DNA of 64,000 nucleotides from Archangium primigenium (GTDB lineage: Bacteria > Myxococcota > Myxococcia > Myxococcales > Myxococcaceae): NCBI RefSeq assembly GCF_016904885.1, contig NZ_JADWYI010000001.1, positions 2,914,001 through 2,978,000 on the forward strand, written 5' to 3'. Of the stretch, positions 1 to 64,000 are shown piece by piece (position 1 is the stretch's first letter; every line of letters begins with the position of its first letter). The notes under the pieces are model-generated. The model saw only the letters and a program-made list of their open reading frames with translations, did not search any database and was not told where the DNA came from. A program made the translations under genes and the position numbers.

Positions 1-849
1 GACGGCACCGGTGGCCGCCCGGAGGTCGATCGCGGTCAGCTCCGGCGGCTGCTCCTCGACTCTCTGCCCGAGGGCCTCATCCGCTGGGGCATGAAGCTCG
101 TCGACGCGCGGGCACTCGGGGACGGACGGCACGCGCTGCGCTTCGCCGACGGTTCCACGGTGACCTGCGATCTGCTCGTGGGCGGTGACGGCGCGTGGTC
201 GCGCATCCGGCCGCTCGTGTCCGACGTGAAGCCGGCGTACACGGGCATCAGCTTCGTCGAGTGCTACGTCCCCGACGCGGCGGTGAAGCAGCCGGAGTAC
301 GCGAGAGTCGTCGGCGACGGCGCGCTCATGGCGCTGGCGCCCGACCAGGGCTTGCTCGGGCACAAGGAGAACAATGGGAGCCTGCACATCTACGCCGCCG
401 TCCGCGCGCCGGAGTCCTGGTTGCCGAGCCTCGACTTCACCGACGTGCCCGCGGCCAGGCGGGCCCTGCTGGCGAAGTTCGAGGGCTGGGCGCCGGAGCT
501 TCGCGCGCTCGTCGAGCACGCCGAGGGCGCGCTCGTGCCGCGACACCTCCACGCGCTGCCCGTCGGCCATCGGTGGGAGCCCACGCCCGGTGTCACGCTC
601 CTGGGCGATGCCGCGCACCTCATGTCGCCCTTCGCCGGAGAAGGCGCGAACCTGGCGATGTTCGACGGCGCGGAGCTCGGCAAGGCGCTGGTGAAGCACG
701 GGGGCGAGGTCGAGAGGGCAGTGCGGGAGTACGAAGCCGCGATGTTCCCGCGCAGTGCGAAGTCGGCCCAGGACTCAGCCGACGGGCTCGAGCTGTGCTT
801 CGGCGCGCGGTCCCCCCATGCGGTGGTGGCGTTCTTCTCGGGCACGTGA
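1..849 (+). CDS. FAD-dependent monooxygenase, TetX/PHBH-like (5' end missing)
   Basis: The reading frame is open from the first base, so the N-terminal FAD-binding GxGxxG is outside the window; 282 residues are visible. It starts with an RGQLRRLLLDSLP-type segment, usual after the first FAD contact in class A flavoprotein monooxygenases. The DG motif (GGDGAWSRIRPLV) is near visible residues 61-73. The GD motif (LLGDAAHLMSPFAGEGANLAM) is near 200-220; it contacts the FAD pyrophosphate and ribityl. Enzymes of this family hydroxylate aromatic or polyketide substrates with NAD(P)H and O2, and the spacing resembles TetX-type tetracycline-degrading or biosynthetic enzymes. The substrate cannot be read from the fragment. 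An in-frame ATG at 91 is internal to the domain and is not the start. The gene stands alone, with about 200 bases before the next gene. Confidence 0.85.
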   Translation, partial: DGTGGRPEVDRGQLRRLLLDSLPEGLIRWGMKLVDARALGDGRHALRFADGSTVTCDLLVGGDGAWSRIRPLVSDVKPAYTGISFVECYVPDAAVKQPEYARVVGDGALMALAPDQGLLGHKENNGSLHIYAAVRAPESWLPSLDFTDVPAARRALLAKFEGWAPELRALVEHAEGALVPRHLHALPVGHRWEPTPGVTLLGDAAHLMSPFAGEGANLAMFDGAELGKALVKHGGEVERAVREYEAAMFPRSAKSAQDSADGLELCFGARSPHAVVAFFSGT

Positions 850-1013
850 GCCTTCCGCAAGGGGCCTTTCGGCTTCTCGCCTGCTCAAGGCCTGGGACCA
901 CTCGGCTTCTTTCCGGGAAGAACGCTTTTTCTACTCCTTGAACTCCCGGTTCTCCGCCTCATTGGACTCAAGCTCCATGCGGCGCTCCCGTGCGGGCCCC
1001 CGGGCTCGGCACG

Positions 1014-1044
1014 CTCCTTGGATTCTCCCCAGGAATCCAAGGAG
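1014..1044 (+). promoter_or_regulatory. Perfect hairpin covering the Shine-Dalgarno of the CotH-like gene
   Basis: CTCCTTGGATTC (1014-1025) and GAATCCAAGGAG (1033-1044) form a 12-bp perfect stem with a 7-base loop. Bases 1041-1046 (GGAGGG) are the obvious Shine-Dalgarno for the ATG at 1054, so the 3' arm takes up most of the ribosome site. No T-tract follows, which argues against an intrinsic terminator. A translational on/off element is the inference; no ligand or temperature response can be read from sequence. Confidence 0.55.
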
Positions 1045-1053
1045 GGACGTTCC

Positions 1054-2841
1054 ATGCAGGTCATCCCGTGGTCGGTGGTGGTGGTGTGTCTGTTCTGCGC
1101 CTGTACTCCAATGGAGCGCACCTCGAGCGAACCCGAGGCGCCTCCCCTCGCTCCAGGCGAGTCCCCGGCGCCGGAGCCGAGGGGGCCCGATGCCTCCGTC
1201 CCCGCCACGCCATCCGAGCCGACGCGGCCCGAGCAGGACACGCCCCCGCCACCCTGGACGCCTGCCTGGACTGGACCGCAGTCGCAGGTGGAGAACTTCG
1301 AGCTCTCCTTCGACGAGACCACGTGGAGGCTCGTCAACGACCCGAGCACCTCGGAGGACTATGCACCCGGCCGCTTCAAGGCGCGGGGGGTGGAGTACGC
1401 GGTGGGGATGCGCCTGCGCGGCGATCAGGCCTTCTTCCACCCGAAGAAGAGCTGGAAGGTGGAGTTGCCCGAGGGCCAGAAGCTCGATGGCGCCCGTCAC
1501 CTCAACTTCCTCGCCGAGTGGCTCGACGCGGGCCTGCTCACGGACGCCTTCTCCTACGAACTGATGCACGTGGCGGGCGCCCACGCACCGCGGGCGCGCT
1601 ACGTCACCCTCACGGTGAATGGCCGGTTCGAGGGGGTCTTCATGCTGGTGGAGCAGGTCGACAAGTCCTTCTTGAAGGCGCACGGCCTGCCCTCCGACTC
1701 GAGCATCTACCGGTGCGGCAGCAAGGACTGCGAGATGCGGCTCACCCCGAAGGCGCACTACCAGTCCCCCTGGGACAAGAAGACCCAGGAGGACCTGCCG
1801 TGGGATGACCTGAACACGTTCCTCTGGAAGATCTCCCGCACGCCCGAGCACGAGTTCGAGGCCTTCCTCCGCGAGCACCTCGATCTGGACGCGTACCTGC
1901 GCTACCTCGCCGTGGGCGCGTTGATCAGCATCAGCGGGATCGACGACTCGGGCAGCTACCTGGTGCGCGATCCGAAGCAGGGCCGGTGGCTCTACGTTCC
2001 CTGGGATTTGAACAACAGCAAGCTGCTGTACTACCGCTACGAGCCGGTCGGCACGGATCCGAGCGTGAAGCTGCCCTTGCCCGCCTATACCGCCTACGAC
2101 ACGCGGCAGGAGCGCATCTACCAGTACAAGGAGGAGAAGTACGGGGGGGCGCACCTGCCCTTCAGTGTCCTGAACCAGCGCATCTGGGATTGTCCCGCCC
2201 TGCGCGCGCGGGTGCTCGACACCATCGAGACGTTGATGGCCACCGTCTTCACCGAGGAGGCCACGACCCGGCGCATCGATGAGGAGCATGCGCTCATCCG
2301 CGACCTGCTGCCCAAGGACCCGTATGTCGTGCTCCCGGCGGCGCGCTATGCGCCGGAGTACCTCAAGCGGTACGTCACGCGCCGGCGGGCCTTCATCCAG
2401 CAGCAGCTCCCCTTGGAGCGGCACCGGGGGGAGGGTGGGGTGGTCATCAACGCCTTTGGCATCCTTCCGGGCGCGGCGGTCGACGCCCAGGGACGCGCGG
2501 CGGGCTACATCGAGCTCTACAACCGAGAGGACACCCCCGTGGCGTTGGGCGGGATGACCTTCACGGACGACCTGAGCCGCCAGTTCAAGCACCGGCTGCC
2601 CAAGACCCTGGTGGTGCCCGCGCATGGGACGCTGCGACTGGTGGCGGATGGCGCTGCCCAGGCGGGCGCGGAGCACCTGCCCTTCAAGCTCTCCACGCAG
2701 GGCGGCGAGCTGGGGCTCTTCGACGGTCAGCGGATGACGGGCGTGGTGGACCTCACCTTCCATGCGCCACTGTCCCCGGGCCAGGCCTATGGGCGCCTGC
2801 CGGATGGGGCGGAGGCCTGGGGCTGGCACGAGGCGCGGTGA
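1054..2841 (+). CDS. CotH kinase family lipoprotein with C-terminal lamin-tail-like domain
   Basis: The protein has 595 residues from the ATG at 1054, chosen because GGAGGG lies 7 bases upstream; an in-frame ATG at 1018 would put a hairpin into the coding region. The N-terminus has a hydrophobic stretch ending in Cys (VCLFCAC), then a long Pro/Glu-rich linker, as in an exported lipoprotein, although Cys at -2 makes the lipobox atypical. The body matches the CotH kinase fold: MRLRGDQAFFHPKKSWKVE near 110-130, NGRFEGVFMLVEQVDKSF near 190-210, and WLYVPWDLNNS near 312-322. CotH proteins are atypical protein kinases of spore coats. The last 130 residues look like a lamin-tail domain (GYIELYNREDTPVALGG). 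An exported or surface kinase is the best call. The substrate is unknown; spore or coat involvement is inference from the family. Confidence 0.8.
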   Translation: MQVIPWSVVVVCLFCACTPMERTSSEPEAPPLAPGESPAPEPRGPDASVPATPSEPTRPEQDTPPPPWTPAWTGPQSQVENFELSFDETTWRLVNDPSTSEDYAPGRFKARGVEYAVGMRLRGDQAFFHPKKSWKVELPEGQKLDGARHLNFLAEWLDAGLLTDAFSYELMHVAGAHAPRARYVTLTVNGRFEGVFMLVEQVDKSFLKAHGLPSDSSIYRCGSKDCEMRLTPKAHYQSPWDKKTQEDLPWDDLNTFLWKISRTPEHEFEAFLREHLDLDAYLRYLAVGALISISGIDDSGSYLVRDPKQGRWLYVPWDLNNSKLLYYRYEPVGTDPSVKLPLPAYTAYDTRQERIYQYKEEKYGGAHLPFSVLNQRIWDCPALRARVLDTIETLMATVFTEEATTRRIDEEHALIRDLLPKDPYVVLPAARYAPEYLKRYVTRRRAFIQQQLPLERHRGEGGVVINAFGILPGAAVDAQGRAAGYIELYNREDTPVALGGMTFTDDLSRQFKHRLPKTLVVPAHGTLRLVADGAAQAGAEHLPFKLSTQGGELGLFDGQRMTGVVDLTFHAPLSPGQAYGRLPDGAEAWGWHEAR

Positions 2842-2859
2842 GAAGGGAGGGGCGGAAAC

Positions 2860-3270
2860 CTATTCCTTCACGCTCGTGGGCAGTCGCTTCTTCTCGACGA
2901 TGGGCACGTAGCACCGGCCCTCCTGCTCGTAGAAGTCGCCGCAGGGCGGACGCTGTTCGAGTCGAGCCCAGCATGCGTCGCTGAGCGCCAGGTTGGGCTC
3001 CTCGCATGGCGGCGCCGCCTGGCCCTTCATCCGCTGGCGAGGCATCTTCTTCGCCACCACCCCGGCGTCTCCCTGGCGGGTGATGAGCCACTCCGGCACC
3101 TCCGAGTCCTCCACCTTCCGTTCCGCTCGCGGCTCCGGTCCGCCGCTGAGCGTGAGGACAGATGCCGCGCCGGGCGCGTCCTCCGCCATCTCCCTCGAGT
3201 GGGTGCGACCCGAGGCAGCACACGCACGGCCAGGAGCACGGGGAGCATGGAGCCCAGCTCCCGCGCGCAT
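2860..3270 (-). CDS. Small protein with conserved Cys C-terminus, probably frameshifted
   Basis: The convincing part runs from about 3195 down to 2860: an acidic Ala-rich stretch (MAEDAPGAASVLTLSGG), then QRMKGQAAPPCEEP, an ACWARLEQ segment and RPPCGDFYEQEGRCYVP. This paired Cys arrangement ends many myxobacterial exported or kinase-associated proteins, a recollection I cannot verify here. The N-terminus of this frame (down to about 3195) looks like noise. In the next minus-strand frame, 3365-3190 encodes a plausible start with a hydrophobic segment (LGLVLFSVECARELGSMLPV, then LLAVRVLPRV). A single-base indel near 3190 would join the two into a membrane-anchored protein of about 165 residues. 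Either the gene is broken or the base call is wrong. Function unknown. Confidence 0.45.
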   Translation of the reverse strand: MRAGAGLHAPRAPGRACAASGRTHSREMAEDAPGAASVLTLSGGPEPRAERKVEDSEVPEWLITRQGDAGVVAKKMPRQRMKGQAAPPCEEPNLALSDACWARLEQRPPCGDFYEQEGRCYVPIVEKKRLPTSVKE

Positions 3271-3541
3271 TCAACGGAGAAGAGGACAAGCCCCAGCCTG
3301 CCGAGCCCGTGGCGCCTGGCGCTGATGAAGACGCGAGCCCACTCCCCCCTTTTCCTTGGAGTCATGTTGGTGGCGTGACGTATCGCGTAGTGTGCGTGCG
3401 CGTCCACTGGGCTTGAGCCGCTGACGTGACTCTCCCGCACTTGTGGCATCGCGGACGACCTGTGGGTTCCTGGTGTTTCCGCGCACGGGTCCGCTTCTTG
3501 CGGTCGCGCCGGGTGGTGCCGGTTTTTAAGATGACCGGGCG

Positions 3542-4639
3542 ATGATCAACCACGAGTTGCTAGAGGCCTACCTGGGCCGTCAGGCCACCTTCGAGGCGCT
3601 GGGCCAGGCCCTGCATGCGCGCTTGAAGGACGTGCTCTCGAGCGGTGGGGTCGAGGTGCACGCCGTGAGCTACCGGGTGAAGGACCTCAAGAGCCTCGCC
3701 CACAAGCTGGGCCGACCCGACAAGACCTACCAGCGCCTGGAGGACATCACCGACCTCATCGGGCTCCGGGTCATCACCTACTTCGATGACTCCGTCGACC
3801 ACGTGGACGGTCTCATCAAGGCGAACTTCCGCGTGGACTCCAGCCGTTCGGAGGACAAGCGGCGGCGGCATGATCCCCACAGCTTCGGCTACGTCTCCCT
3901 GCACAGCATCTGCCACCCTCCCGCGGATCTGCTGGAGGCGCACCCGGAGTGGGACTGGCCGTTCGAGATTCAAATCCGCACCATCCTCCAGCATGCCTGG
4001 GCCGAGATCGAACACGACCTGGGCTACAAATCCGCCGAGTCGATTCCCATCCCCCTGCGCCGGCGCTTCTCACGCCTCGCGGGGCTGCTGGAGCTCGCGG
4101 ACAGCGAGTTCGTCGAGCTCCAGCGCGCCCTGAAGGACTACACGCGCAAGGTGGCCCAGCAGGCGACGCTCGCGCCCGATGCCCTCGAACTCGACACGGT
4201 GTTGTTGCAGTCCCTCACGGAGAAGGGCCCCGTGGCCGAGCTGGACCTGAAGCTGGCGCAATGGTCGCGCAAGCCCCTGAGCCCGACGCCCTTCTACCCC
4301 GCCTACGTGACGCGGATGCTGCGCCAGGTGAACCTCGGCAACCCGTCCGGCATCCTGACCCGCCTGGAGGAGTTCGCCCCGCGGCTGCATGCCTTCGCGG
4401 AGCGCTACTTCCGCTTCACCACGGAGGCCTGGGGCTTTGGCATCGAGAAGCTCCACAGCGTGCAGCGCGGCTACAGCCTGCTCTTGCTCGCCCACTGGCA
4501 GGCGCTCCATCAGGCCGAGCAGGACGCCCACCGGCTGGAGAACATGAAGGGCTTCTACCAACAGATCGATCACCCGCATGACGAGGCGGAGGCGCGCCGC
4601 ATCGCCCGCCTGTTCGTCAACTGCTTCGTCGGCTGGTAG
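3542..4639 (+). CDS. RelA/SpoT-domain protein, (p)ppGpp synthetase-like
   Basis: The protein has 365 residues with one RelA/SpoT nucleotidyltransferase domain at about 35-200 and no HD hydrolase, TGS or ACT domain. Visible motifs: SYRVKDLKSLAHKLGR (43-58, substrate-binding Arg/Lys), DLIGLRVITYFDD (71-83, metal-binding acidic site), GYVSLHSI (116-123), and EIQIRTILQHAWAEIEHDLGY (142-162). The family transfers pyrophosphate from ATP to GDP/GTP, making the alarmone (p)ppGpp. Small synthetases are usually near 220 residues. The extra 160 C-terminal residues, helical and without a recognised domain, are unusual and could be regulatory. The gene is monocistronic. The start has no Shine-Dalgarno, but TAAGAT (3527-3532) lies 9 bases before the ATG, which would suit a leaderless or very short leader. 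Confidence 0.82.
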   Translation: MINHELLEAYLGRQATFEALGQALHARLKDVLSSGGVEVHAVSYRVKDLKSLAHKLGRPDKTYQRLEDITDLIGLRVITYFDDSVDHVDGLIKANFRVDSSRSEDKRRRHDPHSFGYVSLHSICHPPADLLEAHPEWDWPFEIQIRTILQHAWAEIEHDLGYKSAESIPIPLRRRFSRLAGLLELADSEFVELQRALKDYTRKVAQQATLAPDALELDTVLLQSLTEKGPVAELDLKLAQWSRKPLSPTPFYPAYVTRMLRQVNLGNPSGILTRLEEFAPRLHAFAERYFRFTTEAWGFGIEKLHSVQRGYSLLLLAHWQALHQAEQDAHRLENMKGFYQQIDHPHDEAEARRIARLFVNCFVGW

Positions 4640-4711
4640 CCACGATCCGAATTCGAGCAAGACCGCCAAATCCTAAAAAACCAGTGATAGGCTCCAAGGC
4701 CGTCATCAGCA

Positions 4712-4733
4712 CCGCCCGTCTGGGCGGAAGGAG
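4712..4733 (+). promoter_or_regulatory. Small hairpin abutting the Shine-Dalgarno of the Cys-repeat gene
   Basis: CCGCCC (4712-4717) pairs with GGGCGG (4722-4727) around a GTCT loop. AAGGAG (4728-4733) follows at once and sits 6 bases before the ATG at 4740. The ribosome site fixes the start; the hairpin may only insulate it. About 100 bases separate this from the upstream stop. Confidence 0.4.
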
Positions 4734-4739
4734 CCAGGA

Positions 4740-5327
4740 ATGCGTCTGCCTCGAGGTTTCGAGAATCTTCTCCGTGCGGCCGTCTTCATCGTCGCGCTGC
4801 CCTTCGCGCAGGCCCGGGAGACGACGACCGACGTGTGCGCTCCGGCCCAGGCGTCCGTGGGACCCGCGCCGACCTGTCGGCCGCCGACCCAGGGCAGCCT
4901 GGCCTGCGTGCAGAGCTGCGTGATCAGCGGGTACTCCGACTGTGGCTACTGCAATACGGTGTGCCCCGCGCCGACCTGTCGGCCGCCAACCCAGGGCGGG
5001 CTGACGTGCCTGCAGAGTTGCATGAACAGCGGGTACGCCAGCTGCGACTACTGCAACACCCCGTGTCCTCCGCCGACCTGCCGGACGCCGAACCAGGGCG
5101 GGTTGACCTGCGTGCAGAGCTGCATGAACAGCGGGTACTCCGACTGCGGCTACTGCAATACGGTGTGCCCCACGCCGACCTGCCGGCCCGCCAACATGGC
5201 CGGGTTGTCGTGCGCGCAGCTCTGCATCCTCAACGGCTACCCCAGCTGTGATTTCTGCTCCACGCCGTGTCCCGCCGGAGCGTCCCTCCAGGACACGGAA
5301 GTGTCCGCGGCACCCCTCTGCCAGTAG
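4740..5327 (+). CDS. Secreted cysteine-rich protein of four 34-residue repeats
   Basis: The protein has 195 residues. The N-terminus is a signal peptide (LRAAVFIVALPFAQA, cleavage about residue 26). The mature part is four tandem 34-residue repeats at residues 43-178, of the form xPTCRPPTQGGLTCVQSC, then MNSGYxxCxYCNTxCP. Each repeat has six Cys at fixed spacing, which suggests three disulfides per unit and export to an oxidising place. A short tail follows. I do not recognise the family. It looks like a small disulfide-knotted repeat protein, possibly surface-associated, adhesive or toxin-like, but none of those can be shown. It has a strong Shine-Dalgarno and stands alone between a RelA-like gene and a membrane protein. 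Confidence 0.75.
   Translation: MRLPRGFENLLRAAVFIVALPFAQARETTTDVCAPAQASVGPAPTCRPPTQGSLACVQSCVISGYSDCGYCNTVCPAPTCRPPTQGGLTCLQSCMNSGYASCDYCNTPCPPPTCRTPNQGGLTCVQSCMNSGYSDCGYCNTVCPTPTCRPANMAGLSCAQLCILNGYPSCDFCSTPCPAGASLQDTEVSAAPLCQ
4866..5273 (+). repeat. Four 102-bp tandem coding repeats
   Basis: Copies run 4866-4967, 4968-5069, 5070-5171 and 5172-5273 and encode the six-Cys unit. Copies 1-3 are close at DNA level (shared CCGACCTG, CAGAGCTGC and GGGTACTCC stretches); copy 4 has diverged (NMAGLSCAQLCILNGYP). This suggests recent duplication of the inner copies, and copy number may vary between strains. Confidence 0.85.
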
Positions 5328-5348
5328 TCCCCGCTGGCCTCCGGGCTC

Positions 5349-6083
5349 GTGACGGGTCATGAACCCGCTCCGGTCATGACCCACGAGTTCCTCGTGCTGT
5401 CGGTGTTGTTCCTCGTGCCCGGGGCGCTGTTCGCCTGGGCCCGGCCGGACCTGCGCGGGTTGATGGCGCGCTCGGTGCTGTTCGCGCTTCCGTTCGCGAC
5501 GACCGAGTGGCTCTTCTACCCGGCGTACTGGACGCCGCGCTTCCTGTTCGACCTGGCGGACCACCTCGGCTTCGGCATCGAGGACGTGCTGTTCGTGGCG
5601 GGGCTCGCGGCGTTCGCCTCCACGGGCTACGCGGTGGTGTTCCGGCGGGCGGTGGTGTCCCGAGGCCAGCGCGTGCGGCCCGTGTGGCGGGCGGTGGGCG
5701 CGCTGGGCGGCGTGCTGGGGCTGGCGGGGGTCGCGCACGCCCTGCGGGTGCCCATCCTGTACGCCTCGGTGGGGGCCATGGTCGTGGGCGCCGGGGCGCT
5801 CCTGGGCGTTCGCCGGGATCTGCTCGGGCCGGGGCTGCTCGGGGGGCTCGTGTCGGTGGCCATCTATCTGGTGCTCTGCCTGGTGTTCGCGCGGCTGGTG
5901 CCCGGGGTGTTCGAGCGCACGTGGCGGCCGAGCCTGCTGCTCGCGGGCCGGTTCCTGGGCGTGCCCTGGGATGAACTCTTGTACGGCTTTGGCGCGGGGG
6001 TGGCCGCCACGGCGTTTCCCGCCTGGGCCTTCGGACTGGGGTTCGTGCCCCGTGCGCGCGAGGCGCTTCCCGCCAGGACGTGA
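5349..6083 (+). CDS. Lycopene cyclase-domain membrane protein (tandem halves)
   Basis: The protein has 244 residues and is almost entirely hydrophobic, with about six to seven predicted membrane spans. The first half (about 10-95) follows the CarR/CrtYc-d lycopene cyclase domain: EFLVLSVLFLVPGAL, a helix with TEWLFYPAYW, then GFGIEDVLF, matching the family's Trp/Pro and PxEE/ED-LF signature. The second half repeats the pattern weakly, with ERTWRPSLLLAGRFLGVPWDELLYGF. That gives a fused two-domain layout like CrtYcd. Such enzymes cyclise the ends of lycopene to beta-rings in the membrane, but no other carotenoid gene is nearby, so the true substrate is open. The start could also be the ATG at 5376, which lies directly before the first helix. 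Confidence 0.6.
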   Translation: MTGHEPAPVMTHEFLVLSVLFLVPGALFAWARPDLRGLMARSVLFALPFATTEWLFYPAYWTPRFLFDLADHLGFGIEDVLFVAGLAAFASTGYAVVFRRAVVSRGQRVRPVWRAVGALGGVLGLAGVAHALRVPILYASVGAMVVGAGALLGVRRDLLGPGLLGGLVSVAIYLVLCLVFARLVPGVFERTWRPSLLLAGRFLGVPWDELLYGFGAGVAATAFPAWAFGLGFVPRAREALPART

Positions 6084-6098
6084 AGCGTGTAAGCCGAT

Positions 6099-7763
6099 GT
6101 GGCCATGGCCTCTCCTGATTCCCCTTCTGGGTCGGACCCCCGCGCCGAGGAGGCGCCTGTCCCCGCCGCTCCCAGCGCGCTCGCCGGGTGGTGGCTGCTG
6201 GGGGCGGGGCTGGGGCTCGCGCTGGTGTCCAACGCCTTCACGCCGGTGAACGCGGACCTGGGCTGGACGCTCGCCTTCGCCCGGAAGCTGGCGGCCACGG
6301 GCGTCTTTCCTCGCGTGAACGAGGAGTCCTTCACCGAGCCCACCCATCCCCTCGTCATGTACCAGTGGGCCTTCAACGTCCTGCTGTACGGGCTGCACGA
6401 GCGCTGGGGCGCTGGGGGCGTCATCGCCGCCAAGTGGGGGTGGATGGCGCTCACCGTGGGGGGGCTGACCGCGAGCATCCGCGCGGTGAGCCGCAGCGCG
6501 CTGGTGCAACTGGTGGTGCTGCTGTTCGCCGTGCACTGCATGTGGATGAGCTTCGAGCTGGTCCGCGCGCAGCTCGTCAGCTTCGCGCTGATCGCCCTGG
6601 TGGTGTACGCGGGGGTCTCGGGCCGACGCTGGGCGCTGTGGCTCGCCGCGCCGCTGACGGGCCTGTCCGCCAACTTCCATGGAGGCTTCCTCGCGGGCTG
6701 GGGTCTGCTCGCGGGCCTGTGCGTCACGCGCATGCTCGAGGCGAGGCTGGGCTGGAGCGGTGACGCCCGGCGTCCGCACTGGAGCGAGTGGACGGTGTTG
6801 CCGGGGGTCGCGGCGCTGTCCGCGTGTCTGACGCCCTATGGGCCCCGGCTCGTGCTGGAAACCCTTCGGCTGTCGGGAGATCCCGCCCGGCTGTTGGATC
6901 GGGAGTGGATTCCCCTTTGGTACGTGCACCTCCTGGTCCCCACGGAGAAGGTGGCGCTCGGGTTGCTGGCGGTGACCGGGCTCCTGGCGCTCGCCTTCCT
7001 GCCCCGACGGCGCCTGGGGTTGTGGCTGCTGCTCGTGCTGGCGGTGGGCACGAGCCTGTCGGCGAGCCGGCACCTGCGCATGGCGCCGCTGCTGCTCGCG
7101 CCCGTGGTGGCGGTGTCGCTCGAGGCGATGTTCGCGCGGATGAAGTCCTTGCGGCTCGAGCGCCTCGACGCGCTGGCGGTGAAGCTCGCGGGGGTGCTCG
7201 CGGTGGGGTTCCTGGCGCTGTGGGGCCTGCGCGTGCCCGAGGCGTTGAGCTTCATCGAGTGGCCCTTTCGCAACCCCTCCAACGCCATCGCCGTGTTGCG
7301 GCTCAATGGCCTGTCGGGCCGGCTGTGGAACGACTTCGACTGGGGCGGGTTGCTGTTGTGGGCGGCGCCGGACTCGCGCATCGCCTGCGATGGCCGCCAC
7401 GTCATGGCCTATTCGGGCCAGATGATCTCCACGAACATCCGCATGGGCGTGGACGGGGTGGATCCCCTGGTGACGCTGGAGCGCTACGGCACGGAGTTGG
7501 TGCTGCTGCGGCGGGACGATCCCGCCCTCCCGCGGGTGGTGACTCGCTTCAAGCCCCTGTTCTGCGACGAGGATGCCTGCCTGCTGTCCCGTCGTCCCGA
7601 GGACATCGCCCTGCGCGAGTCGGGTCGGCTGCGGCTTCCCGAGAACTATGTGTTCGTGGGCGACTACTTCAAGTCGGCCCGTGGCCCCGATGCCGCCTGG
7701 GACACGAGCGTCCAGAAAGCGGCGTCCCGTCCGGTTTCACCTGCGTTCCGGGCCGGACTCTGA
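6099..7763 (+). CDS. Polytopic membrane protein, glycosyltransferase-C-like
   Basis: The protein has 554 residues from a GTG at 6099 (an ATG at 6105 is equally possible), starting 15 bases after the preceding stop. It has a cytoplasmic acidic/Pro lead, about ten membrane helices over residues 25-385, and a soluble C-terminal part. An early extramembrane loop carries LGWTLAFARKLAATGVFPRVNEESF with an FTEPTHPLVMYQW stretch, the position where GT-C transferases hold substrate. The C-terminal part has RLWNDFDWGGLLLWAAPDSR followed by CDGRHVMAYS, which recalls the NDYDFGGYL-IDGR segment common in bacterial GT39-like membrane proteins. Lipid-linked sugar transfer is plausible but unproven. It may be transcribed with the cyclase-like gene upstream. 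Confidence 0.65.
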   Translation: MAMASPDSPSGSDPRAEEAPVPAAPSALAGWWLLGAGLGLALVSNAFTPVNADLGWTLAFARKLAATGVFPRVNEESFTEPTHPLVMYQWAFNVLLYGLHERWGAGGVIAAKWGWMALTVGGLTASIRAVSRSALVQLVVLLFAVHCMWMSFELVRAQLVSFALIALVVYAGVSGRRWALWLAAPLTGLSANFHGGFLAGWGLLAGLCVTRMLEARLGWSGDARRPHWSEWTVLPGVAALSACLTPYGPRLVLETLRLSGDPARLLDREWIPLWYVHLLVPTEKVALGLLAVTGLLALAFLPRRRLGLWLLLVLAVGTSLSASRHLRMAPLLLAPVVAVSLEAMFARMKSLRLERLDALAVKLAGVLAVGFLALWGLRVPEALSFIEWPFRNPSNAIAVLRLNGLSGRLWNDFDWGGLLLWAAPDSRIACDGRHVMAYSGQMISTNIRMGVDGVDPLVTLERYGTELVLLRRDDPALPRVVTRFKPLFCDEDACLLSRRPEDIALRESGRLRLPENYVFVGDYFKSARGPDAAWDTSVQKAASRPVSPAFRAGL

Positions 7764-7836
7764 TCCAATCGCGCGCGAGGGCGGCGTGGTGCTCCAGCTC
7801 CCGGAGCGCGTGAGGGTCCGCCCCATGGAGTGCCCC

Positions 7837-8679
7837 ATGTCGAACATCGCCCCGTCTCCTGTGTCCCGCTGGATGCCCCTGCTCGCGCTCGTCGTGGGCT
7901 TCGCCACGGGATGTGTCTTCGTCGATGGTCACGGCTCCGGTTGGGACGAGGAAGGGTCCTCGTGTTGGAGCGACTCGGACTGTCGCTCCGACCAGTACTG
8001 CATGCGCGGCCAGTGCGAGGTGCTCAGCGTCGAGGCCGAGGCGTGCCGCTCCGCGAGCGACTGCACGAAGGGCGATACCTGCGTCAACGGCGTGTGCAAC
8101 CAGTCCTGCTCCCGGGATTCGCAGTGCGCCGCGGGCTTCGTGTGCGACGGGAACTACTGCCAGGTGAAGGGCGGCAAGCCCACGGATGGCGGCACGAGGC
8201 CCTCGGACGGCGGCACCGGCACGGATGGCGGCACGAAGCCCTCGGACGGCGGCACCGGCACGGATGGCGGCTCCTGCCCCCGGGGTGATGCCGGCACGCC
8301 CGCCACGGACGGCGGCTCGGCGCCCGGGTGCGTGCGCAACACCGATTGCGCCACGGGCTCCTACTGCATCAACAACGCGTGCGTGCGCGGCTGCGCGTCC
8401 GACACGGAGTGCCGGGCCACCGAGGCGTGCGTGAGCAACCTGTGCCGCCCGCGTCCCACGGCCTCGTGCACGAGCGCCGCGCAGTGCGCCTCGGGCCAGG
8501 ACTGCGTGGATGGCTCCTGCCGCGCGCCCTGCGCTTCCACCACGGCGTGCCCCTCCGGCCACGTGTGCAAGGTGGGCTACTGCTCGCCCTCCAGCACCCC
8601 GGGCAGCGGCGCCACCTGCGCCGTCAACTGCGACTGCCCCTCGGGCGAGCGCTGCGTGGAAGGCGCCTGCCAGATCTGA
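7837..8679 (+). CDS. Cysteine-rich lipoprotein with DGG-repeat linker
   Basis: The protein has 280 residues. The start at ATG 7837 is preferred because GGAG lies 6 bases upstream; ATG 7825 is in frame just before it. The signal peptide (WMPLLALVVGFATGC) ends in an ATGC lipobox, so it is a lipid-anchored exported protein. Then come four to five short Cys modules of the form SDC-x(3)-QYC-x(2)-GQC, typical of myxobacterial surface lipoproteins. A flexible linker repeats PSDGGTGTDGGTK (about residues 112-160), followed by four more Cys modules ending in CDCPSGERCVEGACQI. The modules resemble small disulfide-bonded EGF/dickkopf-like units. No enzymatic motif is present, and function is unknown. 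Confidence 0.75.
   Translation: MSNIAPSPVSRWMPLLALVVGFATGCVFVDGHGSGWDEEGSSCWSDSDCRSDQYCMRGQCEVLSVEAEACRSASDCTKGDTCVNGVCNQSCSRDSQCAAGFVCDGNYCQVKGGKPTDGGTRPSDGGTGTDGGTKPSDGGTGTDGGSCPRGDAGTPATDGGSAPGCVRNTDCATGSYCINNACVRGCASDTECRATEACVSNLCRPRPTASCTSAAQCASGQDCVDGSCRAPCASTTACPSGHVCKVGYCSPSSTPGSGATCAVNCDCPSGERCVEGACQI
8175..8275 (+). repeat. Direct repeats encoding the GGT-DGG linker
   Basis: About 39-bp units containing CCCTCGGACGGCGGCACCGG and CACGGATGGCGGCAC recur two to three times in the lipoprotein gene. They encode a Ser/Thr/Asp/Gly spacer between two Cys-module blocks. Such repeats can slip and change linker length in frame. Confidence 0.7.
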
Positions 8680-8731
8680 TCCGGCTGGGGGACGCGTTTC
8701 CTCAGTCCGTGCTTCCTGAATCGAGTCCCCC

Positions 8732-10120
8732 ATGGATTTCTCCGCGTTGTCCCTCTCCCCGCCCTTGTTGCAGGTGCTCGGGGAGCTGAAGTTCCAGAGC
8801 GCCACGCCCATCCAGGCCCAGACCATCCCCGTGCTGCTCGCGGGGCGGGATCTGGTGGGCCAGGCCAAGACGGGCAGTGGCAAGACCGCCGCGTTCGCGC
8901 TGCCCCTGCTGCACCGCACGCGGTTGGACCGGCGGCGGCTCCAGGGGCTCGTGCTCTGTCCCACGCGCGAGCTGTGCGCGCAGGTGGCCGGGGAGTTGCG
9001 CCGTCTGGGCCGGCGCCTGCCGGGCCTCCAGGTGCTGGTGCTCGCGGGCGGCCAGCCCCTGCGTCCCCAACTGGAGGCCCTGGAGAAGGGCGCCCACCTG
9101 GCCGTGGGCACGCCGGGGCGCGTGTTGGACCTGCTCCAGCGCGAGGCCCTGGACACGCGGCAGCTCGCCACGGTGGTGCTGGACGAGGCGGACCGGATGC
9201 TCGACATGGGCTTTCGCGAGGACATGGAGCGCATCCTCGGCGCCACGCCGCCCACGCGGCAGACCGTGCTCTTCTCCGCGACATTCCCCGACACCATCGA
9301 GGCGCTCAGCCGCTCCTTCCAGAAGGAGCCCACGCGGGTGACGGTGGAGGAGGCGCCGGGGGCCGCGCCGGACATCCAGCAGCTCGCCTACACGTGCCTG
9401 CCCGAGGACAAACCGGCGCTGCTCTCGCGGCTCTTGCGCCACCACCAGCCCGGCTCCGCGCTCGTGTTCTGCAACCTCAAGGTGACGGTGGCGGAGCTCT
9501 CGCGCGCGCTGCGCGAGGCGGGGGTGAGCGCGGATGGGCTCCAGGGGGACATGGAGCAGGGCGAGCGCGACCAGGTCATGGCGCGCTTTCGCAACCACAG
9601 CATCCGGGTGCTCGTCGCCACGGACGTGGCGGGCCGGGGCATCGACGTCGAGGCGCTGGACGCGGTCGTCAACTTCGACCTGCCCGCGCAGCCCGAGGCC
9701 TACGTGCACCGCATCGGCCGCACGGGCCGCGCGGGTCGGCGGGGTCTGGCCCTGTCGCTGCTCACGCCCAAGGACGAGCGTCGGGTGGAGGAGCTGGAGC
9801 GGGTGCTGGGCACGCCGCTGGAGCGCGCGCGGGTGGAGGCGCTGCCGGCCGAGGGGGCGTCCGCGCGGGGCGCGCTGGCCTCGCCCTGGGAGACCTTGTG
9901 CATCGGCGCCGGGCGCAAGGACAAGATGCGGCCGGGGGACATCCTCGGGGCCCTGACGGGGGAGGCGGGCGGCCTGGATGCGTCCCACGTGGGGAAGATC
10001 GAGATCCAGGATCGGCTGTCCTACGTCGCCGTCTCCCAGGGGCTCGTGCGGGTGGCGCTCCAGCGGCTGCGCGACGGGCGCATCAAGGGCCGCAAGCAGC
10101 GCGTCGACTGGGTGCGCTGA
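8732..10120 (+). CDS. dbpA: DEAD-box RNA helicase DbpA
   Basis: The protein has 462 residues with the full DEAD-box set: Q-motif TPIQAQ (25-30), motif I AKTGSGKT (45-52), PTREL (77-81), TPGR (127-130), motif II DEAD (151-154), SAT in FSATFP, and motifs V/VI ATDVAGRGIDVE and HRIGRTGRAGR. The C-terminal 75 residues (TLCIGAGRKDKMRPGDILGA, then KIEIQDRLSYVAV and RIKGRKQRVDW) match the DbpA RNA-binding domain, which in Escherichia coli recognises hairpin 92 of 23S rRNA. The role is therefore late 50S subunit assembly driven by ATP hydrolysis. The gene is followed by a 9-bp hairpin shared with a convergent gene. Confidence 0.9.
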   Translation: MDFSALSLSPPLLQVLGELKFQSATPIQAQTIPVLLAGRDLVGQAKTGSGKTAAFALPLLHRTRLDRRRLQGLVLCPTRELCAQVAGELRRLGRRLPGLQVLVLAGGQPLRPQLEALEKGAHLAVGTPGRVLDLLQREALDTRQLATVVLDEADRMLDMGFREDMERILGATPPTRQTVLFSATFPDTIEALSRSFQKEPTRVTVEEAPGAAPDIQQLAYTCLPEDKPALLSRLLRHHQPGSALVFCNLKVTVAELSRALREAGVSADGLQGDMEQGERDQVMARFRNHSIRVLVATDVAGRGIDVEALDAVVNFDLPAQPEAYVHRIGRTGRAGRRGLALSLLTPKDERRVEELERVLGTPLERARVEALPAEGASARGALASPWETLCIGAGRKDKMRPGDILGALTGEAGGLDASHVGKIEIQDRLSYVAVSQGLVRVALQRLRDGRIKGRKQRVDWVR

Positions 10121-10144
10121 CGCCCCGGAGGCTCTTCCGGGGCG
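10121..10144. terminator. Hairpin between convergent dbpA and small lipoprotein
   Basis: CGCCCCGGA (10121-10129) and TCCGGGGCG (10136-10144) form a perfect 9-bp stem with a 6-base loop, starting right after the dbpA stop. No T-run follows on the plus strand. It lies between convergent genes, so a bidirectional 3' end is the likely role. Confidence 0.6.
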
Positions 10145-10179
10145 CCGGCCCACTCGGACTTCAGCACGTCAGCCGCGGC

Positions 10180-10530
10180 TCACAGGGCGCTGCGGCAGCT
10201 GTTGCCCACCTTGTCCTTGATCTTCAGGTTGCAGCCCTCGACCGCGTTCTTGAAGGTGTCGCGGGTGGACGGCGAGCACTCGGGCAGGGTGCGCAGGCAG
10301 TCGGCGTAGTCGTTGATGGCGTCCTGCTCCGCGTCCGTGCACTTGTCGACGGTGCGCTCGCACTGGGTGACGTTGAAGGCCTCGTTGTCGAAGATGTTCT
10401 CGAGCGAGCTGCTGCAGGGGCTGTACTTGGCCCGGTAGGTGTCGGACGCATCCAGCATGTCGTCGCAGATGCTCCCACAACCCGTCAGCGCCAGGGCCGC
10501 GAAGGCCACGATTCCGGCAAACTTCTTCAT
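10180..10530 (-). CDS. Small conserved-type lipoprotein, function unknown
   Basis: The protein has 116 residues from the ATG at 10530, with GAGGAG 9 bases upstream; longer in-frame starts run into the divergent promoter region. The N-terminus MKKFAGIVAFAALALTGC is a clear lipoprotein signal with LTGC lipobox. The mature part is about 98 residues, acidic and helical, with seven more Cys (for example SICDDML, SPCSSSLE, QCERTVDKC, DCLRTLPEC, GCNLKIKD and NSCRS), probably paired in disulfides. No known domain is evident. It faces away from the dienelactone hydrolase gene, sharing a 220-bp promoter region. Confidence 0.75.
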   Translation of the reverse strand: MKKFAGIVAFAALALTGCGSICDDMLDASDTYRAKYSPCSSSLENIFDNEAFNVTQCERTVDKCTDAEQDAINDYADCLRTLPECSPSTRDTFKNAVEGCNLKIKDKVGNSCRSAL

Positions 10531-10691
10531 GGTGGTCCGCTCCTCAACTCGTCCCTCATGGACGTGAATGGGGCGCGCACATACTACGGCCGCGCGGCGC
10601 TTGGCCAGCCAACCCGCGAGGGCCTCGCCGCACGCGGGCGCGGTGGAACGGAAGATGACGACGGGGCCGGAATCCCACCGAATCGGCTTGC

Positions 10692-10730
10692 AAAAGCGTG
10701 TCACAGCGCACAGTCATCGGACGCTTTTTT
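10692..10730 (+). promoter_or_regulatory. Leader hairpin with T-run before dienelactone hydrolase gene
   Basis: AAAAGCGT (10692-10699) pairs with ACGCTTTT (10721-10728), and two more T follow; the loop is 21 bases. The Shine-Dalgarno GGAGGA (10737-10742) comes next. This could act as an attenuator in the leader, or mark the end of a short upstream transcript. The long loop makes it weak evidence. Confidence 0.35.
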
Positions 10731-10750
10731 CCCCCCGGAGGAGAATTTCC

Positions 10751-11530
10751 ATGAAGCGCGGACTCGGAGTGGTGGTGGGGCTGCTGGCCCTGACGGCGTC
10801 GGCCAAGCCGGTGCAGAAGCCGGTGAAGTACGAAGTGGACGGCACGAAGTTCGAGGGCGTGCTCGTCTATGACGACGCGGTGAAGGGCGCGCGGCCGGGC
10901 CTGGTGATGGTGCCCAACTGGCTGGGCATCGCGCCGGCGAGCCTCAAGATGGCCTCGGACGTGGCGGGCAAGCAGTACATCGTCTTCGTCACGGACATGT
11001 ACGGCGAGGCCGTGCGCCCCAAGAACCAGCAGGAGGCGGGGCAGGCCGCGGGCGCGGTGAAGGGCGATCGCAACGTCATGCGCGCCCGGGTGAACAAGGG
11101 CTTGGAGCTGCTGCGCTCCGAGGGCAAGGCGGCGGGCCTGGACGCCAAGAAGGTGGGGGCCATCGGCTTCTGCTTCGGCGGCACGAGCGTGCTGGAGCTG
11201 GCGCGCGCCGGGGCGCCCCTCGCGGGCGTGGTGTCCTTCCACGGCGGGCTGGACGCGCCCATGCCGGCCACCGAGGGCGCGGTGAAGGCCAAGGTGCTCG
11301 CGCTGCACGGCGCGGATGACCCGTTCGTGCCGGCCGCCGAGGTGGCGGGCTTCCAGGAGGAGATGCGCAAGGCCAAGGCGGACTGGGAGCTGGTTGCCTA
11401 CGGCGGCGCCGTGCACAGCTTCTCGGAGCCCGAGGCCAATGCCCCGGGTCAGGCCCAGTACAACCCGAAGGTGGCCAAGCGCGCCTTCCAGGCGATGAAC
11501 AACTTCTTCGCCGAGGCCTTCGGCAAGTAG
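10751..11530 (+). CDS. Dienelactone hydrolase family protein, exported
   Basis: The protein has 259 residues from the ATG at 10751, 8 bases after GGAGGA. The N-terminus MKRGLGVVVGLLALTASA is a Sec signal peptide (cleavage near 18), so the enzyme should act in the periplasm or outside. The alpha/beta hydrolase core carries GFCFGG with nucleophile Cys141, Asp189 or Asp190 in HGADDPF, and His222 in AVHSF: the Cys-Asp-His triad of the dienelactone hydrolase family. The family opens lactone or ester rings, for example in chlorocatechol breakdown, but many members have unknown substrates. No aromatic degradation genes lie next to it. A hairpin follows the stop. Confidence 0.82.
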   Translation: MKRGLGVVVGLLALTASAKPVQKPVKYEVDGTKFEGVLVYDDAVKGARPGLVMVPNWLGIAPASLKMASDVAGKQYIVFVTDMYGEAVRPKNQQEAGQAAGAVKGDRNVMRARVNKGLELLRSEGKAAGLDAKKVGAIGFCFGGTSVLELARAGAPLAGVVSFHGGLDAPMPATEGAVKAKVLALHGADDPFVPAAEVAGFQEEMRKAKADWELVAYGGAVHSFSEPEANAPGQAQYNPKVAKRAFQAMNNFFAEAFGK

Positions 11531-11545
11531 TCCCTCGTGCCCGGG

Positions 11546-11568
11546 GGGGTGGACCCCGCGTCCACCCC
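11546..11568 (+). terminator. Terminator-like hairpin after dienelactone hydrolase gene
   Basis: GGGGTGGAC (11546-11554) and GTCCACCCC (11560-11568) form a perfect 9-bp stem with a 5-base loop, followed by TCTTGTCGT, a weak T-rich tail. It starts 15 bases after the stop. Confidence 0.55.
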
Positions 11569-11606
11569 TCTTGTCGTGCTCCCACCCCCTCGCCCCGCTC
11601 GTCGAG

Positions 11607-12707
11607 ATGAAGATCTTCAACTGCCAGCAATGCGGCCTGATGGTGTACTTCAGCAACACGCGGTGCGAGCGCTGTGCGCACGCGCTGGGCTACCTGCCGG
11701 AGCTGACGACCCTCAGCGCCCTGACGCCGCTGGAGGACGGGCGCTTCAGCCCCCTGGCCGCGCCGGAGCGCACCTCCCGGTTCTGCGCCAACGCGGCCCA
11801 CGCGGCGTGCAACTGGCTCGTGCCCGCGGACAGCCCCGACGACTACTGCCGCGCCTGCCAGCTCAACCGGACCATTCCGCCGCTGAACGAGGGGGACAAC
11901 CTGCTGCGCTGGCAGCGGCTGGAGGTCGCCAAGCACCAGCTCGTGTACGGCCTCTTGCGCTTGGGCCTGCCGGTGGTGGGCAAGGGGGAGGAGCCCGAGC
12001 GGGGGCTCGCCTTCGACTTCCTCGCGCGCTTGAAGGGCAAGGGCGGCAAGCCGGCGCCCGTCGTCACGGGCCATGCCTCGGGGCTCATCACCATCGACGT
12101 GACCGAGGCGGATGACGCCGAGCGCGAGCGCCACCGCCGCGACCTGGCCGAGCCCTACCGCACGCTGCTCGGACACTTCCGGCACGAGGTGGGGCACTAC
12201 TACTGGGACCGGTTGGTCAATGGCGGGCCGTGGCTCGACGCCTTCCGGACGTTGTTCGGCGACGAGCGCCAGGACTACGGCGAGTGCCTGAAGGCGCACT
12301 ACGCGGACGGTCCGCCCGCGGACTGGCGGCAGCGCTTCGTGAGCAGCTACGCGAGCACGCACCCCTGGGAGGACTTCGCGGAGACGTGGGCGCACTACCT
12401 GCACATCGTGGACACGCTGGAGACGGCGCATGCGTTCGGCCTGCGCGTGCAGCCCCGGGGCGCCCAGGACGCCGCGCTCACGATGGAGATCGACTTCGAG
12501 CCCTACCACCAGTCGGACTTCGACGTGCTGCTCAAGACGTGGCTGCCGCTCACCTACGCGGTCAACAGCCTCAACCAGAGCATGGGGCAGCCGGACCTCT
12601 ATCCCTTCGTGCTCGCGCCCGCCGTCATGGGCAAGCTGCGCTTCGTGCACGCCCTCGTCTTTCCCGCCAAGGTGGCGGCCATGAACGCCCTGTCGGCCAT
12701 GCAGTGA
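11607..12707 (+). CDS. Putative zinc-binding metallopeptidase with N-terminal zinc ribbon
   Basis: The protein has 366 residues from the ATG at 11607, which begins exactly at the zinc ribbon MKIFNCQQCG with a second CERCAHALGY pair. Two more Cys pairs (FCANAAHAACNW and YCRAC) follow near 57-90. The active-site helix HEVGHYYW has His193, Glu194 and His197, and the downstream DFAETWAHYLHIVD may supply the third zinc ligand. This architecture matches the bacterial putative zinc-binding metallopeptidase family (DUF-type, not biochemically defined as far as I know). There is no signal peptide, so it is likely cytoplasmic. The next gene starts 22 bases later, suggesting co-transcription with the phospholipase D-like lipoprotein. 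Confidence 0.82.
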   Translation: MKIFNCQQCGLMVYFSNTRCERCAHALGYLPELTTLSALTPLEDGRFSPLAAPERTSRFCANAAHAACNWLVPADSPDDYCRACQLNRTIPPLNEGDNLLRWQRLEVAKHQLVYGLLRLGLPVVGKGEEPERGLAFDFLARLKGKGGKPAPVVTGHASGLITIDVTEADDAERERHRRDLAEPYRTLLGHFRHEVGHYYWDRLVNGGPWLDAFRTLFGDERQDYGECLKAHYADGPPADWRQRFVSSYASTHPWEDFAETWAHYLHIVDTLETAHAFGLRVQPRGAQDAALTMEIDFEPYHQSDFDVLLKTWLPLTYAVNSLNQSMGQPDLYPFVLAPAVMGKLRFVHALVFPAKVAAMNALSAMQ

Positions 12708-12729
12708 GGCCGCGGGGCCTGGAGCGGTG

Positions 12730-13929
12730 ATGAAGATCCATCCGTGGGCCCTGGCCCTGTTGTTGTCCTCCGCCTGCGCCACCAATGGCGCGCGCACCTC
12801 GGACTTCGTGCTGCGGGGGGAAATCCCCGCGGATCCAGAGGGCCTCGGGCTGGCGCTCTACCAGACGCTCGGCACGCCCTTCACCGAGGGCAACCAGGTG
12901 GAGTGGATCGACAACGGCGCGCTCTTCGACCTCATCGCCAAGGACGTGCGCACGGCGAAGTCCTCCATCAACATCGTGCTGTTCATCTGGCGCTCGGGGG
13001 AGCCGGGGGACTCGCTGGCCCGGGAGATCGCCCAGCGCACGAAGGAGGGCGTCGTCTGCCGGGTGTTGCTGGACCCTTTTGGCAGCAACGACCTGGAGAT
13101 CGTCAAGCCCCAGTTGGAGCGCGCGGGGTGTGACGTGCGCATCTTCCGGCCGCTGCCCGCGGACGAGACGCTGGCGCGCAACCACCGCAAGCTCGTCATC
13201 GTGGACGGGCGGGTGGGGTACACGGGCGGCTTCGGGGTGCACACGGTGTGGCTGGGGGACGCGCGCAACGAGAACGAGTGGCGCGACGTCGCCGTGCGGG
13301 CCGAGGGGCCCGTGGTGGCGCAGATGCAGCAGGCCTTCGCGGAGAACTGGCAGGAGATGGGGGGCGTCTTGCTGCCCGCGTCCGATTTCGCCGCCCTGCA
13401 CGCCCCGGGCAAGGCCGGCGGGGCGCGCGCCGCCTACGTGAGCAGCACGCCCAACCCGGAGTTGTCCCGCGCCGAGCGCAGCATCCTGCTCATGTGCAAG
13501 GCGGCGCGCAGCCGGCTGTGGATTGGCCAGTCCTACTTCACGCCCACCTCCAGTCTGCTCGAGCTCCTGGTGCAGCAGGCGCACTCCGGCGTGGACACGC
13601 GGGTGCTCGCGCCCGGGGACAAGAACGACCAGCCGGCCATCACCCTCACCCAGCGGCTGTCCTACCCGGACCTGGCCACCGCGGGCGTGCGCCTGTGGGA
13701 GTGGCCCATCTCCATGATGCACTCCAAGGTCATCCTCGCGGATGACCACCTGGTGATGGTGGGCTCCATCAACTTCGACATCCTGTCCTACCGGCTGATG
13801 GAGGAGGGGGCGCTCATCGTGGACGACAAGGCCTTCGCCCGGCAGGCCGAGCGCGCCTTCCTCTCCGACTTCCAGAAGTCCGTGGAGGTGGGGCAGCGCT
13901 GGTACGGCTCGCGCTACGGCAAGGAGTAG
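12730..13929 (+). CDS. Phospholipase D-like / cardiolipin synthase family lipoprotein
   Basis: The protein has 399 residues from the ATG at 12730 (a GTG one codon earlier is also possible). MKIHPWALALLLSSAC gives a lipoprotein signal with Cys16. There are two HKD motifs: NHRKLVIVDG (His152, Lys154, Asp159) followed by YTGGF, and MHSKVILADD (His331, Lys333, Asp338) followed by VGSINFD. Two HKD half-sites make one phosphatidyl-transferase active site, as in cardiolipin synthases that condense two phosphatidylglycerols. Classical ClsA-type enzymes have N-terminal membrane helices. Here a lipid anchor replaces them, like ClsB/C or periplasmic PLD forms, so the exact reaction (cardiolipin synthesis versus hydrolysis) is open. 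Confidence 0.85.
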   Translation: MKIHPWALALLLSSACATNGARTSDFVLRGEIPADPEGLGLALYQTLGTPFTEGNQVEWIDNGALFDLIAKDVRTAKSSINIVLFIWRSGEPGDSLAREIAQRTKEGVVCRVLLDPFGSNDLEIVKPQLERAGCDVRIFRPLPADETLARNHRKLVIVDGRVGYTGGFGVHTVWLGDARNENEWRDVAVRAEGPVVAQMQQAFAENWQEMGGVLLPASDFAALHAPGKAGGARAAYVSSTPNPELSRAERSILLMCKAARSRLWIGQSYFTPTSSLLELLVQQAHSGVDTRVLAPGDKNDQPAITLTQRLSYPDLATAGVRLWEWPISMMHSKVILADDHLVMVGSINFDILSYRLMEEGALIVDDKAFARQAERAFLSDFQKSVEVGQRWYGSRYGKE

Positions 13930-13942
13930 CCTCCCGCCAGGA

Positions 13943-14923
13943 CTATTCGCGCGGCGCCACGAGCCGCCAGCAGCGGTGGATGTGCTCGCGCTGGAAGTCC
14001 TCGGGGATGGAGCCGGGGGTGAGCTCGGTCACGCTCGCGTAGTCGCGCACCGCCGCGTCCTTGAGCTCGAAGCCGAGGAAGTTGGTGGAGAAGTAGAGCA
14101 CCCCGCCCGGGGATAGCAGCGCGCCCAGGGCCTGGAGCATCTTCACGTGGTCGCGCTGCACGTTGAAGCTGCCCTGCATCTTCTTGGAGGTGGAGAAGGA
14201 GGGGGGGTCGCACACCACCAGGTCGAACGTCTCCTCGGGAGCCTCGGCCTGGGACAGCACCCACGCCAGGGCATCGCCGCGCAGCAGCGTGTGCCGGGCG
14301 CTGGAAAGCCCGTTGAGGGCGAGGTTCTCCTCGGCCCAGTCGAGGTAGGTGTTGGACAGGTCCACGCTCAGGGTGCGCGAGGCCCCGCCCGCGGCGGCGT
14401 ACACCGTGAACGCGCCCGTGTAGCAGAAGAGGTTGAGGAAGCGCTGGCCCCGGGCCTCCTCGCGCACCCGCGCCCGCGTCACCCGGTGGTCCATGAAGAG
14501 GCCCGTGTCCAGGTAGTCGCCCAGGTTCACCCAGAACTTGAGCCCCTGCTCCTCCACCACGAGCTTCTCGGAGCCCTCGCCCACGCGGCCGTACTGCGCG
14601 CGGCCCCAGGGCTGGGGCAGGTGGGTCTTCACGTGGATGCGGGCCTCGGGCACCTCCAGCACGGCGCTCACCGTGGCCAGCACCTCGGCGCGCTGGGCCT
14701 CCAGGCCGCCGCCCTTGAGCGCCCGGCGGCGCGGGTACTCGACCAGGTGCACGTGCTCGCCGTAAACGTCCACCGCGAAGGGGTATTCGGGGATGTCCCG
14801 GTCATACACGCGAAAGGCGGTGAGCCCCCGGGCCCGGGCCCACTTGCGGAAGTGCCGCGCGTTCTTGCGCAGGCGGTTGTCGAACATTCCACCCGCTGTC
14901 GGGCCTGGACCCTCTGTCGTCAT
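13943..14923 (-). CDS. rlmK: 23S rRNA (guanine-N7)-methyltransferase, stand-alone RlmK-type
   Basis: The protein has 326 residues from the ATG at 14923, with GGAGAAG upstream; ATG 14887 (MFDNRLRKN) is the alternative. It aligns by eye along its whole length with the C-terminal RlmK half of Escherichia coli RlmL: NRLRKNARHFRKWARARG, FRVYDRDIPEYPFAVDVY, WVNLGDYLDTGLFMDHR, the SAM-binding FLNLFCYTGAF, VDLSNTYLDWAEENLALNG, the catalytic-loop CDPPSFSTSKKM, and FNVQRDH. In E. coli RlmKL the K half makes m7G2069 and the L half m2G2445. Here the L half (THUMP plus methyltransferase) is absent from this gene. It is convergent with the PLD gene and divergent from the Cys/Met enzyme, whose start is 61 bases away. 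Confidence 0.85.
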   Translation of the reverse strand: MTTEGPGPTAGGMFDNRLRKNARHFRKWARARGLTAFRVYDRDIPEYPFAVDVYGEHVHLVEYPRRRALKGGGLEAQRAEVLATVSAVLEVPEARIHVKTHLPQPWGRAQYGRVGEGSEKLVVEEQGLKFWVNLGDYLDTGLFMDHRVTRARVREEARGQRFLNLFCYTGAFTVYAAAGGASRTLSVDLSNTYLDWAEENLALNGLSSARHTLLRGDALAWVLSQAEAPEETFDLVVCDPPSFSTSKKMQGSFNVQRDHVKMLQALGALLSPGGVLYFSTNFLGFELKDAAVRDYASVTELTPGSIPEDFQREHIHRCWRLVAPRE

Positions 14924-14984
14924 GTCCGCTCTCTTCTCCGACTCGACGCCCCGCGGCAAGCCTTCCTGTGCTAGGTCGGCTCCC

Positions 14985-16127
14985 ATGCGCTTCGATACCC
15001 TCGCCATCCACGCCGGCCAGGAGCCGGATCCCACCACGGGCGCCATCATGACGCCCGTGTACCTGACCTCCACCTACGTCCAGGCGGGCCCCGGGGAGCA
15101 CAAGGGCTACGAGTACAGCCGCACGCAGAACCCCACCCGCAGGGCGCTCCAGGACTGCCTCGCGGCGCTGGAGGGGGCCAAACACGGCCTCGCGTACGCG
15201 TCGGGCCTGGCCGCCACGGACAACCTGATGCACCTGCTCAACGCGGGGGACCATGTCGTCGTGTCCGACGACGTGTACGGCGGCACCTTCCGCATCTTCG
15301 ACAAGGTGTGGAAGCGCCACGGCCTGGACTTCTCCTTCGTGGACCTGTCCAACCCGGACGCCTTCGAGGCCGCCATCACCCCGAAGACGAAGATGGTGTG
15401 GGTGGAGTCGCCCACCAACCCCATGCTCAAGCTCATCGACCTGGCGCGCATCGCCGAGACGGCGAAGAAGCGGGGCATCCTCTCGGTGTGTGACAACACC
15501 TTCATGACGCCCTACTTCCAGCGCCCGCTGGAGCTGGGCTTCGACGTGGTGACGCACTCCACGACGAAGTACCTCAACGGCCACAGCGACGTGGTGGGCG
15601 GCTTCGCCTGCACGAGCCACGACGACCTGGCCGAGAAGATGTTCTTCCTGCAGAACGCCGTGGGCGGCGTGCCCGGCGCCATGGACAGCTTCCTCGTGCT
15701 GCGCGGCGTGAAGACGCTCGGTGTGCGCATGGAGCGCCATGCCCAGAACGCCATGAAGATCGCCGAGTTCCTCGCCTCGCACCCCAAGGTGAACAAGGCC
15801 ACCTACCCGGGCCTCACCAGCCACCCGCAGCACGCCCTGGCCCGCAAGCAGATGAAGGGCTTTGGCGGCATGATGACCTTCGACATCAAGGGCAGCCTGG
15901 AGGCGGCGCGCACGTTCCTCAAGACGGTGAAGGTGTTCGCCTGCGCCGAGTCGCTCGGCGGCGTGGAGTCGCTCATCGAGCACCCGGCCATCATGACGCA
16001 CGCCTCGGTGCCCCAGCACACGCGCGAGGCGCTCGGCATCTCCGACGGGCTCATCCGCCTGTCGGTGGGCATCGAGGACGCGCAGGACCTCATCGACGAC
16101 CTGCGCCAGGCGCTCGAGCGCGCCTGA
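14985..16127 (+). CDS. Cystathionine gamma-synthase / gamma-lyase (PLP, trans-sulfuration)
   Basis: The protein has 380 residues from the ATG at 14985 (MRFDTLAIHAGQEPDP, the usual family start). Features of the Cys/Met-metabolism PLP family are present: TPVYLTSTYVQ, YEYSRTQNPTR, a phosphate-binding ASGLAATDNLM, ESPTNPMLKLIDL, VCDNTFMTPYFQRPL and the PLP Schiff-base HSTTKYLNGHSDVVGG with Lys195. The C-terminus has CAESLGGVESLIEHPAIMTH and RLSVGIEDAQDLIDDL. The fold alone does not separate gamma-synthase (O-acyl-homoserine plus Cys) from gamma-lyase (cystathionine to Cys, ammonia and 2-oxobutyrate). A cystathionine beta-synthase 5 kb away favours a lyase role in reverse trans-sulfuration. Confidence 0.88.
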   Translation: MRFDTLAIHAGQEPDPTTGAIMTPVYLTSTYVQAGPGEHKGYEYSRTQNPTRRALQDCLAALEGAKHGLAYASGLAATDNLMHLLNAGDHVVVSDDVYGGTFRIFDKVWKRHGLDFSFVDLSNPDAFEAAITPKTKMVWVESPTNPMLKLIDLARIAETAKKRGILSVCDNTFMTPYFQRPLELGFDVVTHSTTKYLNGHSDVVGGFACTSHDDLAEKMFFLQNAVGGVPGAMDSFLVLRGVKTLGVRMERHAQNAMKIAEFLASHPKVNKATYPGLTSHPQHALARKQMKGFGGMMTFDIKGSLEAARTFLKTVKVFACAESLGGVESLIEHPAIMTHASVPQHTREALGISDGLIRLSVGIEDAQDLIDDLRQALERA

Positions 16128-16149
16128 GCGCCCTCGGGGCCGCGGGGCG

Positions 16150-17637
16150 CTACTGTTTGCAGGGCATGTAGAGCCCCAGCTGCGCATCCACCTGGACGTA
16201 GATGCGCAGGAAGTTCGCGTGGGGGTGCACGCCGGTGACCTCCGAGCGCAGCACCTGACCGCGCACGCAGCCCTGGTCCTCGGCGAAGGACAGCTCGGTG
16301 GACAGCTTGTCCTTCACCGCCGCGAGGCGCTCGGACACGTCCACCCGGAGCGCCTGCCGGGCCTGGTCGCGGATGGAGGCGTAGTCCAGGGCGAACTTGA
16401 GCTTCACCAGCTCGCTCGCCGTGCCCGGGGCGATCTCCAGGTCCGGCACGGACAGCTGGTTGTCGAGCACGTGGGGGTGGCCGGCGAAGAACAGCTCGCC
16501 CCCCACGGGCACCGCGTAGCCGCCCACCTGGGCCTTGCCGCCCAGGTTCATCCGGATGACCACCGAGTCGTGCGAGGGGTAGACCTGGGGGCGCTCCATA
16601 TAGAGCTCCGGGTTGGACGCGGAGAAGTAGAGCCGCCCGTTCATGGACGTCTCCAGCGCCCGGGACAGCTCCTCGTAGCGCGCGGCCACGGGCACCACCA
16701 CCCGGAAGGGTCCGGAGGGCAGGGTGGACACGTTCTGCAGGAGCGGGATGGGCACGGGCGGCCGGGCGGGGGGCGGCGGCGGCACCGAGAGCTCCGGCCC
16801 GGGGGCGGGCGGGGCGTAGCTCGCCAGGCGCGTGTCCCCCGCGTCCCCCGTGTCCGGCGTGCCGGGGCTCGCGGTCTCGGGCGGGGGCGGGGCGCGGAGG
16901 CTGGCCTCGGGCGTACAGGGCAGGGTGACCGAGGGCATCACGACGATGCCCAGGTCCTTCTCCAGGCCATCGGCGAGCACCGTGGGCGCGGCCTCCAGGC
17001 TCGTCACCTTGAGCTCGGCGCACGCCACTTGGTCCCCCACGGGAATCTCGATGGGGCGGGCGAGCTGCTCGAAGGCCCGGCTCAGGAGTGGCCGCACGTC
17101 GAAGCGGAACGTGTCCACGGTCTTCATCACCGTGTCGCGCAGCGTGGCCTCGATGGCGCGGTTGACCGACTCCACGGGCCCGGAGGCCACCACCTGCACC
17201 TCGGTGGACTGCAGCAGGGCCTGGAAGTCCGGCGTCATCACGGGCTCGCCGGCCAGGGTAATGGTGAGGGGCAGGGTGCGCTCGCCCAGCAGGTTGAAGC
17301 GGCCGTGCACCGCCACGCCCACCACCACGCGGCCCCGGTCGAACTTGAGCGTCACCGGCTCGCGCTGCCAGGTGTAGTGGACGCGCTGGCCGGCGAAGAC
17401 CTGGGCATCGCCCTCGCCCGTGCGCGGCAGGCTCTCGGCCATCTTGCGGATGAGCGCCTCGCGGAAGACGGTGGCGTGCAGGACGATGCGCGAGGGCGGC
17501 GGATCCGACACCGGCCGGCCCCCATTGGCCGCGGGCGCGGTGGGCCGCAGGTGCTGCGGTTCGATGCGGTGGCCGCACGCCCCGAGCAGCAGGGTCGTGA
17601 GGAGCACGGGGACGGGACGGAGGCGCGAGCGGGACAT
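16150..17637 (-). CDS. DUF4403 family lipoprotein
   Basis: The protein has 495 residues. MSRSRLRPVPVLLTTLLLGAC gives a clear lipoprotein signal (LGAC). The mature protein starts with PPSRIVLHATVFREALIRKMAESLP, a signature of DUF4403 proteins, which carry repeats of a lipid-binding-like fold. A Pro-rich insert (about 265-315) splits the chain, followed by RVVVPVAARYEELSRALE, QVYPSHDSVVIRMNLGG and DLEIAPGTASELVKLKF, ending in AQLGLYMPCKQ. DUF4403 proteins are predicted periplasmic or outer-membrane lipoproteins, and their role is unknown to me. The stop overlaps a short hairpin shared with the convergent upstream gene. Its start lies about 50 bases from paired inverted repeats that may control one or both divergent genes. 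Confidence 0.82.
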   Translation of the reverse strand: MSRSRLRPVPVLLTTLLLGACGHRIEPQHLRPTAPAANGGRPVSDPPPSRIVLHATVFREALIRKMAESLPRTGEGDAQVFAGQRVHYTWQREPVTLKFDRGRVVVGVAVHGRFNLLGERTLPLTITLAGEPVMTPDFQALLQSTEVQVVASGPVESVNRAIEATLRDTVMKTVDTFRFDVRPLLSRAFEQLARPIEIPVGDQVACAELKVTSLEAAPTVLADGLEKDLGIVVMPSVTLPCTPEASLRAPPPPETASPGTPDTGDAGDTRLASYAPPAPGPELSVPPPPPARPPVPIPLLQNVSTLPSGPFRVVVPVAARYEELSRALETSMNGRLYFSASNPELYMERPQVYPSHDSVVIRMNLGGKAQVGGYAVPVGGELFFAGHPHVLDNQLSVPDLEIAPGTASELVKLKFALDYASIRDQARQALRVDVSERLAAVKDKLSTELSFAEDQGCVRGQVLRSEVTGVHPHANFLRIYVQVDAQLGLYMPCKQ

Positions 17638-17687
17638 GGTCGGGGTGCACCCGGGGGTGCGGACGGGGACGATACCCCGGGGGGGGT

Positions 17688-17758
17688 GGTGACTTCAGTC
17701 ACCACCTGGAGACTCCAGTCACCAGCGCGGGGCTCGCTCCCTGGAGACTCCAGTCACC
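17688..17758 (+). promoter_or_regulatory. Three activator-like sites upstream of a sigma-54 promoter
   Basis: GGTGACTTCAGTCACC at 17688-17703 is a perfect 7-bp inverted repeat around TC. Two identical imperfect copies, GGAGACTCCAGTCACC, lie at 17708-17723 and 17743-17758 inside the 20-bp direct repeat starting CTGGAGACTC (17706-17725 and 17741-17760). Start-to-start spacings are 20 and 35 bases. The block ends about 73 bases before the -24 element downstream, which is where bacterial enhancer-binding proteins sit. It is also 50 bases from the divergent DUF4403 start. Binding is inference. Confidence 0.65.
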
Positions 17759-17831
17759 AGGGGGGCTGGTGCTGTCCCAACTTTTCGTGGAATATGAGGA
17801 ACTTAGCGAAGGTGTCGGTCCGGGTATGCCC

Positions 17832-17847
17832 TGGCACACCTCCTGCT
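17832..17847 (+). promoter_or_regulatory. Sigma-54 (-24/-12) promoter
   Basis: TGGCACACCTCCTGCT fits the consensus TGGCACRNNNNTTGCW at every fixed position but one (C for the first T of TTGC). GG and GC are correctly 10 bases apart. Predicted transcription start is about 17858, giving a leader of about 60 bases before the ATG at 17921. With the upstream repeat block it forms a complete enhancer-dependent promoter. Confidence 0.75.
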
Positions 17848-17920
17848 AAGGTGTATTCCCGTCACCGACGCACAGGTCGCCGGTTCTCCAAACCCCGCCG
17901 CTCCCCCTTCGAGGTCTCCC

Positions 17921-18940
17921 ATGGCTATCGGTCCCGTGAACCGCTCTCCCATCGCCCCCACCACCCCGAAGCCGAGCCGCGTGGAGGTGAACGTCGACAA
18001 CAAGGGCCTGACGAACACGGGTGTGACGGTCAACCTGCCCAACAAGCCGACGATGCCGAAGCCGACGGCGCAGGACGTGAAGGACACGTTCACGCAGGGC
18101 GCCAAGGACACGCTCACCTCGGCCCTCAAGGGGCTCATCCCCACGCTCTCCACGGGCGTGCAGGGCAGCTCGGGCAACCCGGACTTCAAGGCCACGGGCG
18201 GCGCGGGCGCCACGGGTCAGGCCGGCGCGAGCGTGGGTCCGGACGGGGCGCAGGCGGGCGCGAGCGGCTCGGCGGGCGCGGGCGTGGGCGGCGTGAAGGT
18301 CGAGGGCGAGCTGCCCGGCGGCATCCAGGGTGAGGCGCACGTCAACGGCCCGAGCATCAGCGTCGAGGGTCATGCCGACGCCAAGGTGGGCAAGGACGGC
18401 CTGGACATCAACCTGGGCGTGGAAGTGGACGCCACGCTGGCGGACGCCGGCGCGAGCGCCAAGAAGACGATCGACTTCGAGGTGGCCGGCGAGAAGTTCT
18501 CCGCCGAGGTGGACCTGTCGGCGGCCGGCAAGATCGGCGCGGACGGCAAGATCAACCTGAACGTGCACCTGGGCCTGGACGGCAAGCCCTCCATCACCGC
18601 GAGCGCCGAGGGCTTCGCGGGCGCCAAGGCGGAGCTGACGGGCTCGGTGGCCCTCAAGCACGACGGCGACACCATGGTGAGCGGCAGCGTGACGGCCAGC
18701 GCCACGGCGGGCATCGGCGGCAAGGCCCACGCGGACATCGGCATCAGCGGCGGCAAGGTGAAGTTCGACGTGGGCGCCGAGGCCACGGTGGGCGCGGGCC
18801 TGGGCGTGGAAGTCGCCGGTGAGGTGAACATCCCCGAGATCGCCGAGGCGGTGGCCGACGTGGGCATCGGCGCCGTCGGCGGCAAGATCGAGGAGGGTTG
18901 GAACAAGTTCAAGGACGGCATCGGCGGCCTGTTCAGCTAG
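17921..18940 (+). CDS. Gly/Ala-rich repetitive protein under a sigma-54 promoter, unknown
   Basis: The protein has 339 residues, of low complexity and no known domain. The N-terminus (MAIGPVNRSPIAPTTPKPSR) is not a Sec signal. There is a polar Pro/Asn/Thr-rich head, a helix (QDVKDTFTQGAKDTLTSALK) near 47-66, and a Gly/Ala-rich block ([19 protein letters not shown]). A long stretch of about 210 residues then alternates hydrophobic and charged residues with recurring DGK-x-NLNVHLG, EVDATLAD and GGKVKFDVGAEA motifs, predicted as beta-strands. The C-terminus is an amphipathic helix (EEGWNKFKDGIGGLFS). It resembles a beta-solenoid or filament-forming protein. Isolated control by sigma-54 and a strong terminator suggest regulated, possibly abundant expression. 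Development or surface assembly is only inference. Confidence 0.7.
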   Translation: MAIGPVNRSPIAPTTPKPSRVEVNVDNKGLTNTGVTVNLPNKPTMPKPTAQDVKDTFTQGAKDTLTSALKGLIPTLSTGVQGSSGNPDFKATGGAGATGQAGASVGPDGAQAGASGSAGAGVGGVKVEGELPGGIQGEAHVNGPSISVEGHADAKVGKDGLDINLGVEVDATLADAGASAKKTIDFEVAGEKFSAEVDLSAAGKIGADGKINLNVHLGLDGKPSITASAEGFAGAKAELTGSVALKHDGDTMVSGSVTASATAGIGGKAHADIGISGGKVKFDVGAEATVGAGLGVEVAGEVNIPEIAEAVADVGIGAVGGKIEEGWNKFKDGIGGLFS

Positions 18941-18970
18941 TCCGCGCGTTCGCTCCCATCGCTTCACTCC

Positions 18971-19022
18971 CCGAGGGGGATCCGTCACCGCCAGGCGCGG
19001 GAGCGGATCCCCCTCGGTATTT
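18971..19022 (+). terminator. Strong intrinsic terminator
   Basis: CCGAGGGGGATCCG (18971-18984) and CGGATCCCCCTCGG (19004-19017) form a perfect 14-bp stem with a 19-base loop, then TATTTT. It ends the sigma-54-driven gene 30 bases after its stop and separates it from the TPR gene. Confidence 0.85.
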
Positions 19023-19086
19023 TCGTCTCCCGGCGCCTAGACTGGACGCCGCGCTTCCTTCCCCCTTCGTTGAAAAGGTGTCCCCC

Positions 19087-20259
19087 ATGACCGTCTCCCC
19101 TCATGCCGCCGAAGGCGTGCGTCTGATGACCCAGGGCATGCTCGCGCCGGCCGCTCAGTCGTTCGACCGCGCCCTGACGGAGAACCCGCGGGACCTCACC
19201 GCGCTGCTCGGGCTGGCGCGGCTGCGGTTGGCGCTGAGTGACAACGCGGCGGCCCGCACGCTGCTGGGCCGGGTGCTGGAGGTGCAGCCCACGCACCCCG
19301 AGGCGCTCGGGCACCTGGCGCGGCTGGACGCCGAGGCGGGGGACGAGAAGGCCGTCACGGTGCTGCGGGGCCTCGCGAGCCAGCTGGACGCGGGCTTCTT
19401 CGAGTTCCTCAACCTCGGGCGGGTGCTGCTGGCGCGCGACGTCTTCGAGGAGGCCGCGGTCGCCTTCGAGCGCGCGCGCAAGCTGCAGCCCAACGACTAC
19501 CACGTGCTCACCTACCTGGGCCTGGCCCTGCGGCCCCTGGGCAAGACGGACGAGGCGCTGGCCTGCTTCCTCAAGGCCTCGTCGCTGACGCAGCACGAGC
19601 ACCTGCCGCTGCTGCACGCCGCGCGCCTGCTCGCCTTCAAGGGCCAGGTGCCCAAGGCGCTCGAGTACATGCGGCAGGCGCTGTCGCGGGCGCACGACAA
19701 GGCGGAGATCTACCCGGAGCTCATCAAGCTCATCATCCTCACCGGGGACGCGAAGGGCGCGGCCCAGACGGCCGCCGAGTTCCGCAAGACGAGCCCCCAG
19801 AGCGCGGAGGGCGCCTACCTGCAGGGGCTCGCGACGCTGCTGTCGGGAGACCCCCAGGGCGCCGATGCCCCGCTGCGCGATGCCATCGCCCTGGAGCCGC
19901 GCACGGTGGAGGCCCGCGTGGCGCTCGCCAACGTGCGCCGGCTGCTCAAGGACCCCGCCGGAGAGCTGAAGCTCCTGGAGGAGGCCAACAAGGTGGACCC
20001 CACGGCGGCCGCGCCCGCGTGCGACCTGGCGGTCCACTACCTGTCCAAGCCGGCCGGCGCGGGCCGGGCCCAGGCCATCCAGGTGCTCACGCCGCCGCTC
20101 GCCGCGAGCCCGGAGGATGCCAACCTCAACCTGAACATGGCGCTGGCCCTGGCCGACACCGACAAGGCCCGCTCGCGCGAGCACGCGCGCAAGGCGCAGA
20201 AGAGCTCGCAGCCGAGCATCCGCGAGCAGGCGGACCGGCTGCTGGCCAGCCTGGGCTGA
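19087..20259 (+). CDS. Tetratricopeptide repeat protein
   Basis: The protein has 390 residues from the ATG at 19087 (MTVSPHAAEGVRLMTQGML). The sequence is a chain of about ten 34-residue helical pairs with TPR spacing, for example AAQSFDRALTENPRDLTALLGLARLR, EEAAVAFERARKLQPNDYHV and DEALACFLKASSLTQHEHLP. There is no signal peptide or membrane helix, so it is a cytoplasmic protein-protein scaffold. TPR sequences do not reveal partners, and the neighbours (a sigma-54-driven unknown and a convergent Cys enzyme operon) give no clear hint. Confidence 0.82.
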   Translation: MTVSPHAAEGVRLMTQGMLAPAAQSFDRALTENPRDLTALLGLARLRLALSDNAAARTLLGRVLEVQPTHPEALGHLARLDAEAGDEKAVTVLRGLASQLDAGFFEFLNLGRVLLARDVFEEAAVAFERARKLQPNDYHVLTYLGLALRPLGKTDEALACFLKASSLTQHEHLPLLHAARLLAFKGQVPKALEYMRQALSRAHDKAEIYPELIKLIILTGDAKGAAQTAAEFRKTSPQSAEGAYLQGLATLLSGDPQGADAPLRDAIALEPRTVEARVALANVRRLLKDPAGELKLLEEANKVDPTAAAPACDLAVHYLSKPAGAGRAQAIQVLTPPLAASPEDANLNLNMALALADTDKARSREHARKAQKSSQPSIREQADRLLASLG

Positions 20260-20260
20260 G

Positions 20261-20491
20261 TCAGGCGCCGTCCGCCGGGGCGCGGCCGAGCAGCTGCTCC
20301 ACGCGCTCGGCGGCGTCCGACAGGGTCTGGGTGCAGGGGTAGCACCCCTCGCCGCAGCACTCGGGCCACTCGGCGCGAGGGGTGCGCAGGCGCTGGAGCA
20401 CCGCCGCGCGGTAGGCGCGCGGCAGGCCCACGTCGTCGCAGGCCCGCAGCACGGCCTCCCGCAGGGCCTCCTCCTCCGCGTCCGGTGGCAT
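20261..20491 (-). CDS. Small CCGxGCxxC protein, oxidoreductase-like domain, downstream of cbs
   Basis: The protein has 76 residues from the ATG at 20491, 14 bases after the cbs stop, so it is surely in the same transcript. A helical acidic N-terminus (DAEEEALREAVLRACDDVG) is followed by EWPECCGEGCYPCTQTLSDA. The CCGxGCxxC arrangement resembles the small oxidoreductase-like domain found fused or alone in bacteria and eukaryotes, which may bind metal or a cofactor. It ends 1 base from the convergent TPR gene. A role in sulfur or redox metabolism with cystathionine beta-synthase is inference from linkage. Confidence 0.6.
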   Translation of the reverse strand: MPPDAEEEALREAVLRACDDVGLPRAYRAAVLQRLRTPRAEWPECCGEGCYPCTQTLSDAAERVEQLLGRAPADGA

Positions 20492-20505
20492 GCGCGGGGG
20501 CGTGC

Positions 20506-21873
20506 TCAGGGCATGCTGCGGTGCATGTGCTCGATGAGATCGATCTTGGTGACGATGGCGAGCACCTTCTCGCCCTCCTTCACCACGGCGACCTTGTCCT
20601 GGTTGAACACCTCGCGCAGCCGGGGGAGGCTCGTCTCGGGCGCCACCACGCCCTGCATGGGCGCCACGATGCTGTCGATGGGGTCGGCGAACTTCACCTG
20701 CGCGGCCACGAGCGCGTTGAGCAGGTCGTACTCGTGGATCATCCCCAGGGCGCGGCCCTCCGCGTCGAGCACGGGCATCTGGCTGATGCCGCGCTGGCGC
20801 ATGGTCTCCACCACCTGGTCCACCCGCTGGCCCTTGCGCGCGGTGATGACCTCGCCGCGCTTGCCCTGGAGCAGGTCGCGCACCGTGCCCGCGCCCTTCT
20901 CCTCGAGGAAGCCGTTGTCGCGCATCCACTCGTCCGAGTGGAACTTGCTGATGTAGCTCATGCCGGTGTCCGGCAGGATGACGACGATCGTCTTGCCCTT
21001 GCCCACTTCCTTGGCGAGCTGCACCGCCACGTGCACCGCCGCGCCGGACGAGCCGCCCGCGAAGATGCCCTCCTCGCGCGCGAGCCGCCGCGCCGCCACG
21101 AAGCTCTGGCGGTCATCCACCTGGCGCACGTCGTCCACGACCTTGAAGTCCATGGCGCCGCAGAGCATGTCCTCGCCAATGCCCTCGACCTTGTAGACGT
21201 GCGGCTCGGTGAGCTTGCCCGTCTTGAAGTAGCCCTCGTACACGGAGCCCTCCGGGTCCACGCCCACGTTCTTGAGGCCGGGGATCTTCTCCTTGAGGAA
21301 CTTGCCCGCCCCGCTCATGGTGCCGCCCGTGCCCAGGCCCGAGACGAAGTAGTCCATCTTCCCCTCGGTCTGCTCGAGCAGCTCCGGGCCGGTGATCTTG
21401 TAGTGCGCCTCGATGTTGTCCGGGTTGTGGTACTGGTTGAGCATGAAGGCGCCGGGCGTCTCGCGGTGCAGGCGCTTGGCCGTCTCGTAGTAGCTGCGCG
21501 GATCCTCCGCCGGCACGTTCGTGGGCGTCACCACCACCTGGGCGCCCAGGGCCTTGAGCCGGTTGATCTTCTCCAGCGACATCTTGTCCGGCATGGTGAA
21601 GATGCACTTGTAGCCCTTGACCGCCGCGGCCAGCGCCACGCCCATGCCCGTGTTGCCCGAGGTGTTCTCCACGATGGTGCCGCCGGGCTTGAGCTTCCCC
21701 TCCCGCTCGGCCTTCTCGATGATGTAGAGCGCCATGCGATCCTTGATGGACGCGCCGGGGTTCATGAACTCGCACTTGACGAGCACGGTGGCGTCATTGG
21801 GTCCCACCAGCCGCTGCAGCTTCACCAGCGGGGTGTGGCCAATCGCGGAGAGGATGGTGTCGTGGATGTCCAT
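20506..21873 (-). CDS. cbs: Cystathionine beta-synthase
   Basis: The protein has 455 residues. The PLP fold-type II domain (1-330) has IGHTPLVKL, MNPGASIKDRMAL with the Schiff-base Lys44, ENTSGNTGMGVALAA, the phosphate loop GLGTGGTMSG and EGIFAGGSSGAAVH. Two CBS domains follow (about 335-455: MRQRGISQMPVLDAEGRALG and EVFNQDKVAVVKEGEKVLA), which bind adenosyl ligands in vertebrate enzymes. No N-terminal haem domain is present. The reaction is serine plus homocysteine to cystathionine, the first step of reverse trans-sulfuration; the gamma-lyase/synthase at 14985-16127 could finish the route. TATAAC at 21914-21909 is a good -10, giving a leader of about 30 bases. Confidence 0.9.
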   Translation of the reverse strand: MDIHDTILSAIGHTPLVKLQRLVGPNDATVLVKCEFMNPGASIKDRMALYIIEKAEREGKLKPGGTIVENTSGNTGMGVALAAAVKGYKCIFTMPDKMSLEKINRLKALGAQVVVTPTNVPAEDPRSYYETAKRLHRETPGAFMLNQYHNPDNIEAHYKITGPELLEQTEGKMDYFVSGLGTGGTMSGAGKFLKEKIPGLKNVGVDPEGSVYEGYFKTGKLTEPHVYKVEGIGEDMLCGAMDFKVVDDVRQVDDRQSFVAARRLAREEGIFAGGSSGAAVHVAVQLAKEVGKGKTIVVILPDTGMSYISKFHSDEWMRDNGFLEEKGAGTVRDLLQGKRGEVITARKGQRVDQVVETMRQRGISQMPVLDAEGRALGMIHEYDLLNALVAAQVKFADPIDSIVAPMQGVVAPETSLPRLREVFNQDKVAVVKEGEKVLAIVTKIDLIEHMHRSMP

Positions 21874-21908
21874 GGGAGACTCGCTCGGGGCTAAGGGAGT
21901 GGGGGGCC

Positions 21909-21914
21909 GTTATA
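21909..21914 (-). promoter_or_regulatory. -10 element (TATAAC) for cbs
   Basis: On the minus strand TATAAC lies about 36 bases before the cbs ATG, the same hexamer as before the nitrilase gene. No clear -35 was identified. The 277-bp space up to the divergent gene at 22151 otherwise holds only GC-rich sequence with short self-complementary blocks. Confidence 0.4.
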
Positions 21915-22150
21915 CGCAGCCCCGGAGAAAGGGGTCGACCCTCGCGGTGAGCGCCGCCTCCGTCTTCGTTCAACACCCCGGGGGGGCCCGACCCTCCCGG
22001 GCCGGGGCCCGGTGACTTTCCAACAGGGCGGGGGAGCGGGCGGGCGGCCCATGACGCGTCCCGGCACGCGGGAGCTTTGACCCCGCCGGGCGGTGCTCCC
22101 ATACTCGCGCGCGCCCGTCCCAGGACGGACTTCCGGAGAAACGCTGACCC

Positions 22151-23188
22151 ATGGAACTCGAGGCCGCGCTGCGCGACCAGGTGGGGAAGGCCATTGGCCG
22201 CCCCGTGTCCCAGGCTCCCATCAAGAAGCTCAAGGGGGATGCGAGCAACCGCTCGTATTACCGCGTGGGCACGCCGCCCGAGAGCTGGGTGGTGATGGAG
22301 ATGCCCCTGGATGCATCCAAGAAGAGCGAGGAGGCCTCCAAGGGCGAGCCGCCCAAGGAGCTGCCCTTCGTCAACGTGCACCGCTACCTGGAGCGCCTGG
22401 GCGTGCGCGTGCCGCGCATCCTGCGCTACGACGAGCCCGCGGGCATGATGGTGCTCGAGGACCTGAGCGACGTGACGTTCGAGGCGGCGCTCGAGGGCGG
22501 CAAGCACCGCGACGCGCTCTACACCCGCGCGGTGGACCTGCTCGCGCGCCTGCGCGCCCAGGCCGAGCGCCAGGCGGACCCGGACTGCCTCGCCTTCACG
22601 CGCGCCTTCGACGAGGACCTGTACGACTGGGAGCTGCACCACTTCCGCGAGTGGGGCCTGGAGGCCTGGAGCGGCAAGAAGCCCACGGAGACGGAGCGCG
22701 CCGAGCTGGACCGGACCTTCCGGGACATCGCCCGGCAGCTCGCCGCGGCGCCCCGGGGCTTCACCCACCGCGACTACCAGAGCCGCAACATCATGGTGAA
22801 GGACGGCGAGCTGGTGGTCATCGACTTCCAGGACGCGCTGCAGGGCCCGCGGCAGTACGACCTGGTGGCGCTCCTGCGCGACAGCTACGTGGAGCTGGAC
22901 CGGGGCTTCGTGGACGCCATGCTCGACCGGTACATCGCCACGTTCGCCGAGGCGACGGGCGAGCGCATCGAGCCCACGGCCTTCAAGGCCTACTTCGACC
23001 TGCTCACGCTCCAGCGCAAGATGAAGGACGCGGGCCGCTTCGAGTTCATCCACCGGGTGAAGGGCAATCCGGGGTTCCTGGTGTCCATTCCGGCCTCGTT
23101 GCGCTATGTGCGCGACGCCTTCGAGCGCCGTCCGGAGCTCGGGGCGCTGCGCACGCTCGTGGCCCGGTACGTGCCCGAGCTGGGGTGA
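22151..23188 (+). CDS. amgK: AmgK-like sugar kinase (aminoglycoside phosphotransferase fold)
   Basis: The protein has 345 residues with a kinase-like fold. KKLKGDASNRSYYRV near 24-38 is the nucleotide-binding start, DLSDVTFEAAL follows the hinge, the catalytic loop is THRDYQSRNIMV (His206, Asp208), and the metal-binding site is VVIDFQDALQGP. The family matches AmgK, which phosphorylates anhydro-N-acetylmuramic acid recycling products (MurNAc/GlcNAc) at the anomeric position. The gene directly downstream, 49 bases away, is a MurU-like nucleotidyltransferase; this pair defines the MurNAc salvage route that bypasses fosfomycin-sensitive de novo UDP-MurNAc synthesis. Function as a kinase is firm; substrate is inferred from the pair. 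Confidence 0.82.
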   Translation: MELEAALRDQVGKAIGRPVSQAPIKKLKGDASNRSYYRVGTPPESWVVMEMPLDASKKSEEASKGEPPKELPFVNVHRYLERLGVRVPRILRYDEPAGMMVLEDLSDVTFEAALEGGKHRDALYTRAVDLLARLRAQAERQADPDCLAFTRAFDEDLYDWELHHFREWGLEAWSGKKPTETERAELDRTFRDIARQLAAAPRGFTHRDYQSRNIMVKDGELVVIDFQDALQGPRQYDLVALLRDSYVELDRGFVDAMLDRYIATFAEATGERIEPTAFKAYFDLLTLQRKMKDAGRFEFIHRVKGNPGFLVSIPASLRYVRDAFERRPELGALRTLVARYVPELG

Positions 23189-23236
23189 GCCGGCGGCGGT
23201 CGAGCACTCGGCGGTCGAGCACGAAGGGGTGGGTCC

Positions 23237-24256
23237 ATGAAGGCGATGATCCTGTGCGCGGGGTTGGGCACGCGCCTGCGGCCGTTCACCGAGCGGTGGC
23301 CCAAGCCGGCGCTGCCCTTGCTGGGCCAGCCGCTGTTCCGCTACCACCTGTCGGTGCTGCGGAGCGCGGGGGTGACGGCGGTGGGCATCAACACCCACCA
23401 CCTGCCGGACGTCATGGCGGAGACGGCGCGGGCGGAGTGCGCGCGCGTGGGGCTGCCGCTGCACGTGGTGCACGAGCCCGTCATCCAGGGCACGGGTGGG
23501 GGCATCCGCGGCCTGAGGGACTTCCTGTCGGACGGGGACTTCCTCGTGTTCAACGGGGACATCCTCTTCCCGGTGGACCTGCGCCCGGTGGTGGCCGCGC
23601 ACCGCGAGGCCGGCGCGGCGGCGACGATGGTGCTCCTGCCCATGCCGGAGAACGAGACGTACGCCTCGGTGGACCTGGAGGCCCGGGGACAGGTGCGCCG
23701 CATCGCCGGCCGGGGCCCGGGGGGCGAGGGCCTCACGCCCTGGCACTTCACCGGCGTGCACGTGATGTCCCCGCGCGTCTTCGACTTCATGACCGCCCAG
23801 GGCCCCGAGGACATCAACCGCGACGTCTACGTGCGGATGATGGAGGCGGGCCTGAGCGTGCGCGGCGAGGCGGTGAAGGCCTACTGGTCGGACCTGGGCA
23901 CGCCCTCGCGCTACCTGGCCACGGTGCACGACGTGCTCGGGGGCCGGGTGCCGCTCACGGGCCTGGGGGCGGACTCGCCCTTCGCGGAAGCGCCCCGGGG
24001 CGCGGGCTACTTCTGGGCGCACGCCTCGGCCCAGGTGGACGGGCAGGTGGAAGGGCCGGCCTACTTCGAGGCCCGGAGCGTGGTGTCCCGCGACGCGCGG
24101 GTGGGGAGCTCGGTGGCGGTGGGCGCGGGCGTGCGGGTGGCGGAGGGCGTGCGCCTGGAGCGCAGCGTGCTGCTGGAGGGCACGGCGCTCCAACCCGACG
24201 AATCCCTGGTGGACACGGTGGCCTGGGGCGCGCACCGGGTGCACGCGCCGCGCTGA
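23237..24256 (+). CDS. murU: MurU-like sugar-1-phosphate nucleotidyltransferase with extra C-terminal domain
   Basis: The protein has 339 residues. The catalytic domain (1-235) carries MKAMILCAGLGTRLRPFTERWPKPALP with the GxGTRLxPxT-xx-PK signature, FLVFNGDILFPVDL (metal-binding Asp) and YWSDLGTPSRYL. MurU of Pseudomonas, about 223 residues, makes UDP-MurNAc from MurNAc-1-phosphate. This protein has a further 100 residues with hexapeptide-like turns (AQVDGQVEGPAYFEAR, ARVGSSVAVGAGVRVAEGV) typical of a left-handed beta-helix. That brings it closer to GlmU/ManC-like nucleotidyltransferases. Linkage to the AmgK-like kinase supports the MurU role. It is convergent with a PP2C gene, 16 bases apart. 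Confidence 0.78.
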   Translation: MKAMILCAGLGTRLRPFTERWPKPALPLLGQPLFRYHLSVLRSAGVTAVGINTHHLPDVMAETARAECARVGLPLHVVHEPVIQGTGGGIRGLRDFLSDGDFLVFNGDILFPVDLRPVVAAHREAGAAATMVLLPMPENETYASVDLEARGQVRRIAGRGPGGEGLTPWHFTGVHVMSPRVFDFMTAQGPEDINRDVYVRMMEAGLSVRGEAVKAYWSDLGTPSRYLATVHDVLGGRVPLTGLGADSPFAEAPRGAGYFWAHASAQVDGQVEGPAYFEARSVVSRDARVGSSVAVGAGVRVAEGVRLERSVLLEGTALQPDESLVDTVAWGAHRVHAPR

Positions 24257-24272
24257 GGCCCCGGCTGCGGCG

Positions 24273-25037
24273 TCAGTTGGCGTGGAAGCGGGCGAGCACG
24301 CAGGTGACGTTGTCGTTGCCGCCCGCGGCGTTGGCCAGATCGATGAGCTGCGAGCAGGCCTTCTCCAGCTCCAGCGTGCGGCCCAACAGGTCCTGGATCT
24401 GCGGGTCCGTCACCATGCCGCTCAACCCGTCCGAGCACAGCAGGAAGACGTCGCCCTGCTGGGCCTCCACCTTCGTCACGTCCACCTGCACCAGCTCCTT
24501 CATGCCGAGCGCCCGGACGATGACGTTCTTGTGCGGGAAGTTCTCGATCTCCTCCGGCGTGAGCTTCTTGGCCTTGAGGTAGTCGTTGAGCAGCGAGTGG
24601 TCCTCGGTCAGCTGGCGCAGCACGCCCTGGCGGAAGAAGTACACGCGGCTGTCACCCACGTGCCCCACGTAGGCCGAGTCCTGGGTGAAGTGCACCGAGA
24701 CGATCGTCGTCCCCATGCCCTTGTACTTCGTCTCGTGGGTGGCCTTCTCGTAGATGCACTTGTTGGCCAGCTTGATGCCCGTGGCCAGGCGGTTCTCGTC
24801 GTAGTTGCGCGCCTTGTCCATCTTGAACGGCCAGGTGGCGTCCTGGTCGCGCGCCGTCATGCGAAAGAACTCCGCCAGCTCGTCCACGGCGATCTTCGAG
24901 GCGATCTCCCCGGAGGAATGGCCGCCCATGCCGTCGGCCACGCAGCACAGGTTCTCCTCCTGGAGGATGAGGTAGTTGTCCTCGTTGTGGTTGCGCTTCA
25001 TCCCAACGTGGGTGTGGCCAGCGACCTCAATGCGCAT
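24273..25037 (-). CDS. PP2C-family Ser/Thr protein phosphatase
   Basis: The protein has 254 residues, near the usual 240-250 of bacterial PrpC/Stp enzymes. Metal-binding motifs are HVGMKRNHNEDNY (Asp in NED), CVADGMGGHSSGE, VGHVGDSRVYF, LTEDHSLLNDYL, LCSDGLSGMV and GGNDNVTCVL. It removes phosphate from Ser/Thr with two Mn/Mg ions and would oppose Hanks-type kinases such as the one at 40542-42158. No membrane helix is present, so it is cytosolic. It is transcribed alone, with about 130 bases between its start and the next gene's stop. Confidence 0.9.
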   Translation of the reverse strand: MRIEVAGHTHVGMKRNHNEDNYLILQEENLCCVADGMGGHSSGEIASKIAVDELAEFFRMTARDQDATWPFKMDKARNYDENRLATGIKLANKCIYEKATHETKYKGMGTTIVSVHFTQDSAYVGHVGDSRVYFFRQGVLRQLTEDHSLLNDYLKAKKLTPEEIENFPHKNVIVRALGMKELVQVDVTKVEAQQGDVFLLCSDGLSGMVTDPQIQDLLGRTLELEKACSQLIDLANAAGGNDNVTCVLARFHAN

Positions 25038-25166
25038 GCTCGGCGGTTCTCCAGCGTGTCCAGGATGGGCCGTGGACGGGGCGCGCAGGTTAACAAAGCG
25101 CCACGAGGAGGGTCAAAACCGAAGCGACACCCCACCCGGCGCGCCCCCCGGTCCCTCACCCGTCCC

Positions 25167-25523
25167 TCAGGCGACGGGCTCGAGCACGAGCCGGTCCCCC
25201 TCCTGGGTTCCACTCGCCGCGAGGGTGCCCGCGGGCAGCTCCACCACCGATTTCGCGCGGAAGTACATCGACGTGGTCCTCCAGGGCGGCAGGGCGAGGA
25301 ACTGCTTGACGATCACCCCGTCCGGGTCGAGGAAGGCCACATCGATGGGAATGCGCATGAAGAAGGTATGAATGGAATTGCAAGGGTCGATGTGCAGCCC
25401 CTCGCCCAGCGCCAGCGAGCGCCGGCCCATCAACCCCACGAAGCGGTCCGCGAAACGGGTGGCTCGCTCCGCGCGGTCGGCGAGCAACCGGTCTCGTGTC
25501 ATGTTGGTCACCCTCAAGCGCAT
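25167..25523 (-). CDS. DUF192 family protein
   Basis: The protein has 118 residues from the ATG at 25523 (MRLRVTNMTRDRLLADRAE). The rest follows DUF192: FVGLMGRRSLALGEGLHIDPCNSIHTFFMRIPIDVAFLD, then VIVKQFLALPPWRT and SVVELPAGT. Family members are small beta-barrel proteins, often exported; here there is no signal peptide. Function is unknown. It is divergent from trmL, 18 bases between starts, so the two must share or overlap a promoter. Confidence 0.82.
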   Translation of the reverse strand: MRLRVTNMTRDRLLADRAERATRFADRFVGLMGRRSLALGEGLHIDPCNSIHTFFMRIPIDVAFLDPDGVIVKQFLALPPWRTTSMYFRAKSVVELPAGTLAASGTQEGDRLVLEPVA

Positions 25524-25541
25524 ACCGCGCGTTCTACTCCA

Positions 25542-26045
25542 ATGCTCCAGCCCTTGGCGCGCCCCTTCCACCTCGTCCTCGTCTCCCCTCAGATTCCCCC
25601 CAACACCGGCAACATCGCCCGCCTGTGCGCCGTCACCGGCTGCCGCCTCATCCTCGTGGAGCCCCTGGGCTTCTCCATCGCGGACCGCGACCTCAAGCGC
25701 GCGGGGCTCGACTACTGGGACAAGGTCTTCCTGAAGCTCTACCCGGACTACGCCGCCTACCTGGCCGAGTGGCCCTCCACCAGGCGCTGGCTGTTCTCCG
25801 CCCGGGCTGAAACATCCCTGTATGACGCCCGGCTCGAGCCGGGGGACCACCTCGTCTTCGGCTCGGAGACCCAGGGGCTGGGCCCGGAGGTGCTCTCCGG
25901 AGGCTCCGGCACGGCCGTCACCCTCCCCATGCTCCCGGAGCGCCGCAGCCTCAATCTGTCCACCGCCGTGGGGATCGCCGCCTACGAGGCCCTGCGGCAA
26001 GTCCACTTCGGGATGCCGGGCGGCCGGGCGGACACGCCAAGTTGA
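25542..26045 (+). CDS. trmL: tRNA (cytidine(34)-2'-O)-methyltransferase TrmL
   Basis: The protein has 167 residues from the ATG at 25542, close to the usual 157-170. SPOUT-fold motifs: QIPPNTGNIARLCAVTG, LILVEPLGFSIADRDLKRAGLDYW, VFGSETQGLGPEVL, and LPMLPERRSLNLSTAVGIAAYEAL with the trefoil knot. It methylates the ribose of the wobble base in tRNA-Leu CAA/UAA using SAM. The next gene starts 33 bases later. Confidence 0.9.
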   Translation: MLQPLARPFHLVLVSPQIPPNTGNIARLCAVTGCRLILVEPLGFSIADRDLKRAGLDYWDKVFLKLYPDYAAYLAEWPSTRRWLFSARAETSLYDARLEPGDHLVFGSETQGLGPEVLSGGSGTAVTLPMLPERRSLNLSTAVGIAAYEALRQVHFGMPGGRADTPS

Positions 26046-26063
26046 GAGGAGGGAAGGACGGAC

Positions 26064-26069
26064 TACACT
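26064..26069 (+). promoter_or_regulatory. -10-like TACACT close to the start of the giant repeat protein
   Basis: TACACT lies 9 bases before the ATG at 26079, so a transcript from it would carry a leader of 2-3 bases. AGGAGGG at 26047-26053 is 25 bases away, too far for normal ribosome binding. Either a leaderless start or co-transcription with trmL is possible. Confidence 0.35.
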
Positions 26070-26078
26070 GGGCGCCGC

Positions 26079-29000
26079 ATGCCCGCCTCGCAGGTCGCCG
26101 ACACGCTGTACTCCGTCCACAAGTCCCGCTCCACTGGCCGGCTCACGCTCCGGGCCGGGGACCAGGAGTCCCTGCTGTTCCTCCAGGAGGGCAACCTGGT
26201 GGGGACCCGCCTGGGCTTCGGGTTCCAGACGCCCGTGCAGTCGCTGTTGCAGTCCGGTCTGCTCTCTCCGGAGACGCTGGATGCGCTGTGGGCCCGCGAG
26301 AGCGCGGGCGCCCCGGACGAGGAACTGCTGGAGAGCCTGGGGCTGTCCGCTCGGGGCGTGGCCGAGCACCAGGTGCTCGCGCAGGTGCGCCGCCTGAGCC
26401 AGTTCGCCGAGTCCGCTGACTTCGAGGAAGGGGACATCGAGGAGATGTTCCTGCCCATCCCGGGGACTCGGGTGGTCCGTGCCGCCTTCGAGCCCTTGCG
26501 CCAGGAGGCCCTCGCCGCACGCATGTACCGGTGCGTGGACGTGGACGCCTGCGCTCCCTGGGTGCAGGGGGAGGAGGAGCGCACGTTGCTGGAGGCGCTC
26601 CCGGACTTCCATCGCCTGGAGGGCGTGCCTCCGTCCATGGACATCCTGCTGAAGGTCCTGGAGCGCGAAGGGCTCGTCGAGTCGCTGTCCGTCGAAGAAT
26701 GGACGGAGCGCGAGAACGCCCGGCTGGCCGAGGAGGCTCGGCAAGCGGAGGAGGTCGCACGGCTCGCGGAAGCGGCACGCCTGGCCGAGGAGGCACGCCT
26801 GGCCGAAGAGGCACGCCTGGCCGAGGAGGCACGCCTGGCCGAGGAGGCACGGCTCGCGGAAGAGGCGCGCTTGGCGGAGGAGGCCGCACGGCTCGCGGAA
26901 GAGGCTCGGCTCGTGGAAGAGGCCCGGCTTGCGGAAGAGGCACGCTTGGCCGAGGAGGCCGCACGACTCGCGGAAGAGGCGCGTCTGGCCGAAGAAGCAC
27001 GCTTGGCCGAAGAGGCCGCACGGCTCGCGGAACAGGCGCGTCTGGTCGAAGAAGCACGCTTGGCCGAAGAGGCCGCACGGCTCGCGGAAGAAGCACGCCT
27101 GGCCGAAGAGGCGCGTCTGGCCGAAGAAGCACGCCTGGCCGAAGAAGCACGCCTGGCCCAAGAGGCCGCACGGCTCGCGGAAGAGGCGCGCTTGGCCGAG
27201 GAGGCCCGGCTCGCGGAAGAGGCGCGTCTGGTCGAAGAAGCACGCTTGGCCGAAGAGGTGCGTCTGGCCGAGGAAGCCGCACAGCTCGCGGAAGAGGCAC
27301 GCCTTGCCGAGGATGCACGCCTTGCCGAGGAGGCGCGCTTGGCCGAGGAGGCCGCGCGACTCGCGGAAGAGGCACGTCTTGCCGAGGAGGAGCGCCTTGC
27401 CGAGGAGGCACGGCTCGCGGAAGAAACACGCTTGGCTGAGGATGCTGCGCGACTCGCGGAAGAGGCACGCCTAGCCGAAGAGGCACGGCTCGCGGAAGAA
27501 GCACGCTTGGCCGAGGAGGCCGCGCGACTCGCGGAAGAAGCACGCTTGGCCGAGGAGGCCGCGCGACTCGCGGAAGAAGCACGCTTGGCCGAGGAGGCCG
27601 CGCGACTCGCTGAAGAGGCACGCCTGGCCGAAGAAGCCGCGCGGCTCGCTGAAGAGGCACGCCTAGCCGAAGAGGCACGCTTGGCCGAGGAGGCACGGCT
27701 CGCGGAAGAAACACGCTTGGCTGAAGAGGCTGCGCGACTCGCGGAAGAGGCACGCCTAGCCGAAGAGGCACGGCTCGCGGAAGAAGCACGCTTGGCCGAG
27801 GAGGCCGCGCGACTCGCGGAAGAGGCACGCCTAGCCGAAGAGGCACGCTTGGCCGAGGAGGCCGCGCGACTCGCGGAAGAGGCACGCCTGGCCGAAGAAG
27901 CCGCGCGGCTCGCCGAAGAGGCGCGCCTGGCCGAAGAAGCCGCGCGGCTCGCCGAAGAGGCGCGCCTAGCCGAAGAGGCACGCTTGGCCGAGGAGGCACG
28001 GCTCGCGGAAGAAGCACGCTTGGCCGAGGAGGCCGCGCGACTCGCGGAAGAGGCGCGCCTGGCCGAAGAAGCCGCGCGGCTCGCTGAAAAGGCACGCCTA
28101 GCCGAAGAGGCACGCTTGGCCGAGGAGGCACGCCTTGCCGAGGAGGCCGCGCGGCTCGCGGAAGAGGCGCGTCTGGCCGAAGAAACGCGCCTGGCTGAGG
28201 AGGCCGCGCGGCTCGCGGAAGAGGCGCGTCTGGTCGAAGAAGCACGCCTGGCCGAAGAAGCCGCACGGCTCGCGGAAGAAGCACGCCTAGCCGAAGAGGC
28301 GCGTCTGGCCGAAGAAGCACGCCTTGCCGAGGAGGCCGCGCGGCTCGCGGAAGAGGCGCGTCTGGCCGAAGAAACGCGCCTGGCTGAGGAGGCCGCGCGG
28401 CTCGCGGAAGAGGCCCGGCTGGCCGAAGAAACGCGCTTGGCCGAAGAGGTCGCACGGCTCGCGGAAGAGGCTCGCCTGGCCGAAGAATCCGCGCGGCTTG
28501 TGGAAGAAGCACGCCTAGCCGAAGAGGCGCGCTTGGCCGCAGAAGCGGCGCGACGCGCGGAAGAAGCACGCCTAGCCGAAGAGGCGCGCTTGGCCGAAGA
28601 GGCGCGCTTGGCCGAGGCGGCCGCACGGCTTGCGGAAGAGGCGCGTCTGGCCGAAGAGGCCCGCTTGGCTGAAGAGGCCGCACGGCGCGCGGAAGAGGCC
28701 CGCTTGGCCGAAGAGGCGCGGCAGGCCGAAGAGGCACGGCAAGCCGAAGAGGCCCGCTTGGCCGAGGAGGCCACACGGCGCGCGGAAGAGGCGCGTCTGG
28801 CCGAGGCGGCCCGCTTGGCTGAAGAGGCCGCACGGCGCGCGGAAGAGGCCCGCCTGGCCGAGGAGGCCGCACGGCGCGCGGAAGAGTCCCGGAAGGCCGA
28901 AGACGCACGCCTGGCGGCGGAGGCCGCACGGCTCGCGGAAGAGGCCCGGCTGGCCGAAGCGGCCCGTTTGCAGGAACAGGCACGGCTCGCGGAAGAGGCG

Positions 29001-31325
29001 CGTCTGGCCGAGGAGGCCGCACGGCGCGCGGAAGAGGCCCGCCTGGCGGAAGAGGCCCGCCTGGCGGAAGAGGCCCGCCTGGCGGAGGAGGCGCGCCTGG
29101 CCGAGGCGTCTCTGCGCGCGGAGAAGGCGCGACTGGCTGAAGCGGCCTGGCATCGTGCGGAAGCGCTCAACGAAGCCGAGGAAGCGGCCCGGCTCGCCGA
29201 GAATGCCGCCCGGCTTCTCGCGGAGGGGCAGCAGATCGAGCAGGCGCGTCTGGCCGAGCAGATCCGCCTGGCCGAGGAAGCGTCCCGCATCCTCGAGGAG
29301 CAGCGTCTGGCCGAGGACGCCGCACGGCTCGCCGAGGAAGCGGCCCGGCTCGCCGAGGAGGCGTGGTTCCGCTCCGCGCGGGAAGAGCGACTGTCCACTC
29401 CGGAGGGCCCGTCCGGGAACGTCGAGACCGTCAATGTCTCGTCCCCCGAGGTGGCGGCGCCCTTCGCCGATTCGTCCTCGCTCCAGGAGAACGACTTCGT
29501 CTTCACCACCCTCACCGATGTCCTTCCTCCTCCCGAGGACATCCAGGGCGCCGCGCTCGATGTCTCGCTCGCCGACCTGTCTCCGTCGACCGAGGGGTGG
29601 TTCGACGCCGCCCCCACGTCGCCGCCGCCGGCGCCCGAGGTCGTGGTTCCCGCGCAGGCGCCCGCTCCCCGCGTGGCGGACACCCCGGACGCCCTGCGCG
29701 GAGCGCGGGCCCAGGCGAATAGCGCGTTGATCCAGGACATGGAGGAGGCCCTGCGCAGAGCGGGTGCCGCTCCTCCGGACGCCTGGCTCATGGAGGAATC
29801 GGAGCCCGTGGCCCCGGCCCCTCCTGTCGCGGAGCCCTCGGTTCCGTCTCCGGAGAGCGCCGCGCCCGTGGAGTCGTGGGCCATGTTGTCGGCATCCGAT
29901 TCACCCGAGCCGGTCGTGCCGCCTCCGCCCGTGGTCGTTCCCCAGCGGCCCACCACGCCTCGCGCCGATGTGCCTCCCGGCATGCGTCCGCCCGCGGCGG
30001 GCGCGCGTCCGGCCGTCGCCGCCGTGCCGCCAGGCCTGCGTTCCTCCTCCACGAGTGGCGCGTCCACGCCCCGCGCCGCCGGACAGACGTCCTCCGTGCC
30101 TCCGAACCTGTCCGCCCGGGCGACCACGGCGGCGCCTCCGCCCGCGTCCGTCCTGGAGCCGGACGTGCGTCCCATGACCGAGGACGTGCTCTGGCGCATC
30201 GTCGCCTTCGACAAGGCCTCGGCCGGTGAAGCGGCGGGGGACATCAACGCCTCCTTCGAGGCCGCGCTGCATCAGGTCGATGCCCATCTGGAGTCGCTCG
30301 TCCAGGTCGAGCTCGGCGCTGCTCCGGCGGCGGCACCGGTGCCCGCCGTGGAGCCGCCTCCCGCCGTGGAGCCGCCTTCCGCCGGGGCGCCTCCGCCCGC
30401 GGCGACGGTGGCCGCCGCGCCAGCGCCCCGCGCGCCCGCGCCTCCGGTCTCCGCCCCGCGCGCCCCCGCGCCGGGTCCGGTCGCGGGGGGGCGCGAAGCG
30501 GCCGTGGGCGCGCAGGCGCCGCGTCCAGCGCCCATCCGGGCGCCGGAGCCCGCCGCCAAACCGGCCTCCCCGGCGCCCGCTTCGCCGGGCGTGGACGAGC
30601 AGCAACTCGCCCAGCTCATCGAGAAGCGCTACGCGGACGTCCAGGCGAAGAAGGATCACTTCACGATGCTGGGGCTCGCCATCGGCCCGGACCTCAAGCG
30701 CGAGCAGGTGAAGACGGCGTTCCTCGGGCTCGCCAAGCGCTTCCATCCGGATCGCCTGCCGCAGTCGCTCTCGCCCCTGGCGCCCAAGATGACGGCCATC
30801 TTCGAGGCCATCCGCGATGCCTACGAGGTGCTCTACGACGACGCGAAGCGCGCGGCGTACCTCCAGGAGCTGCGCTCCAAGGGGGCCTCTCCGTCGCTGC
30901 GGCCCCGGCCCGGCGGCGGCATGGATCCCGAGGAGCTGTTCAAGATGGGCGAGGTCTTCTTCCGCAAGCGGGACTTCGTGGCCGCGGCCGAACATTTCGA
31001 CAGGGCCTTCCAGGTGGAGCCCAAGGCGACCTACTTGGCGGCGAGGGGGTGGGCCATCTACATGGACCCCCAACGCAAGGCGGAGGCGGGCAAGGCCCGG
31101 CAGATGATGACCGAGGCGCTCAAGAAGGATCCGCACTGCGAGCGGGCCCACTATCAGCTGGGGGTGATCGCCCGGGTGGAGGGGGACATCGAGCGGGCCG
31201 AGCGGCACTTCCGCGAGACCCTGCGTGTCAACCCCAAACACCTGGAGGCGGGTCAGGAAATGCGCATCATCGAGATGCGCCGCAAGAATCCACCTCCGGG
31301 GAAGAAGGGCGGCTTGTTCCGCTGA
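26079..31325 (+). CDS. Giant scaffold: DUF4388, 882-residue ARLAEE stalk, J domain, TPR
   Basis: The protein has 1748 residues. Domains in order: residues 1-115 a DUF4388/PATAN-like module ([31 protein letters not shown]); 214-1095 an almost pure stalk of 6-residue ARLAEE and 7-residue AARLAEE units; a Pro/Ala-rich disordered region to about 1510; a J domain at about 1524-1590 ([20 protein letters not shown], then KRFHPDRLP with His1556-Pro-Asp); and TPRs to the end. The HPD is intact, so stimulation of an Hsp70 ATPase is expected. There is no signal peptide or membrane helix. The Arg/Glu-rich repeats should form a long single helix or coiled coil. The neighbour downstream also has DUF4388 and TPR. 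Role unknown; a long spacer tethering a chaperone site is inference. Confidence 0.8.
26718..29363 (+). repeat. 2.65-kb minisatellite of 18/21-bp units (ARLAEE / AARLAEE)
   Basis: About 140 tandem units of 18 bp, mixed with 21-bp versions carrying an extra Ala codon, fill half the gene without one stop or frame change. Codons vary (CTCGCGGAA, CTGGCCGAA, CTTGCCGAG), and blocks such as an A-A-R-L register followed by three plain units recur, which shows higher-order duplication. All unit lengths are multiples of three, so slippage keeps the frame. Confidence 0.95.
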
Positions 31326-31477
31326 ATCGCCCGGCGGGAGGTGCCTGGCCCCCTGTCCTCCTGGCGGGGGCCGTCGCCTCCTCGACCATTGACACACGCG
31401 GAGAGCGGGCGTGATCATCCGGCCTTCTCCGCGCCGGCGCTCCGTCGGAGACCGTCCGCAGCGAAAGGCAATCGAAC

Positions 31478-34051
31478 GTGGCCAAGCAGCACCTGCTCCT
31501 GGTCGATGGTGACCCGAAGAGTCTCCGTGTCATGGAGGTCAGCCTGAAGAAGGCGGGCTTTTCCGTCACGACCGCGATCCACGGCAGGGACGCGCTCGAG
31601 AAGGTGCAGATCAGCCCACCGGATCTGGTGCTGTCCGACACGAAGATGCCCGAGATGGACGGTCTGGTCCTGTGCAAGACGCTCAAGACGGACGAGCGCT
31701 ACAAGCACATTCCCTTCGTCTTCCTGACCAACCAGAAGGCGGTCGAGGCCAAGGTGAAGGGCCTGGAGATGGGGGCGGACGACTACTTAACCAAGCCCAT
31801 CTACATCAAGGAGATCGTCACCCGCGTGACGATGATCCTCCAGAAGGCGGACAAGGAGCGCATCGAGCGGCGCGAGACGACCAAGGGCGGCTTCGCGGGC
31901 AACCTGGTCGACATGGGCGTCGTGGACCTGGTGCAGACGTTCGAGATCGGCCGCAAGACGGGCACCATCTCCATCAAGGGCGACCGCGTCGCCACCATCT
32001 ACTTCAAGGAAGGCCGCGTCATCGACGCGGAGATGGGCCGGCTCAAGGGCGAGAACGCCTTCTACCGGCTGCTCAACGCCACCGACGGTGAGTTCGAGGT
32101 GCAGTTCTCCGCGCTGGATCGCCCCGAGCGCATCGAGGTCTCCACCCAGGGCCTGCTCATGGAGGGCATGCGCCGGCTGGACGAGTGGGGCCGCATGCTC
32201 GAGCAGCTGCCGCCGCTGGAGACGCTCTTCGAGATCGACTACCACCAGCTGGCCGACCGGCTCTCGGAGATCCCGGACGAGGTCAACGGCCTGCTGCGCC
32301 TCTTCGATGGCAAGCGCTCGTTGAGCCGGGTGGTGGAGGACTCGGACTTCGACGACCTCGCGGCCCTGGGCATCATCAGCAAGCTGTACTTCGAGGGGCT
32401 CATCCGCGAGCTGGGCAGCGTGTCGCAGGAGCCCGTGCAGAGCGGCAAGCCGGGCATCGAGGAGTGGCTGCACAACGCGCCCGCGCCGAGCGCGCCCGTC
32501 GAGCCGGCGCCGCTGCCCGAGCTGCGCGCGGTCGCGCCCATGCCCGAGCCCGAGGTGGTCGCGGCGCCGGTGGTCGAGCCCGTGGCCGCCCTGGAGCCGC
32601 CCGCGCCGGAGATTCCCATCGAGGTGGCGCCGCAGCCGCAGCTCGCCAACGTCGTCGTCTTCGAGGCCCGTCGCCGTCCGGCGAACGCCGCCGAGGCGGA
32701 CCTGATGGCCCCGCCGCGCACGGCCGAGGGCTCGTCGTTCCTCGTGGATCCCGCGCCGGCCCACCGCGCCAAGGACGAGGCCCAGCGCAGCCTGCTGCTC
32801 GACTGGGACCGGGTGGACGAGGATGGAATCGGCTCGGCGCAGGGGTGGGGTCCCTCGTGGTCGCCCGCGCCTCGCGCGCCCTCCGCCTCCGCTTCCGCGC
32901 CCACGTCGGCACCGGTCGCCCCCGCCCCCGCCCCGGTCCCGGCCGTCACCCCCACGCCGGTGGCGCCCGCCGCGCCGGTGGAGAGCCTGGCCTCCAAGGC
33001 GCCCATCTTCGGGGGCGCGGCCCTGTCGCCTCCGCTGGCGGCGGTGCCTCCTCCGGAGCCCGCCACGCCCGCCGAGGAAGTGACGCACGTGTCGGCCAAG
33101 ATGCCGGTCATGCCGCCCGTGCCCGCCGAGGCCGCGCCGCCCGCTCCGGTTGTCGCCGCTCCGGTTGTCGCCGCCGCTCCGGTTGTCGCCGCGCCCGTCG
33201 CCGCCGCTCCGGTCGTCGCCGCTCCGGTCGCGCCCGTGTCGCCGGCCGCGCCCGCGGTCCCGCCCGCCGCCGAGGCGCGCAAGCCCTCCGTGGAGTCCAC
33301 GCCCCGGCCGCGCACGGGCTCGGCGGAGCGCAAGGTGTCCGAGTCCGAGAAGCCCAAGCGGACCGGACTCTTCGTGGGCGTGGGCATCGCGGCCATCGCC
33401 GTGGCCGCGGCGGTGGTGGCCTTCACCCGCTCGGGGGGCGAGGCGCCCGCGCCGACCGTGACGCCGACGGCTCCCCGTGCCGCGACGCCGTCCGCGCCGC
33501 CGGCCCCCACCGAGGCCAAGGCGCCGGAGACGCCCGAGCCGGAGACGAAGGCGCCCGTCGCGACTCCGGAGCCGGCCACCGCCACCGCCCCGGCCGCGCC
33601 CGTGCCGGCCCCCGAGGCGGCGGCGAAGGCCGAAACCCCGGGGGCGGCGCCGCCCACGGCCGCCGCCGCCGAGAAGGATCCCGAGGCGCGCTTCGCGGAG
33701 CTGGTGCGCGAGGCCCGCAAGTCCCTGGCGAGCGAGCGCTACAAGGCCGCGGCCCGGGCCTACCGCGAGGTGCTGGAGCTCAAGCCGGACCATGCCGAGG
33801 CCCGGGTGGGGCTGGGCATCGCGCTGGTGCGGGGGGAGACGGGCGACTACCGGGAGGCCAGCCGCCTGCTGGAGGACGTGACGCGCGAGCAGCCCCGCAA
33901 CGCCAGTGCGTGGTTGTTCCTGGCCGTGGCCCGCGAGCAGACCCAGCAGAAGAAGAAGGCGGCCGAGGCCTATCAGCGTTATCTCTCGCTGGAGCCCAGC
34001 GGGAAGTACGCGGCCGACGCACGAAGCGCGCTCAAGTCGCTCGGGCAGTAG
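31478..34051 (+). CDS. Receiver-DUF4388-transmembrane-TPR protein
   Basis: The protein has 857 residues. The receiver domain (1-122) has VDGDP, phospho-acceptor Asp54 in [15 protein letters not shown] and Lys in YLTKPI. DUF4388/PATAN (about 137-240) carries [33 protein letters not shown] and ENAFYRLL. A helical region and a long Pro/Ala-rich linker (about 330-610) follow, then one membrane helix (about 629-650, [19 protein letters not shown]), a second Pro/Ala stretch, and TPRs at about 725-857 ([19 protein letters not shown]). With the receiver inside, the TPRs would be periplasmic. A fused cytoplasmic sensor with a periplasmic interaction module is unusual. A two-component partner is not in the window. 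Confidence 0.85.
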
Positions 34052-34079
34052 GCGCGGCGATGGGCTCCTGGTAGAGAAG

Positions 34080-35084
34080 GTGCCCTTGCTCGTCCTCGGA
34101 CTCGAAACCTCTTGTGATGAAACCGCCGCCGCCCTCGTGGAGGACGGTCGGCGGGTGCTCTCGGACGTGGTCTCCACCCAGGTGGACATCCACCGGCGGT
34201 GGGGTGGGGTGGTGCCGGAGTTGGCCAGCCGCAACCACGTGGTGCAGGTGATGCCCGTGCTGCACGAGGCCCTCACCCGCGCGGGCAAACGGCTCGATGA
34301 CGTGGACCTCATCGCCGTCACCTCCGGGCCGGGGCTCATTGGCGCGCTGCTGGTGGGCGTGCAGGTGGCCAAGTCCCTGAGCCTCGCCACCGGCAAGCCC
34401 TTCGTGGGGGCCAACCACCTCGAGGGCCATCTGCTCGCCATCCGCCTGCTCGAGGACGCGCCGGAGCCGCCCTTCCTCGGGTTGGTCGTCTCCGGGGGCC
34501 ACACGAGCTTCTACGAGGTGCGGGACTACGGCCATTACCGGCTGGTGGGCAGCACCCGGGACGACGCCGCGGGCGAGGCCTTCGACAAGACGGCGCGCAT
34601 CCTCGGCCTGCCCTACCCGGGCGGCCTGCCCATCGATCAGCTCGCCCAGAAGGGCAACCCGGAGGCCATCCGCTTTCCCCGGGCGCTGCCGGGGGCGGAC
34701 AACTTCGACGTGTCCTTCTCCGGGCTCAAGACGGCGGTGCTCCACCACGTGAAGAAGCACGGGGTGCCCGAGGGACAGGGGCTGGCGGACCTGTGCGCGT
34801 CCTTCCAGGAGGCGGTGGCGGACGCGCTGTCGCGCAAGTTCGTGGGCGCGGCGCGGCGGCTGGGCCTCGAGCGTCTGGTGGTGTGTGGGGGCGTGGCGGC
34901 CAACTCGCGACTGCGCTCGTTGTGCCAGGAGCGCGCCCGGGAGCGGGGATTGAAGCTCTTCCTTCCCCCGGTGCGGTTGTGCACGGACAATGGCGCGATG
35001 ATCGCCGTGGCGGGTTACGAGGCCTGGCGTCGCGGACTGCGCGGCGACTTCAGCCTGTCCGCGGACCCCGCCTGGCGCATGTGA
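34080..35084 (+). CDS. tsaD: tRNA N6-threonylcarbamoyltransferase TsaD
   Basis: The protein has 334 residues from the GTG at 34080, chosen because the family begins at LLVLGLETSCDET. Motifs: ETSCDETAAALV, the metal-binding HLEGH (His113, His117), VVSGGHTSFYEV, DDAAGEAFDKTARILGLPYPGG, SFSGLKTAV and CGGVAANSRLR, with TDNGAMIA near the end. With TsaB and TsaE it transfers threonylcarbamoyl to A37 of ANN-decoding tRNAs. It is followed at 13 bases by rsmA, so the two RNA-modification genes are co-transcribed. Confidence 0.95.
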   Translation: MPLLVLGLETSCDETAAALVEDGRRVLSDVVSTQVDIHRRWGGVVPELASRNHVVQVMPVLHEALTRAGKRLDDVDLIAVTSGPGLIGALLVGVQVAKSLSLATGKPFVGANHLEGHLLAIRLLEDAPEPPFLGLVVSGGHTSFYEVRDYGHYRLVGSTRDDAAGEAFDKTARILGLPYPGGLPIDQLAQKGNPEAIRFPRALPGADNFDVSFSGLKTAVLHHVKKHGVPEGQGLADLCASFQEAVADALSRKFVGAARRLGLERLVVCGGVAANSRLRSLCQERARERGLKLFLPPVRLCTDNGAMIAVAGYEAWRRGLRGDFSLSADPAWRM

Positions 35085-35096
35085 AGGGAACACCTC

Positions 35097-35927
35097 GTGG
35101 ATACACCTCGTGACATCCTCCAGCGCCATGGGCTCCGGGCCAAGCACAGCTGGGGTCAGAACTTCCTCGGAGACCCGGACATCCTCGAGGCCATCGCCGA
35201 CGCGCTGGAGCTGCGCGAGGGCGAGCCCGTGGTGGAGCTGGGACCGGGCCTGGGCCACCTCACGCGCTTCCTCGCCGCCACCGGGGCGCGGGTCACCGCG
35301 GTGGAGAAGGACCGCGACATGCTCGCGGTGCTGGAGAAGGAGGCCATCCCGGGCGTGCGGGTGGTCAGCGGCAACGCGGCCACGGTGGACTTCGCCGAGG
35401 TGGCGGAGGCTCCCGAGGTGAAGGTCGCCGGCAATCTGCCCTACCACCTGACCAGCTCCATCCTCTTCCAGGTGCTGGAGCAGCGCGAGCGCGTGTCGCG
35501 CGCCGTCTTCACCCTGCAGAAGGAAGTGGTGGACCGGCTCTCGGCCGAGCCGGGCGGGCGCGAGTACGGCCTGCTCACCGCCATCCTGGGCCTGTACTTC
35601 AGCGCGGAGAACCTCTTCGACATCGACGCCCGGCGCTTCCATCCCCCGCCCAAGGTGGACTCGGCGGTGCTGCGGCTCATCCGCCACCCCCAGCCCCTGG
35701 CGCCGGTGACGGACGGGGCGCGCTTCATCCGGCTGGTGAAGGCGGGCTTCGCCCAGCGGCGCAAGACGCTGCTCAACTCCCTCAAGTCCGACAAGTCCCT
35801 GGGGGATACGGCGCGGCTGCAGCGGGCGCTGGAGACCGCTGGCATCGATCCCATGCGGCGCGCGGAGACGCTGTCATCCACGGAGTTCGCCGCCATCGAG
35901 CGGGCGCTCGGGCCGGAGGAGGATTGA
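35097..35927 (+). CDS. rsmA: 16S rRNA dimethyladenosine transferase RsmA/KsgA
   Basis: The protein has 276 residues from a GTG at 35097. The SAM pocket is PVVELGPGLGHLTRFLA with VEKDRDM, the catalytic motif is NLPYHLTSSI, and the C-terminal part has FHPPPKVDSAVLRL and FAQRRKTLLNSLK. It dimethylates A1518 and A1519 in helix 45 of 16S rRNA and is a checkpoint of 30S assembly; loss gives kasugamycin resistance. The length is normal. Confidence 0.95.
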   Translation: MDTPRDILQRHGLRAKHSWGQNFLGDPDILEAIADALELREGEPVVELGPGLGHLTRFLAATGARVTAVEKDRDMLAVLEKEAIPGVRVVSGNAATVDFAEVAEAPEVKVAGNLPYHLTSSILFQVLEQRERVSRAVFTLQKEVVDRLSAEPGGREYGLLTAILGLYFSAENLFDIDARRFHPPPKVDSAVLRLIRHPQPLAPVTDGARFIRLVKAGFAQRRKTLLNSLKSDKSLGDTARLQRALETAGIDPMRRAETLSSTEFAAIERALGPEED

Positions 35928-35930
35928 CGC

Positions 35931-36332
35931 TTGGACACCCCCCTGCCCGTGGAGGCACTGGCGCCGGTCCTTGGCCGCTTTGGCGTGTTGTACGCGGTGT
36001 TCGCCCACGCGGACGGTCAGGTGTTGCTGACCTGGGGTGATGCCTCGTCCATCCCCCAGCCCGACCCCTGCACCTTCGTGGGGGCCACGACCGACATGGC
36101 GCGGGTCTACCGCTCGTTGGAGCGCATGCTCCTGCCGCGCATGGACGTGCAGGGCGAGCACCTGTGCATCCGCTCCAAGGTGGCCGAGCGGGTGGTGTAC
36201 GCGCTGTTCTTCGAGACGCGGCGCTTCGAGGCCTCCACGCCCGTGGAGCGGCTGCGCACCGAGTACGCCTTCTGCAAGTCGCTGAGCAACGCGGTGGACG
36301 CGGTGTTGCTCGGCTGGGTGTCCGGACGCTGA
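35931..36332 (+). CDS. Unknown 133-residue protein downstream of rsmA
   Basis: It starts with TTG at 35931, 3 bases after the rsmA stop, with GGAGGA at the end of rsmA as ribosome site. The sequence MDTPLPVEALAPVLGRFGVLYAVFAHADGQVLLTWGD suggests an alpha/beta protein of roadblock-like size and pattern, but the match is weak. There is no signal peptide or membrane helix. Codon use is like its neighbours, and tight coupling to rsmA supports a real gene. Function unknown. Confidence 0.6.
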   Translation: MDTPLPVEALAPVLGRFGVLYAVFAHADGQVLLTWGDASSIPQPDPCTFVGATTDMARVYRSLERMLLPRMDVQGEHLCIRSKVAERVVYALFFETRRFEASTPVERLRTEYAFCKSLSNAVDAVLLGWVSGR

Positions 36333-36358
36333 GCCCACGCGGCCGGAGCCAGGGGCGG

Positions 36359-36658
36359 CTACTCGCCGAACACCTTGGCTAGGTCCCCGCGCTCGGCGAG
36401 CCACGCGCGGAAGTCCACCTCGGACAGGCGCATGCGCAAGAGCACCCCGCGGAGGATCTCCTCGGGCGTGCCGTCACGGCGGCGCTTGAGCTCCAGGGCG
36501 ACCTTGAGCAGCGCCACGCCGTAGAGGGGATCCAGCTCCAGGGACTCCACGGCCTCCGCCGACGCGGCGGCGGTAGCGGGCTCACCGTCCATCTCGGGGA
36601 CGGACGCCCGGTGGGTCTCCAGCTCGATGACCGTTCTTGGCCGCTGACGTCGGCTCAT
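36359..36658 (-). CDS. Small unknown helical protein
   Basis: The protein has 99 residues from the ATG at 36658, convergent with the preceding gene at 26 bases. The N-terminus is basic (MSRRQRPRTVIELE), followed by an Ala-rich linker and a C-terminal helical part (DPLYGVALLKVALELKRRRDG, EEILRGVLLRMRLSE, FRAWLAERGDLAKVFG). No known domain. The third-position GC bias agrees with coding; it could still be a chance frame. Confidence 0.5.
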   Translation of the reverse strand: MSRRQRPRTVIELETHRASVPEMDGEPATAAASAEAVESLELDPLYGVALLKVALELKRRRDGTPEEILRGVLLRMRLSEVDFRAWLAERGDLAKVFGE

Positions 36659-36875
36659 CTCGTTCAGTCCTCGCGCGTCCCGCGTGCCGCTCCTGGCGCG
36701 TGGGCATCCTGGTAGTGGACGCCCCGGATTCCGTCAAGCCCGGCGAGGCGCGCGACGCGCCGGAACATTGCCCGGGCGCCTGGGCCGTGTTCTTATCCGC
36801 GCCCCGTTGTCGGCCCGCTCCTGGCGGGGCTCACGGCGTGACTTCAAGCAGCGTGGTTCGGAGGTTCCGAAGCGG

Positions 36876-37520
36876 ATGGACAACCGCTACATCGTGGTCG
36901 AGGGGCCCATCGGCGTGGGCAAGACGAGCCTCTCCAACATCCTCGCCGGGCGCTTCAGCGCGCGGCGTGTCTTCGAGATCGTCGAGGAGAATCCCTTCCT
37001 CGCCAACTTCTACGCGGACCGGCAGAAGTACGCCTTCCAGACGCAGATCTTCTTCCTGCTCTCGCGCTTCAAGCAGCAGCAGGAACTGTTCCAGCCGGAC
37101 CTGTTCCACTCGGTGACGGTCAGCGACTACCTGTTCGCCAAGGACCGCATCTTCGCGTGCCTGACGCTGGACTCGCACGAGCTGGCGCTCTACGAGCGCG
37201 TCTTCGAGGCGCTCGCGCCCCGGGTGACACGGCCCGACCTGGTCATCTACCTCAAGGCCCGGCTGGACGTGCTGCTCTACCGCATCCGTAAGCGGGGCCG
37301 CGAGTTCGAACGCCAGTTCGACGTGGGCTACCTGGAGGAACTCGTGCACGCGTACAACGAGTTCTTCTCCCACTACACGGAGACGCCGCTGCTCGTGGTG
37401 GACACCTCGGACATCGACTTCGTGAACAACGAGGGCGACCTCCAGGCGTTGATGGAGAAGATCGACCGCGCGAGTCAGGGCGCCGCGGCCCAGCGTCTGG
37501 CCCAGGCCAAGCGGGCCTGA
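36876..37520 (+). CDS. Deoxynucleoside kinase (dGK/dCK family)
   Basis: The protein has 214 residues from the ATG at 36876, right before YIVVEGPIGVGKTSL, the P-loop. Further signatures: EIVEENPFLANFYAD, YAFQTQIFFLLSRFKQQ, VSDYLFAKDRIFACLTL (catalytic DR region), and the lid Arg cluster YRIRKRGREFERQF. It phosphorylates deoxynucleosides for salvage; whether purine or pyrimidine is preferred cannot be read. It is transcribed alone, with a 216-base space upstream. Confidence 0.85.
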   Translation: MDNRYIVVEGPIGVGKTSLSNILAGRFSARRVFEIVEENPFLANFYADRQKYAFQTQIFFLLSRFKQQQELFQPDLFHSVTVSDYLFAKDRIFACLTLDSHELALYERVFEALAPRVTRPDLVIYLKARLDVLLYRIRKRGREFERQFDVGYLEELVHAYNEFFSHYTETPLLVVDTSDIDFVNNEGDLQALMEKIDRASQGAAAQRLAQAKRA

Positions 37521-37687
37521 GCGAGGGCCCGCCGGGCCGCCTGCCTTCACGACATTCCCCCCCGCGGGGCGGGCAAGGGCGTTAGAGTGTGGCGCAATGG
37601 TCTCCTCCGTCGATCCCCTCGGGGACGGCGAGGGGGGTCCAGGCCGTGCGCCGTACTCGTTCCCCCTCACCCCATAGGAGGTGAACC

Positions 37688-38596
37688 GTGAAGGACAAGG
37701 TCACCATCCACACGCTGAAGCGTCAGAAGCAGAGCGGCCAGAAGATCTGTATGGTCACGGCCTACGATGCCACCTTCGCCCGGATCCTCGACGAGGCCGG
37801 GGCGGACCTGCTGCTCGTGGGCGACTCGCTGGGCATGGTCATCCAGGGCCATGACTCCACGCTGCCGGTCACCATGGATCAGATGGTCTACCACACGGCC
37901 ATGGTGGCGCGCGGCACGAAGCGGGCGCTCGTCGTGGGTGACATGCCCTTCATGAGCTACCAGGTCTCCACCCAGGAGGCGGTGCGCAACGCGGGCCGAC
38001 TGGTGGCCGAGGGCCACGCGGGCGCGGTGAAGCTGGAGGGCGGCGCGGAGTTCGCCGACGTCGTGGCGGCCATCACGCGCGCGAGCATCCCGGTGATGGG
38101 CCACCTGGGCCTCACGCCGCAGTCGGTGCACAAGATGGGCGGCTACGTGGTGCAGGGCCGCGACGAGGACGCCGCGCGCAAGATGATCGACGACGCGCTC
38201 GCGCTGGAGCGCGCGGGCTGCTTCTCGCTGGTGCTCGAGGGCGTGCCCCTGGAGCTGGGCCGGCAGATCACCCAGCGGCTGTCCATCCCCACCATCGGCA
38301 TCGGCGCGGGCAAGCACTGCGATGGCCAGGTGCTCGTCTGCTACGACCTGCTGGGGATGAACCCGGACTTCAAGCCCAAGTTCGTCAAGCGCTTCGCCCA
38401 CCTGCACGGCGCCATCACCGAGGCGGCGGGGGCGTACTTCGCCGAGGTGCGCGAGGGCAGCTTCCCGGACGAGGAGCACTCCTTCAAGTCCAAGCAGCCC
38501 CAGCGCCTGATGCCCACGCAGCCGGCCGTCTCGGACGCGCCCCCCTCGGCGGACGTGGGCGACAAGCTGGGCGCCATCTACGGAGCGCCGGTCTAG
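37688..38596 (+). CDS. panB: 3-methyl-2-oxobutanoate hydroxymethyltransferase PanB
   Basis: The protein has 302 residues from a GTG at 37688, preceded by a near-perfect AGGAGGTG (37677-37684). Family motifs: [74 protein letters not shown] and [16 protein letters not shown]. It adds a hydroxymethyl group from 5,10-methylene-THF to 2-oxoisovalerate, first step of pantothenate synthesis. A C-terminal extension of about 35 residues ([11 protein letters not shown] onwards) exceeds the usual 264-280. panC follows 3 bases later. Confidence 0.95.
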
Positions 38597-38599
38597 CCC

Positions 38600-39454
38600 A
38601 TGAGCCTGCTCGTCCTTCGCACCGTCGCCGAGACCGCCGCGTGGGCGGAATCCCTCCGCCGCGCGGGGCGCCGTCTGGCCCTGGTGCCCACCATGGGCTA
38701 CCTGCACGAGGGGCACCAGTCGCTCGTGCGCGAGGGACGACGCCGCGCGGACGTGGTCGCCGCCTCCATCTTCGTCAACCCCACCCAGTTCGGTCCCACC
38801 GAGGACCTCTCGCGCTACCCGCGCGATCTGGAGGGGGACCTGGCCAAGTGCGAGAGCGCCGGGGCGGAGGCCGTCTTCGCCCCGGTGCCCGAGGAAATCT
38901 ACCCGCCGGGCTTCCAGACCCACGTCCAGGTGGCGCAGGTGAGCCAGGGCCTGTGCGGCGCGCGCCGGCCCGGGCACTTCCAGGGCGTGGCCACCGTGGT
39001 GACCAAGCTCCTGTGCCTCTTCAAGCCCCAGCTCGCGCTGTTCGGCGAGAAGGACTACCAGCAGCTCCAGGTCATCCGCGCCCTCGAGCGCGACCTGAAC
39101 CTGGGCGTGGAGATCGTCGGCATGCCCACCGTGCGCGAGCCGGACGGGCTCGCCCTGAGCTCGCGCAACGCCTACCTGACGCCGGACGAGCGGCGGCGGG
39201 CGCTCGCCCTGTCCCGCGGCATGGCCGCCGCCCAGGCGCTCCTCGGCCAGGGCACGCGGGACACGGCCTCCCTGGTGGACGCGGTGCGGCGTGAATTGGC
39301 GGCGGCGGACCTGCGGGAGGATTATGTCGAGGTGGTGGACGCCACGTCGCTCACCTCGCTTTCCTTCGTGACTCCGGGCCAGCCAGCGCGGATCCTGGTG
39401 GCGGCGTTCGCCGGGAAGACCCGGCTGATCGACAACCAGCCCATCGGGGGCTAG
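38600..39454 (+). CDS. panC: Pantothenate synthetase PanC
   Basis: The protein has 284 residues. Motifs: ALVPTMGYLHEGHQSLV (HIGH-like ATP site), SIFVNPTQFGPTEDLSRYPR, GARRPGHFQGVATVVTKL, LFGEKDYQQLQVI, and GLALSSRNAYLTPDERRRA with the SSRN loop. It condenses pantoate and beta-alanine with ATP to pantothenate. It is tightly linked with panB upstream; smpB begins 23 bases after the stop. Confidence 0.96.
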   Translation: MSLLVLRTVAETAAWAESLRRAGRRLALVPTMGYLHEGHQSLVREGRRRADVVAASIFVNPTQFGPTEDLSRYPRDLEGDLAKCESAGAEAVFAPVPEEIYPPGFQTHVQVAQVSQGLCGARRPGHFQGVATVVTKLLCLFKPQLALFGEKDYQQLQVIRALERDLNLGVEIVGMPTVREPDGLALSSRNAYLTPDERRRALALSRGMAAAQALLGQGTRDTASLVDAVRRELAAADLREDYVEVVDATSLTSLSFVTPGQPARILVAAFAGKTRLIDNQPIGG

Positions 39455-39477
39455 TGGGACCACGAGGACACGAGCGT

Positions 39478-39963
39478 ATGGCGGGTGCGAAGGGCAAGGG
39501 CGGGGCGGGCGAGGGCGGTATCCGGATCATCTCGGAGAACCGCAAGGCACGCGCCAGCTACTCCGTGGACGAGAAGATCGAGGCGGGCCTGGTGCTCACC
39601 GGCAGCGAGGTGAAGGCGCTGCGCGCGGGCACGGCCAACCTCTCGGATGCCTACGCCCTGCCCAAGGGCAACGAGCTCTTCCTGCTCAACGCCCACATCG
39701 GGCTCTACAACCCCTCGAGCTACTTCACCCACGAGGCCCTGAGGGGCCGCAAGCTGCTGCTGCACCGCGAGCAGATCGAACGGTGGAACACCAAGGTTCG
39801 GGAGCGGGGCTATTCGATCATCCCCCTCGTGCTGTATTTCAAGCAGGGCCGGGCCAAGGTGGAGCTGGGGCTGTGCAAGGGCAAGACGCACGAAGACAGA
39901 CGGCAGGACATCAAGGAAAGGGAGACGAAGCGGGAGATGGATCGAGCGATGCGCCGTCGCTGA
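39478..39963 (+). CDS. smpB: SsrA-binding protein SmpB
   Basis: The protein has 161 residues from the ATG at 39478; an overlapping GTG at 39454 would add eight residues and is less likely. Core: ISENRKARASYSVDEKIEAGLVLTGSEVKALRAG, NAHIGLYNPSSYFTHEALRGRKLLLHREQIERW, and LYFKQGRAKVELGLCKGKTHEDRR, ending in the basic tail (KERETKREMDRAMRRR) that reads the empty mRNA channel. It delivers tmRNA to stalled ribosomes. The gene sits directly before sspB, whose product recognises the tag that tmRNA adds. Confidence 0.96.
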   Translation: MAGAKGKGGAGEGGIRIISENRKARASYSVDEKIEAGLVLTGSEVKALRAGTANLSDAYALPKGNELFLLNAHIGLYNPSSYFTHEALRGRKLLLHREQIERWNTKVRERGYSIIPLVLYFKQGRAKVELGLCKGKTHEDRRQDIKERETKREMDRAMRRR

Positions 39964-39990
39964 TCGCCGCCACCCCGCTCACGCGCGTCG

Positions 39991-40515
39991 ATGGACAACA
40001 AAGGTCCCGAGAAGAAGGCCCGGCTGCTGGCCGCGCTCGACAAGGGCATGGTGATGATCCACCTGGACGCGCGGCGTCCCGGGGTGCTCGTCCCGGCCTC
40101 CCTGCGCAATGAGTCCCACCTGCGCCTCAACCTCTCCTACCGGTTCGATCCGCCGGACCTCACGGTGGGCGAGTGGGGGGTGCGCTGCACGCTGAGCTTC
40201 TCCGGCAGCCGCTTCACGGTCGCGGTGCCGTGGTCGGCGCTCTTCGCCGTCACCAGTCAGGTGACGAAGGAGTCCTGGGCCTATCCGGAGGACATGCCGG
40301 TGGAGCTGCTGCAGCAGTCCATGGTGACGTCCAAGGTGCCCGTGCCGGAAGCGGTGGCCGAGCAGCCCGCGCCGCGGCCCCGCGCCATCCTGCGCGAGGT
40401 GGTGGCGCACGAGGAGGAGCCCGAGGTCGCCCCGGTGCCCACGGCCGTGGAGTCCGAGGGGCCCAAGGATGATCCGCCGCCGCCCAAGCGGGGCCACCTG
40501 CGGCTGGTGAAGTGA
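39991..40515 (+). CDS. sspB: SspB, ClpXP adaptor for ssrA-tagged proteins
   Basis: The protein has 174 residues. The substrate-binding fold (about 8-95) reads ALDKGMVMIHLDARRPGVLVP, then LRLNLSYRFDPPDL and VPWSALFAVTS, as in SspB, which grips the ssrA degradation tag. A disordered Pro/Glu-rich linker leads to the extreme C-terminus KRGHLRLVK, equivalent to the LRVVK tail that docks on the ClpX zinc domain. So both ends of the adaptor are recognisable. Position 27 bases after smpB fits rescue and disposal of tagged products as one unit. Confidence 0.88.
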   Translation: MDNKGPEKKARLLAALDKGMVMIHLDARRPGVLVPASLRNESHLRLNLSYRFDPPDLTVGEWGVRCTLSFSGSRFTVAVPWSALFAVTSQVTKESWAYPEDMPVELLQQSMVTSKVPVPEAVAEQPAPRPRAILREVVAHEEEPEVAPVPTAVESEGPKDDPPPPKRGHLRLVK

Positions 40516-40517
40516 GC

Positions 40518-40543
40518 GAGGGGGCCCCGAGCGGGGCCCCCTC
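40518..40543. terminator. Bidirectional hairpin between sspB and the Ser/Thr kinase gene
   Basis: GAGGGGGCCCC (40518-40528) and GGGGCCCCCTC (40533-40543) form a perfect 11-bp stem with a GAGC loop. It begins just after the sspB stop and reaches into the stop codon of the convergent kinase gene (40542-40544). GC-only with no T-run, so termination is inferred from position and strength. Confidence 0.6.
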
Positions 40544-42158
40544 AGCGCTGGAGGCGGACGTCCAGGGTGACGGGCTCTCCGCCCCGGAGGGTGCCCTTCC
40601 AGGGTTTGTACCCCTTGAGCGTGAGCCGGACGGGGATGTCCCGCTCGGGGTACACGTTGTCGACGAACAAGGGCGTGGTGCCCAGCTCGACGCCGTCCAC
40701 GTGCACCGTGGCCTGGGGCGGCTCGCTGGTGATGGAGAGCATGTGCACCCGGGGCGACAGGCCCACGGCCTGCCGCACGCGGGGCCAGAGGGCCCGCCCG
40801 AGGGATTGCGCGTGGGGCGCCGCCAGCCAGAGTCCTCCCGCCCCGACGAGCAGCAGCAGCCCGGTGCGCGCGACGCGGCCCAGGCGCGCGAGCAGGGGGC
40901 TCGGCTCCAGCGGGGAGCGGAAGTCGCTGGGCGGATGGGGCGCCCGTTCCTCCAACTCCAGCCCGGAGCCGGTGGGCTCGCGGGGGGCGCCGCCCACCGG
41001 GGGGGCGCTCCAGTCGAAGGTCTGCTCGTACGCGACGGGGGCGGGACGGACCGGGGCGGGTGGGGGACCCGGGGGCGGCGGGCTCTGGAGGACCTGGCCG
41101 CTGGCGCTGAGGGCGGGGCCGGGCGGCGGGGTCCACTCGTCCGTCAGCTGTAGCTCGAAGCTGGCGCTCACGGCGGGCAGGGACAGGCTGGGCCGCTCGG
41201 AGGTGTGGGTGCGATCGTCGTGCGGCACGGTGGGCACGTCGCGGTCGAGCAGCGGGGGCGGGGGACCCAAGCGGGTGATGAAGGCCGCCAGGGTGCGGGA
41301 CTGCGTGGGCTCGCCGAGCTGGGCGATGACGCGCGCCAGGGCATCGGCCATGTCCTCGGGCCGCGCGAAGCGGTCCTGGGCGTCGCGCGCCAGGGCCTTG
41401 AGCACCACGGCGACCAGGGGCGCGGGCACGTCCTCCAGGGGCGCGGGCTCGCGCTGGGTGATGGCGAGCGCGAGCGCCAGGGGCTCCCTCGCGTCGTGGG
41501 CGAACGGGTGGCGTCCGGCGAGCAGCTCGTACAGGACGATGCCGAGCGAGAACTGGTCGCTCGCGGCGGTGGCGGGCTCGCCGCGGAGTGTCTCGGGCGC
41601 GGCGTAGGGCATCTTCCCGCGGAAGGTGCCGGGCTGGGTCCCCGTGGAGAGTCCCTCGACGCGCGCGATGCCGAAGTCTGTCACCTTCACCTCGCCCTCG
41701 CGTGACACGAGGATGTTGGAGGGGGAGATGTCCCGGTGGGCGGCGAGCACGGGGCGGCCCTCGTGCAGGCGGCGGTAGGCGTGCACGAGCCCCGCGAGCA
41801 CCTGGGTGCCGATGAAGGCCACCAGGTGGGGCGGAAAGCGCACGCCACACGGGGTCGCGTGCCGCAGGAGCACCCCCAGGTCCCAGCCGTCCACCAGCTC
41901 CATCACCAGGAAGAGGCCCTCGGCGCCGCGGCCCACGTCGTAGACGCTGGCGATGTTCTGGTGGTGCAGGTGCGTGGCCAGCCGCGCCTCGTTGAGGAAC
42001 ATCCGCGCGATGTGCGGCTCGCGCGCCAGGTGGGGCAGCAGCCGCTTGATGGCCACGGGCTTCTCGAAGCCCTCGGCGCCCCGGGAGATGCCCAGGAACA
42101 GCTCCGCCATGCCTCCCAGGGCCAGGGAGCGCACCAGCCGGTAGCGGGACTCGGTCAC
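40542..42158 (-). CDS. Hanks-type Ser/Thr protein kinase with PEGA domain
   Basis: The protein has 538 residues from a GTG at 42158, with GGAGAGG 6 bases upstream. The kinase domain (about 6-275) is complete: LALGGMAELFLG (Gly loop), VAIKRL (ATP Lys), HRDISPSNIL (catalytic Asp), TDFGIAR (metal), then AAPETLRG and SDQFSLGIVLYELLAG. A Pro-rich linker, one membrane helix (about 440-460, GLLLLVGAGGLWLAA) and a PEGA-type beta domain follow (VHMLSITSEPPQATVHVDG, TPLFVDNVYP). The topology puts the kinase in the cytoplasm and PEGA outside the inner membrane. It starts 25 bases after the DUF971 gene and can be opposed by the PP2C at 24273-25037. Confidence 0.9.
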   Translation of the reverse strand: MTESRYRLVRSLALGGMAELFLGISRGAEGFEKPVAIKRLLPHLAREPHIARMFLNEARLATHLHHQNIASVYDVGRGAEGLFLVMELVDGWDLGVLLRHATPCGVRFPPHLVAFIGTQVLAGLVHAYRRLHEGRPVLAAHRDISPSNILVSREGEVKVTDFGIARVEGLSTGTQPGTFRGKMPYAAPETLRGEPATAASDQFSLGIVLYELLAGRHPFAHDAREPLALALAITQREPAPLEDVPAPLVAVVLKALARDAQDRFARPEDMADALARVIAQLGEPTQSRTLAAFITRLGPPPPLLDRDVPTVPHDDRTHTSERPSLSLPAVSASFELQLTDEWTPPPGPALSASGQVLQSPPPPGPPPAPVRPAPVAYEQTFDWSAPPVGGAPREPTGSGLELEERAPHPPSDFRSPLEPSPLLARLGRVARTGLLLLVGAGGLWLAAPHAQSLGRALWPRVRQAVGLSPRVHMLSITSEPPQATVHVDGVELGTTPLFVDNVYPERDIPVRLTLKGYKPWKGTLRGGEPVTLDVRLQR

Positions 42159-42183
42159 GGGCGGCCTCTCCGGGGCGGCCGAC

Positions 42184-42525
42184 TCAGGCCGAGGGCGATT
42201 GGGTGAGCTCGCGCAGCAGCTTCCACGGGTAGATGCCCGTGGAGTGCCCGTCGCTGAAGGCGAAGGTGAGCGCGTAGTTGCCCACGGGCTGCACCAGGGT
42301 GACGCGCACGTCCGCGGGCACCTTCGTGGCGTCCAGGGTGCGCTGGTTGGTCCACTCGTCCACGCAGCCCGCGCACGGGCACTGCTGGCGCAGGTGCTGC
42401 GCGGTGGCATGGGTCTTCACGCCGTCGTCCCAGGTGAGGTGCAGATGGGTGCCCTCGTGGGACAGCTCCGCCTCGGTGGCGGAGGTGGGGCGCTCGGCGG
42501 GCTTGATGCGATCCCAGAAACTCAA
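42184..42525 (-). CDS. DUF971 domain protein
   Basis: The protein has 113 residues. The DUF971 core (gamma-butyrobetaine hydroxylase N-terminal-like zinc-binding domain) shows LHLTWDDGVKTHATAQHLRQQCPCAGCVDEWTNQR, and VGNYALTFAFSDGHSTGIYPWKLLREL. The CPCAGC cluster can bind metal. Stand-alone copies are often linked to iron-sulfur or Mrp-type genes, but here the neighbour is a kinase gene. Exact role unknown. Confidence 0.85.
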   Translation of the reverse strand: MSFWDRIKPAERPTSATEAELSHEGTHLHLTWDDGVKTHATAQHLRQQCPCAGCVDEWTNQRTLDATKVPADVRVTLVQPVGNYALTFAFSDGHSTGIYPWKLLRELTQSPSA

Positions 42526-42605
42526 GGCGGTTCCTCTCTCGGGGCCGGAGGGGCCCGGGGCGGCTGCTTACCACCGGCGCCAGTCCGAGGGGAGCGCCGC
42601 GTGGC

Positions 42606-44306
42606 TCAGGACGCCAGCTTGACGGGCAGCCGGTGGCCCTCCACCCGCACGCCGCGCTTCTCCAGCACCCGGCGCAGCGCCTTCACCACGGTGGGATCCA
42701 GCTGCTTGCCACTGAGGTTCTCGAGGATCTCCATGGCCTTCTCCAGCGGCATGGCCTTCTGGTAGGGGCGGGTGGAGGTGCACGCGTCGAAGGTGTCCGC
42801 GCAGCCCACGATGCGCGCGAGCAGGGGAATGTCCTCGCCCTTGAGCCGGTCCGGATAGCCCGTGCCGTCCCAGCGCTCGTGGTGATGGCGCACACACGAG
42901 CGCATGGGGGCCAGGAAGCTGATGGGCTTGATGATGGTGTCCCCGATGTCCGGATGCTCGCGCATGATGGCCATCTCCTCATCGGTGAGCCGGGACTGCT
43001 TGCAGAGGATGGACTCGGCGATGCCGATCTTCCCGATGTCGTGGAGGATGCCGCCGAACTGCAACTGCTTGAGCTCGCGCTCGGACAGGCCCATCTCCCG
43101 GCCGATCTCCACCGCCACGTCGCCCACGCGCTGGCTGTGGCCGCGGGTGTAGGAGTCCTTGGAGTCGATGGAGTTGGCCAGCGCCACGATGGTCTCCAGG
43201 TAGCCCTGCTCCAGGCTCGCGTAGAGGCCGCGGTTCTCGTGATCGTAGGCGAGCAGCTGCTTGCTCATGTAGTTGAACGTGCGGGCCAGCTCGCCCAGCT
43301 CGTTCTTCTGGGGCACGTTGACCTCGAGGCCGAACTTGCCCTGGGCCAGCTGGAGCGCGCCCTGGGTGAAGCCCTTGAGGGGCCGCGTCACCCCGCGCGA
43401 GAAGAAGGCGGCGAGCCCCAGGGCCACGAGCGTGGCGGCGAGCACGGTGAACAGGAGCCGCCGCTCCATGGTCTCCACCTGCTTGTAGGCGAGCGCCACG
43501 GGCTGCTCGGAGGCGATGGCCCAGTGGGCATCGGCCAGGGTGGCGTAGGCGGCCACGACGGCGTCCTCGCCCTCGCCGAAGTTGCCCACGTGGAGGATGT
43601 CCGTGTCGGGGCTGCGCATGAGGCCCTGGAGCATGTGGGCCACCACGGGGCGGTGGGAGATGTCCTGGTTGGCGCTCAGGCCGCCGCCGCCGGCGAGCAC
43701 CCGGCCCTGGGCGTCGGTGAGGTAGACGAAGCCCGTGCTGCCCACGCGCTCCTGGGCGAGCATGGTCTGCAACTCCGAGAGCGACACGTCCGCGGCGATG
43801 TAGCCCTCCACGGGCTCGCCCACGGAGAAGGCGAACGTGACCACGGCCTCGCCGCCGGGGCGCCAGGTGCCCTCGGCGAAGCGCAGGCCCTGCAGTCCCT
43901 GGACGAGCGCGGAGACACGCGCCTCGTGCTCGGCGAGCGCGCTGGGCGGCACGTCGTTGACGGCGAAGGCGCGCAGGCCCGGCAGCCGGTGGCCATCGGG
44001 GCCGAGCAGCGTGATGGCCTGCACCTCACGGCACTGGTTGAGCAGCGCGCGCAGGTACGTCTGCTGCTGCTCCAGGGGCAGGGCGAAGAAGTGGGGCACG
44101 CGCGCCATGCTCATCACCGCGCCGATGGGCTCGGCGAGGAAGCCCTCCGCCTTGAGCTTGAGCTGCTTGACGCGCTCCTGGGCCATCTCCTGGGCATCGC
44201 GCACCAGCAACTCGCGCGTGTCGGACACGGACAACAGGCCCACCATGACCGTGGGCACCAGGCTGGCCACCAGCATCAGCAGCAACAGCGTCTTGAAGAG
44301 GCGCAA
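42606..44306 (-). CDS. Membrane sensor with extracytoplasmic domain, HAMP and HD-GYP
   Basis: The protein has 566 residues. N-terminal helix FKTLLLLMLVASLVPTVMVG (about 4-23), an extracytoplasmic Cache-like sensor (about 30-270, with YIAADVSLSELQTMLAQERVG), a second helix (about 283-303), HAMP (RPLKGFTQGALQLAQGKFG), a coiled link, then HD-GYP (about 360-545). HD-GYP residues are intact: SYTRGHSQRV, LHDIGKIGIAE, MREHPDIGD, RHHHERWDGTGYP and ARIVGCADTFDACTSTRPY. The domain hydrolyses cyclic di-GMP to GMP. The ligand is unknown. It starts 22 bases after the upstream gene, in one operon with the FecR pair. Confidence 0.9.
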   Translation of the reverse strand: MRLFKTLLLLMLVASLVPTVMVGLLSVSDTRELLVRDAQEMAQERVKQLKLKAEGFLAEPIGAVMSMARVPHFFALPLEQQQTYLRALLNQCREVQAITLLGPDGHRLPGLRAFAVNDVPPSALAEHEARVSALVQGLQGLRFAEGTWRPGGEAVVTFAFSVGEPVEGYIAADVSLSELQTMLAQERVGSTGFVYLTDAQGRVLAGGGGLSANQDISHRPVVAHMLQGLMRSPDTDILHVGNFGEGEDAVVAAYATLADAHWAIASEQPVALAYKQVETMERRLLFTVLAATLVALGLAAFFSRGVTRPLKGFTQGALQLAQGKFGLEVNVPQKNELGELARTFNYMSKQLLAYDHENRGLYASLEQGYLETIVALANSIDSKDSYTRGHSQRVGDVAVEIGREMGLSERELKQLQFGGILHDIGKIGIAESILCKQSRLTDEEMAIMREHPDIGDTIIKPISFLAPMRSCVRHHHERWDGTGYPDRLKGEDIPLLARIVGCADTFDACTSTRPYQKAMPLEKAMEILENLSGKQLDPTVVKALRRVLEKRGVRVEGHRLPVKLAS

Positions 44307-44328
44307 CGGGGGGACGCTCCTCTCTCGG

Positions 44329-45105
44329 CTACTTCCAGGGGGACGACTTCACGTTGAGACGTATGCCCTTGGCCGGCGTTTCCCGCACCTCGAAATCCCG
44401 CTCGGCCGAGTTGGGCGAGCGCGCATCGCGCGCCAGGGCCCGCACCACCCAGCGGTAGGCGCCCACGGTGAGCGGCACCTTGAGCTCGGGGCTGGTCGCG
44501 GCCATCACGCGACGCGCGCTGGGCTCGCCCTGGGCGGGCCAGAGTTCCACCTCGTAGCCGGCGGCGCCCTTCACGGGCTGCCACGTGATGAGCACCGGCG
44601 TCAGGCCCCCCTTGGCGGTCTTCACGCTCATCCGCTGCTTGTCGGGGGGAAGCAGGGGCGCGGGACTGGCCAGCTCCCGGCGGGGCGCCTGACCCTTGTC
44701 CACCCGCACGCTGTCGTTGTCCGCGAGCACCTCGGTGACGCCGCCGCCCTCCACGGACACCTGGCCGGACTCGGATTTCACGGTGGTGCCGCCCTGCTCA
44801 TCCACCGTGACGCTGAGCTTGGTGGACTGGCCGGAGCGCTCGCCAATCAGCTTCCAGGCGGCATCGGCGGCCTGGGCGGCCTCGTCGTAGCGCGCGTTCT
44901 GGAAGTGCGCCTCGGCCTCCTTGAGCTTGGCCTCGGCCTCGGCGTGGCGGGGCGCCTTCGCATCGGAGCGGGCCACCGACTCGCGCGCGGACACCAGGGC
45001 CGTCTGGGCGATCTCGCGCGAGGGCGCGGGCCCGCGCGCGCCCCCTCGGGTCTGGGCCGAGGCGGGGGCCATCAGCATCAAGGCCACCAGGAAAGGGGTC
45101 TTCAT
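44329..45105 (-). CDS. Exported coiled-coil/beta protein coupled to a FecR-domain gene
   Basis: The protein has 258 residues from the ATG at 45105, which overlaps the upstream stop (ATGA). The signal peptide is MKTPFLVALMLMAPASAQ. A helical TPR-like region (RHAEAEAKLKEAEAHFQNARYDEAAQAADAAW) is followed by VDEQGGTTVKSESGQVSVEGGGVTEV and a fibronectin-III-like domain (PVLITWQPVKGAAGYEVELW, YRWVVRALARDARSP). Such proteins sit in the periplasm. Strict coupling with the FecR gene suggests that the two work as partners. No enzyme motif. Confidence 0.7.
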   Translation of the reverse strand: MKTPFLVALMLMAPASAQTRGGARGPAPSREIAQTALVSARESVARSDAKAPRHAEAEAKLKEAEAHFQNARYDEAAQAADAAWKLIGERSGQSTKLSVTVDEQGGTTVKSESGQVSVEGGGVTEVLADNDSVRVDKGQAPRRELASPAPLLPPDKQRMSVKTAKGGLTPVLITWQPVKGAAGYEVELWPAQGEPSARRVMAATSPELKVPLTVGAYRWVVRALARDARSPNSAERDFEVRETPAKGIRLNVKSSPWK

Positions 45106-45587
45106 TGGAACACGATCTCCCGTCCGGCGCGCACGGTGGCCGCGGGCGTGGTGACCGACAGGGACTGGTGGGTGGGATCGGCCAGCTCGGCGTCCACCCG
45201 TCCCTTCAAGACGGTCAGGTCGGTGCGCTGCTGCCCGGCCCGGGGGCGTGTCTCCGCGATGCTGATCAACGCGTCCTCGCCCAGGCTCACCACGCTGCCC
45301 TGGGTGAAGACGATCTGCGCTCCGGCTCCGGCCACGGTCCGTACCTTGTCGTTCTCGAAGAGCGCCATGCCCTCCTGGGCGGGGAGCCATTCATCCCCCG
45401 CCGCGCGTTTGACCTTCACGTCTCCCTGCAATCCCTGCAGTTGGGCGCGGCGCACGGCGACCGGCGCGGCCGGGACGGCCGGCGCGCTGGGCGCCGACGG
45501 GGGCACGGGGGGTTCTGCGGCGGGGCAGCCCCCGCCAAGAGTCGATAGGGCGAGGGCGACCATCATGGGGGGCCAGCGGTTGTTCAC
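45102..45587 (-). CDS. FecR-domain lipoprotein
   Basis: The protein has 161 residues. The N-terminus MNNRWPPMMVALALSTLGGGC is a lipoprotein signal. After an Ala/Pro linker comes a FecR domain: LQGDVKVKRAAGDEWLPAQEGMALFENDKVRTVAGAGAQIVF, SVVSLGEDALISIAE and TDLTVLKGRVDAEL. In classical systems FecR passes an iron-siderophore signal to a sigma factor, but stand-alone FecR lipoproteins in myxobacteria have no sigma partner, and none is near here. It overlaps the next gene by 4 bases. Confidence 0.82.
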   Translation of the reverse strand: MNNRWPPMMVALALSTLGGGCPAAEPPVPPSAPSAPAVPAAPVAVRRAQLQGLQGDVKVKRAAGDEWLPAQEGMALFENDKVRTVAGAGAQIVFTQGSVVSLGEDALISIAETRPRAGQQRTDLTVLKGRVDAELADPTHQSLSVTTPAATVRAGREIVFQ

Positions 45588-45661
45588 GGGGGGTCCGGCG
45601 CGCAGTGTAGCGGGGAATGCGCGCGAGACCCAGGGGGGCCGGGGTCAACCGCCTGCCTGCT

Positions 45662-46465
<804 letters not shown>

Positions 46466-46471
46466 GGGCCC

Positions 46472-46501
46472 GTTATAAGGGGAGCGCGGGGGGCGTGTCC
46501 C
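46472..46501 (-). promoter_or_regulatory. Promoter of the nitrilase gene, leaderless arrangement
   Basis: On the minus strand TATAAC (46477-46472) is followed by GGGCCC and then the ATG at 46465. GGGACA (46501-46496), 18 bases upstream, is a partial -35. A housekeeping promoter starts RNA 6-7 bases after the -10, which is the start codon itself. Confidence 0.55.
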
Positions 46502-46569
46502 CGAACCTCCGGGAATCCCTGGGTCCGGGTGGACTGTTGGCCAGGGGAGTGACGGGGGGCTCGTGCTTC

Positions 46570-46596
46570 TTTACACCCCGAGGGGGCGTGTGCTAC
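46570..46596 (+). promoter_or_regulatory. Possible promoter of the rimP-nusA-infB operon
   Basis: TTTACA (46570-46575) and TGCTAC (46591-46596) resemble -35 and -10 elements, but the 15-base spacer is short. It is the only reasonable candidate upstream of the leader terminator. The 227-base space to the divergent nitrilase gene holds no other gene. Confidence 0.35.
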
Positions 46597-46629
46597 GGAC
46601 GCCGCCGACATTTTTCGACGCAGTTCCCT

Positions 46630-46666
46630 CGAAAAGTGGGCCGTCGTGCCCGCTTTTCGTGTTTTT
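46630..46666 (+). terminator. Intrinsic terminator/attenuator in the rimP leader
   Basis: CGAAAAGTGGGC (46630-46641) pairs with GCCCGCTTTTCG (46648-46659) in a 12-bp stem with one G-U pair and a 6-base loop, followed by TGTTTTT. It is a textbook intrinsic terminator 27 bases before the rimP ATG and after the candidate promoter, so it may control read-through into nusA and infB. Alternatively the true operon promoter lies downstream of it. Confidence 0.75.
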
Positions 46667-46692
46667 GGAGTCCGGAGTTTTCGAAGCGGCCT

Positions 46693-47175
46693 ATGGCGGA
46701 GAACATCAAGCAGACGGTGGAGGCCCGGGTACAGACGGTGCTCGAGCCCATCGTTGCGGGCGAGGGGTTGGAACTCCTCGAGGCGGAGTTCGTCCGCGAG
46801 CACGAGGGTTGGGTCCTGCGCCTGTTCATCGACAAGCCCGGTGGACGGGTGGGCCTGGACGAGTGCTCGCAAGTGTCGCGGGCGGTGGACACCGTGTTGG
46901 ACGTGGAGGATCTCATCCCCCACGAGTACAACCTGGAGGTCTCCAGCCCCGGCGTGAACCGCCCCCTGAAGAAGCCCGTGCACTACGAGCGGGTCAAGGG
47001 CCAGCGGGTCAAGGTGAAGACCTTCGGCCCCATCGGGGAGCCGCCGCGCAAGAACTTCACCGGAACGCTCACCGAGGTGGCGGCCGACGCCATCGCCGTG
47101 GACGTGGAAGGAGCGGGTGTGTTCCGCATCCCCTTCAAGGACATCGCCAAGGCGAACCTGGAGTTCGAGTTCTAG
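46693..47175 (+). CDS. rimP: Ribosome maturation factor RimP
   Basis: The protein has 160 residues from the ATG at 46693. The core matches RimP: VQTVLEPIVAGEGLELLEAEFVREHEGWVLRLFIDKPGG, GLDECSQVSRAVDTVLDVED, YNLEVSSPGVNRPLKKPVHYERVKGQRVKV and the C-terminal SH3-like part with VFRIPFKDIAKANLEFEF. It aids 30S subunit maturation. It is first gene of the conserved rimP-nusA-ylxR-infB string; nusA begins 61 bases later. Confidence 0.95.
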   Translation: MAENIKQTVEARVQTVLEPIVAGEGLELLEAEFVREHEGWVLRLFIDKPGGRVGLDECSQVSRAVDTVLDVEDLIPHEYNLEVSSPGVNRPLKKPVHYERVKGQRVKVKTFGPIGEPPRKNFTGTLTEVAADAIAVDVEGAGVFRIPFKDIAKANLEFEF

Positions 47176-47236
47176 CAGTCCACATACAGGGGGCGCCCTC
47201 GCGCGGGCGCGCCCGTGGAACCTTTTGGAGAAGACG

Positions 47237-48922
47237 ATGCCCACGCCAGCCAATCCCAACATCAACCTCAACCTCGTCCTGGATCAGGTGGCCAAGGACA
47301 AGGGCATTGACCGGAGCGTGCTGATCTCCACGCTCGAGGACGCGATGACGACCGCGGCCAAGAAGCACTTTGGCCAGGAGCGCAGCCTCGAGGCCAAGTA
47401 CGACGCCGACAAGGGCGTCGTGGAGCTCTTCCAGGCCATCACCGTCGTGGAGGAGATCACCGATCCCGTCCAGGCGGTGAACCAGATCCCCCTCGACGAG
47501 GCCCACAAGAAGGGCATGGAAGTGGAGCCCGGCGACGAGCTCGTCTTCCAGATCTTCTACCGGGACGAGGACGCCGAGGAGGCCAAGGCCCAGGACAACC
47601 AGTACGGCGACATCCTGCGGCTCAAGACGTTCCGGCGCGGCTTCGGCCGCATCGCGGCCCAGACGGCCAAGCAGGTCATCCTGCAGCGCACCCGGGACGC
47701 CGAGCGCGAGAACGTCTTCAACGAGTACAAGGACCGCAAGAACGAGATCGTCACGGGCATCGCCCGGCGCTTCGAGCGGGGCAACATCATCGTGGACCTG
47801 GGCCGCGCCGAGGCGGTGCTGCCCGTGCGCGAGCAGGTGCCGCGCGAGACGTACCGCGCCGGCGACCGCGTGCAGGCCTACGTGCTGGACGTGCTGCGCG
47901 AGTCCAAGGGCCCGCAGATCGTCCTGAGCCGCGCCTCGGTCAACCTGCTCACCAAGCTCTTCGAGATGGAGGTGCCCGAGATCGCCGAGGGCATCGTGGT
48001 CATCGAGGCCGCGGCGCGCGAGCCCGGCGGGCGCGCGAAGATCGCCGTGTCCAGCCGCGACTCGGACGTGGATCCGGTGGGCGCGTGCGTGGGCATGAAG
48101 GGCAGCCGCGTGCAGGCCGTGGTGCAGGAGCTGCGCGGGGAGAAGATCGACATCGTCCCCTTCGACGAGGATCCCGCGCGCTTCGTGTGCTCGGCGCTCG
48201 CCCCGGCCGAGGTCAGCCGCGTCATCATCGACGAGGCCAACCACGCCATGGAGCTCATCGTGCCGGATGACCAGCTGTCGCTGGCCATCGGCCGCCGGGG
48301 CCAGAACGTGCGCCTGGCCGCCCAGCTGACGGGCTGGAAGCTGGACATCAACAGCGAGAGCCGGGTGCGCGAGATGCGCGAGTTCGCCAACCGCTCGCTG
48401 GGCGCGCTGCCGGGCGTCAACGAGATGCTGGTGGAGACGCTCTACGCCCACGGCTTCCGCCAGGCCAAGGACATCGCCGAGGCCAATCCGGAGATGCTCT
48501 CGCAGATTCCGGGCGTGGACCCCTCGCGCGTGCCGGCCATGCAGGAAGAGGCCCGCAAGCAGATGGGCCTGGACGCCACGGAACTCTCGCGCATGGAGCG
48601 CGAGCGCGAGCAGGCCCGTCAGGCCGAGGCCCGTCGGCACCCCGACGAACTCAGTCAGACCGAGCGCATGGCCCGCGTCAGGGGCATGGGCGAGAAGGTC
48701 ATCGAGCAGCTCGTGGTCTCGGGCTACAAGACGGTCGAGGAAATCGCCAACGAGAAGGACCTCACCCGGCTGGGGGATGTGCCCGGGGTGGGCATCAAGA
48801 AGGCGCGCCAGCTCAAGAGCGCTGCCGAGAACTATCTGGTGGAGGAAGCCCGGCTCCGGGCGGAACTCAATGCTGAACGGAGTTCTTCTTCCCCCTCGCC
48901 TGCCGAGCCTGCGGGCGCTTAG
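47237..48922 (+). CDS. nusA: Transcription termination/antitermination factor NusA
   Basis: The protein has 561 residues from the ATG at 47237. Order: N-terminal RNA-polymerase-binding domain ([35 protein letters not shown]), S1 (about 130-205: [19 protein letters not shown]), KH1 and KH2 ([48 protein letters not shown]), then HhH-type helical repeats ([38 protein letters not shown]). It regulates pausing, termination and antitermination. The length with C-terminal repeats is like other proteobacteria. Confidence 0.96.
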
Positions 48923-48961
48923 TCTACGGAGTGTCGTAAGCTGGCTTGGACTGTCGAGGGG

Positions 48962-49300
48962 ATGCGCCTGAACGCCCGCTCCAATACTAATAGACGGGAT
49001 GCGGGCCCGGAGGGGGCCGGACCGGTGCGCAGCTGCATCGGATGCGGCGCCAAGCGCATCCAGGCGGAGCTCACCCGTTTGGGGGTGGGTCCAGAGGGCG
49101 TGGTGGTGGACTGGCGGAGGCGGCTGCCCGGTCGGGGAGCCTACCTCTGTGGAGTCGGTTGCCTGGCGGCGGCGGTGAAGCGGAAGGCCTTTGGCAGGGC
49201 CTTCCGGGGAAAGACGGGGTCGGTCGACCCGTTGCTCCTGGGACAGGCGTTGGAGTCGGGCCCGGGCTCGCGGGGAGCAGCCGGGGGACGTGGGTGTTAG
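48962..49300 (+). CDS. ylxR: YlxR family RNA-binding protein
   Basis: The protein has 112 residues. The YlxR fold: RSCIGCGAKRIQAELTRL near 23-40, PGRGAYLCGVGCLAAAVKRKAFGRAFR near 56-83. The paired Cys and basic face fit RNA binding; YlxR of some bacteria acts on RNase P and on transcription. It sits between nusA and infB, as in most bacteria. A short lead of about 20 residues is extra. Confidence 0.88.
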   Translation: MRLNARSNTNRRDAGPEGAGPVRSCIGCGAKRIQAELTRLGVGPEGVVVDWRRRLPGRGAYLCGVGCLAAAVKRKAFGRAFRGKTGSVDPLLLGQALESGPGSRGAAGGRGC

Positions 49301-49371
49301 CACCACTCACACTCAATTTTGGATTAGGGTGCTGCGCCCGGTAGCCGGCGGAGCAAAAGGCCAATCAAAGT

Positions 49372-52566
<3,195 letters not shown>

Positions 52567-52653
52567 TCCCGCTCTGGCCGTCGTCCTCCACCACCAGGAC
52601 GCTCCCGGTGGCCCGCTTTGTGAGCGCGGCCGCCGGGGCCAGGGGCATGTGTC

Positions 52654-53250
52654 ATGTTCGTTTGTGTCGCACGTCTGACCCTCCAGATTCCGGAGAGCGG
52701 CTCCCTCAAGGCCAAGCGCCAGGTGCTCCGCCGGGTCTCGGAGCGGGTGAAGGCCCGTTTCAACGTGGCCGTCGCCGAGGTGGATGACCAGGATCTCTGG
52801 CAGAAGGCCACCCTGGGACTCGCGGTGGTGGGCAACGACCGCCGCCACGTCGACGAGCAGATGGAGAAGATCATCCACGCGGTGGAGGAGATGTACGTGG
52901 CCCCCCTCCTGTCCCGGCAGACGGAGATCATGGCCCTGGGCAACTCGCTCTACACGCCCACGGCCGCTCCACGTGCTTCCCGGCGCGAGCCGGAGGCGGG
53001 GGACGAGGGGGAGGGGACGGGCGACGAGGCGGGTCCGGAAGCGGACCTGGAGGATCTCATCGCCGGAATGGGGCGGAGTGACAGGTCCATGGCCGAGGCC
53101 GAGGGCCTGGAGGAGTGGGAGCGTCGGCACGCGCGGCGGGAAGGTGAACGGTCCGGTGTCAGTCCGGAAGGCCGTGAGGTGTCACCTCTGGATGAGGCCC
53201 GGGCGCGTGCCCGCGCCCTGCGCAATCCCCGAGATTGGGAGAAGAAATGA
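52654..53250 (+). CDS. ylxP: DUF503/YlxP family protein with long C-terminal extension
   Basis: The protein has 198 residues. The first 95 match YlxP/DUF503: [57 protein letters not shown]. The usual protein ends there; an acidic, disordered tail of about 100 residues is added ([23 protein letters not shown]). YlxP belongs to the infB operon in many Firmicutes and deltaproteobacteria-like groups and is thought to help ribosome maturation. Its stop overlaps the rbfA start (ATGA). Confidence 0.85.
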
Positions 53251-53606
53251 GTACCAGCAACCGGCCCGCTCGCGTGGGCCAGGAGATCCAGGCGGCCCTC
53301 GGGCGGATGCTCACCCGAGGGGAGTTGAAGGATCCCCGCATTGGCTACATCACCATCACCGGCGTGGAGGTCTCGCCGGACCTCAAGACGGCGCGCATCT
53401 ACTATTCCATGATGGGCACCGAGCAGGCTCGCAAGGACACCCAGAAGGGGCTCGAGGCCGCCAAGGGGTTCATCCGCAAGGAGATCACCGAGGCGGTGAA
53501 CATGCGCGTGTCCCCCGAGGTATTCTTCACCTTCGACGAGTCGCTGGAGCGGGGTGACCGGATCGAGCGGTTGCTGCGCGAGGTGAAGGACAAGGAAGGC
53601 TGGTAG
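53247..53606 (+). CDS. rbfA: Ribosome-binding factor A
   Basis: The protein has 119 residues from the ATG at 53247, overlapping the ylxP stop. Core: [85 protein letters not shown]. It is a KH-fold cold-shock factor for 30S maturation. truB begins 5 bases later. Confidence 0.95.
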
Positions 53607-53611
53607 TCGGC

Positions 53612-54478
53612 ATGGACGGCGTGCTGGTCATCGACAAACCCAAGGGGCCCACGTCGTTCGACGTGGTGCGGCAGGTCCGGAGTCTGCTCCGGATCAAGAA
53701 GGTGGGTCACACCGGCACGCTGGATCCCATGGCCACCGGGGTGCTGCCCCTGTGTCTGGGAGAGGCGACCAAGGTGGCCGGCTTCATCACCGAGGGGGAC
53801 AAGGCCTACGACGCCGTGGTCCGTCTGGGCGCGGAGACCGATACCCAGGACGCCGAGGGCCAGGTCACGGCCGAGGCCCCCGTGCCGCCCCTCACCACCG
53901 CGCTGCTCGAGGACGTGCTCGGCCGCTTCCGCGGCACGTTCGATCAGGTGCCGCCCATGTACTCGGCGGTGAAGGTGGGCGGCAAACGGCTCTACGAGCT
54001 CGCCCGGGCGGGCGAGGAGATCGAGCGCGCCAGCCGCCAGGTGACCGTGTACGACCTGGTCCTGCGCGACTTCAACGCCAACCAGCTCCGGCTGTCCGTG
54101 CGGTGTTCCAAGGGGTTCTTCGTCCGCACGCTCGCCTACGACATCGGCCGGGCGCTCGGCTGTGGGGCCCACCTGGAAGGGCTGCGCCGCACCATGAGCG
54201 GCCCGTTCTCCCTGGCCCAGGCCCTGCCCCTGGCCGACGTGCCGGGCCTCATCCAGGACGGCACCCTGGCCCGGCGGCTGGTGCCCATCTCCGCGGCCCT
54301 GGTGGACCTGCCCGCCGTCCGGGTGAACGAGGCGGACGCGCAGCGCGTGTCCCATGGCGTGCCCGTGGAGGCGCCCTCCCTGCCCGGCCGCGTCCGGGTC
54401 CTGGGCCCCGCCGATGCCCTGCTCGCGGTGGCCGAGGTGGTGCGCGGTCGCCTGCGCTACCTCCGCGTCCTCGTCTGA
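53612..54478 (+). CDS. truB: tRNA pseudouridine(55) synthase TruB
   Basis: The protein has 288 residues. LVIDKPKGPTSFDVVRQVRSLL, the catalytic GHTGTLDPMATGVLP with the active-site Asp, KAYDAVVRLGAETDTQDAEG, QVPPMYSAVKVGGKRLYELAR and CSKGFFVRTLAYDIGRALG are all typical. It makes psi-55 in the T-loop of tRNAs. It is the last of the conserved ylxP-rbfA-truB block. Confidence 0.96.
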   Translation: MDGVLVIDKPKGPTSFDVVRQVRSLLRIKKVGHTGTLDPMATGVLPLCLGEATKVAGFITEGDKAYDAVVRLGAETDTQDAEGQVTAEAPVPPLTTALLEDVLGRFRGTFDQVPPMYSAVKVGGKRLYELARAGEEIERASRQVTVYDLVLRDFNANQLRLSVRCSKGFFVRTLAYDIGRALGCGAHLEGLRRTMSGPFSLAQALPLADVPGLIQDGTLARRLVPISAALVDLPAVRVNEADAQRVSHGVPVEAPSLPGRVRVLGPADALLAVAEVVRGRLRYLRVLV

Positions 54479-54485
54479 CCTCCTC

Positions 54486-54812
54486 TTGGCCCGGGCACTC
54501 GACGTCACCGTCGTGGTTCCTCCGCCCCTGCGCCCCCTCTTCGAGGGCCGACGGGAGATCACCCTGGGCGTTCCCTCCACCTCCGGGGTGGGGGACGTCG
54601 TGGAGGTCCTGCTGTCGCTCTACCCCCGGCTGGGCCAGCACCTCGCCGGAGATCGGCGCCCGACGGGGGGCTTCTACGTGCACCTGGCCCTGACGGCCCA
54701 CGCCCTGGAGGAACTGGCCGCGGGGGGCACGGGCCTGTCCTCGGGAGGACGCCTGTTGCTCTTCGTCCTGTCCCGTCCGGCCCCGGGGCGCCAGGCGGGC
54801 GCTTCCGGTTGA
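54486..54812 (+). CDS. MoaD/ThiS-like ubiquitin-fold protein without C-terminal GG
   Basis: The protein has about 108 residues from a TTG at 54486, 7 bases after the truB stop; there is no good Shine-Dalgarno, so translational coupling is likely. The strand order ALDVTVVVPPPLRPLFEGRREITLGVPSTSGVGDVVEVLLSLYPRL, then RPTGGFYVHLALTAHALEELAAGGTGL and GGRLLLFVLSRPAPG follow the MoaD/ThiS beta-grasp pattern. The end (GRQAGASG) lacks the GG needed for adenylation and sulfur transfer, so a sulfur-carrier function is doubtful. Domain match is by eye. Confidence 0.55.
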   Translation: MARALDVTVVVPPPLRPLFEGRREITLGVPSTSGVGDVVEVLLSLYPRLGQHLAGDRRPTGGFYVHLALTAHALEELAAGGTGLSSGGRLLLFVLSRPAPGRQAGASG

Positions 54813-54837
54813 CCGCCCCCCACCCGGTGCTGATAAG
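54809..54837 (+). promoter_or_regulatory. Promoter of rpsO
   Basis: TTGACC (54809-54814) and GATAAG (54832-54837) are separated by 17 bases, the optimal spacing for the housekeeping sigma factor. The predicted start is about 54844, giving a leader of about 92 bases for rpsO. Confidence 0.6.
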
Positions 54838-54935
54838 CCGTCGTCCCGTTACAGCAGAATACCCGGTCTGTACCCCTCCGCGGACCGCGGGCAGCGCAGC
54901 ACCCCACCCCGGAGCGGGAAGAAAACAGGAAGCAC

Positions 54936-55208
54936 ATGTCGGCACTGCATCAGGACCGTAAGGCGGAAGTCGTCGCGAAGTACCGCACCCACGAGAGCGA
55001 CACGGGCTCGCCCGAGGTGCAGGTGGCGCTGCTGTCCGAGCGCATCACCATGCTCACCGAGCACTTCAAGACGCACAAGAAGGACCACCACTCCCGCCGT
55101 GGTCTGCTCAAGCTGGTGGGTCAGCGCCGCCGCCTGCTCGACTACCTGAAGAGCAAGGACACCAACCGCTACAAGAAGCTCATCGACGGTCTCGGCATCC
55201 GCAAGTAA
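54936..55208 (+). CDS. rpsO: 30S ribosomal protein S15
   Basis: The protein has 90 residues, the usual 88-90. [90 protein letters not shown] is S15 throughout (shown here only to name the conserved [12 protein letters not shown] and HHSRRGLL blocks). It binds 16S rRNA helices 20-22 and bridges to the 50S. pnp follows, as in most proteobacteria. Confidence 0.97.
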
Positions 55209-55580
55209 GCCGTCGGGAAAAAACGGGGCGCCGGCATGCGCTGGCGCCCCGAGTCGTTCATAGGCAGTCCCTTTCACGAGGAGTGGGGTAATCCAGAGAG
55301 GACCGGTGGAGATGAGGACGGAGGTTTTGGTTTCCGTTCGGACGGGCCGACCCGACAGCAGGGGTGGGCCCGCGCGAGCAGGGATCAAGACTCCGACGCA
55401 TCCCTCCCGGCGCTTCCGAGGCGCCCCCCCGCAGTTCAGTCGCGGTTGCTTGTCCGTGCCTGTTCCAGGCCTGGCGACCGCATCCACCCACAGGCCTCGC
55501 TACGAGGCGCGTGGACCCAAGTCCTCTGGTGAGGGCGGGGCGCGCGCTTGGAGGCCCCACAGTCACAAGGCAAGACGGAT
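55209..55580 (+). other. rpsO-pnp intergenic region, 372 bases
   Basis: A hairpin lies near the start (separate entry). Beyond it no gene, promoter, riboswitch or repeat could be recognised. Reading frames here have no sensible start or codon bias. The long leader before pnp suits the known autoregulation of pnp mRNA in other bacteria, but no specific element is visible. Confidence 0.5.
55224..55251 (+). terminator. Hairpin after rpsO
   Basis: CGGGGCGCC (55224-55232) pairs with GGCGCCCCG (55243-55251) in a 9-bp perfect stem with a 10-base loop, 16 bases after the rpsO stop; no T-run follows. It could be a terminator or, as in Escherichia coli, a processing site in the rpsO-pnp transcript. 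Confidence 0.55.
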
Positions 55581-57767
<2,187 letters not shown>

Positions 57768-57879
57768 GTTCCCGGCCTCGGCCGTGACCGCGCCCTCCCT
57801 TCCGCTCCGGCGGGGGAGGGCGTTGTCGTTTCCGGGGAGGGGGCAGACCGCGACCTGTCCTTCGTGCGTTGATGGGCCC

Positions 57880-58611
57880 GTGCCCCAGGCCTCCCTCGCC
57901 GCGTTCTCCCACTTCCTCGGCCACTTCCGCTGGGCCTTCATGCCGCTGGGCCTGCTGGCGCTCATCGCCGTGGGCGTGCATGCCGCCACGGACACGCTCG
58001 ATGACCGGCTGCTGCTCCTGGTGGACGCGGCGGATGCCCGGTTCGATGCCTTCGTCGGCCGCTCCCCGCTCACCGAGCCCCTCGTGGACCTGCTCTCCCT
58101 GGAGCGGCGCGCCACGCTCGCGCGACTGCTGGCGCTCGTCTGGGAGTTGGCGGCGGACCTCGTGCTCGCGCTGCCCGCGCTGGGCTACCAGGAAGAGGAC
58201 AGCGCGCCCCCCGGCGCCTGGCGCGCCCTGGGACTGAGGTGCCTGCGCGCGCCCACCACGCTGCGGTGGATCCGCCCGCTGGCGACGGCGTTCGTGGTCG
58301 TGGCGGGCGCCTGTGCGGTGGCACGACTCGTCCAGGGCACGGTGTTCCTGTCCTGGACCGCGTTGTTCGGCGAGCGCGTGGCGGCGGCCCTCTCCCAGGG
58401 CATCGCGCTCGGGGCCCTGGCCGGACTGCTGGGGCGACTGGGCGCGCGCGCCGTCCTGCTCAACCTCCAGGCCGCGGATGCGGAATCCCAGGCGCAGGGC
58501 AGGGGCTTCGTGAAGGCCGTGGGCCATGGCCTCGCGGGCTCGGTGCTGGTGCTGCCCCTGGCGATCGCCGCCGCGCTGGATGCCTCGCCCCTCTTGTCCT
58601 TCGTGCGCTGA
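57880..58611 (+). CDS. Unknown inner-membrane protein
   Basis: The protein has 243 residues from a GTG at 57880 (MPQASLAAFSHFLGHFRWAF); a GTG at 57784 is in frame but its lead does not look coding. About four membrane helices are visible: FMPLGLLALIAVGVHAA, ATLARLLALVWELAADLVLA, PLATAFVVVAGACAVARL, and the C-terminal SVLVLPLAIAAALDASPLL, with two shorter helices between. No domain recognised. The next gene, an M23 peptidase, starts 9 bases later, so the two are co-transcribed and may act together at the envelope. Confidence 0.65.
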   Translation: MPQASLAAFSHFLGHFRWAFMPLGLLALIAVGVHAATDTLDDRLLLLVDAADARFDAFVGRSPLTEPLVDLLSLERRATLARLLALVWELAADLVLALPALGYQEEDSAPPGAWRALGLRCLRAPTTLRWIRPLATAFVVVAGACAVARLVQGTVFLSWTALFGERVAAALSQGIALGALAGLLGRLGARAVLLNLQAADAESQAQGRGFVKAVGHGLAGSVLVLPLAIAAALDASPLLSFVR

Positions 58612-58620
58612 GGAGCCGTC

Positions 58621-59655
58621 ATGTTCGCGCGACCCGCCCGAGGCCTGCTCGACTTCTCGCTCGTGCTCCTGTGCGTCTGGACCGCCTGGCACCATACGCC
58701 CGCGGGTGCCCTCGTCCGGCGCGGCACGGCCTGGGCGCTCGGGCATCGGAGCACGGCCCGCGCCCTGCTCGACTACTACGCCCTGGACGTACCCCCTCCG
58801 GCTTCGGCGACGGGGGACGCGCTCGACGCGCTCGTGCCCCTGCCCACCGCGCCTCCCCCCGTGCCGCTCGCGGCGCCCGAGGCGCTCGCCCACGGCTCCT
58901 ACCTGGCGTTCCAGGCGCTCTCCGTCGAGGCACGCGCCCCCGTGCTGGCGCTCGCGCGGGAGCGGGGCCTGTCCCCCGAGCTGTTGAGTGATTCGCGTCA
59001 GGGTCCGGTCGCGCTCGGGCGGCTGCACGCGGCGCTGGCGGTGGACTTCCCCGACGAGGAGAGCCGCCTGGCCGCGCTGTTCGTCGGCCGGCTGCCCACG
59101 CACTACGCGCTGGAGCGGCTGGCGGCCGAGGGCCACGCCCCGAGCCTCAAGCGGCTCGCCCAGCAGTGGCCGCCGGGGTACGAGGCGGCCAGCGGCGCGG
59201 CCGTGCAGGCCCTGGCGTTGGCGACGGCCTTCTCGCTCGCGTGGCCGGTGCCGGAGCACAGCCGCATCTCCAGCCCCTTCGGCATGCGCACCAACCCCGT
59301 GTTGGGGGTGAAGAAGCTGCACACCGGCGTCGACCTGGCCGTGCGCACGGGCACCGAGGTGCGCGCGGTGGCCGATGGCACCGTGAGCCGCGCGAGCGAG
59401 GACGCCGTGAACGGGCGGGTGGTGCTGCTGCGGCACGAGCGCGGGGTGACGACGGCCTACTGCCACAACTCGGCGCTCCGGGTGCGCCCGGGGGACCGGG
59501 TGAAGCGCGGACAGGTCATCGCGCTGTCGGGCAGCACGGGGCGCTCCACGGGGCCGCACCTGCACTACCAGCTCACCCTGTTCTCCCGCCCGGTGGACCC
59601 CTTACGCTTCCGCCCCCGGGGCCTCGCCGTGGTGGACAACGCGTTCAGCGAATGA
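58621..59655 (+). CDS. M23-family metallopeptidase
   Basis: The protein has 344 residues. The N-terminal segment PARGLLDFSLVLLCVWTAW is a signal anchor. A helical middle part follows, and the C-terminal peptidase (about 210-335) carries HTGVDLAV (His234, Asp238), then GVTTAYCHNSALRVRPGDRVKRGQ and GPHLHYQLTLF (His313, His315), the zinc-binding set of LytM-like endopeptidases. These cut peptidoglycan cross-links or, when degenerate, activate amidases; here the residues appear complete, so activity is likely. Confidence 0.88.
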   Translation: MFARPARGLLDFSLVLLCVWTAWHHTPAGALVRRGTAWALGHRSTARALLDYYALDVPPPASATGDALDALVPLPTAPPPVPLAAPEALAHGSYLAFQALSVEARAPVLALARERGLSPELLSDSRQGPVALGRLHAALAVDFPDEESRLAALFVGRLPTHYALERLAAEGHAPSLKRLAQQWPPGYEAASGAAVQALALATAFSLAWPVPEHSRISSPFGMRTNPVLGVKKLHTGVDLAVRTGTEVRAVADGTVSRASEDAVNGRVVLLRHERGVTTAYCHNSALRVRPGDRVKRGQVIALSGSTGRSTGPHLHYQLTLFSRPVDPLRFRPRGLAVVDNAFSE

Positions 59656-59703
59656 GTGGCGGGGAACTCGCCCCGGCGCGCGTGCGTGGTACAGCTCCGG
59701 CGG

Positions 59704-60159
59704 ATGACGCCTCCCGTGTCCGTGGGGGTCCGGCGGGTGCGGGCCCATGCCGAGCCGTTGCCACTGCCCCGCTATGAGACGGCGCTCGCCGCGGGCATGG
59801 ACCTGCGCGCGGACATCGAGGACGAGCGCACGCTCGCGCCGCTCGAGCGGCTCCTCGTGCCCACGGGCCTGGCCCTCGGGCTGCCCCCCGGGTACGAGGC
59901 CCAGGTGCGGCCCCGCTCTGGCCTGGCGCTGCGCCATGGCCTCACCCTGCTCAACGCCCCGGGCACCGTGGACGCGGACTTCCGGGGCGAGGTGCAGGTG
60001 CTCCTGGTCAACCTCTCCTCGGAGCCCTTCACCCTGCGGCGGGGGGACCGCATCGCCCAGCTCGTGGTGGCGCCCGTGAGCCGCGCGTCCCTCGTGGAGC
60101 TGCAAATCCTGGAGTCCACCGAGCGGGGCGAGGGCGGCTTCGGCTCGACGGGCCGCTGA
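59704..60159 (+). CDS. dut: Deoxyuridine 5'-triphosphate nucleotidohydrolase
   Basis: The protein has 151 residues from the ATG at 59704. The five dUTPase motifs are present: [43 protein letters not shown] and [11 protein letters not shown]. It removes dUTP to protect DNA and gives dUMP for thymidylate synthesis; the trimer fold is implied by motif 5. It begins 48 bases after the M23 gene. Confidence 0.95.
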
Positions 60160-60277
60160 CGGGACGCCGAGGCCCGCGCGTTCCTTGCCCCGTGTCGGCG
60201 GCGCGCGGTAAGAGATCTCCCGGGAAAAGTGGAAGCCCCCCTCCTCCTTCCCGCCACCCGCCCGGAGCCCGACCCCC

Positions 60278-62470
60278 TTGCTTTGCCAACGCTGCGGAAG
60301 CCTCGTCCCGGACAACAGCGCCTCCTGCGCCACCTGTGGCCTGAAGCTCTCGGGCGGAGCGACGGGGAGCACCCCGCGCCGCCGCGCGGGCGGGGTGGAG
60401 GCGCCCTACAAGGCCGGCGACGTCTTCGCCAAGCGCTACGCCATCCGCGAGGTCATCGGCCCGGGCCCCGTGGGGCACGTCTTCCGCGCGCTCGACCAGG
60501 AGATGGACGTCGAGGTGGCCCTCAAAGTCATCAACCCCCGGCTCGTGCAGATGCAGGAGGAGCGCACCCAGTTCTCCCTGGCGCTGCGCGCGGGCAAGAA
60601 GCTCACCCACCCGCACCACGTGCGCGTCTACGAGGAGGGCGAGGACCGCAACCGGCCCTTCTTCACCACCCAGCTGCTCGAGGGCATGACGCTGCGGCGG
60701 ATGCTCGAACAGCGCGCCTCCCAGGGCCAGCGCTTCACCGTCAAGGAAGCCGAGCCGCTGCTCGCGCAGCTCGCCGAGGCGCTGGAGCACGCCCACAAGT
60801 ACGGGCCGCACTCCAACCTCAAGCCGGAGAACATCCTGCTGCTGCCGGATCTGCTCAAGGTGACGGATTACGGCCTGGCGCTCGGCATTCCGCGACTGCC
60901 CTTCATCCAGGCGCAGAAGTCCTGGAAGGTGGGCTGCTACCTGGCGCCCGAGTACTCCGAGGGGGGAGAGCTCGACACGCGCATGGACATCTACGCCCTG
61001 GGCGTCATCCTGGGCGAGCTGCTCACCGGCCAGATGCCCGAGGAAGGGGAGGTGTCCGAGCTGCTGGCCTACGAGGCGGACCTGCCCCAGGGCGTGGAGG
61101 CGCTCTACCGGCGCGCCACCAACACCAACCCGCTCGCGCGCCCCAAGTCCGCGAGCGAGTTCCTGTCCGAGTTCTCCGCGGCGCTGTCCTCGCGGCCCCG
61201 TCCGGCGGCCAAACCGGCCCCGTTGTCCCTCAAGGGCCGCGGCAAGGCCGTGCCCTTCAGCCTCACCGCGGAGCTGGCCACCGCGGCCCCGCCGAGCTCC
61301 AACGCGCTGCCGCCGCCGGTGCCCACCACGGAGCTGCCCACGCTGGGCACGCCCACCATCCAGGTGCCCACGGTGCAGCCCGGCGCGGCGCCCACGCAGG
61401 AGGCGCCCCGGAGCACCGTCGAGACGCCCGTGGCGGTCGCGCCCACGCTGGAGATGCCCCACGCGGCGGCGCCCACCGAGGTGTTGACCGCCGAGAGCCT
61501 CGCCCAGCGGGGCATCTCCACGGCCCGCGAGGCCCCGCCTCCGCCCGACGCCACCCAGAAGCTCGACTCGGAGGCCCTCGCGGCCATCATGGCCACGCCG
61601 CCCCGGCAGGCGGGCGCGCCCAAGGGCCGTCCCGCTCCGGCCGCGCCGCGCGCCGAGCCGCGTCCCGCAGCCAAGGCCGCCGCGGGCAAGGCCAAGGCGG
61701 CCGCGCCGGCCCCGGCCTCCAAGGCCTGGATGGTGGCGCTGGCCATCGGAGGGCTCGCCGTGGGCGCCGTGGCGGGCTACAGCCTGTTGAAGCTGCGCGG
61801 AGGCACGCCCCCCGCCGTCGAGTCGTCGGCGGGCGCGCCCGCGGCCACCGCCCTCACCCCGCCGGGCGCGGGCGAGGGGGGCGTCGCGGGAGCGCTCGGC
61901 TCGTGCCCCCAGGGCATGCGGTACGTGAGCGGCGGCGCGTTCAAGATGGGCAAGGAGTCCGCGGACGAGGGCCCGCGCAACGAGTCGGCGTTGATCTCCC
62001 GGCAGGTGGGCGCCTTCTGCATCGACGAGTTCGAGTTCCCCAACCAGGCGGGCGTCGCGCCCCGGGTGGGCGTGTCCTGGCAGGACGCGCGCAACGAGTG
62101 CGCGAAGATGGGCCGGCGCCTGTGCTCCGAGGAGGAGTGGGAGAAGGCCTGCAAGGGCCCGGGCAACCTGCGCTTCCCCTACGGCACCGCCTTCGAGGCG
62201 CGCCGGTGCAACACCGAGGGCAATGCCGGGGACCGGGCGCGCTCGGGTGCCTTCACCACGTGCCGCTCGGGCTACGGCGTCATGGACCTGTCGGGCAACG
62301 TGGCGGAGTGGACCGAGTCCGAGTTCGGGGATGCCCGGGGCCGGGTCCAGAAGGGAGGCTCCTTCAGCCGGCAGGAGATCTCCGCGCGGTGTGCCTCCCG
62401 GGCGAGTGGAGAGCCGGAAGTGACGTCGGGTGAGGTGGGGTTCCGCTGCTGCATGGGGGTGAAGCGATGA
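60278..62470 (+). CDS. Zinc ribbon-pseudokinase-TM-SUMF fusion protein
   Basis: The protein has about 730 residues from a TTG at 60278 (the frame is open with no better start). Residues 3-24 are a zinc ribbon (CQRCGSLVPDNSASCATCG). A kinase-like domain (about 48-300) keeps the glycine loop GPGPVGHV and ATP Lys83 but has HSNLKPENILL (178-188) in place of HRD and TDYGLA (Asp197) in place of DFG, so the catalytic Asp is Asn180: a pseudokinase is likely. A Pro/Ala linker and one membrane helix (about 486-505) follow, then a formylglycine-generating/SUMF-type domain (about 541-728; CPQGMRYVSGGAFKMG, GVMDLSGNVAEWTESE, FRCCMGVKR). Regulatory or scaffold role inferred. It overlaps the next gene by 4 bases. 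Confidence 0.82.
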   Translation: MLCQRCGSLVPDNSASCATCGLKLSGGATGSTPRRRAGGVEAPYKAGDVFAKRYAIREVIGPGPVGHVFRALDQEMDVEVALKVINPRLVQMQEERTQFSLALRAGKKLTHPHHVRVYEEGEDRNRPFFTTQLLEGMTLRRMLEQRASQGQRFTVKEAEPLLAQLAEALEHAHKYGPHSNLKPENILLLPDLLKVTDYGLALGIPRLPFIQAQKSWKVGCYLAPEYSEGGELDTRMDIYALGVILGELLTGQMPEEGEVSELLAYEADLPQGVEALYRRATNTNPLARPKSASEFLSEFSAALSSRPRPAAKPAPLSLKGRGKAVPFSLTAELATAAPPSSNALPPPVPTTELPTLGTPTIQVPTVQPGAAPTQEAPRSTVETPVAVAPTLEMPHAAAPTEVLTAESLAQRGISTAREAPPPPDATQKLDSEALAAIMATPPRQAGAPKGRPAPAAPRAEPRPAAKAAAGKAKAAAPAPASKAWMVALAIGGLAVGAVAGYSLLKLRGGTPPAVESSAGAPAATALTPPGAGEGGVAGALGSCPQGMRYVSGGAFKMGKESADEGPRNESALISRQVGAFCIDEFEFPNQAGVAPRVGVSWQDARNECAKMGRRLCSEEEWEKACKGPGNLRFPYGTAFEARRCNTEGNAGDRARSGAFTTCRSGYGVMDLSGNVAEWTESEFGDARGRVQKGGSFSRQEISARCASRASGEPEVTSGEVGFRCCMGVKR

Positions 62471-63411
62471 CGCGTTGGGGCCTGCTGCTGGTGTGGCTGG
62501 TGGTGCTGCCGTGGGAGGCGTCCGCGCAGGCGGCGCGCCCGAAGGTGGTGGTGGTCAAGTCCTCCGGGCTCGCGTCGTACGCCTCGGTGGTGGCGGGCTT
62601 CAGCGCCGAGGTGCGCGCCGAGGTGTCGGAGGTGGTGCTGGAGGACAGCGCGCAGGCGGCCTCGCGCGCCCTGCAGCGCATCGCGGCCCAGAAGCCCGCG
62701 CTGGTGCTCGCCATCGGCCCCCTGGCGGCCAACTCCGCCCGCCGCGCCCTGGAGAAGGACGTGCCCGTCCTGTTCGCCATGGTGCCCTACTACGAGAAGT
62801 ACGGCCTGGAGGGGCCCAACCTCACGGGCATCGCGCTCACCAGCGACTTCCGGCCCGAGCTCTCCTCGCTCAAGGCCCTGTCCGGCTCCATCAAGCGCGT
62901 GGGCATCCTCCACGATCCGCGCTTCTCCGCGGGGCTGGTGGAGTCGGCGCAGTCGGCGGCCTCCGCCCTGGGCATGTCCATCGTGTCCCTGGAGACGGAT
63001 GGCCAGGGCAAGCTCGACAAGGTGCTCGCCAACGCCAAGGACAAGGTGGACGCGATGCTGATGGTGGCCGACAAGACGGTGGGCAACGCCGCCGTGGTGC
63101 AGGGCCTCATCACCTTCTGCGCCGCCCAGCGGCTGCCGCTCGTGGGCCTCACCCCCAGCCAGGTGAAGGAGGGCGCCACCCTGGCCCTCGCGCCGAGTCC
63201 CGTCACCATCGGTCAGCAGGCGGGACGGCTGGCCAACCGCATCATCCATGAACGGATCGACCCGGGCGCGCTCGCCGTGTCGCAGCCCGAGGGTCTGGAC
63301 ATGGCCGTCAACCTCTCCGCCGCGAGCAAGCTCGGAGGCTCCAAGGACGCGGTGCTGGAGCTGCTGCGCTTCGCCGCCAAGCGGGACTTCCCCGTGAGGG
63401 TCTTCGAGTGA
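62467..63411 (+). CDS. ABC transporter substrate-binding protein, TrpX-like
   Basis: The protein has 314 residues from the ATG at 62467 (ATGA overlap with the fusion gene). Signal peptide MTRWGLLLVWLVVLPWEASA. Then two lobes of a periplasmic binding fold: KVVVVKSSGLASYASVVAGF, PALVLAIGPLAANSARRAL, VPVLFAMVPYYEKYGLEGPNLTGIAL, KRVGILHDPRFSAGLVES and PLVGLTPSQVKEGATLALAP. This resembles the DUF534/TrpXYZ-type ABC substrate-binding proteins. No permease or ATPase gene is in view. Coupling to the pseudokinase-SUMF gene suggests that the two act together, e.g. as sensor partners. Confidence 0.82.
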   Translation: MTRWGLLLVWLVVLPWEASAQAARPKVVVVKSSGLASYASVVAGFSAEVRAEVSEVVLEDSAQAASRALQRIAAQKPALVLAIGPLAANSARRALEKDVPVLFAMVPYYEKYGLEGPNLTGIALTSDFRPELSSLKALSGSIKRVGILHDPRFSAGLVESAQSAASALGMSIVSLETDGQGKLDKVLANAKDKVDAMLMVADKTVGNAAVVQGLITFCAAQRLPLVGLTPSQVKEGATLALAPSPVTIGQQAGRLANRIIHERIDPGALAVSQPEGLDMAVNLSAASKLGGSKDAVLELLRFAAKRDFPVRVFE

Positions 63412-64000
63412 TTCCGCGCTACAGCCGCAAGGAGATGTCGTCTCTCTGGACCGACGTGGCCCGCCTGCGCCGCTGGCGCGACGTGGAGCTGGCCGCCCTG
63501 GAGGGCATGGTGGAGGCGGGCATCGCGCCGCGCGAGGCGCTCGCCGACTGCCTTGCGCGCGCCGGGGACTTCTCCGAGGCGGACGCCGCGCGCATCGAGG
63601 AGATCGAGCGCACCACCAAGCACGACGTCATCGCGTTCCTCACCTTCATGGAGGAGCGCATCGGCCCGAGCGCGCGCTGGCTGCACCTGGGCATGACGTC
63701 CTCGGACGTGCTGGACACGTCCCTGGGCATGGCGCTGCGCGAGGCGGCGGAGCTCATCCTCCAGGGCGTCACCCGGGCGATGGCCGCGGTGGAGAAGCGC
63801 GCCTTCGAGCACCAGCGCACGGTGATGATGGGCCGCAGCCACGGCATCCACGCCGAGCCCATCACCTTCGGCCACAAGCTGGCCATCTGGTACGACGAGC
63901 TGCGCCGCGCCCGGGTGCGGCTCGAGCACGCCCGGGACACCATCTCCGTGGGGATGATCTCCGGCGCGGTGGGCACGTTCGCGCACCTGCCGCCCTCGGT
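63408..64000 (+). CDS. purB: Adenylosuccinate lyase (3' end beyond window)
   Basis: It starts with the GTG at 63408, overlapping the preceding stop (GTGA), and reads to the window edge (198 residues). MIPRYSRKEMSSLWTDVARLRRWRDVELAALEG, KHDVIAFLTFMEERIGPSARWLHLGMTSSDVLDT and VMMGRSHGIHAEPITFGHK are diagnostic; the catalytic Ser lies later, outside the window. It splits SAICAR and adenylosuccinate in purine synthesis. Confidence 0.95.
   Translation, partial: MIPRYSRKEMSSLWTDVARLRRWRDVELAALEGMVEAGIAPREALADCLARAGDFSEADAARIEEIERTTKHDVIAFLTFMEERIGPSARWLHLGMTSSDVLDTSLGMALREAAELILQGVTRAMAAVEKRAFEHQRTVMMGRSHGIHAEPITFGHKLAIWYDELRRARVRLEHARDTISVGMISGAVGTFAHLPPS

Follow-up and report, generated by a model that had tools for sequence, protein, structure and literature searches.

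The gene at positions 26079..31325 of the window (the whole 64,000-nucleotide stretch of Archangium primigenium DNA analysed here) encodes a protein that, judging from its domains and their order, is reasonably likely to be a J-domain (Hsp40-type) scaffold of Myxococcaceae-type bacteria, in which a long helical rod would part a DUF4388/PATAN head from a J-TPR tail. The features of the gene and its surroundings are listed below.

24273..25037, minus strand: PP2C-type phosphatase gene, syntenic (Pfam; 28/31 named loci)
25452..26045, plus strand: SpoU-type RNA methylase gene, preceding gene, syntenic (Pfam; 28/31 named loci)
26042..26069, plus strand: promoter-like TTGAGA-16-TACACT, 9 nt to the ATG (scan)
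26079..31325, plus strand: whole gene, 1748 aa, ATG start, frame without stop
26079..26717, plus strand: N-terminal head, with a DUF4388/PATAN match (residues 6-74) and a second small domain (Pfam, AF2)
26718..29363, plus strand: 882-residue array of 6- and 7-residue units, ARLAEE / AARLAEE (translation, TRF)
29364..30617, plus strand: Pro/Ala-rich linker of low complexity (translation, by eye)
30675..30860, plus strand: J domain, residues 1533-1594, HPD at 1556-1558 (Pfam DnaJ)
30927..31286, plus strand: TPR helices, residues about 1617-1736 (Pfam TPR, AF2, PDB folds)
31302..31322, plus strand: C-terminal tail KKGGLFR (alignment)
31478..34051, plus strand: next gene, response regulator receiver + DUF4388 + TPR, syntenic (Pfam)

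Domains, promoter and family

The assignment of the head to DUF4388 (PF14332) is over the cut-off, yet marginal: the head alone scored 25.5 bits against a cut-off of 25 (E 1.4e-5), with 25.8 bits in a genome-wide scan but 22.8 bits when the full protein was used. The match spans no more than positions 9-74 of the 122-position profile. The AF2 model of the head (residues 1-224) has a pLDDT of 86.5, and its last helix, 205-223, runs into the stalk. Compared with the PDB, this model gave no Foldseek match at E <= 1e-3 and a VIA-align Z of at most 4.4. At the other end of the protein, Pfam DnaJ (PF00226) matched with 36.7 bits against a cut-off of 27.8 (E 4.5e-9 when searched with the C-terminal part, 1.3e-8 with the whole protein). 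Our first set held 16 other closed frames; 15 of them have the HPD, and the sixteenth, L047, shows it on the correct strand. The TPR part scored 44.3 bits with TPR_2 (Pfam), was modelled with a pLDDT of 86.7 (AF2) and matched PDB TPR folds, with E down to 4.3e-5. The 13 aligned sequences all end in tails resembling KKGGLFR, rich in Gly and with a Phe. Inspection of the 1748-aa protein by eye revealed neither a signal nor a membrane segment, and the protein is probably cytoplasmic. Rfam (gathering thresholds) and tRNA scans gave no hit within the window. Among the papers listed by our literature searches, titles and abstract starts revealed none on this J-TPR/DUF4388 protein, and none was found that joins DUF4388 and Myxococcus.

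The pattern TTGAG-N17-TA[CG]A[CG]T precedes 46 of the 56 head-bearing sequences, a tally in which L037 and L038, whose start codons were wrongly placed by the automatic calling, are both counted as misses. The spacer is identical in 46/46, the ATG comes 9-10 nt past the motif in 45 of these 46, and the pattern has 0 matches across 380 kb of the same genome. As the promoter-like element lies so close to the ATG, the mRNA is predicted to be leaderless. The downstream RR/DUF4388/TPR gene was found in 13/13 named loci with enough flank, and so were tsaD and rsmA.

The J-TPR part was matched at E <= 1e-40 in 85 of the 96 family genomes, the window's own included. A set of 61 sequences was reduced to 52 complete frames by dropping nine incomplete ones: L117 and L118, where the contig begins in the stalk, L101, with an N run, and L043, L048, L049, L050, L120 and L121. 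The HPD was a condition for completeness in this set, which is thus unable to test it. Stalks of 400 aa or more are present in 49 of the 52 frames, leaving L044, L045 and L046 (stalks of 105, 226 and 100) outside. Counts out of 49 given below do not amount to 49 independent tests, since the sequences share ancestry (11 genus labels among them).

Repeat structure and predicted fold of the stalk

Translation of 26718-29363 yields exactly 882 residues with 0 stops, in keeping with the in-frame array announced in the preliminary description. Its composition is A 34.5, E 29.5, R 16.2 and L 14.6%, and RLAEE occurs 101 times exactly, compared to about 0.6 expected from composition. The expected number of 6- or 7-residue units, about 140, was recovered with a looser core pattern, which gave 146 cores, some overlapping, with spacings of 6 (82 cases) and 7 (39 cases). 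At the DNA level, TRF reported an 18-nt period over 26757-29104 (124.8 copies, 69% matches), with higher-order periods of 57, 75 and 132 nt. Canonical units become sparse in the last tenth of the array, and its edges are degenerate. An antisense frame of 1394 aa that lies over the array was attributed to the GC-rich nature of the repeat. The stalk as a whole is 46% charged, 33% Ala and 17% hydrophobic, with 4 Lys; a PDB sequence search with 120 of its residues returned 0 matches at E <= 0.01.

The preliminary description had proposed a helix without heptad packing, and the seam tests support it. The seam moment of the window's stalk is 0.283, against 0.406±0.036 for 50 self-shuffles (minimum 0.311), and the seam is below shuffled in 49/49 orthologue stalks; L142, the positive control of this test, gave 0.66 against 0.46±0.03 shuffled. 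Runs made only of 3/4/7 spacings reach 14 residues in the window's stalk, and none of the 49 stalks has one longer than 21. By both measures, seam and spacing, the continuous heptad or hendecad hydrophobic seam of a coiled coil is absent. A low seam alone is not distinctive, as a mean of 0.39, not far above the stalk's value, was obtained for 57 ordinary segments of charged helix taken from this genome. The mixing of 6- and 7-residue units, initially held responsible for the loss of the seam, does not turn out to be decisive: most relatives consist mainly of hexads (lag-6 identity is highest), and a hexad alone lacks a seam (0.14 for the ideal sequence, versus 1.00 for a heptad).

Charge pairing was examined at i+3 and i+4. 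In 49/49 stalks, pairs of opposite charge were more numerous than in any of 10 shuffles, and pairs of like charge less numerous than in any of them. In the window's stalk, E->R(+3) pairs numbered 134 versus 45 shuffled, R->E(+4) 125 versus 45, and R->E(+3) 139 versus 45, while E->R(+4) was not enriched (47 versus 44). Among E-R pairs, PMC5347031 ranks the first two types first and R->E(+3) as the least favoured; that the latter is as enriched here as the favoured ones counts against the helix. The suggestion of a single alpha-helix (SAH) is half sustained: the pairing fits, with opposite charges at i+3/i+4 and no hydrophobic seam by shuffle tests, but the composition does not, as the stalk is not mostly charged, whereas the predicted SAHs of PMC5812594 are about 80% charged, Asn or Gln. 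We conclude that the sequence tests oppose a coiled coil and speak for what would be a charge-paired helix, in 49/49 orthologues. The array then probably folds into one unbroken and more or less straight alpha-helix, which would be up to about 130 nm long (882 x 0.15 nm = 132 nm, an arithmetic that holds for a straight helix), because three hexads, or 18 residues, make five turns and would spread the leucines round the helix.

Other folds have to be weighed against this straight charge-paired helix. A canonical coiled-coil stalk with interrupted heptads is improbable: the seam and spacing values above go against it, even if Leu recurs every 6-7 residues, AARLAEE alone would be a perfect heptad, and a repeat that does bear a seam stands before the J domain in L142. 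A flexible, disordered charged linker is very improbable, given that 910 residues of stalk contain 1 Pro and 2 Gly, and given an opposite-charge pairing and near absence of like-charge pairs that are what a helix would select. This linker would resemble the low-complexity Pro/Ala/Lys linker that a paralogue of the same genome carries at the same place, between DUF4388 and J, and a Pro-rich stretch does follow the stalk; against it, Ala, Glu, Arg and Leu all strongly promote helix formation. We also regard as rather unlikely, though to be taken seriously, a non-heptad self-associating rod, in which helices would lie side by side in straight bundles or filaments via Ala, Leu and dynamic Arg-Glu contacts, the working unit being a filament and not a monomeric spacer. 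The Ala and hydrophobic contents of the stalk, together with the aggregation of designed Arg-rich or Ala-rich helices in PMC5347031, favour such bundles, but the net charge is -123 over 927 residues, the hydrophobic face is not continuous, and the natural all-Arg myosin-6 helix was monomeric in the same source. With a composition unlike that of a classical SAH (46% charged, Arg only), the helix may be a monomer or part of a bundle.

Turnover, length drift and codon choice of the array

Could the array be a neutral minisatellite or an assembly artefact, its product unselected? Duplicated DNA blocks and degenerate edges would fit, as would the fragmented assemblies that break within the stalk (with an N run there in one scaffold, L101/L148) and the C-terminus that is out of frame in draft L058. 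Such an origin is hardly credible, given a pN/pS of 0.14, the absence of interrupted frames (0 of the 52 complete) and the 19 family genomes assembled in one or two contigs, which all keep an intact long frame, with head, long stalk and tail in a single frame of 1345-2131 aa. Assembly error had been named beforehand as a possible refutation, and so had orthologues with no repeat. The latter do occur (L145, L146), and point to stalk insertion or loss rather than to an artefact.

The term minisatellite suits the dynamics of the DNA but not its product, whose residues are strongly constrained by purifying selection: when units are compared at unconditioned positions, pS is 0.69 and pN 0.10, and the resulting ratio of 0.14 in the window's stalk compares with a median of 0.22 in 50 sequences. 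The synonymous variation and recurring blocks described earlier were both found, as 39 different 18-mers encode the 94 exact ARLAEE units, and 41% of the 24-mer positions in the window's stalk recur, compared to 3% with own codons shuffled within amino-acid context and 11% with rest-of-gene codons. Copy number, expected to vary, does so between close species: in 16 close pairs, 337 of the 353 gaps in stalks are multiples of 3, and 242 of these in-stalk gaps are 18 nt or longer, with the caveat that aligners tend to put such gaps in repeats. The DNA array would gain or lose whole units by recombination or slippage, while selection would hold the residue pattern.

The 49 stalks range from 501 to 1374 residues (2.7-fold), and three genus-mates have 501-558 residues where the window has 927 by the same measure. 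This speaks against a precise ruler, and the stalk may rather be a spacer of "long enough", not exact, length. The spacer reading is also supported by relatives whose homologous ends are separated by charged repeats of other kinds or by no stalk at all, and by the linker of the paralogue. In other families, homologous ends were found once with a coiled-coil-like repeat (L142) and twice without a stalk; more distant relatives join the same two ends by other charged repeats, or by nothing. DUF4388 reaches 51.2 bits in the stalk-less L145. The rod is kept in close relatives, where it differs in length and in how the DNA spells it. Among the 49, L119 has no 6-residue periodicity. As to whether a short stalk is ancestral, branches in the J-TPR tree are long and its outgroup is very distant.

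In 49/49 stalks, codons end in A or T abnormally often, and Shine-Dalgarno-like words are rarer in the stalk than they would be with the gene's other codons, again in 49/49. The window's stalk is a poor example of Shine-Dalgarno avoidance by codon order, with 30 AGGAGG versus 30.4 when own codons are shuffled, and 89 with rest-of-gene codons. Even so, GGAGG is more frequent in the stalk than in the other genes of the genome (11.9 versus 3.3 per kb), AGAGG, a weaker relative of these words, is enriched (3659 versus 1842), and at isolated Glu-Glu elsewhere no avoidance was found (84% GAGGAG). The predicted mRNA structure is weaker than with rest-of-gene codons in 49/49 (mean -43.3 versus -51.3 kcal per 100 nt).

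Two candidate explanations of codon order were rejected. For mRNA structure as its target, the actual order was weaker than own-codon shuffles in just 21/49. For codon scrambling against recombination, exact 24- and 30-nt repeats exceeded own-codon shuffles in 49/49 and 48/49 respectively, and 12-nt words repeated 18 nt apart were >2 sd above the shuffle mean in 43/49 and >2 sd below in 0/49, meaning that neighbouring units are not kept apart. We propose, with more doubt than confidence, that the protein is a bacterial co-chaperone with an exceptionally long, hexad-built straight helix between two ends that, in other lineages, are linked through a coiled coil, through charged repeats of another kind or directly. 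Because such a product would require a leaderless mRNA to carry Glu-Glu-Ala words, nearly identical, about 140 times over, its synonymous code may have been rewritten by selection against internal Shine-Dalgarno-like sites and excess mRNA structure, the array still turning over.

Known systems and significance

With DnaJ/Hsp40 proteins that have TPRs, the protein shares an HPD-bearing J domain and the TPR helices that come after it; here a DUF4388 head, a giant stalk and a Pro-rich linker come before, and J is near the C-terminus. AglZ-type proteins are, like the FrzS-type, coiled-coil motility scaffolds of Myxococcus. In the FrzS-type as in our protein, an N-terminal domain of signalling type leads into a long helical region, but the former are described as coiled coils in PMC11580455, whereas the array is seamless and a J-TPR tail is present. 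PATAN/DUF4388 proteins of myxobacteria and cyanobacteria share the DUF4388 head (a marginal match here), and the neighbouring gene is itself RR-DUF4388-TPR, but our protein lacks the receiver domain and has the stalk and J-TPR tail; in M. xanthus, the PATAN proteins MXAN_3211 and MXAN_4965 are mentioned in PMC11580455 as co-occurring with SgmX. SAH / ER-K domains such as myosin levers are likewise long charged helices connecting domains, with i+3/i+4 opposite charges and no seam. The classical ones contain up to 80% E/K/R and are irregular (PMC5812594), unlike a stalk that is 46% charged and 33% Ala, uses Arg with almost no Lys, and repeats a 6/7-residue unit ~140 times over ~900 residues.

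From domain knowledge, we would guess that the head docks to a partner, that the J domain recruits DnaK, and that the TPRs bind a client at a distance, which would make the protein a long-reach scaffold linked to DnaK, a link inferred via its domains alone. The codon signal (AT-ending codons, fewer Shine-Dalgarno-like words) offers a test case for synonymous-site selection in repeat genes. In the family, predicted rods occur naturally as a series of lengths from 501 to 1374 residues, made for the most part of one six-residue unit, in one conserved protein and at one locus. Relatives that lack the stalk, or have a coiled-coil-like one, are available for comparison. With such a series, one can ask whether spacer length is relevant, what the limits of uncoiled helices are, and how a repeat protein stays constant despite the turnover of its gene.

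The gene and its genomic setting

The features on which the analysis rests are the following:

26042-26079, forward strand: conserved promoter TTGAGA-16-TACACT, ending 9 nt before the ATG
26079-31325, forward strand: whole gene, an open frame of 1748 residues
26718-29363, forward strand: stalk array, 882 residues in units of 6 and 7, 0 stops

As the preliminary description had it, the stalk is made of 6- and 7-residue units without a stop: RLAEE occurs 101 times in 26718-29363, with core spacings of 6 (82 times) and 7 (39 times). The N-terminal head carries a marginal Pfam match to DUF4388 (PATAN) at residues 6-74; the stalk lies between this head and a linker, and the tail has a DnaJ domain (Pfam, residues 1533-1594, with HPD) followed by C-terminal TPRs. 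AlphaFold2 models were confident for both the head (pLDDT 86.5), whose final helix runs into the stalk, and the J-TPR tail (pLDDT 86.7). The tail model matched TPR folds in the PDB (E 4.3e-5); the head model had no PDB match at E <= 1e-3. An antisense open frame of 1394 aa (26063-30247, reverse strand) covers the whole array, and is taken as a by-product of repeat composition.

The gene is real and conserved. Own genome included, head matches were found in 39 of 59 genomes (E <= 1e-3), the weakest being probably other DUF4388 proteins, and J-TPR tail matches at E <= 1e-40 in 85 of 96 family genomes; elsewhere in the order, 5 of 49 genomes had such a tail match. Among the 11 family genomes without a tail match are three genomes of 2.1-2.7 Mb and also fragmented assemblies, in two of which (G006 and G007) the head runs into a contig end. 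Assembly error, a concern of the preliminary description, was checked in contiguous genomes: in all 19 family genomes of one or two contigs, head, stalk and tail form a single unbroken frame of 1345-2131 aa, stop-to-stop. Counter-cases are a draft assembly with its C-terminus out of frame (L058) and a run of N inside the stalk (L101/L148). Sixty loci were read in addition to the window, and none of the 52 complete frames among these 61 was interrupted. Stalk lengths in these frames, delimited by a composition rule, were 100-1374 residues (median 990), 49 being of at least 400 residues.

Synteny was scored in 31 named loci, Archangium, Corallococcus, Hyalangium, Myxococcus, Pyxidicoccus, Citreicoccus and MAGs among them. 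Genes for SpoU (RNA methylase) and PP2C (phosphatase) lie upstream in 28; the other three are L060 and L064, with no flank there, and L073, whose 2.9 kb flank has neither gene. A response regulator (RR)/DUF4388/TPR gene, tsaD and rsmA lie downstream in all 13 named loci with enough flank. In the window, this RR gene (31478-34051) is directly downstream, its first 330 residues are 79-95% identical across the 13 loci, and its product is a possible partner of the stalk protein. An APH-type kinase gene then a nucleotidyltransferase gene (22151-24256) are also upstream in most named relatives, a pair which we take to resemble the AmgK/MurU peptidoglycan-recycling pair. One myxobacterial locus in full synteny (L065, BNCN01000011.1) is labelled 'Comamonas sp. 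KCTC 72670', probably wrongly.

Variation of the stalk and of its slot

Between species whose J-TPR DNA is 95-98% identical, stalks differ by 1-471 residues; the copy-number variation announced from the sequence thus holds between species, the sample being one genome per species. The largest difference (471, L095 versus L111) comes from a comparison in which one assembly has about 60 contigs; in genomes of one or two contigs, stalks measure 928 (L087), 929 (L088) and 1078 (L089) residues. Alignment of 16 close pairs gave 353 gaps within the stalk, 337 of them multiples of 3 and 145 multiples of 18; aligners tend to place such gaps in a repeat, and what these counts mainly establish is that frame breaks are absent. 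Exact 24-nt repeats exceeded own-codon shuffles (the stalk's codons permuted) in 49 of 49 stalks, which bears out the recurrence of larger blocks, and canonical units are dense mid-array and sparse at both ends. Between units of the window stalk, at positions not used in picking them, pS was 0.69 and pN 0.10 (ratio 0.14); over 50 sequences, the median pN/pS was 0.22 (range 0.10-0.69). Judged from sequence comparison, the array turns over as DNA yet is held as protein.

The slot was also compared in other families of the order (L142-L146). In L142, L143 and L144 the contig stops short of the head, so that the slot is presumed on the strength of the tail and, for L142 and L143, of the adjoining RR/DUF4388 gene. 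Ahead of the tail, L142 carries an 86-residue repeat extending over at least 867 residues; L143 and L144 carry other charged repeats. Orthologues without the repeat, which the preliminary description held would count against it, do exist: in L145 (659 aa) and L146 (581 aa), from two further families, SpoU and PP2C precede a protein with DUF4388, J and TPR (the L145 TPR match being under cut-off) and no stalk. The RR/DUF4388 gene follows L145, and none was seen within 1.3 kb downstream of L146. Within the window's family, the slot of L044 and L046 holds only some 100 charged residues outside the hexad pattern, and a paralogue in the own genome joins DUF4388 to J and TPR by a Pro/Ala/Lys linker. 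Across these sequences, the constants are a head, a tail and something between, the kind and length of connector changing, and this supports a spacer reading. Stalks of 501-558 residues in three genus-mates, versus 927 in the window on the same measure, do not support an exact ruler.

The paralogue just mentioned (L122:2682-5012) has a GYF_2-like start (by eye), then DUF4388, Pro/Ala/Lys repeats, J and TPR. Many family genomes have second matches at 33-38% identity, among the matches listed. The own genome has 19 DUF4388 matches, 18 above cut-off, one being inside a 1506-aa open frame (C1:8232401-8232835).

Codon usage and start of the gene

Mean GC3 was 0.667 in the stalk, versus 0.898 in the head, 0.849 in the linker and 0.937 in J-TPR; the stalk was lowest of the four parts in 49 of 49 genes, these rows sharing ancestry (11 genus labels). 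The window stalk (0.713) compares with a mean of 0.927 for 183 frames in 19 stretches of 20 kb sampled from the own genome, one frame being as low, and none of 62 other charged-helix segments had a GC3 as low as the stalk. Glu-Glu is written GAGGAG in 26% of cases in the stalk and 84% elsewhere. AGGAGG occurs 1293 times in the 49 stalks, versus 2078 with own codons shuffled and 4431 with codons of each gene's remainder, and is below both controls in every stalk. In the window, 30 copies versus 30.4 and 89, respectively, place the depletion in codon composition only, not in order. Of 125 five-mers, the five depleted most consistently relative to own-codon shuffles include AGGAG, GGAGG, GAGGA and AGGAA; AGAGG is enriched. 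The combination of AT-ending codons with AGGAGG/GGAGG scarcer than the gene's other codons would give was seen in the stalk only (window and 48 other stalks). For mRNA folding, composition brings the stalk to the rest-of-gene level, and codon order does not.

We interpret the pattern as selection against Shine-Dalgarno-like sites within the gene, together with a broader shift towards AT-ending codons. The nearest comparable effect seen is the depletion of Shine-Dalgarno words in coding regions (PMC5100845). Alternatively, the bias could come from codons hitch-hiking with duplicated units. The minor Ala codons of the stalk differ from species to species. As to selection against Shine-Dalgarno-like sites, a leaderless mRNA would presumably make internal ones costlier, and the stalk-gene mRNA is predicted to be leaderless: TTGAG-N17-TA[CG]A[CG]T precedes 46 of 56 head-bearing rows at a single spacing, with an ATG 9-10 nt past it in 45 of the 46, and has 0 matches in 380 kb of background.

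Shape and possible role

The seam moment, which measures a continuous hydrophobic face along the helix, is 0.14 for an ideal hexad versus 1.00 for a heptad. The window stalk gave 0.283 versus 0.406±0.036 for 50 self-shuffles, none as low, and 49 of 49 stalks were below their own shuffles, whereas the L142 repeat does show a seam (0.66 versus 0.46±0.03). Because ordinary charged-helix segments of the own genome average 0.39 (n=57), the low value is informative mainly in showing that no seam is present. In the window stalk, like-charge pairs number 5 at i+3 and 7 at i+4, versus 106 expected. E->R(+3) and R->E(+4) number 134 and 125, versus 45 each expected; R->E(+3), at 139, shows the same enrichment, and E->R(+4), at 47, shows none. 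In PMC5347031, the two top-ranked E-R pairs are E->R(+3) and R->E(+4), and R->E(+3) is the least favoured.

The missing seam and the opposite-charge pairs agree with the non-heptad single alpha-helix first proposed; composition does not, the stalk being 46% charged and 33% Ala, whereas about 80% of positions are charged, Asn or Gln in predicted single alpha-helices (PMC5812594). Designed helices rich in Arg or Ala aggregated, and a natural all-Arg helix did not (PMC5347031). Given this composition and the aggregation of such designs, we prefer the wording 'helical rod, not heptad coiled coil', monomer or oligomer. That the stalk is a helical rod is somewhat favoured.

No publication on this protein was found in the literature searched. 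Two M. xanthus PATAN proteins show co-occurrence with SgmX, a regulator of type IV pili (PMC11580455), and some MglA-type GTPase genes have PATAN genes nearby (PMC4316618). The J domain and TPRs suggest that the protein cooperates with DnaK and a client. Our best guess, a tentative one, is that the stalk protein serves as a long-reach scaffold, whose rod would hold head and tail apart.
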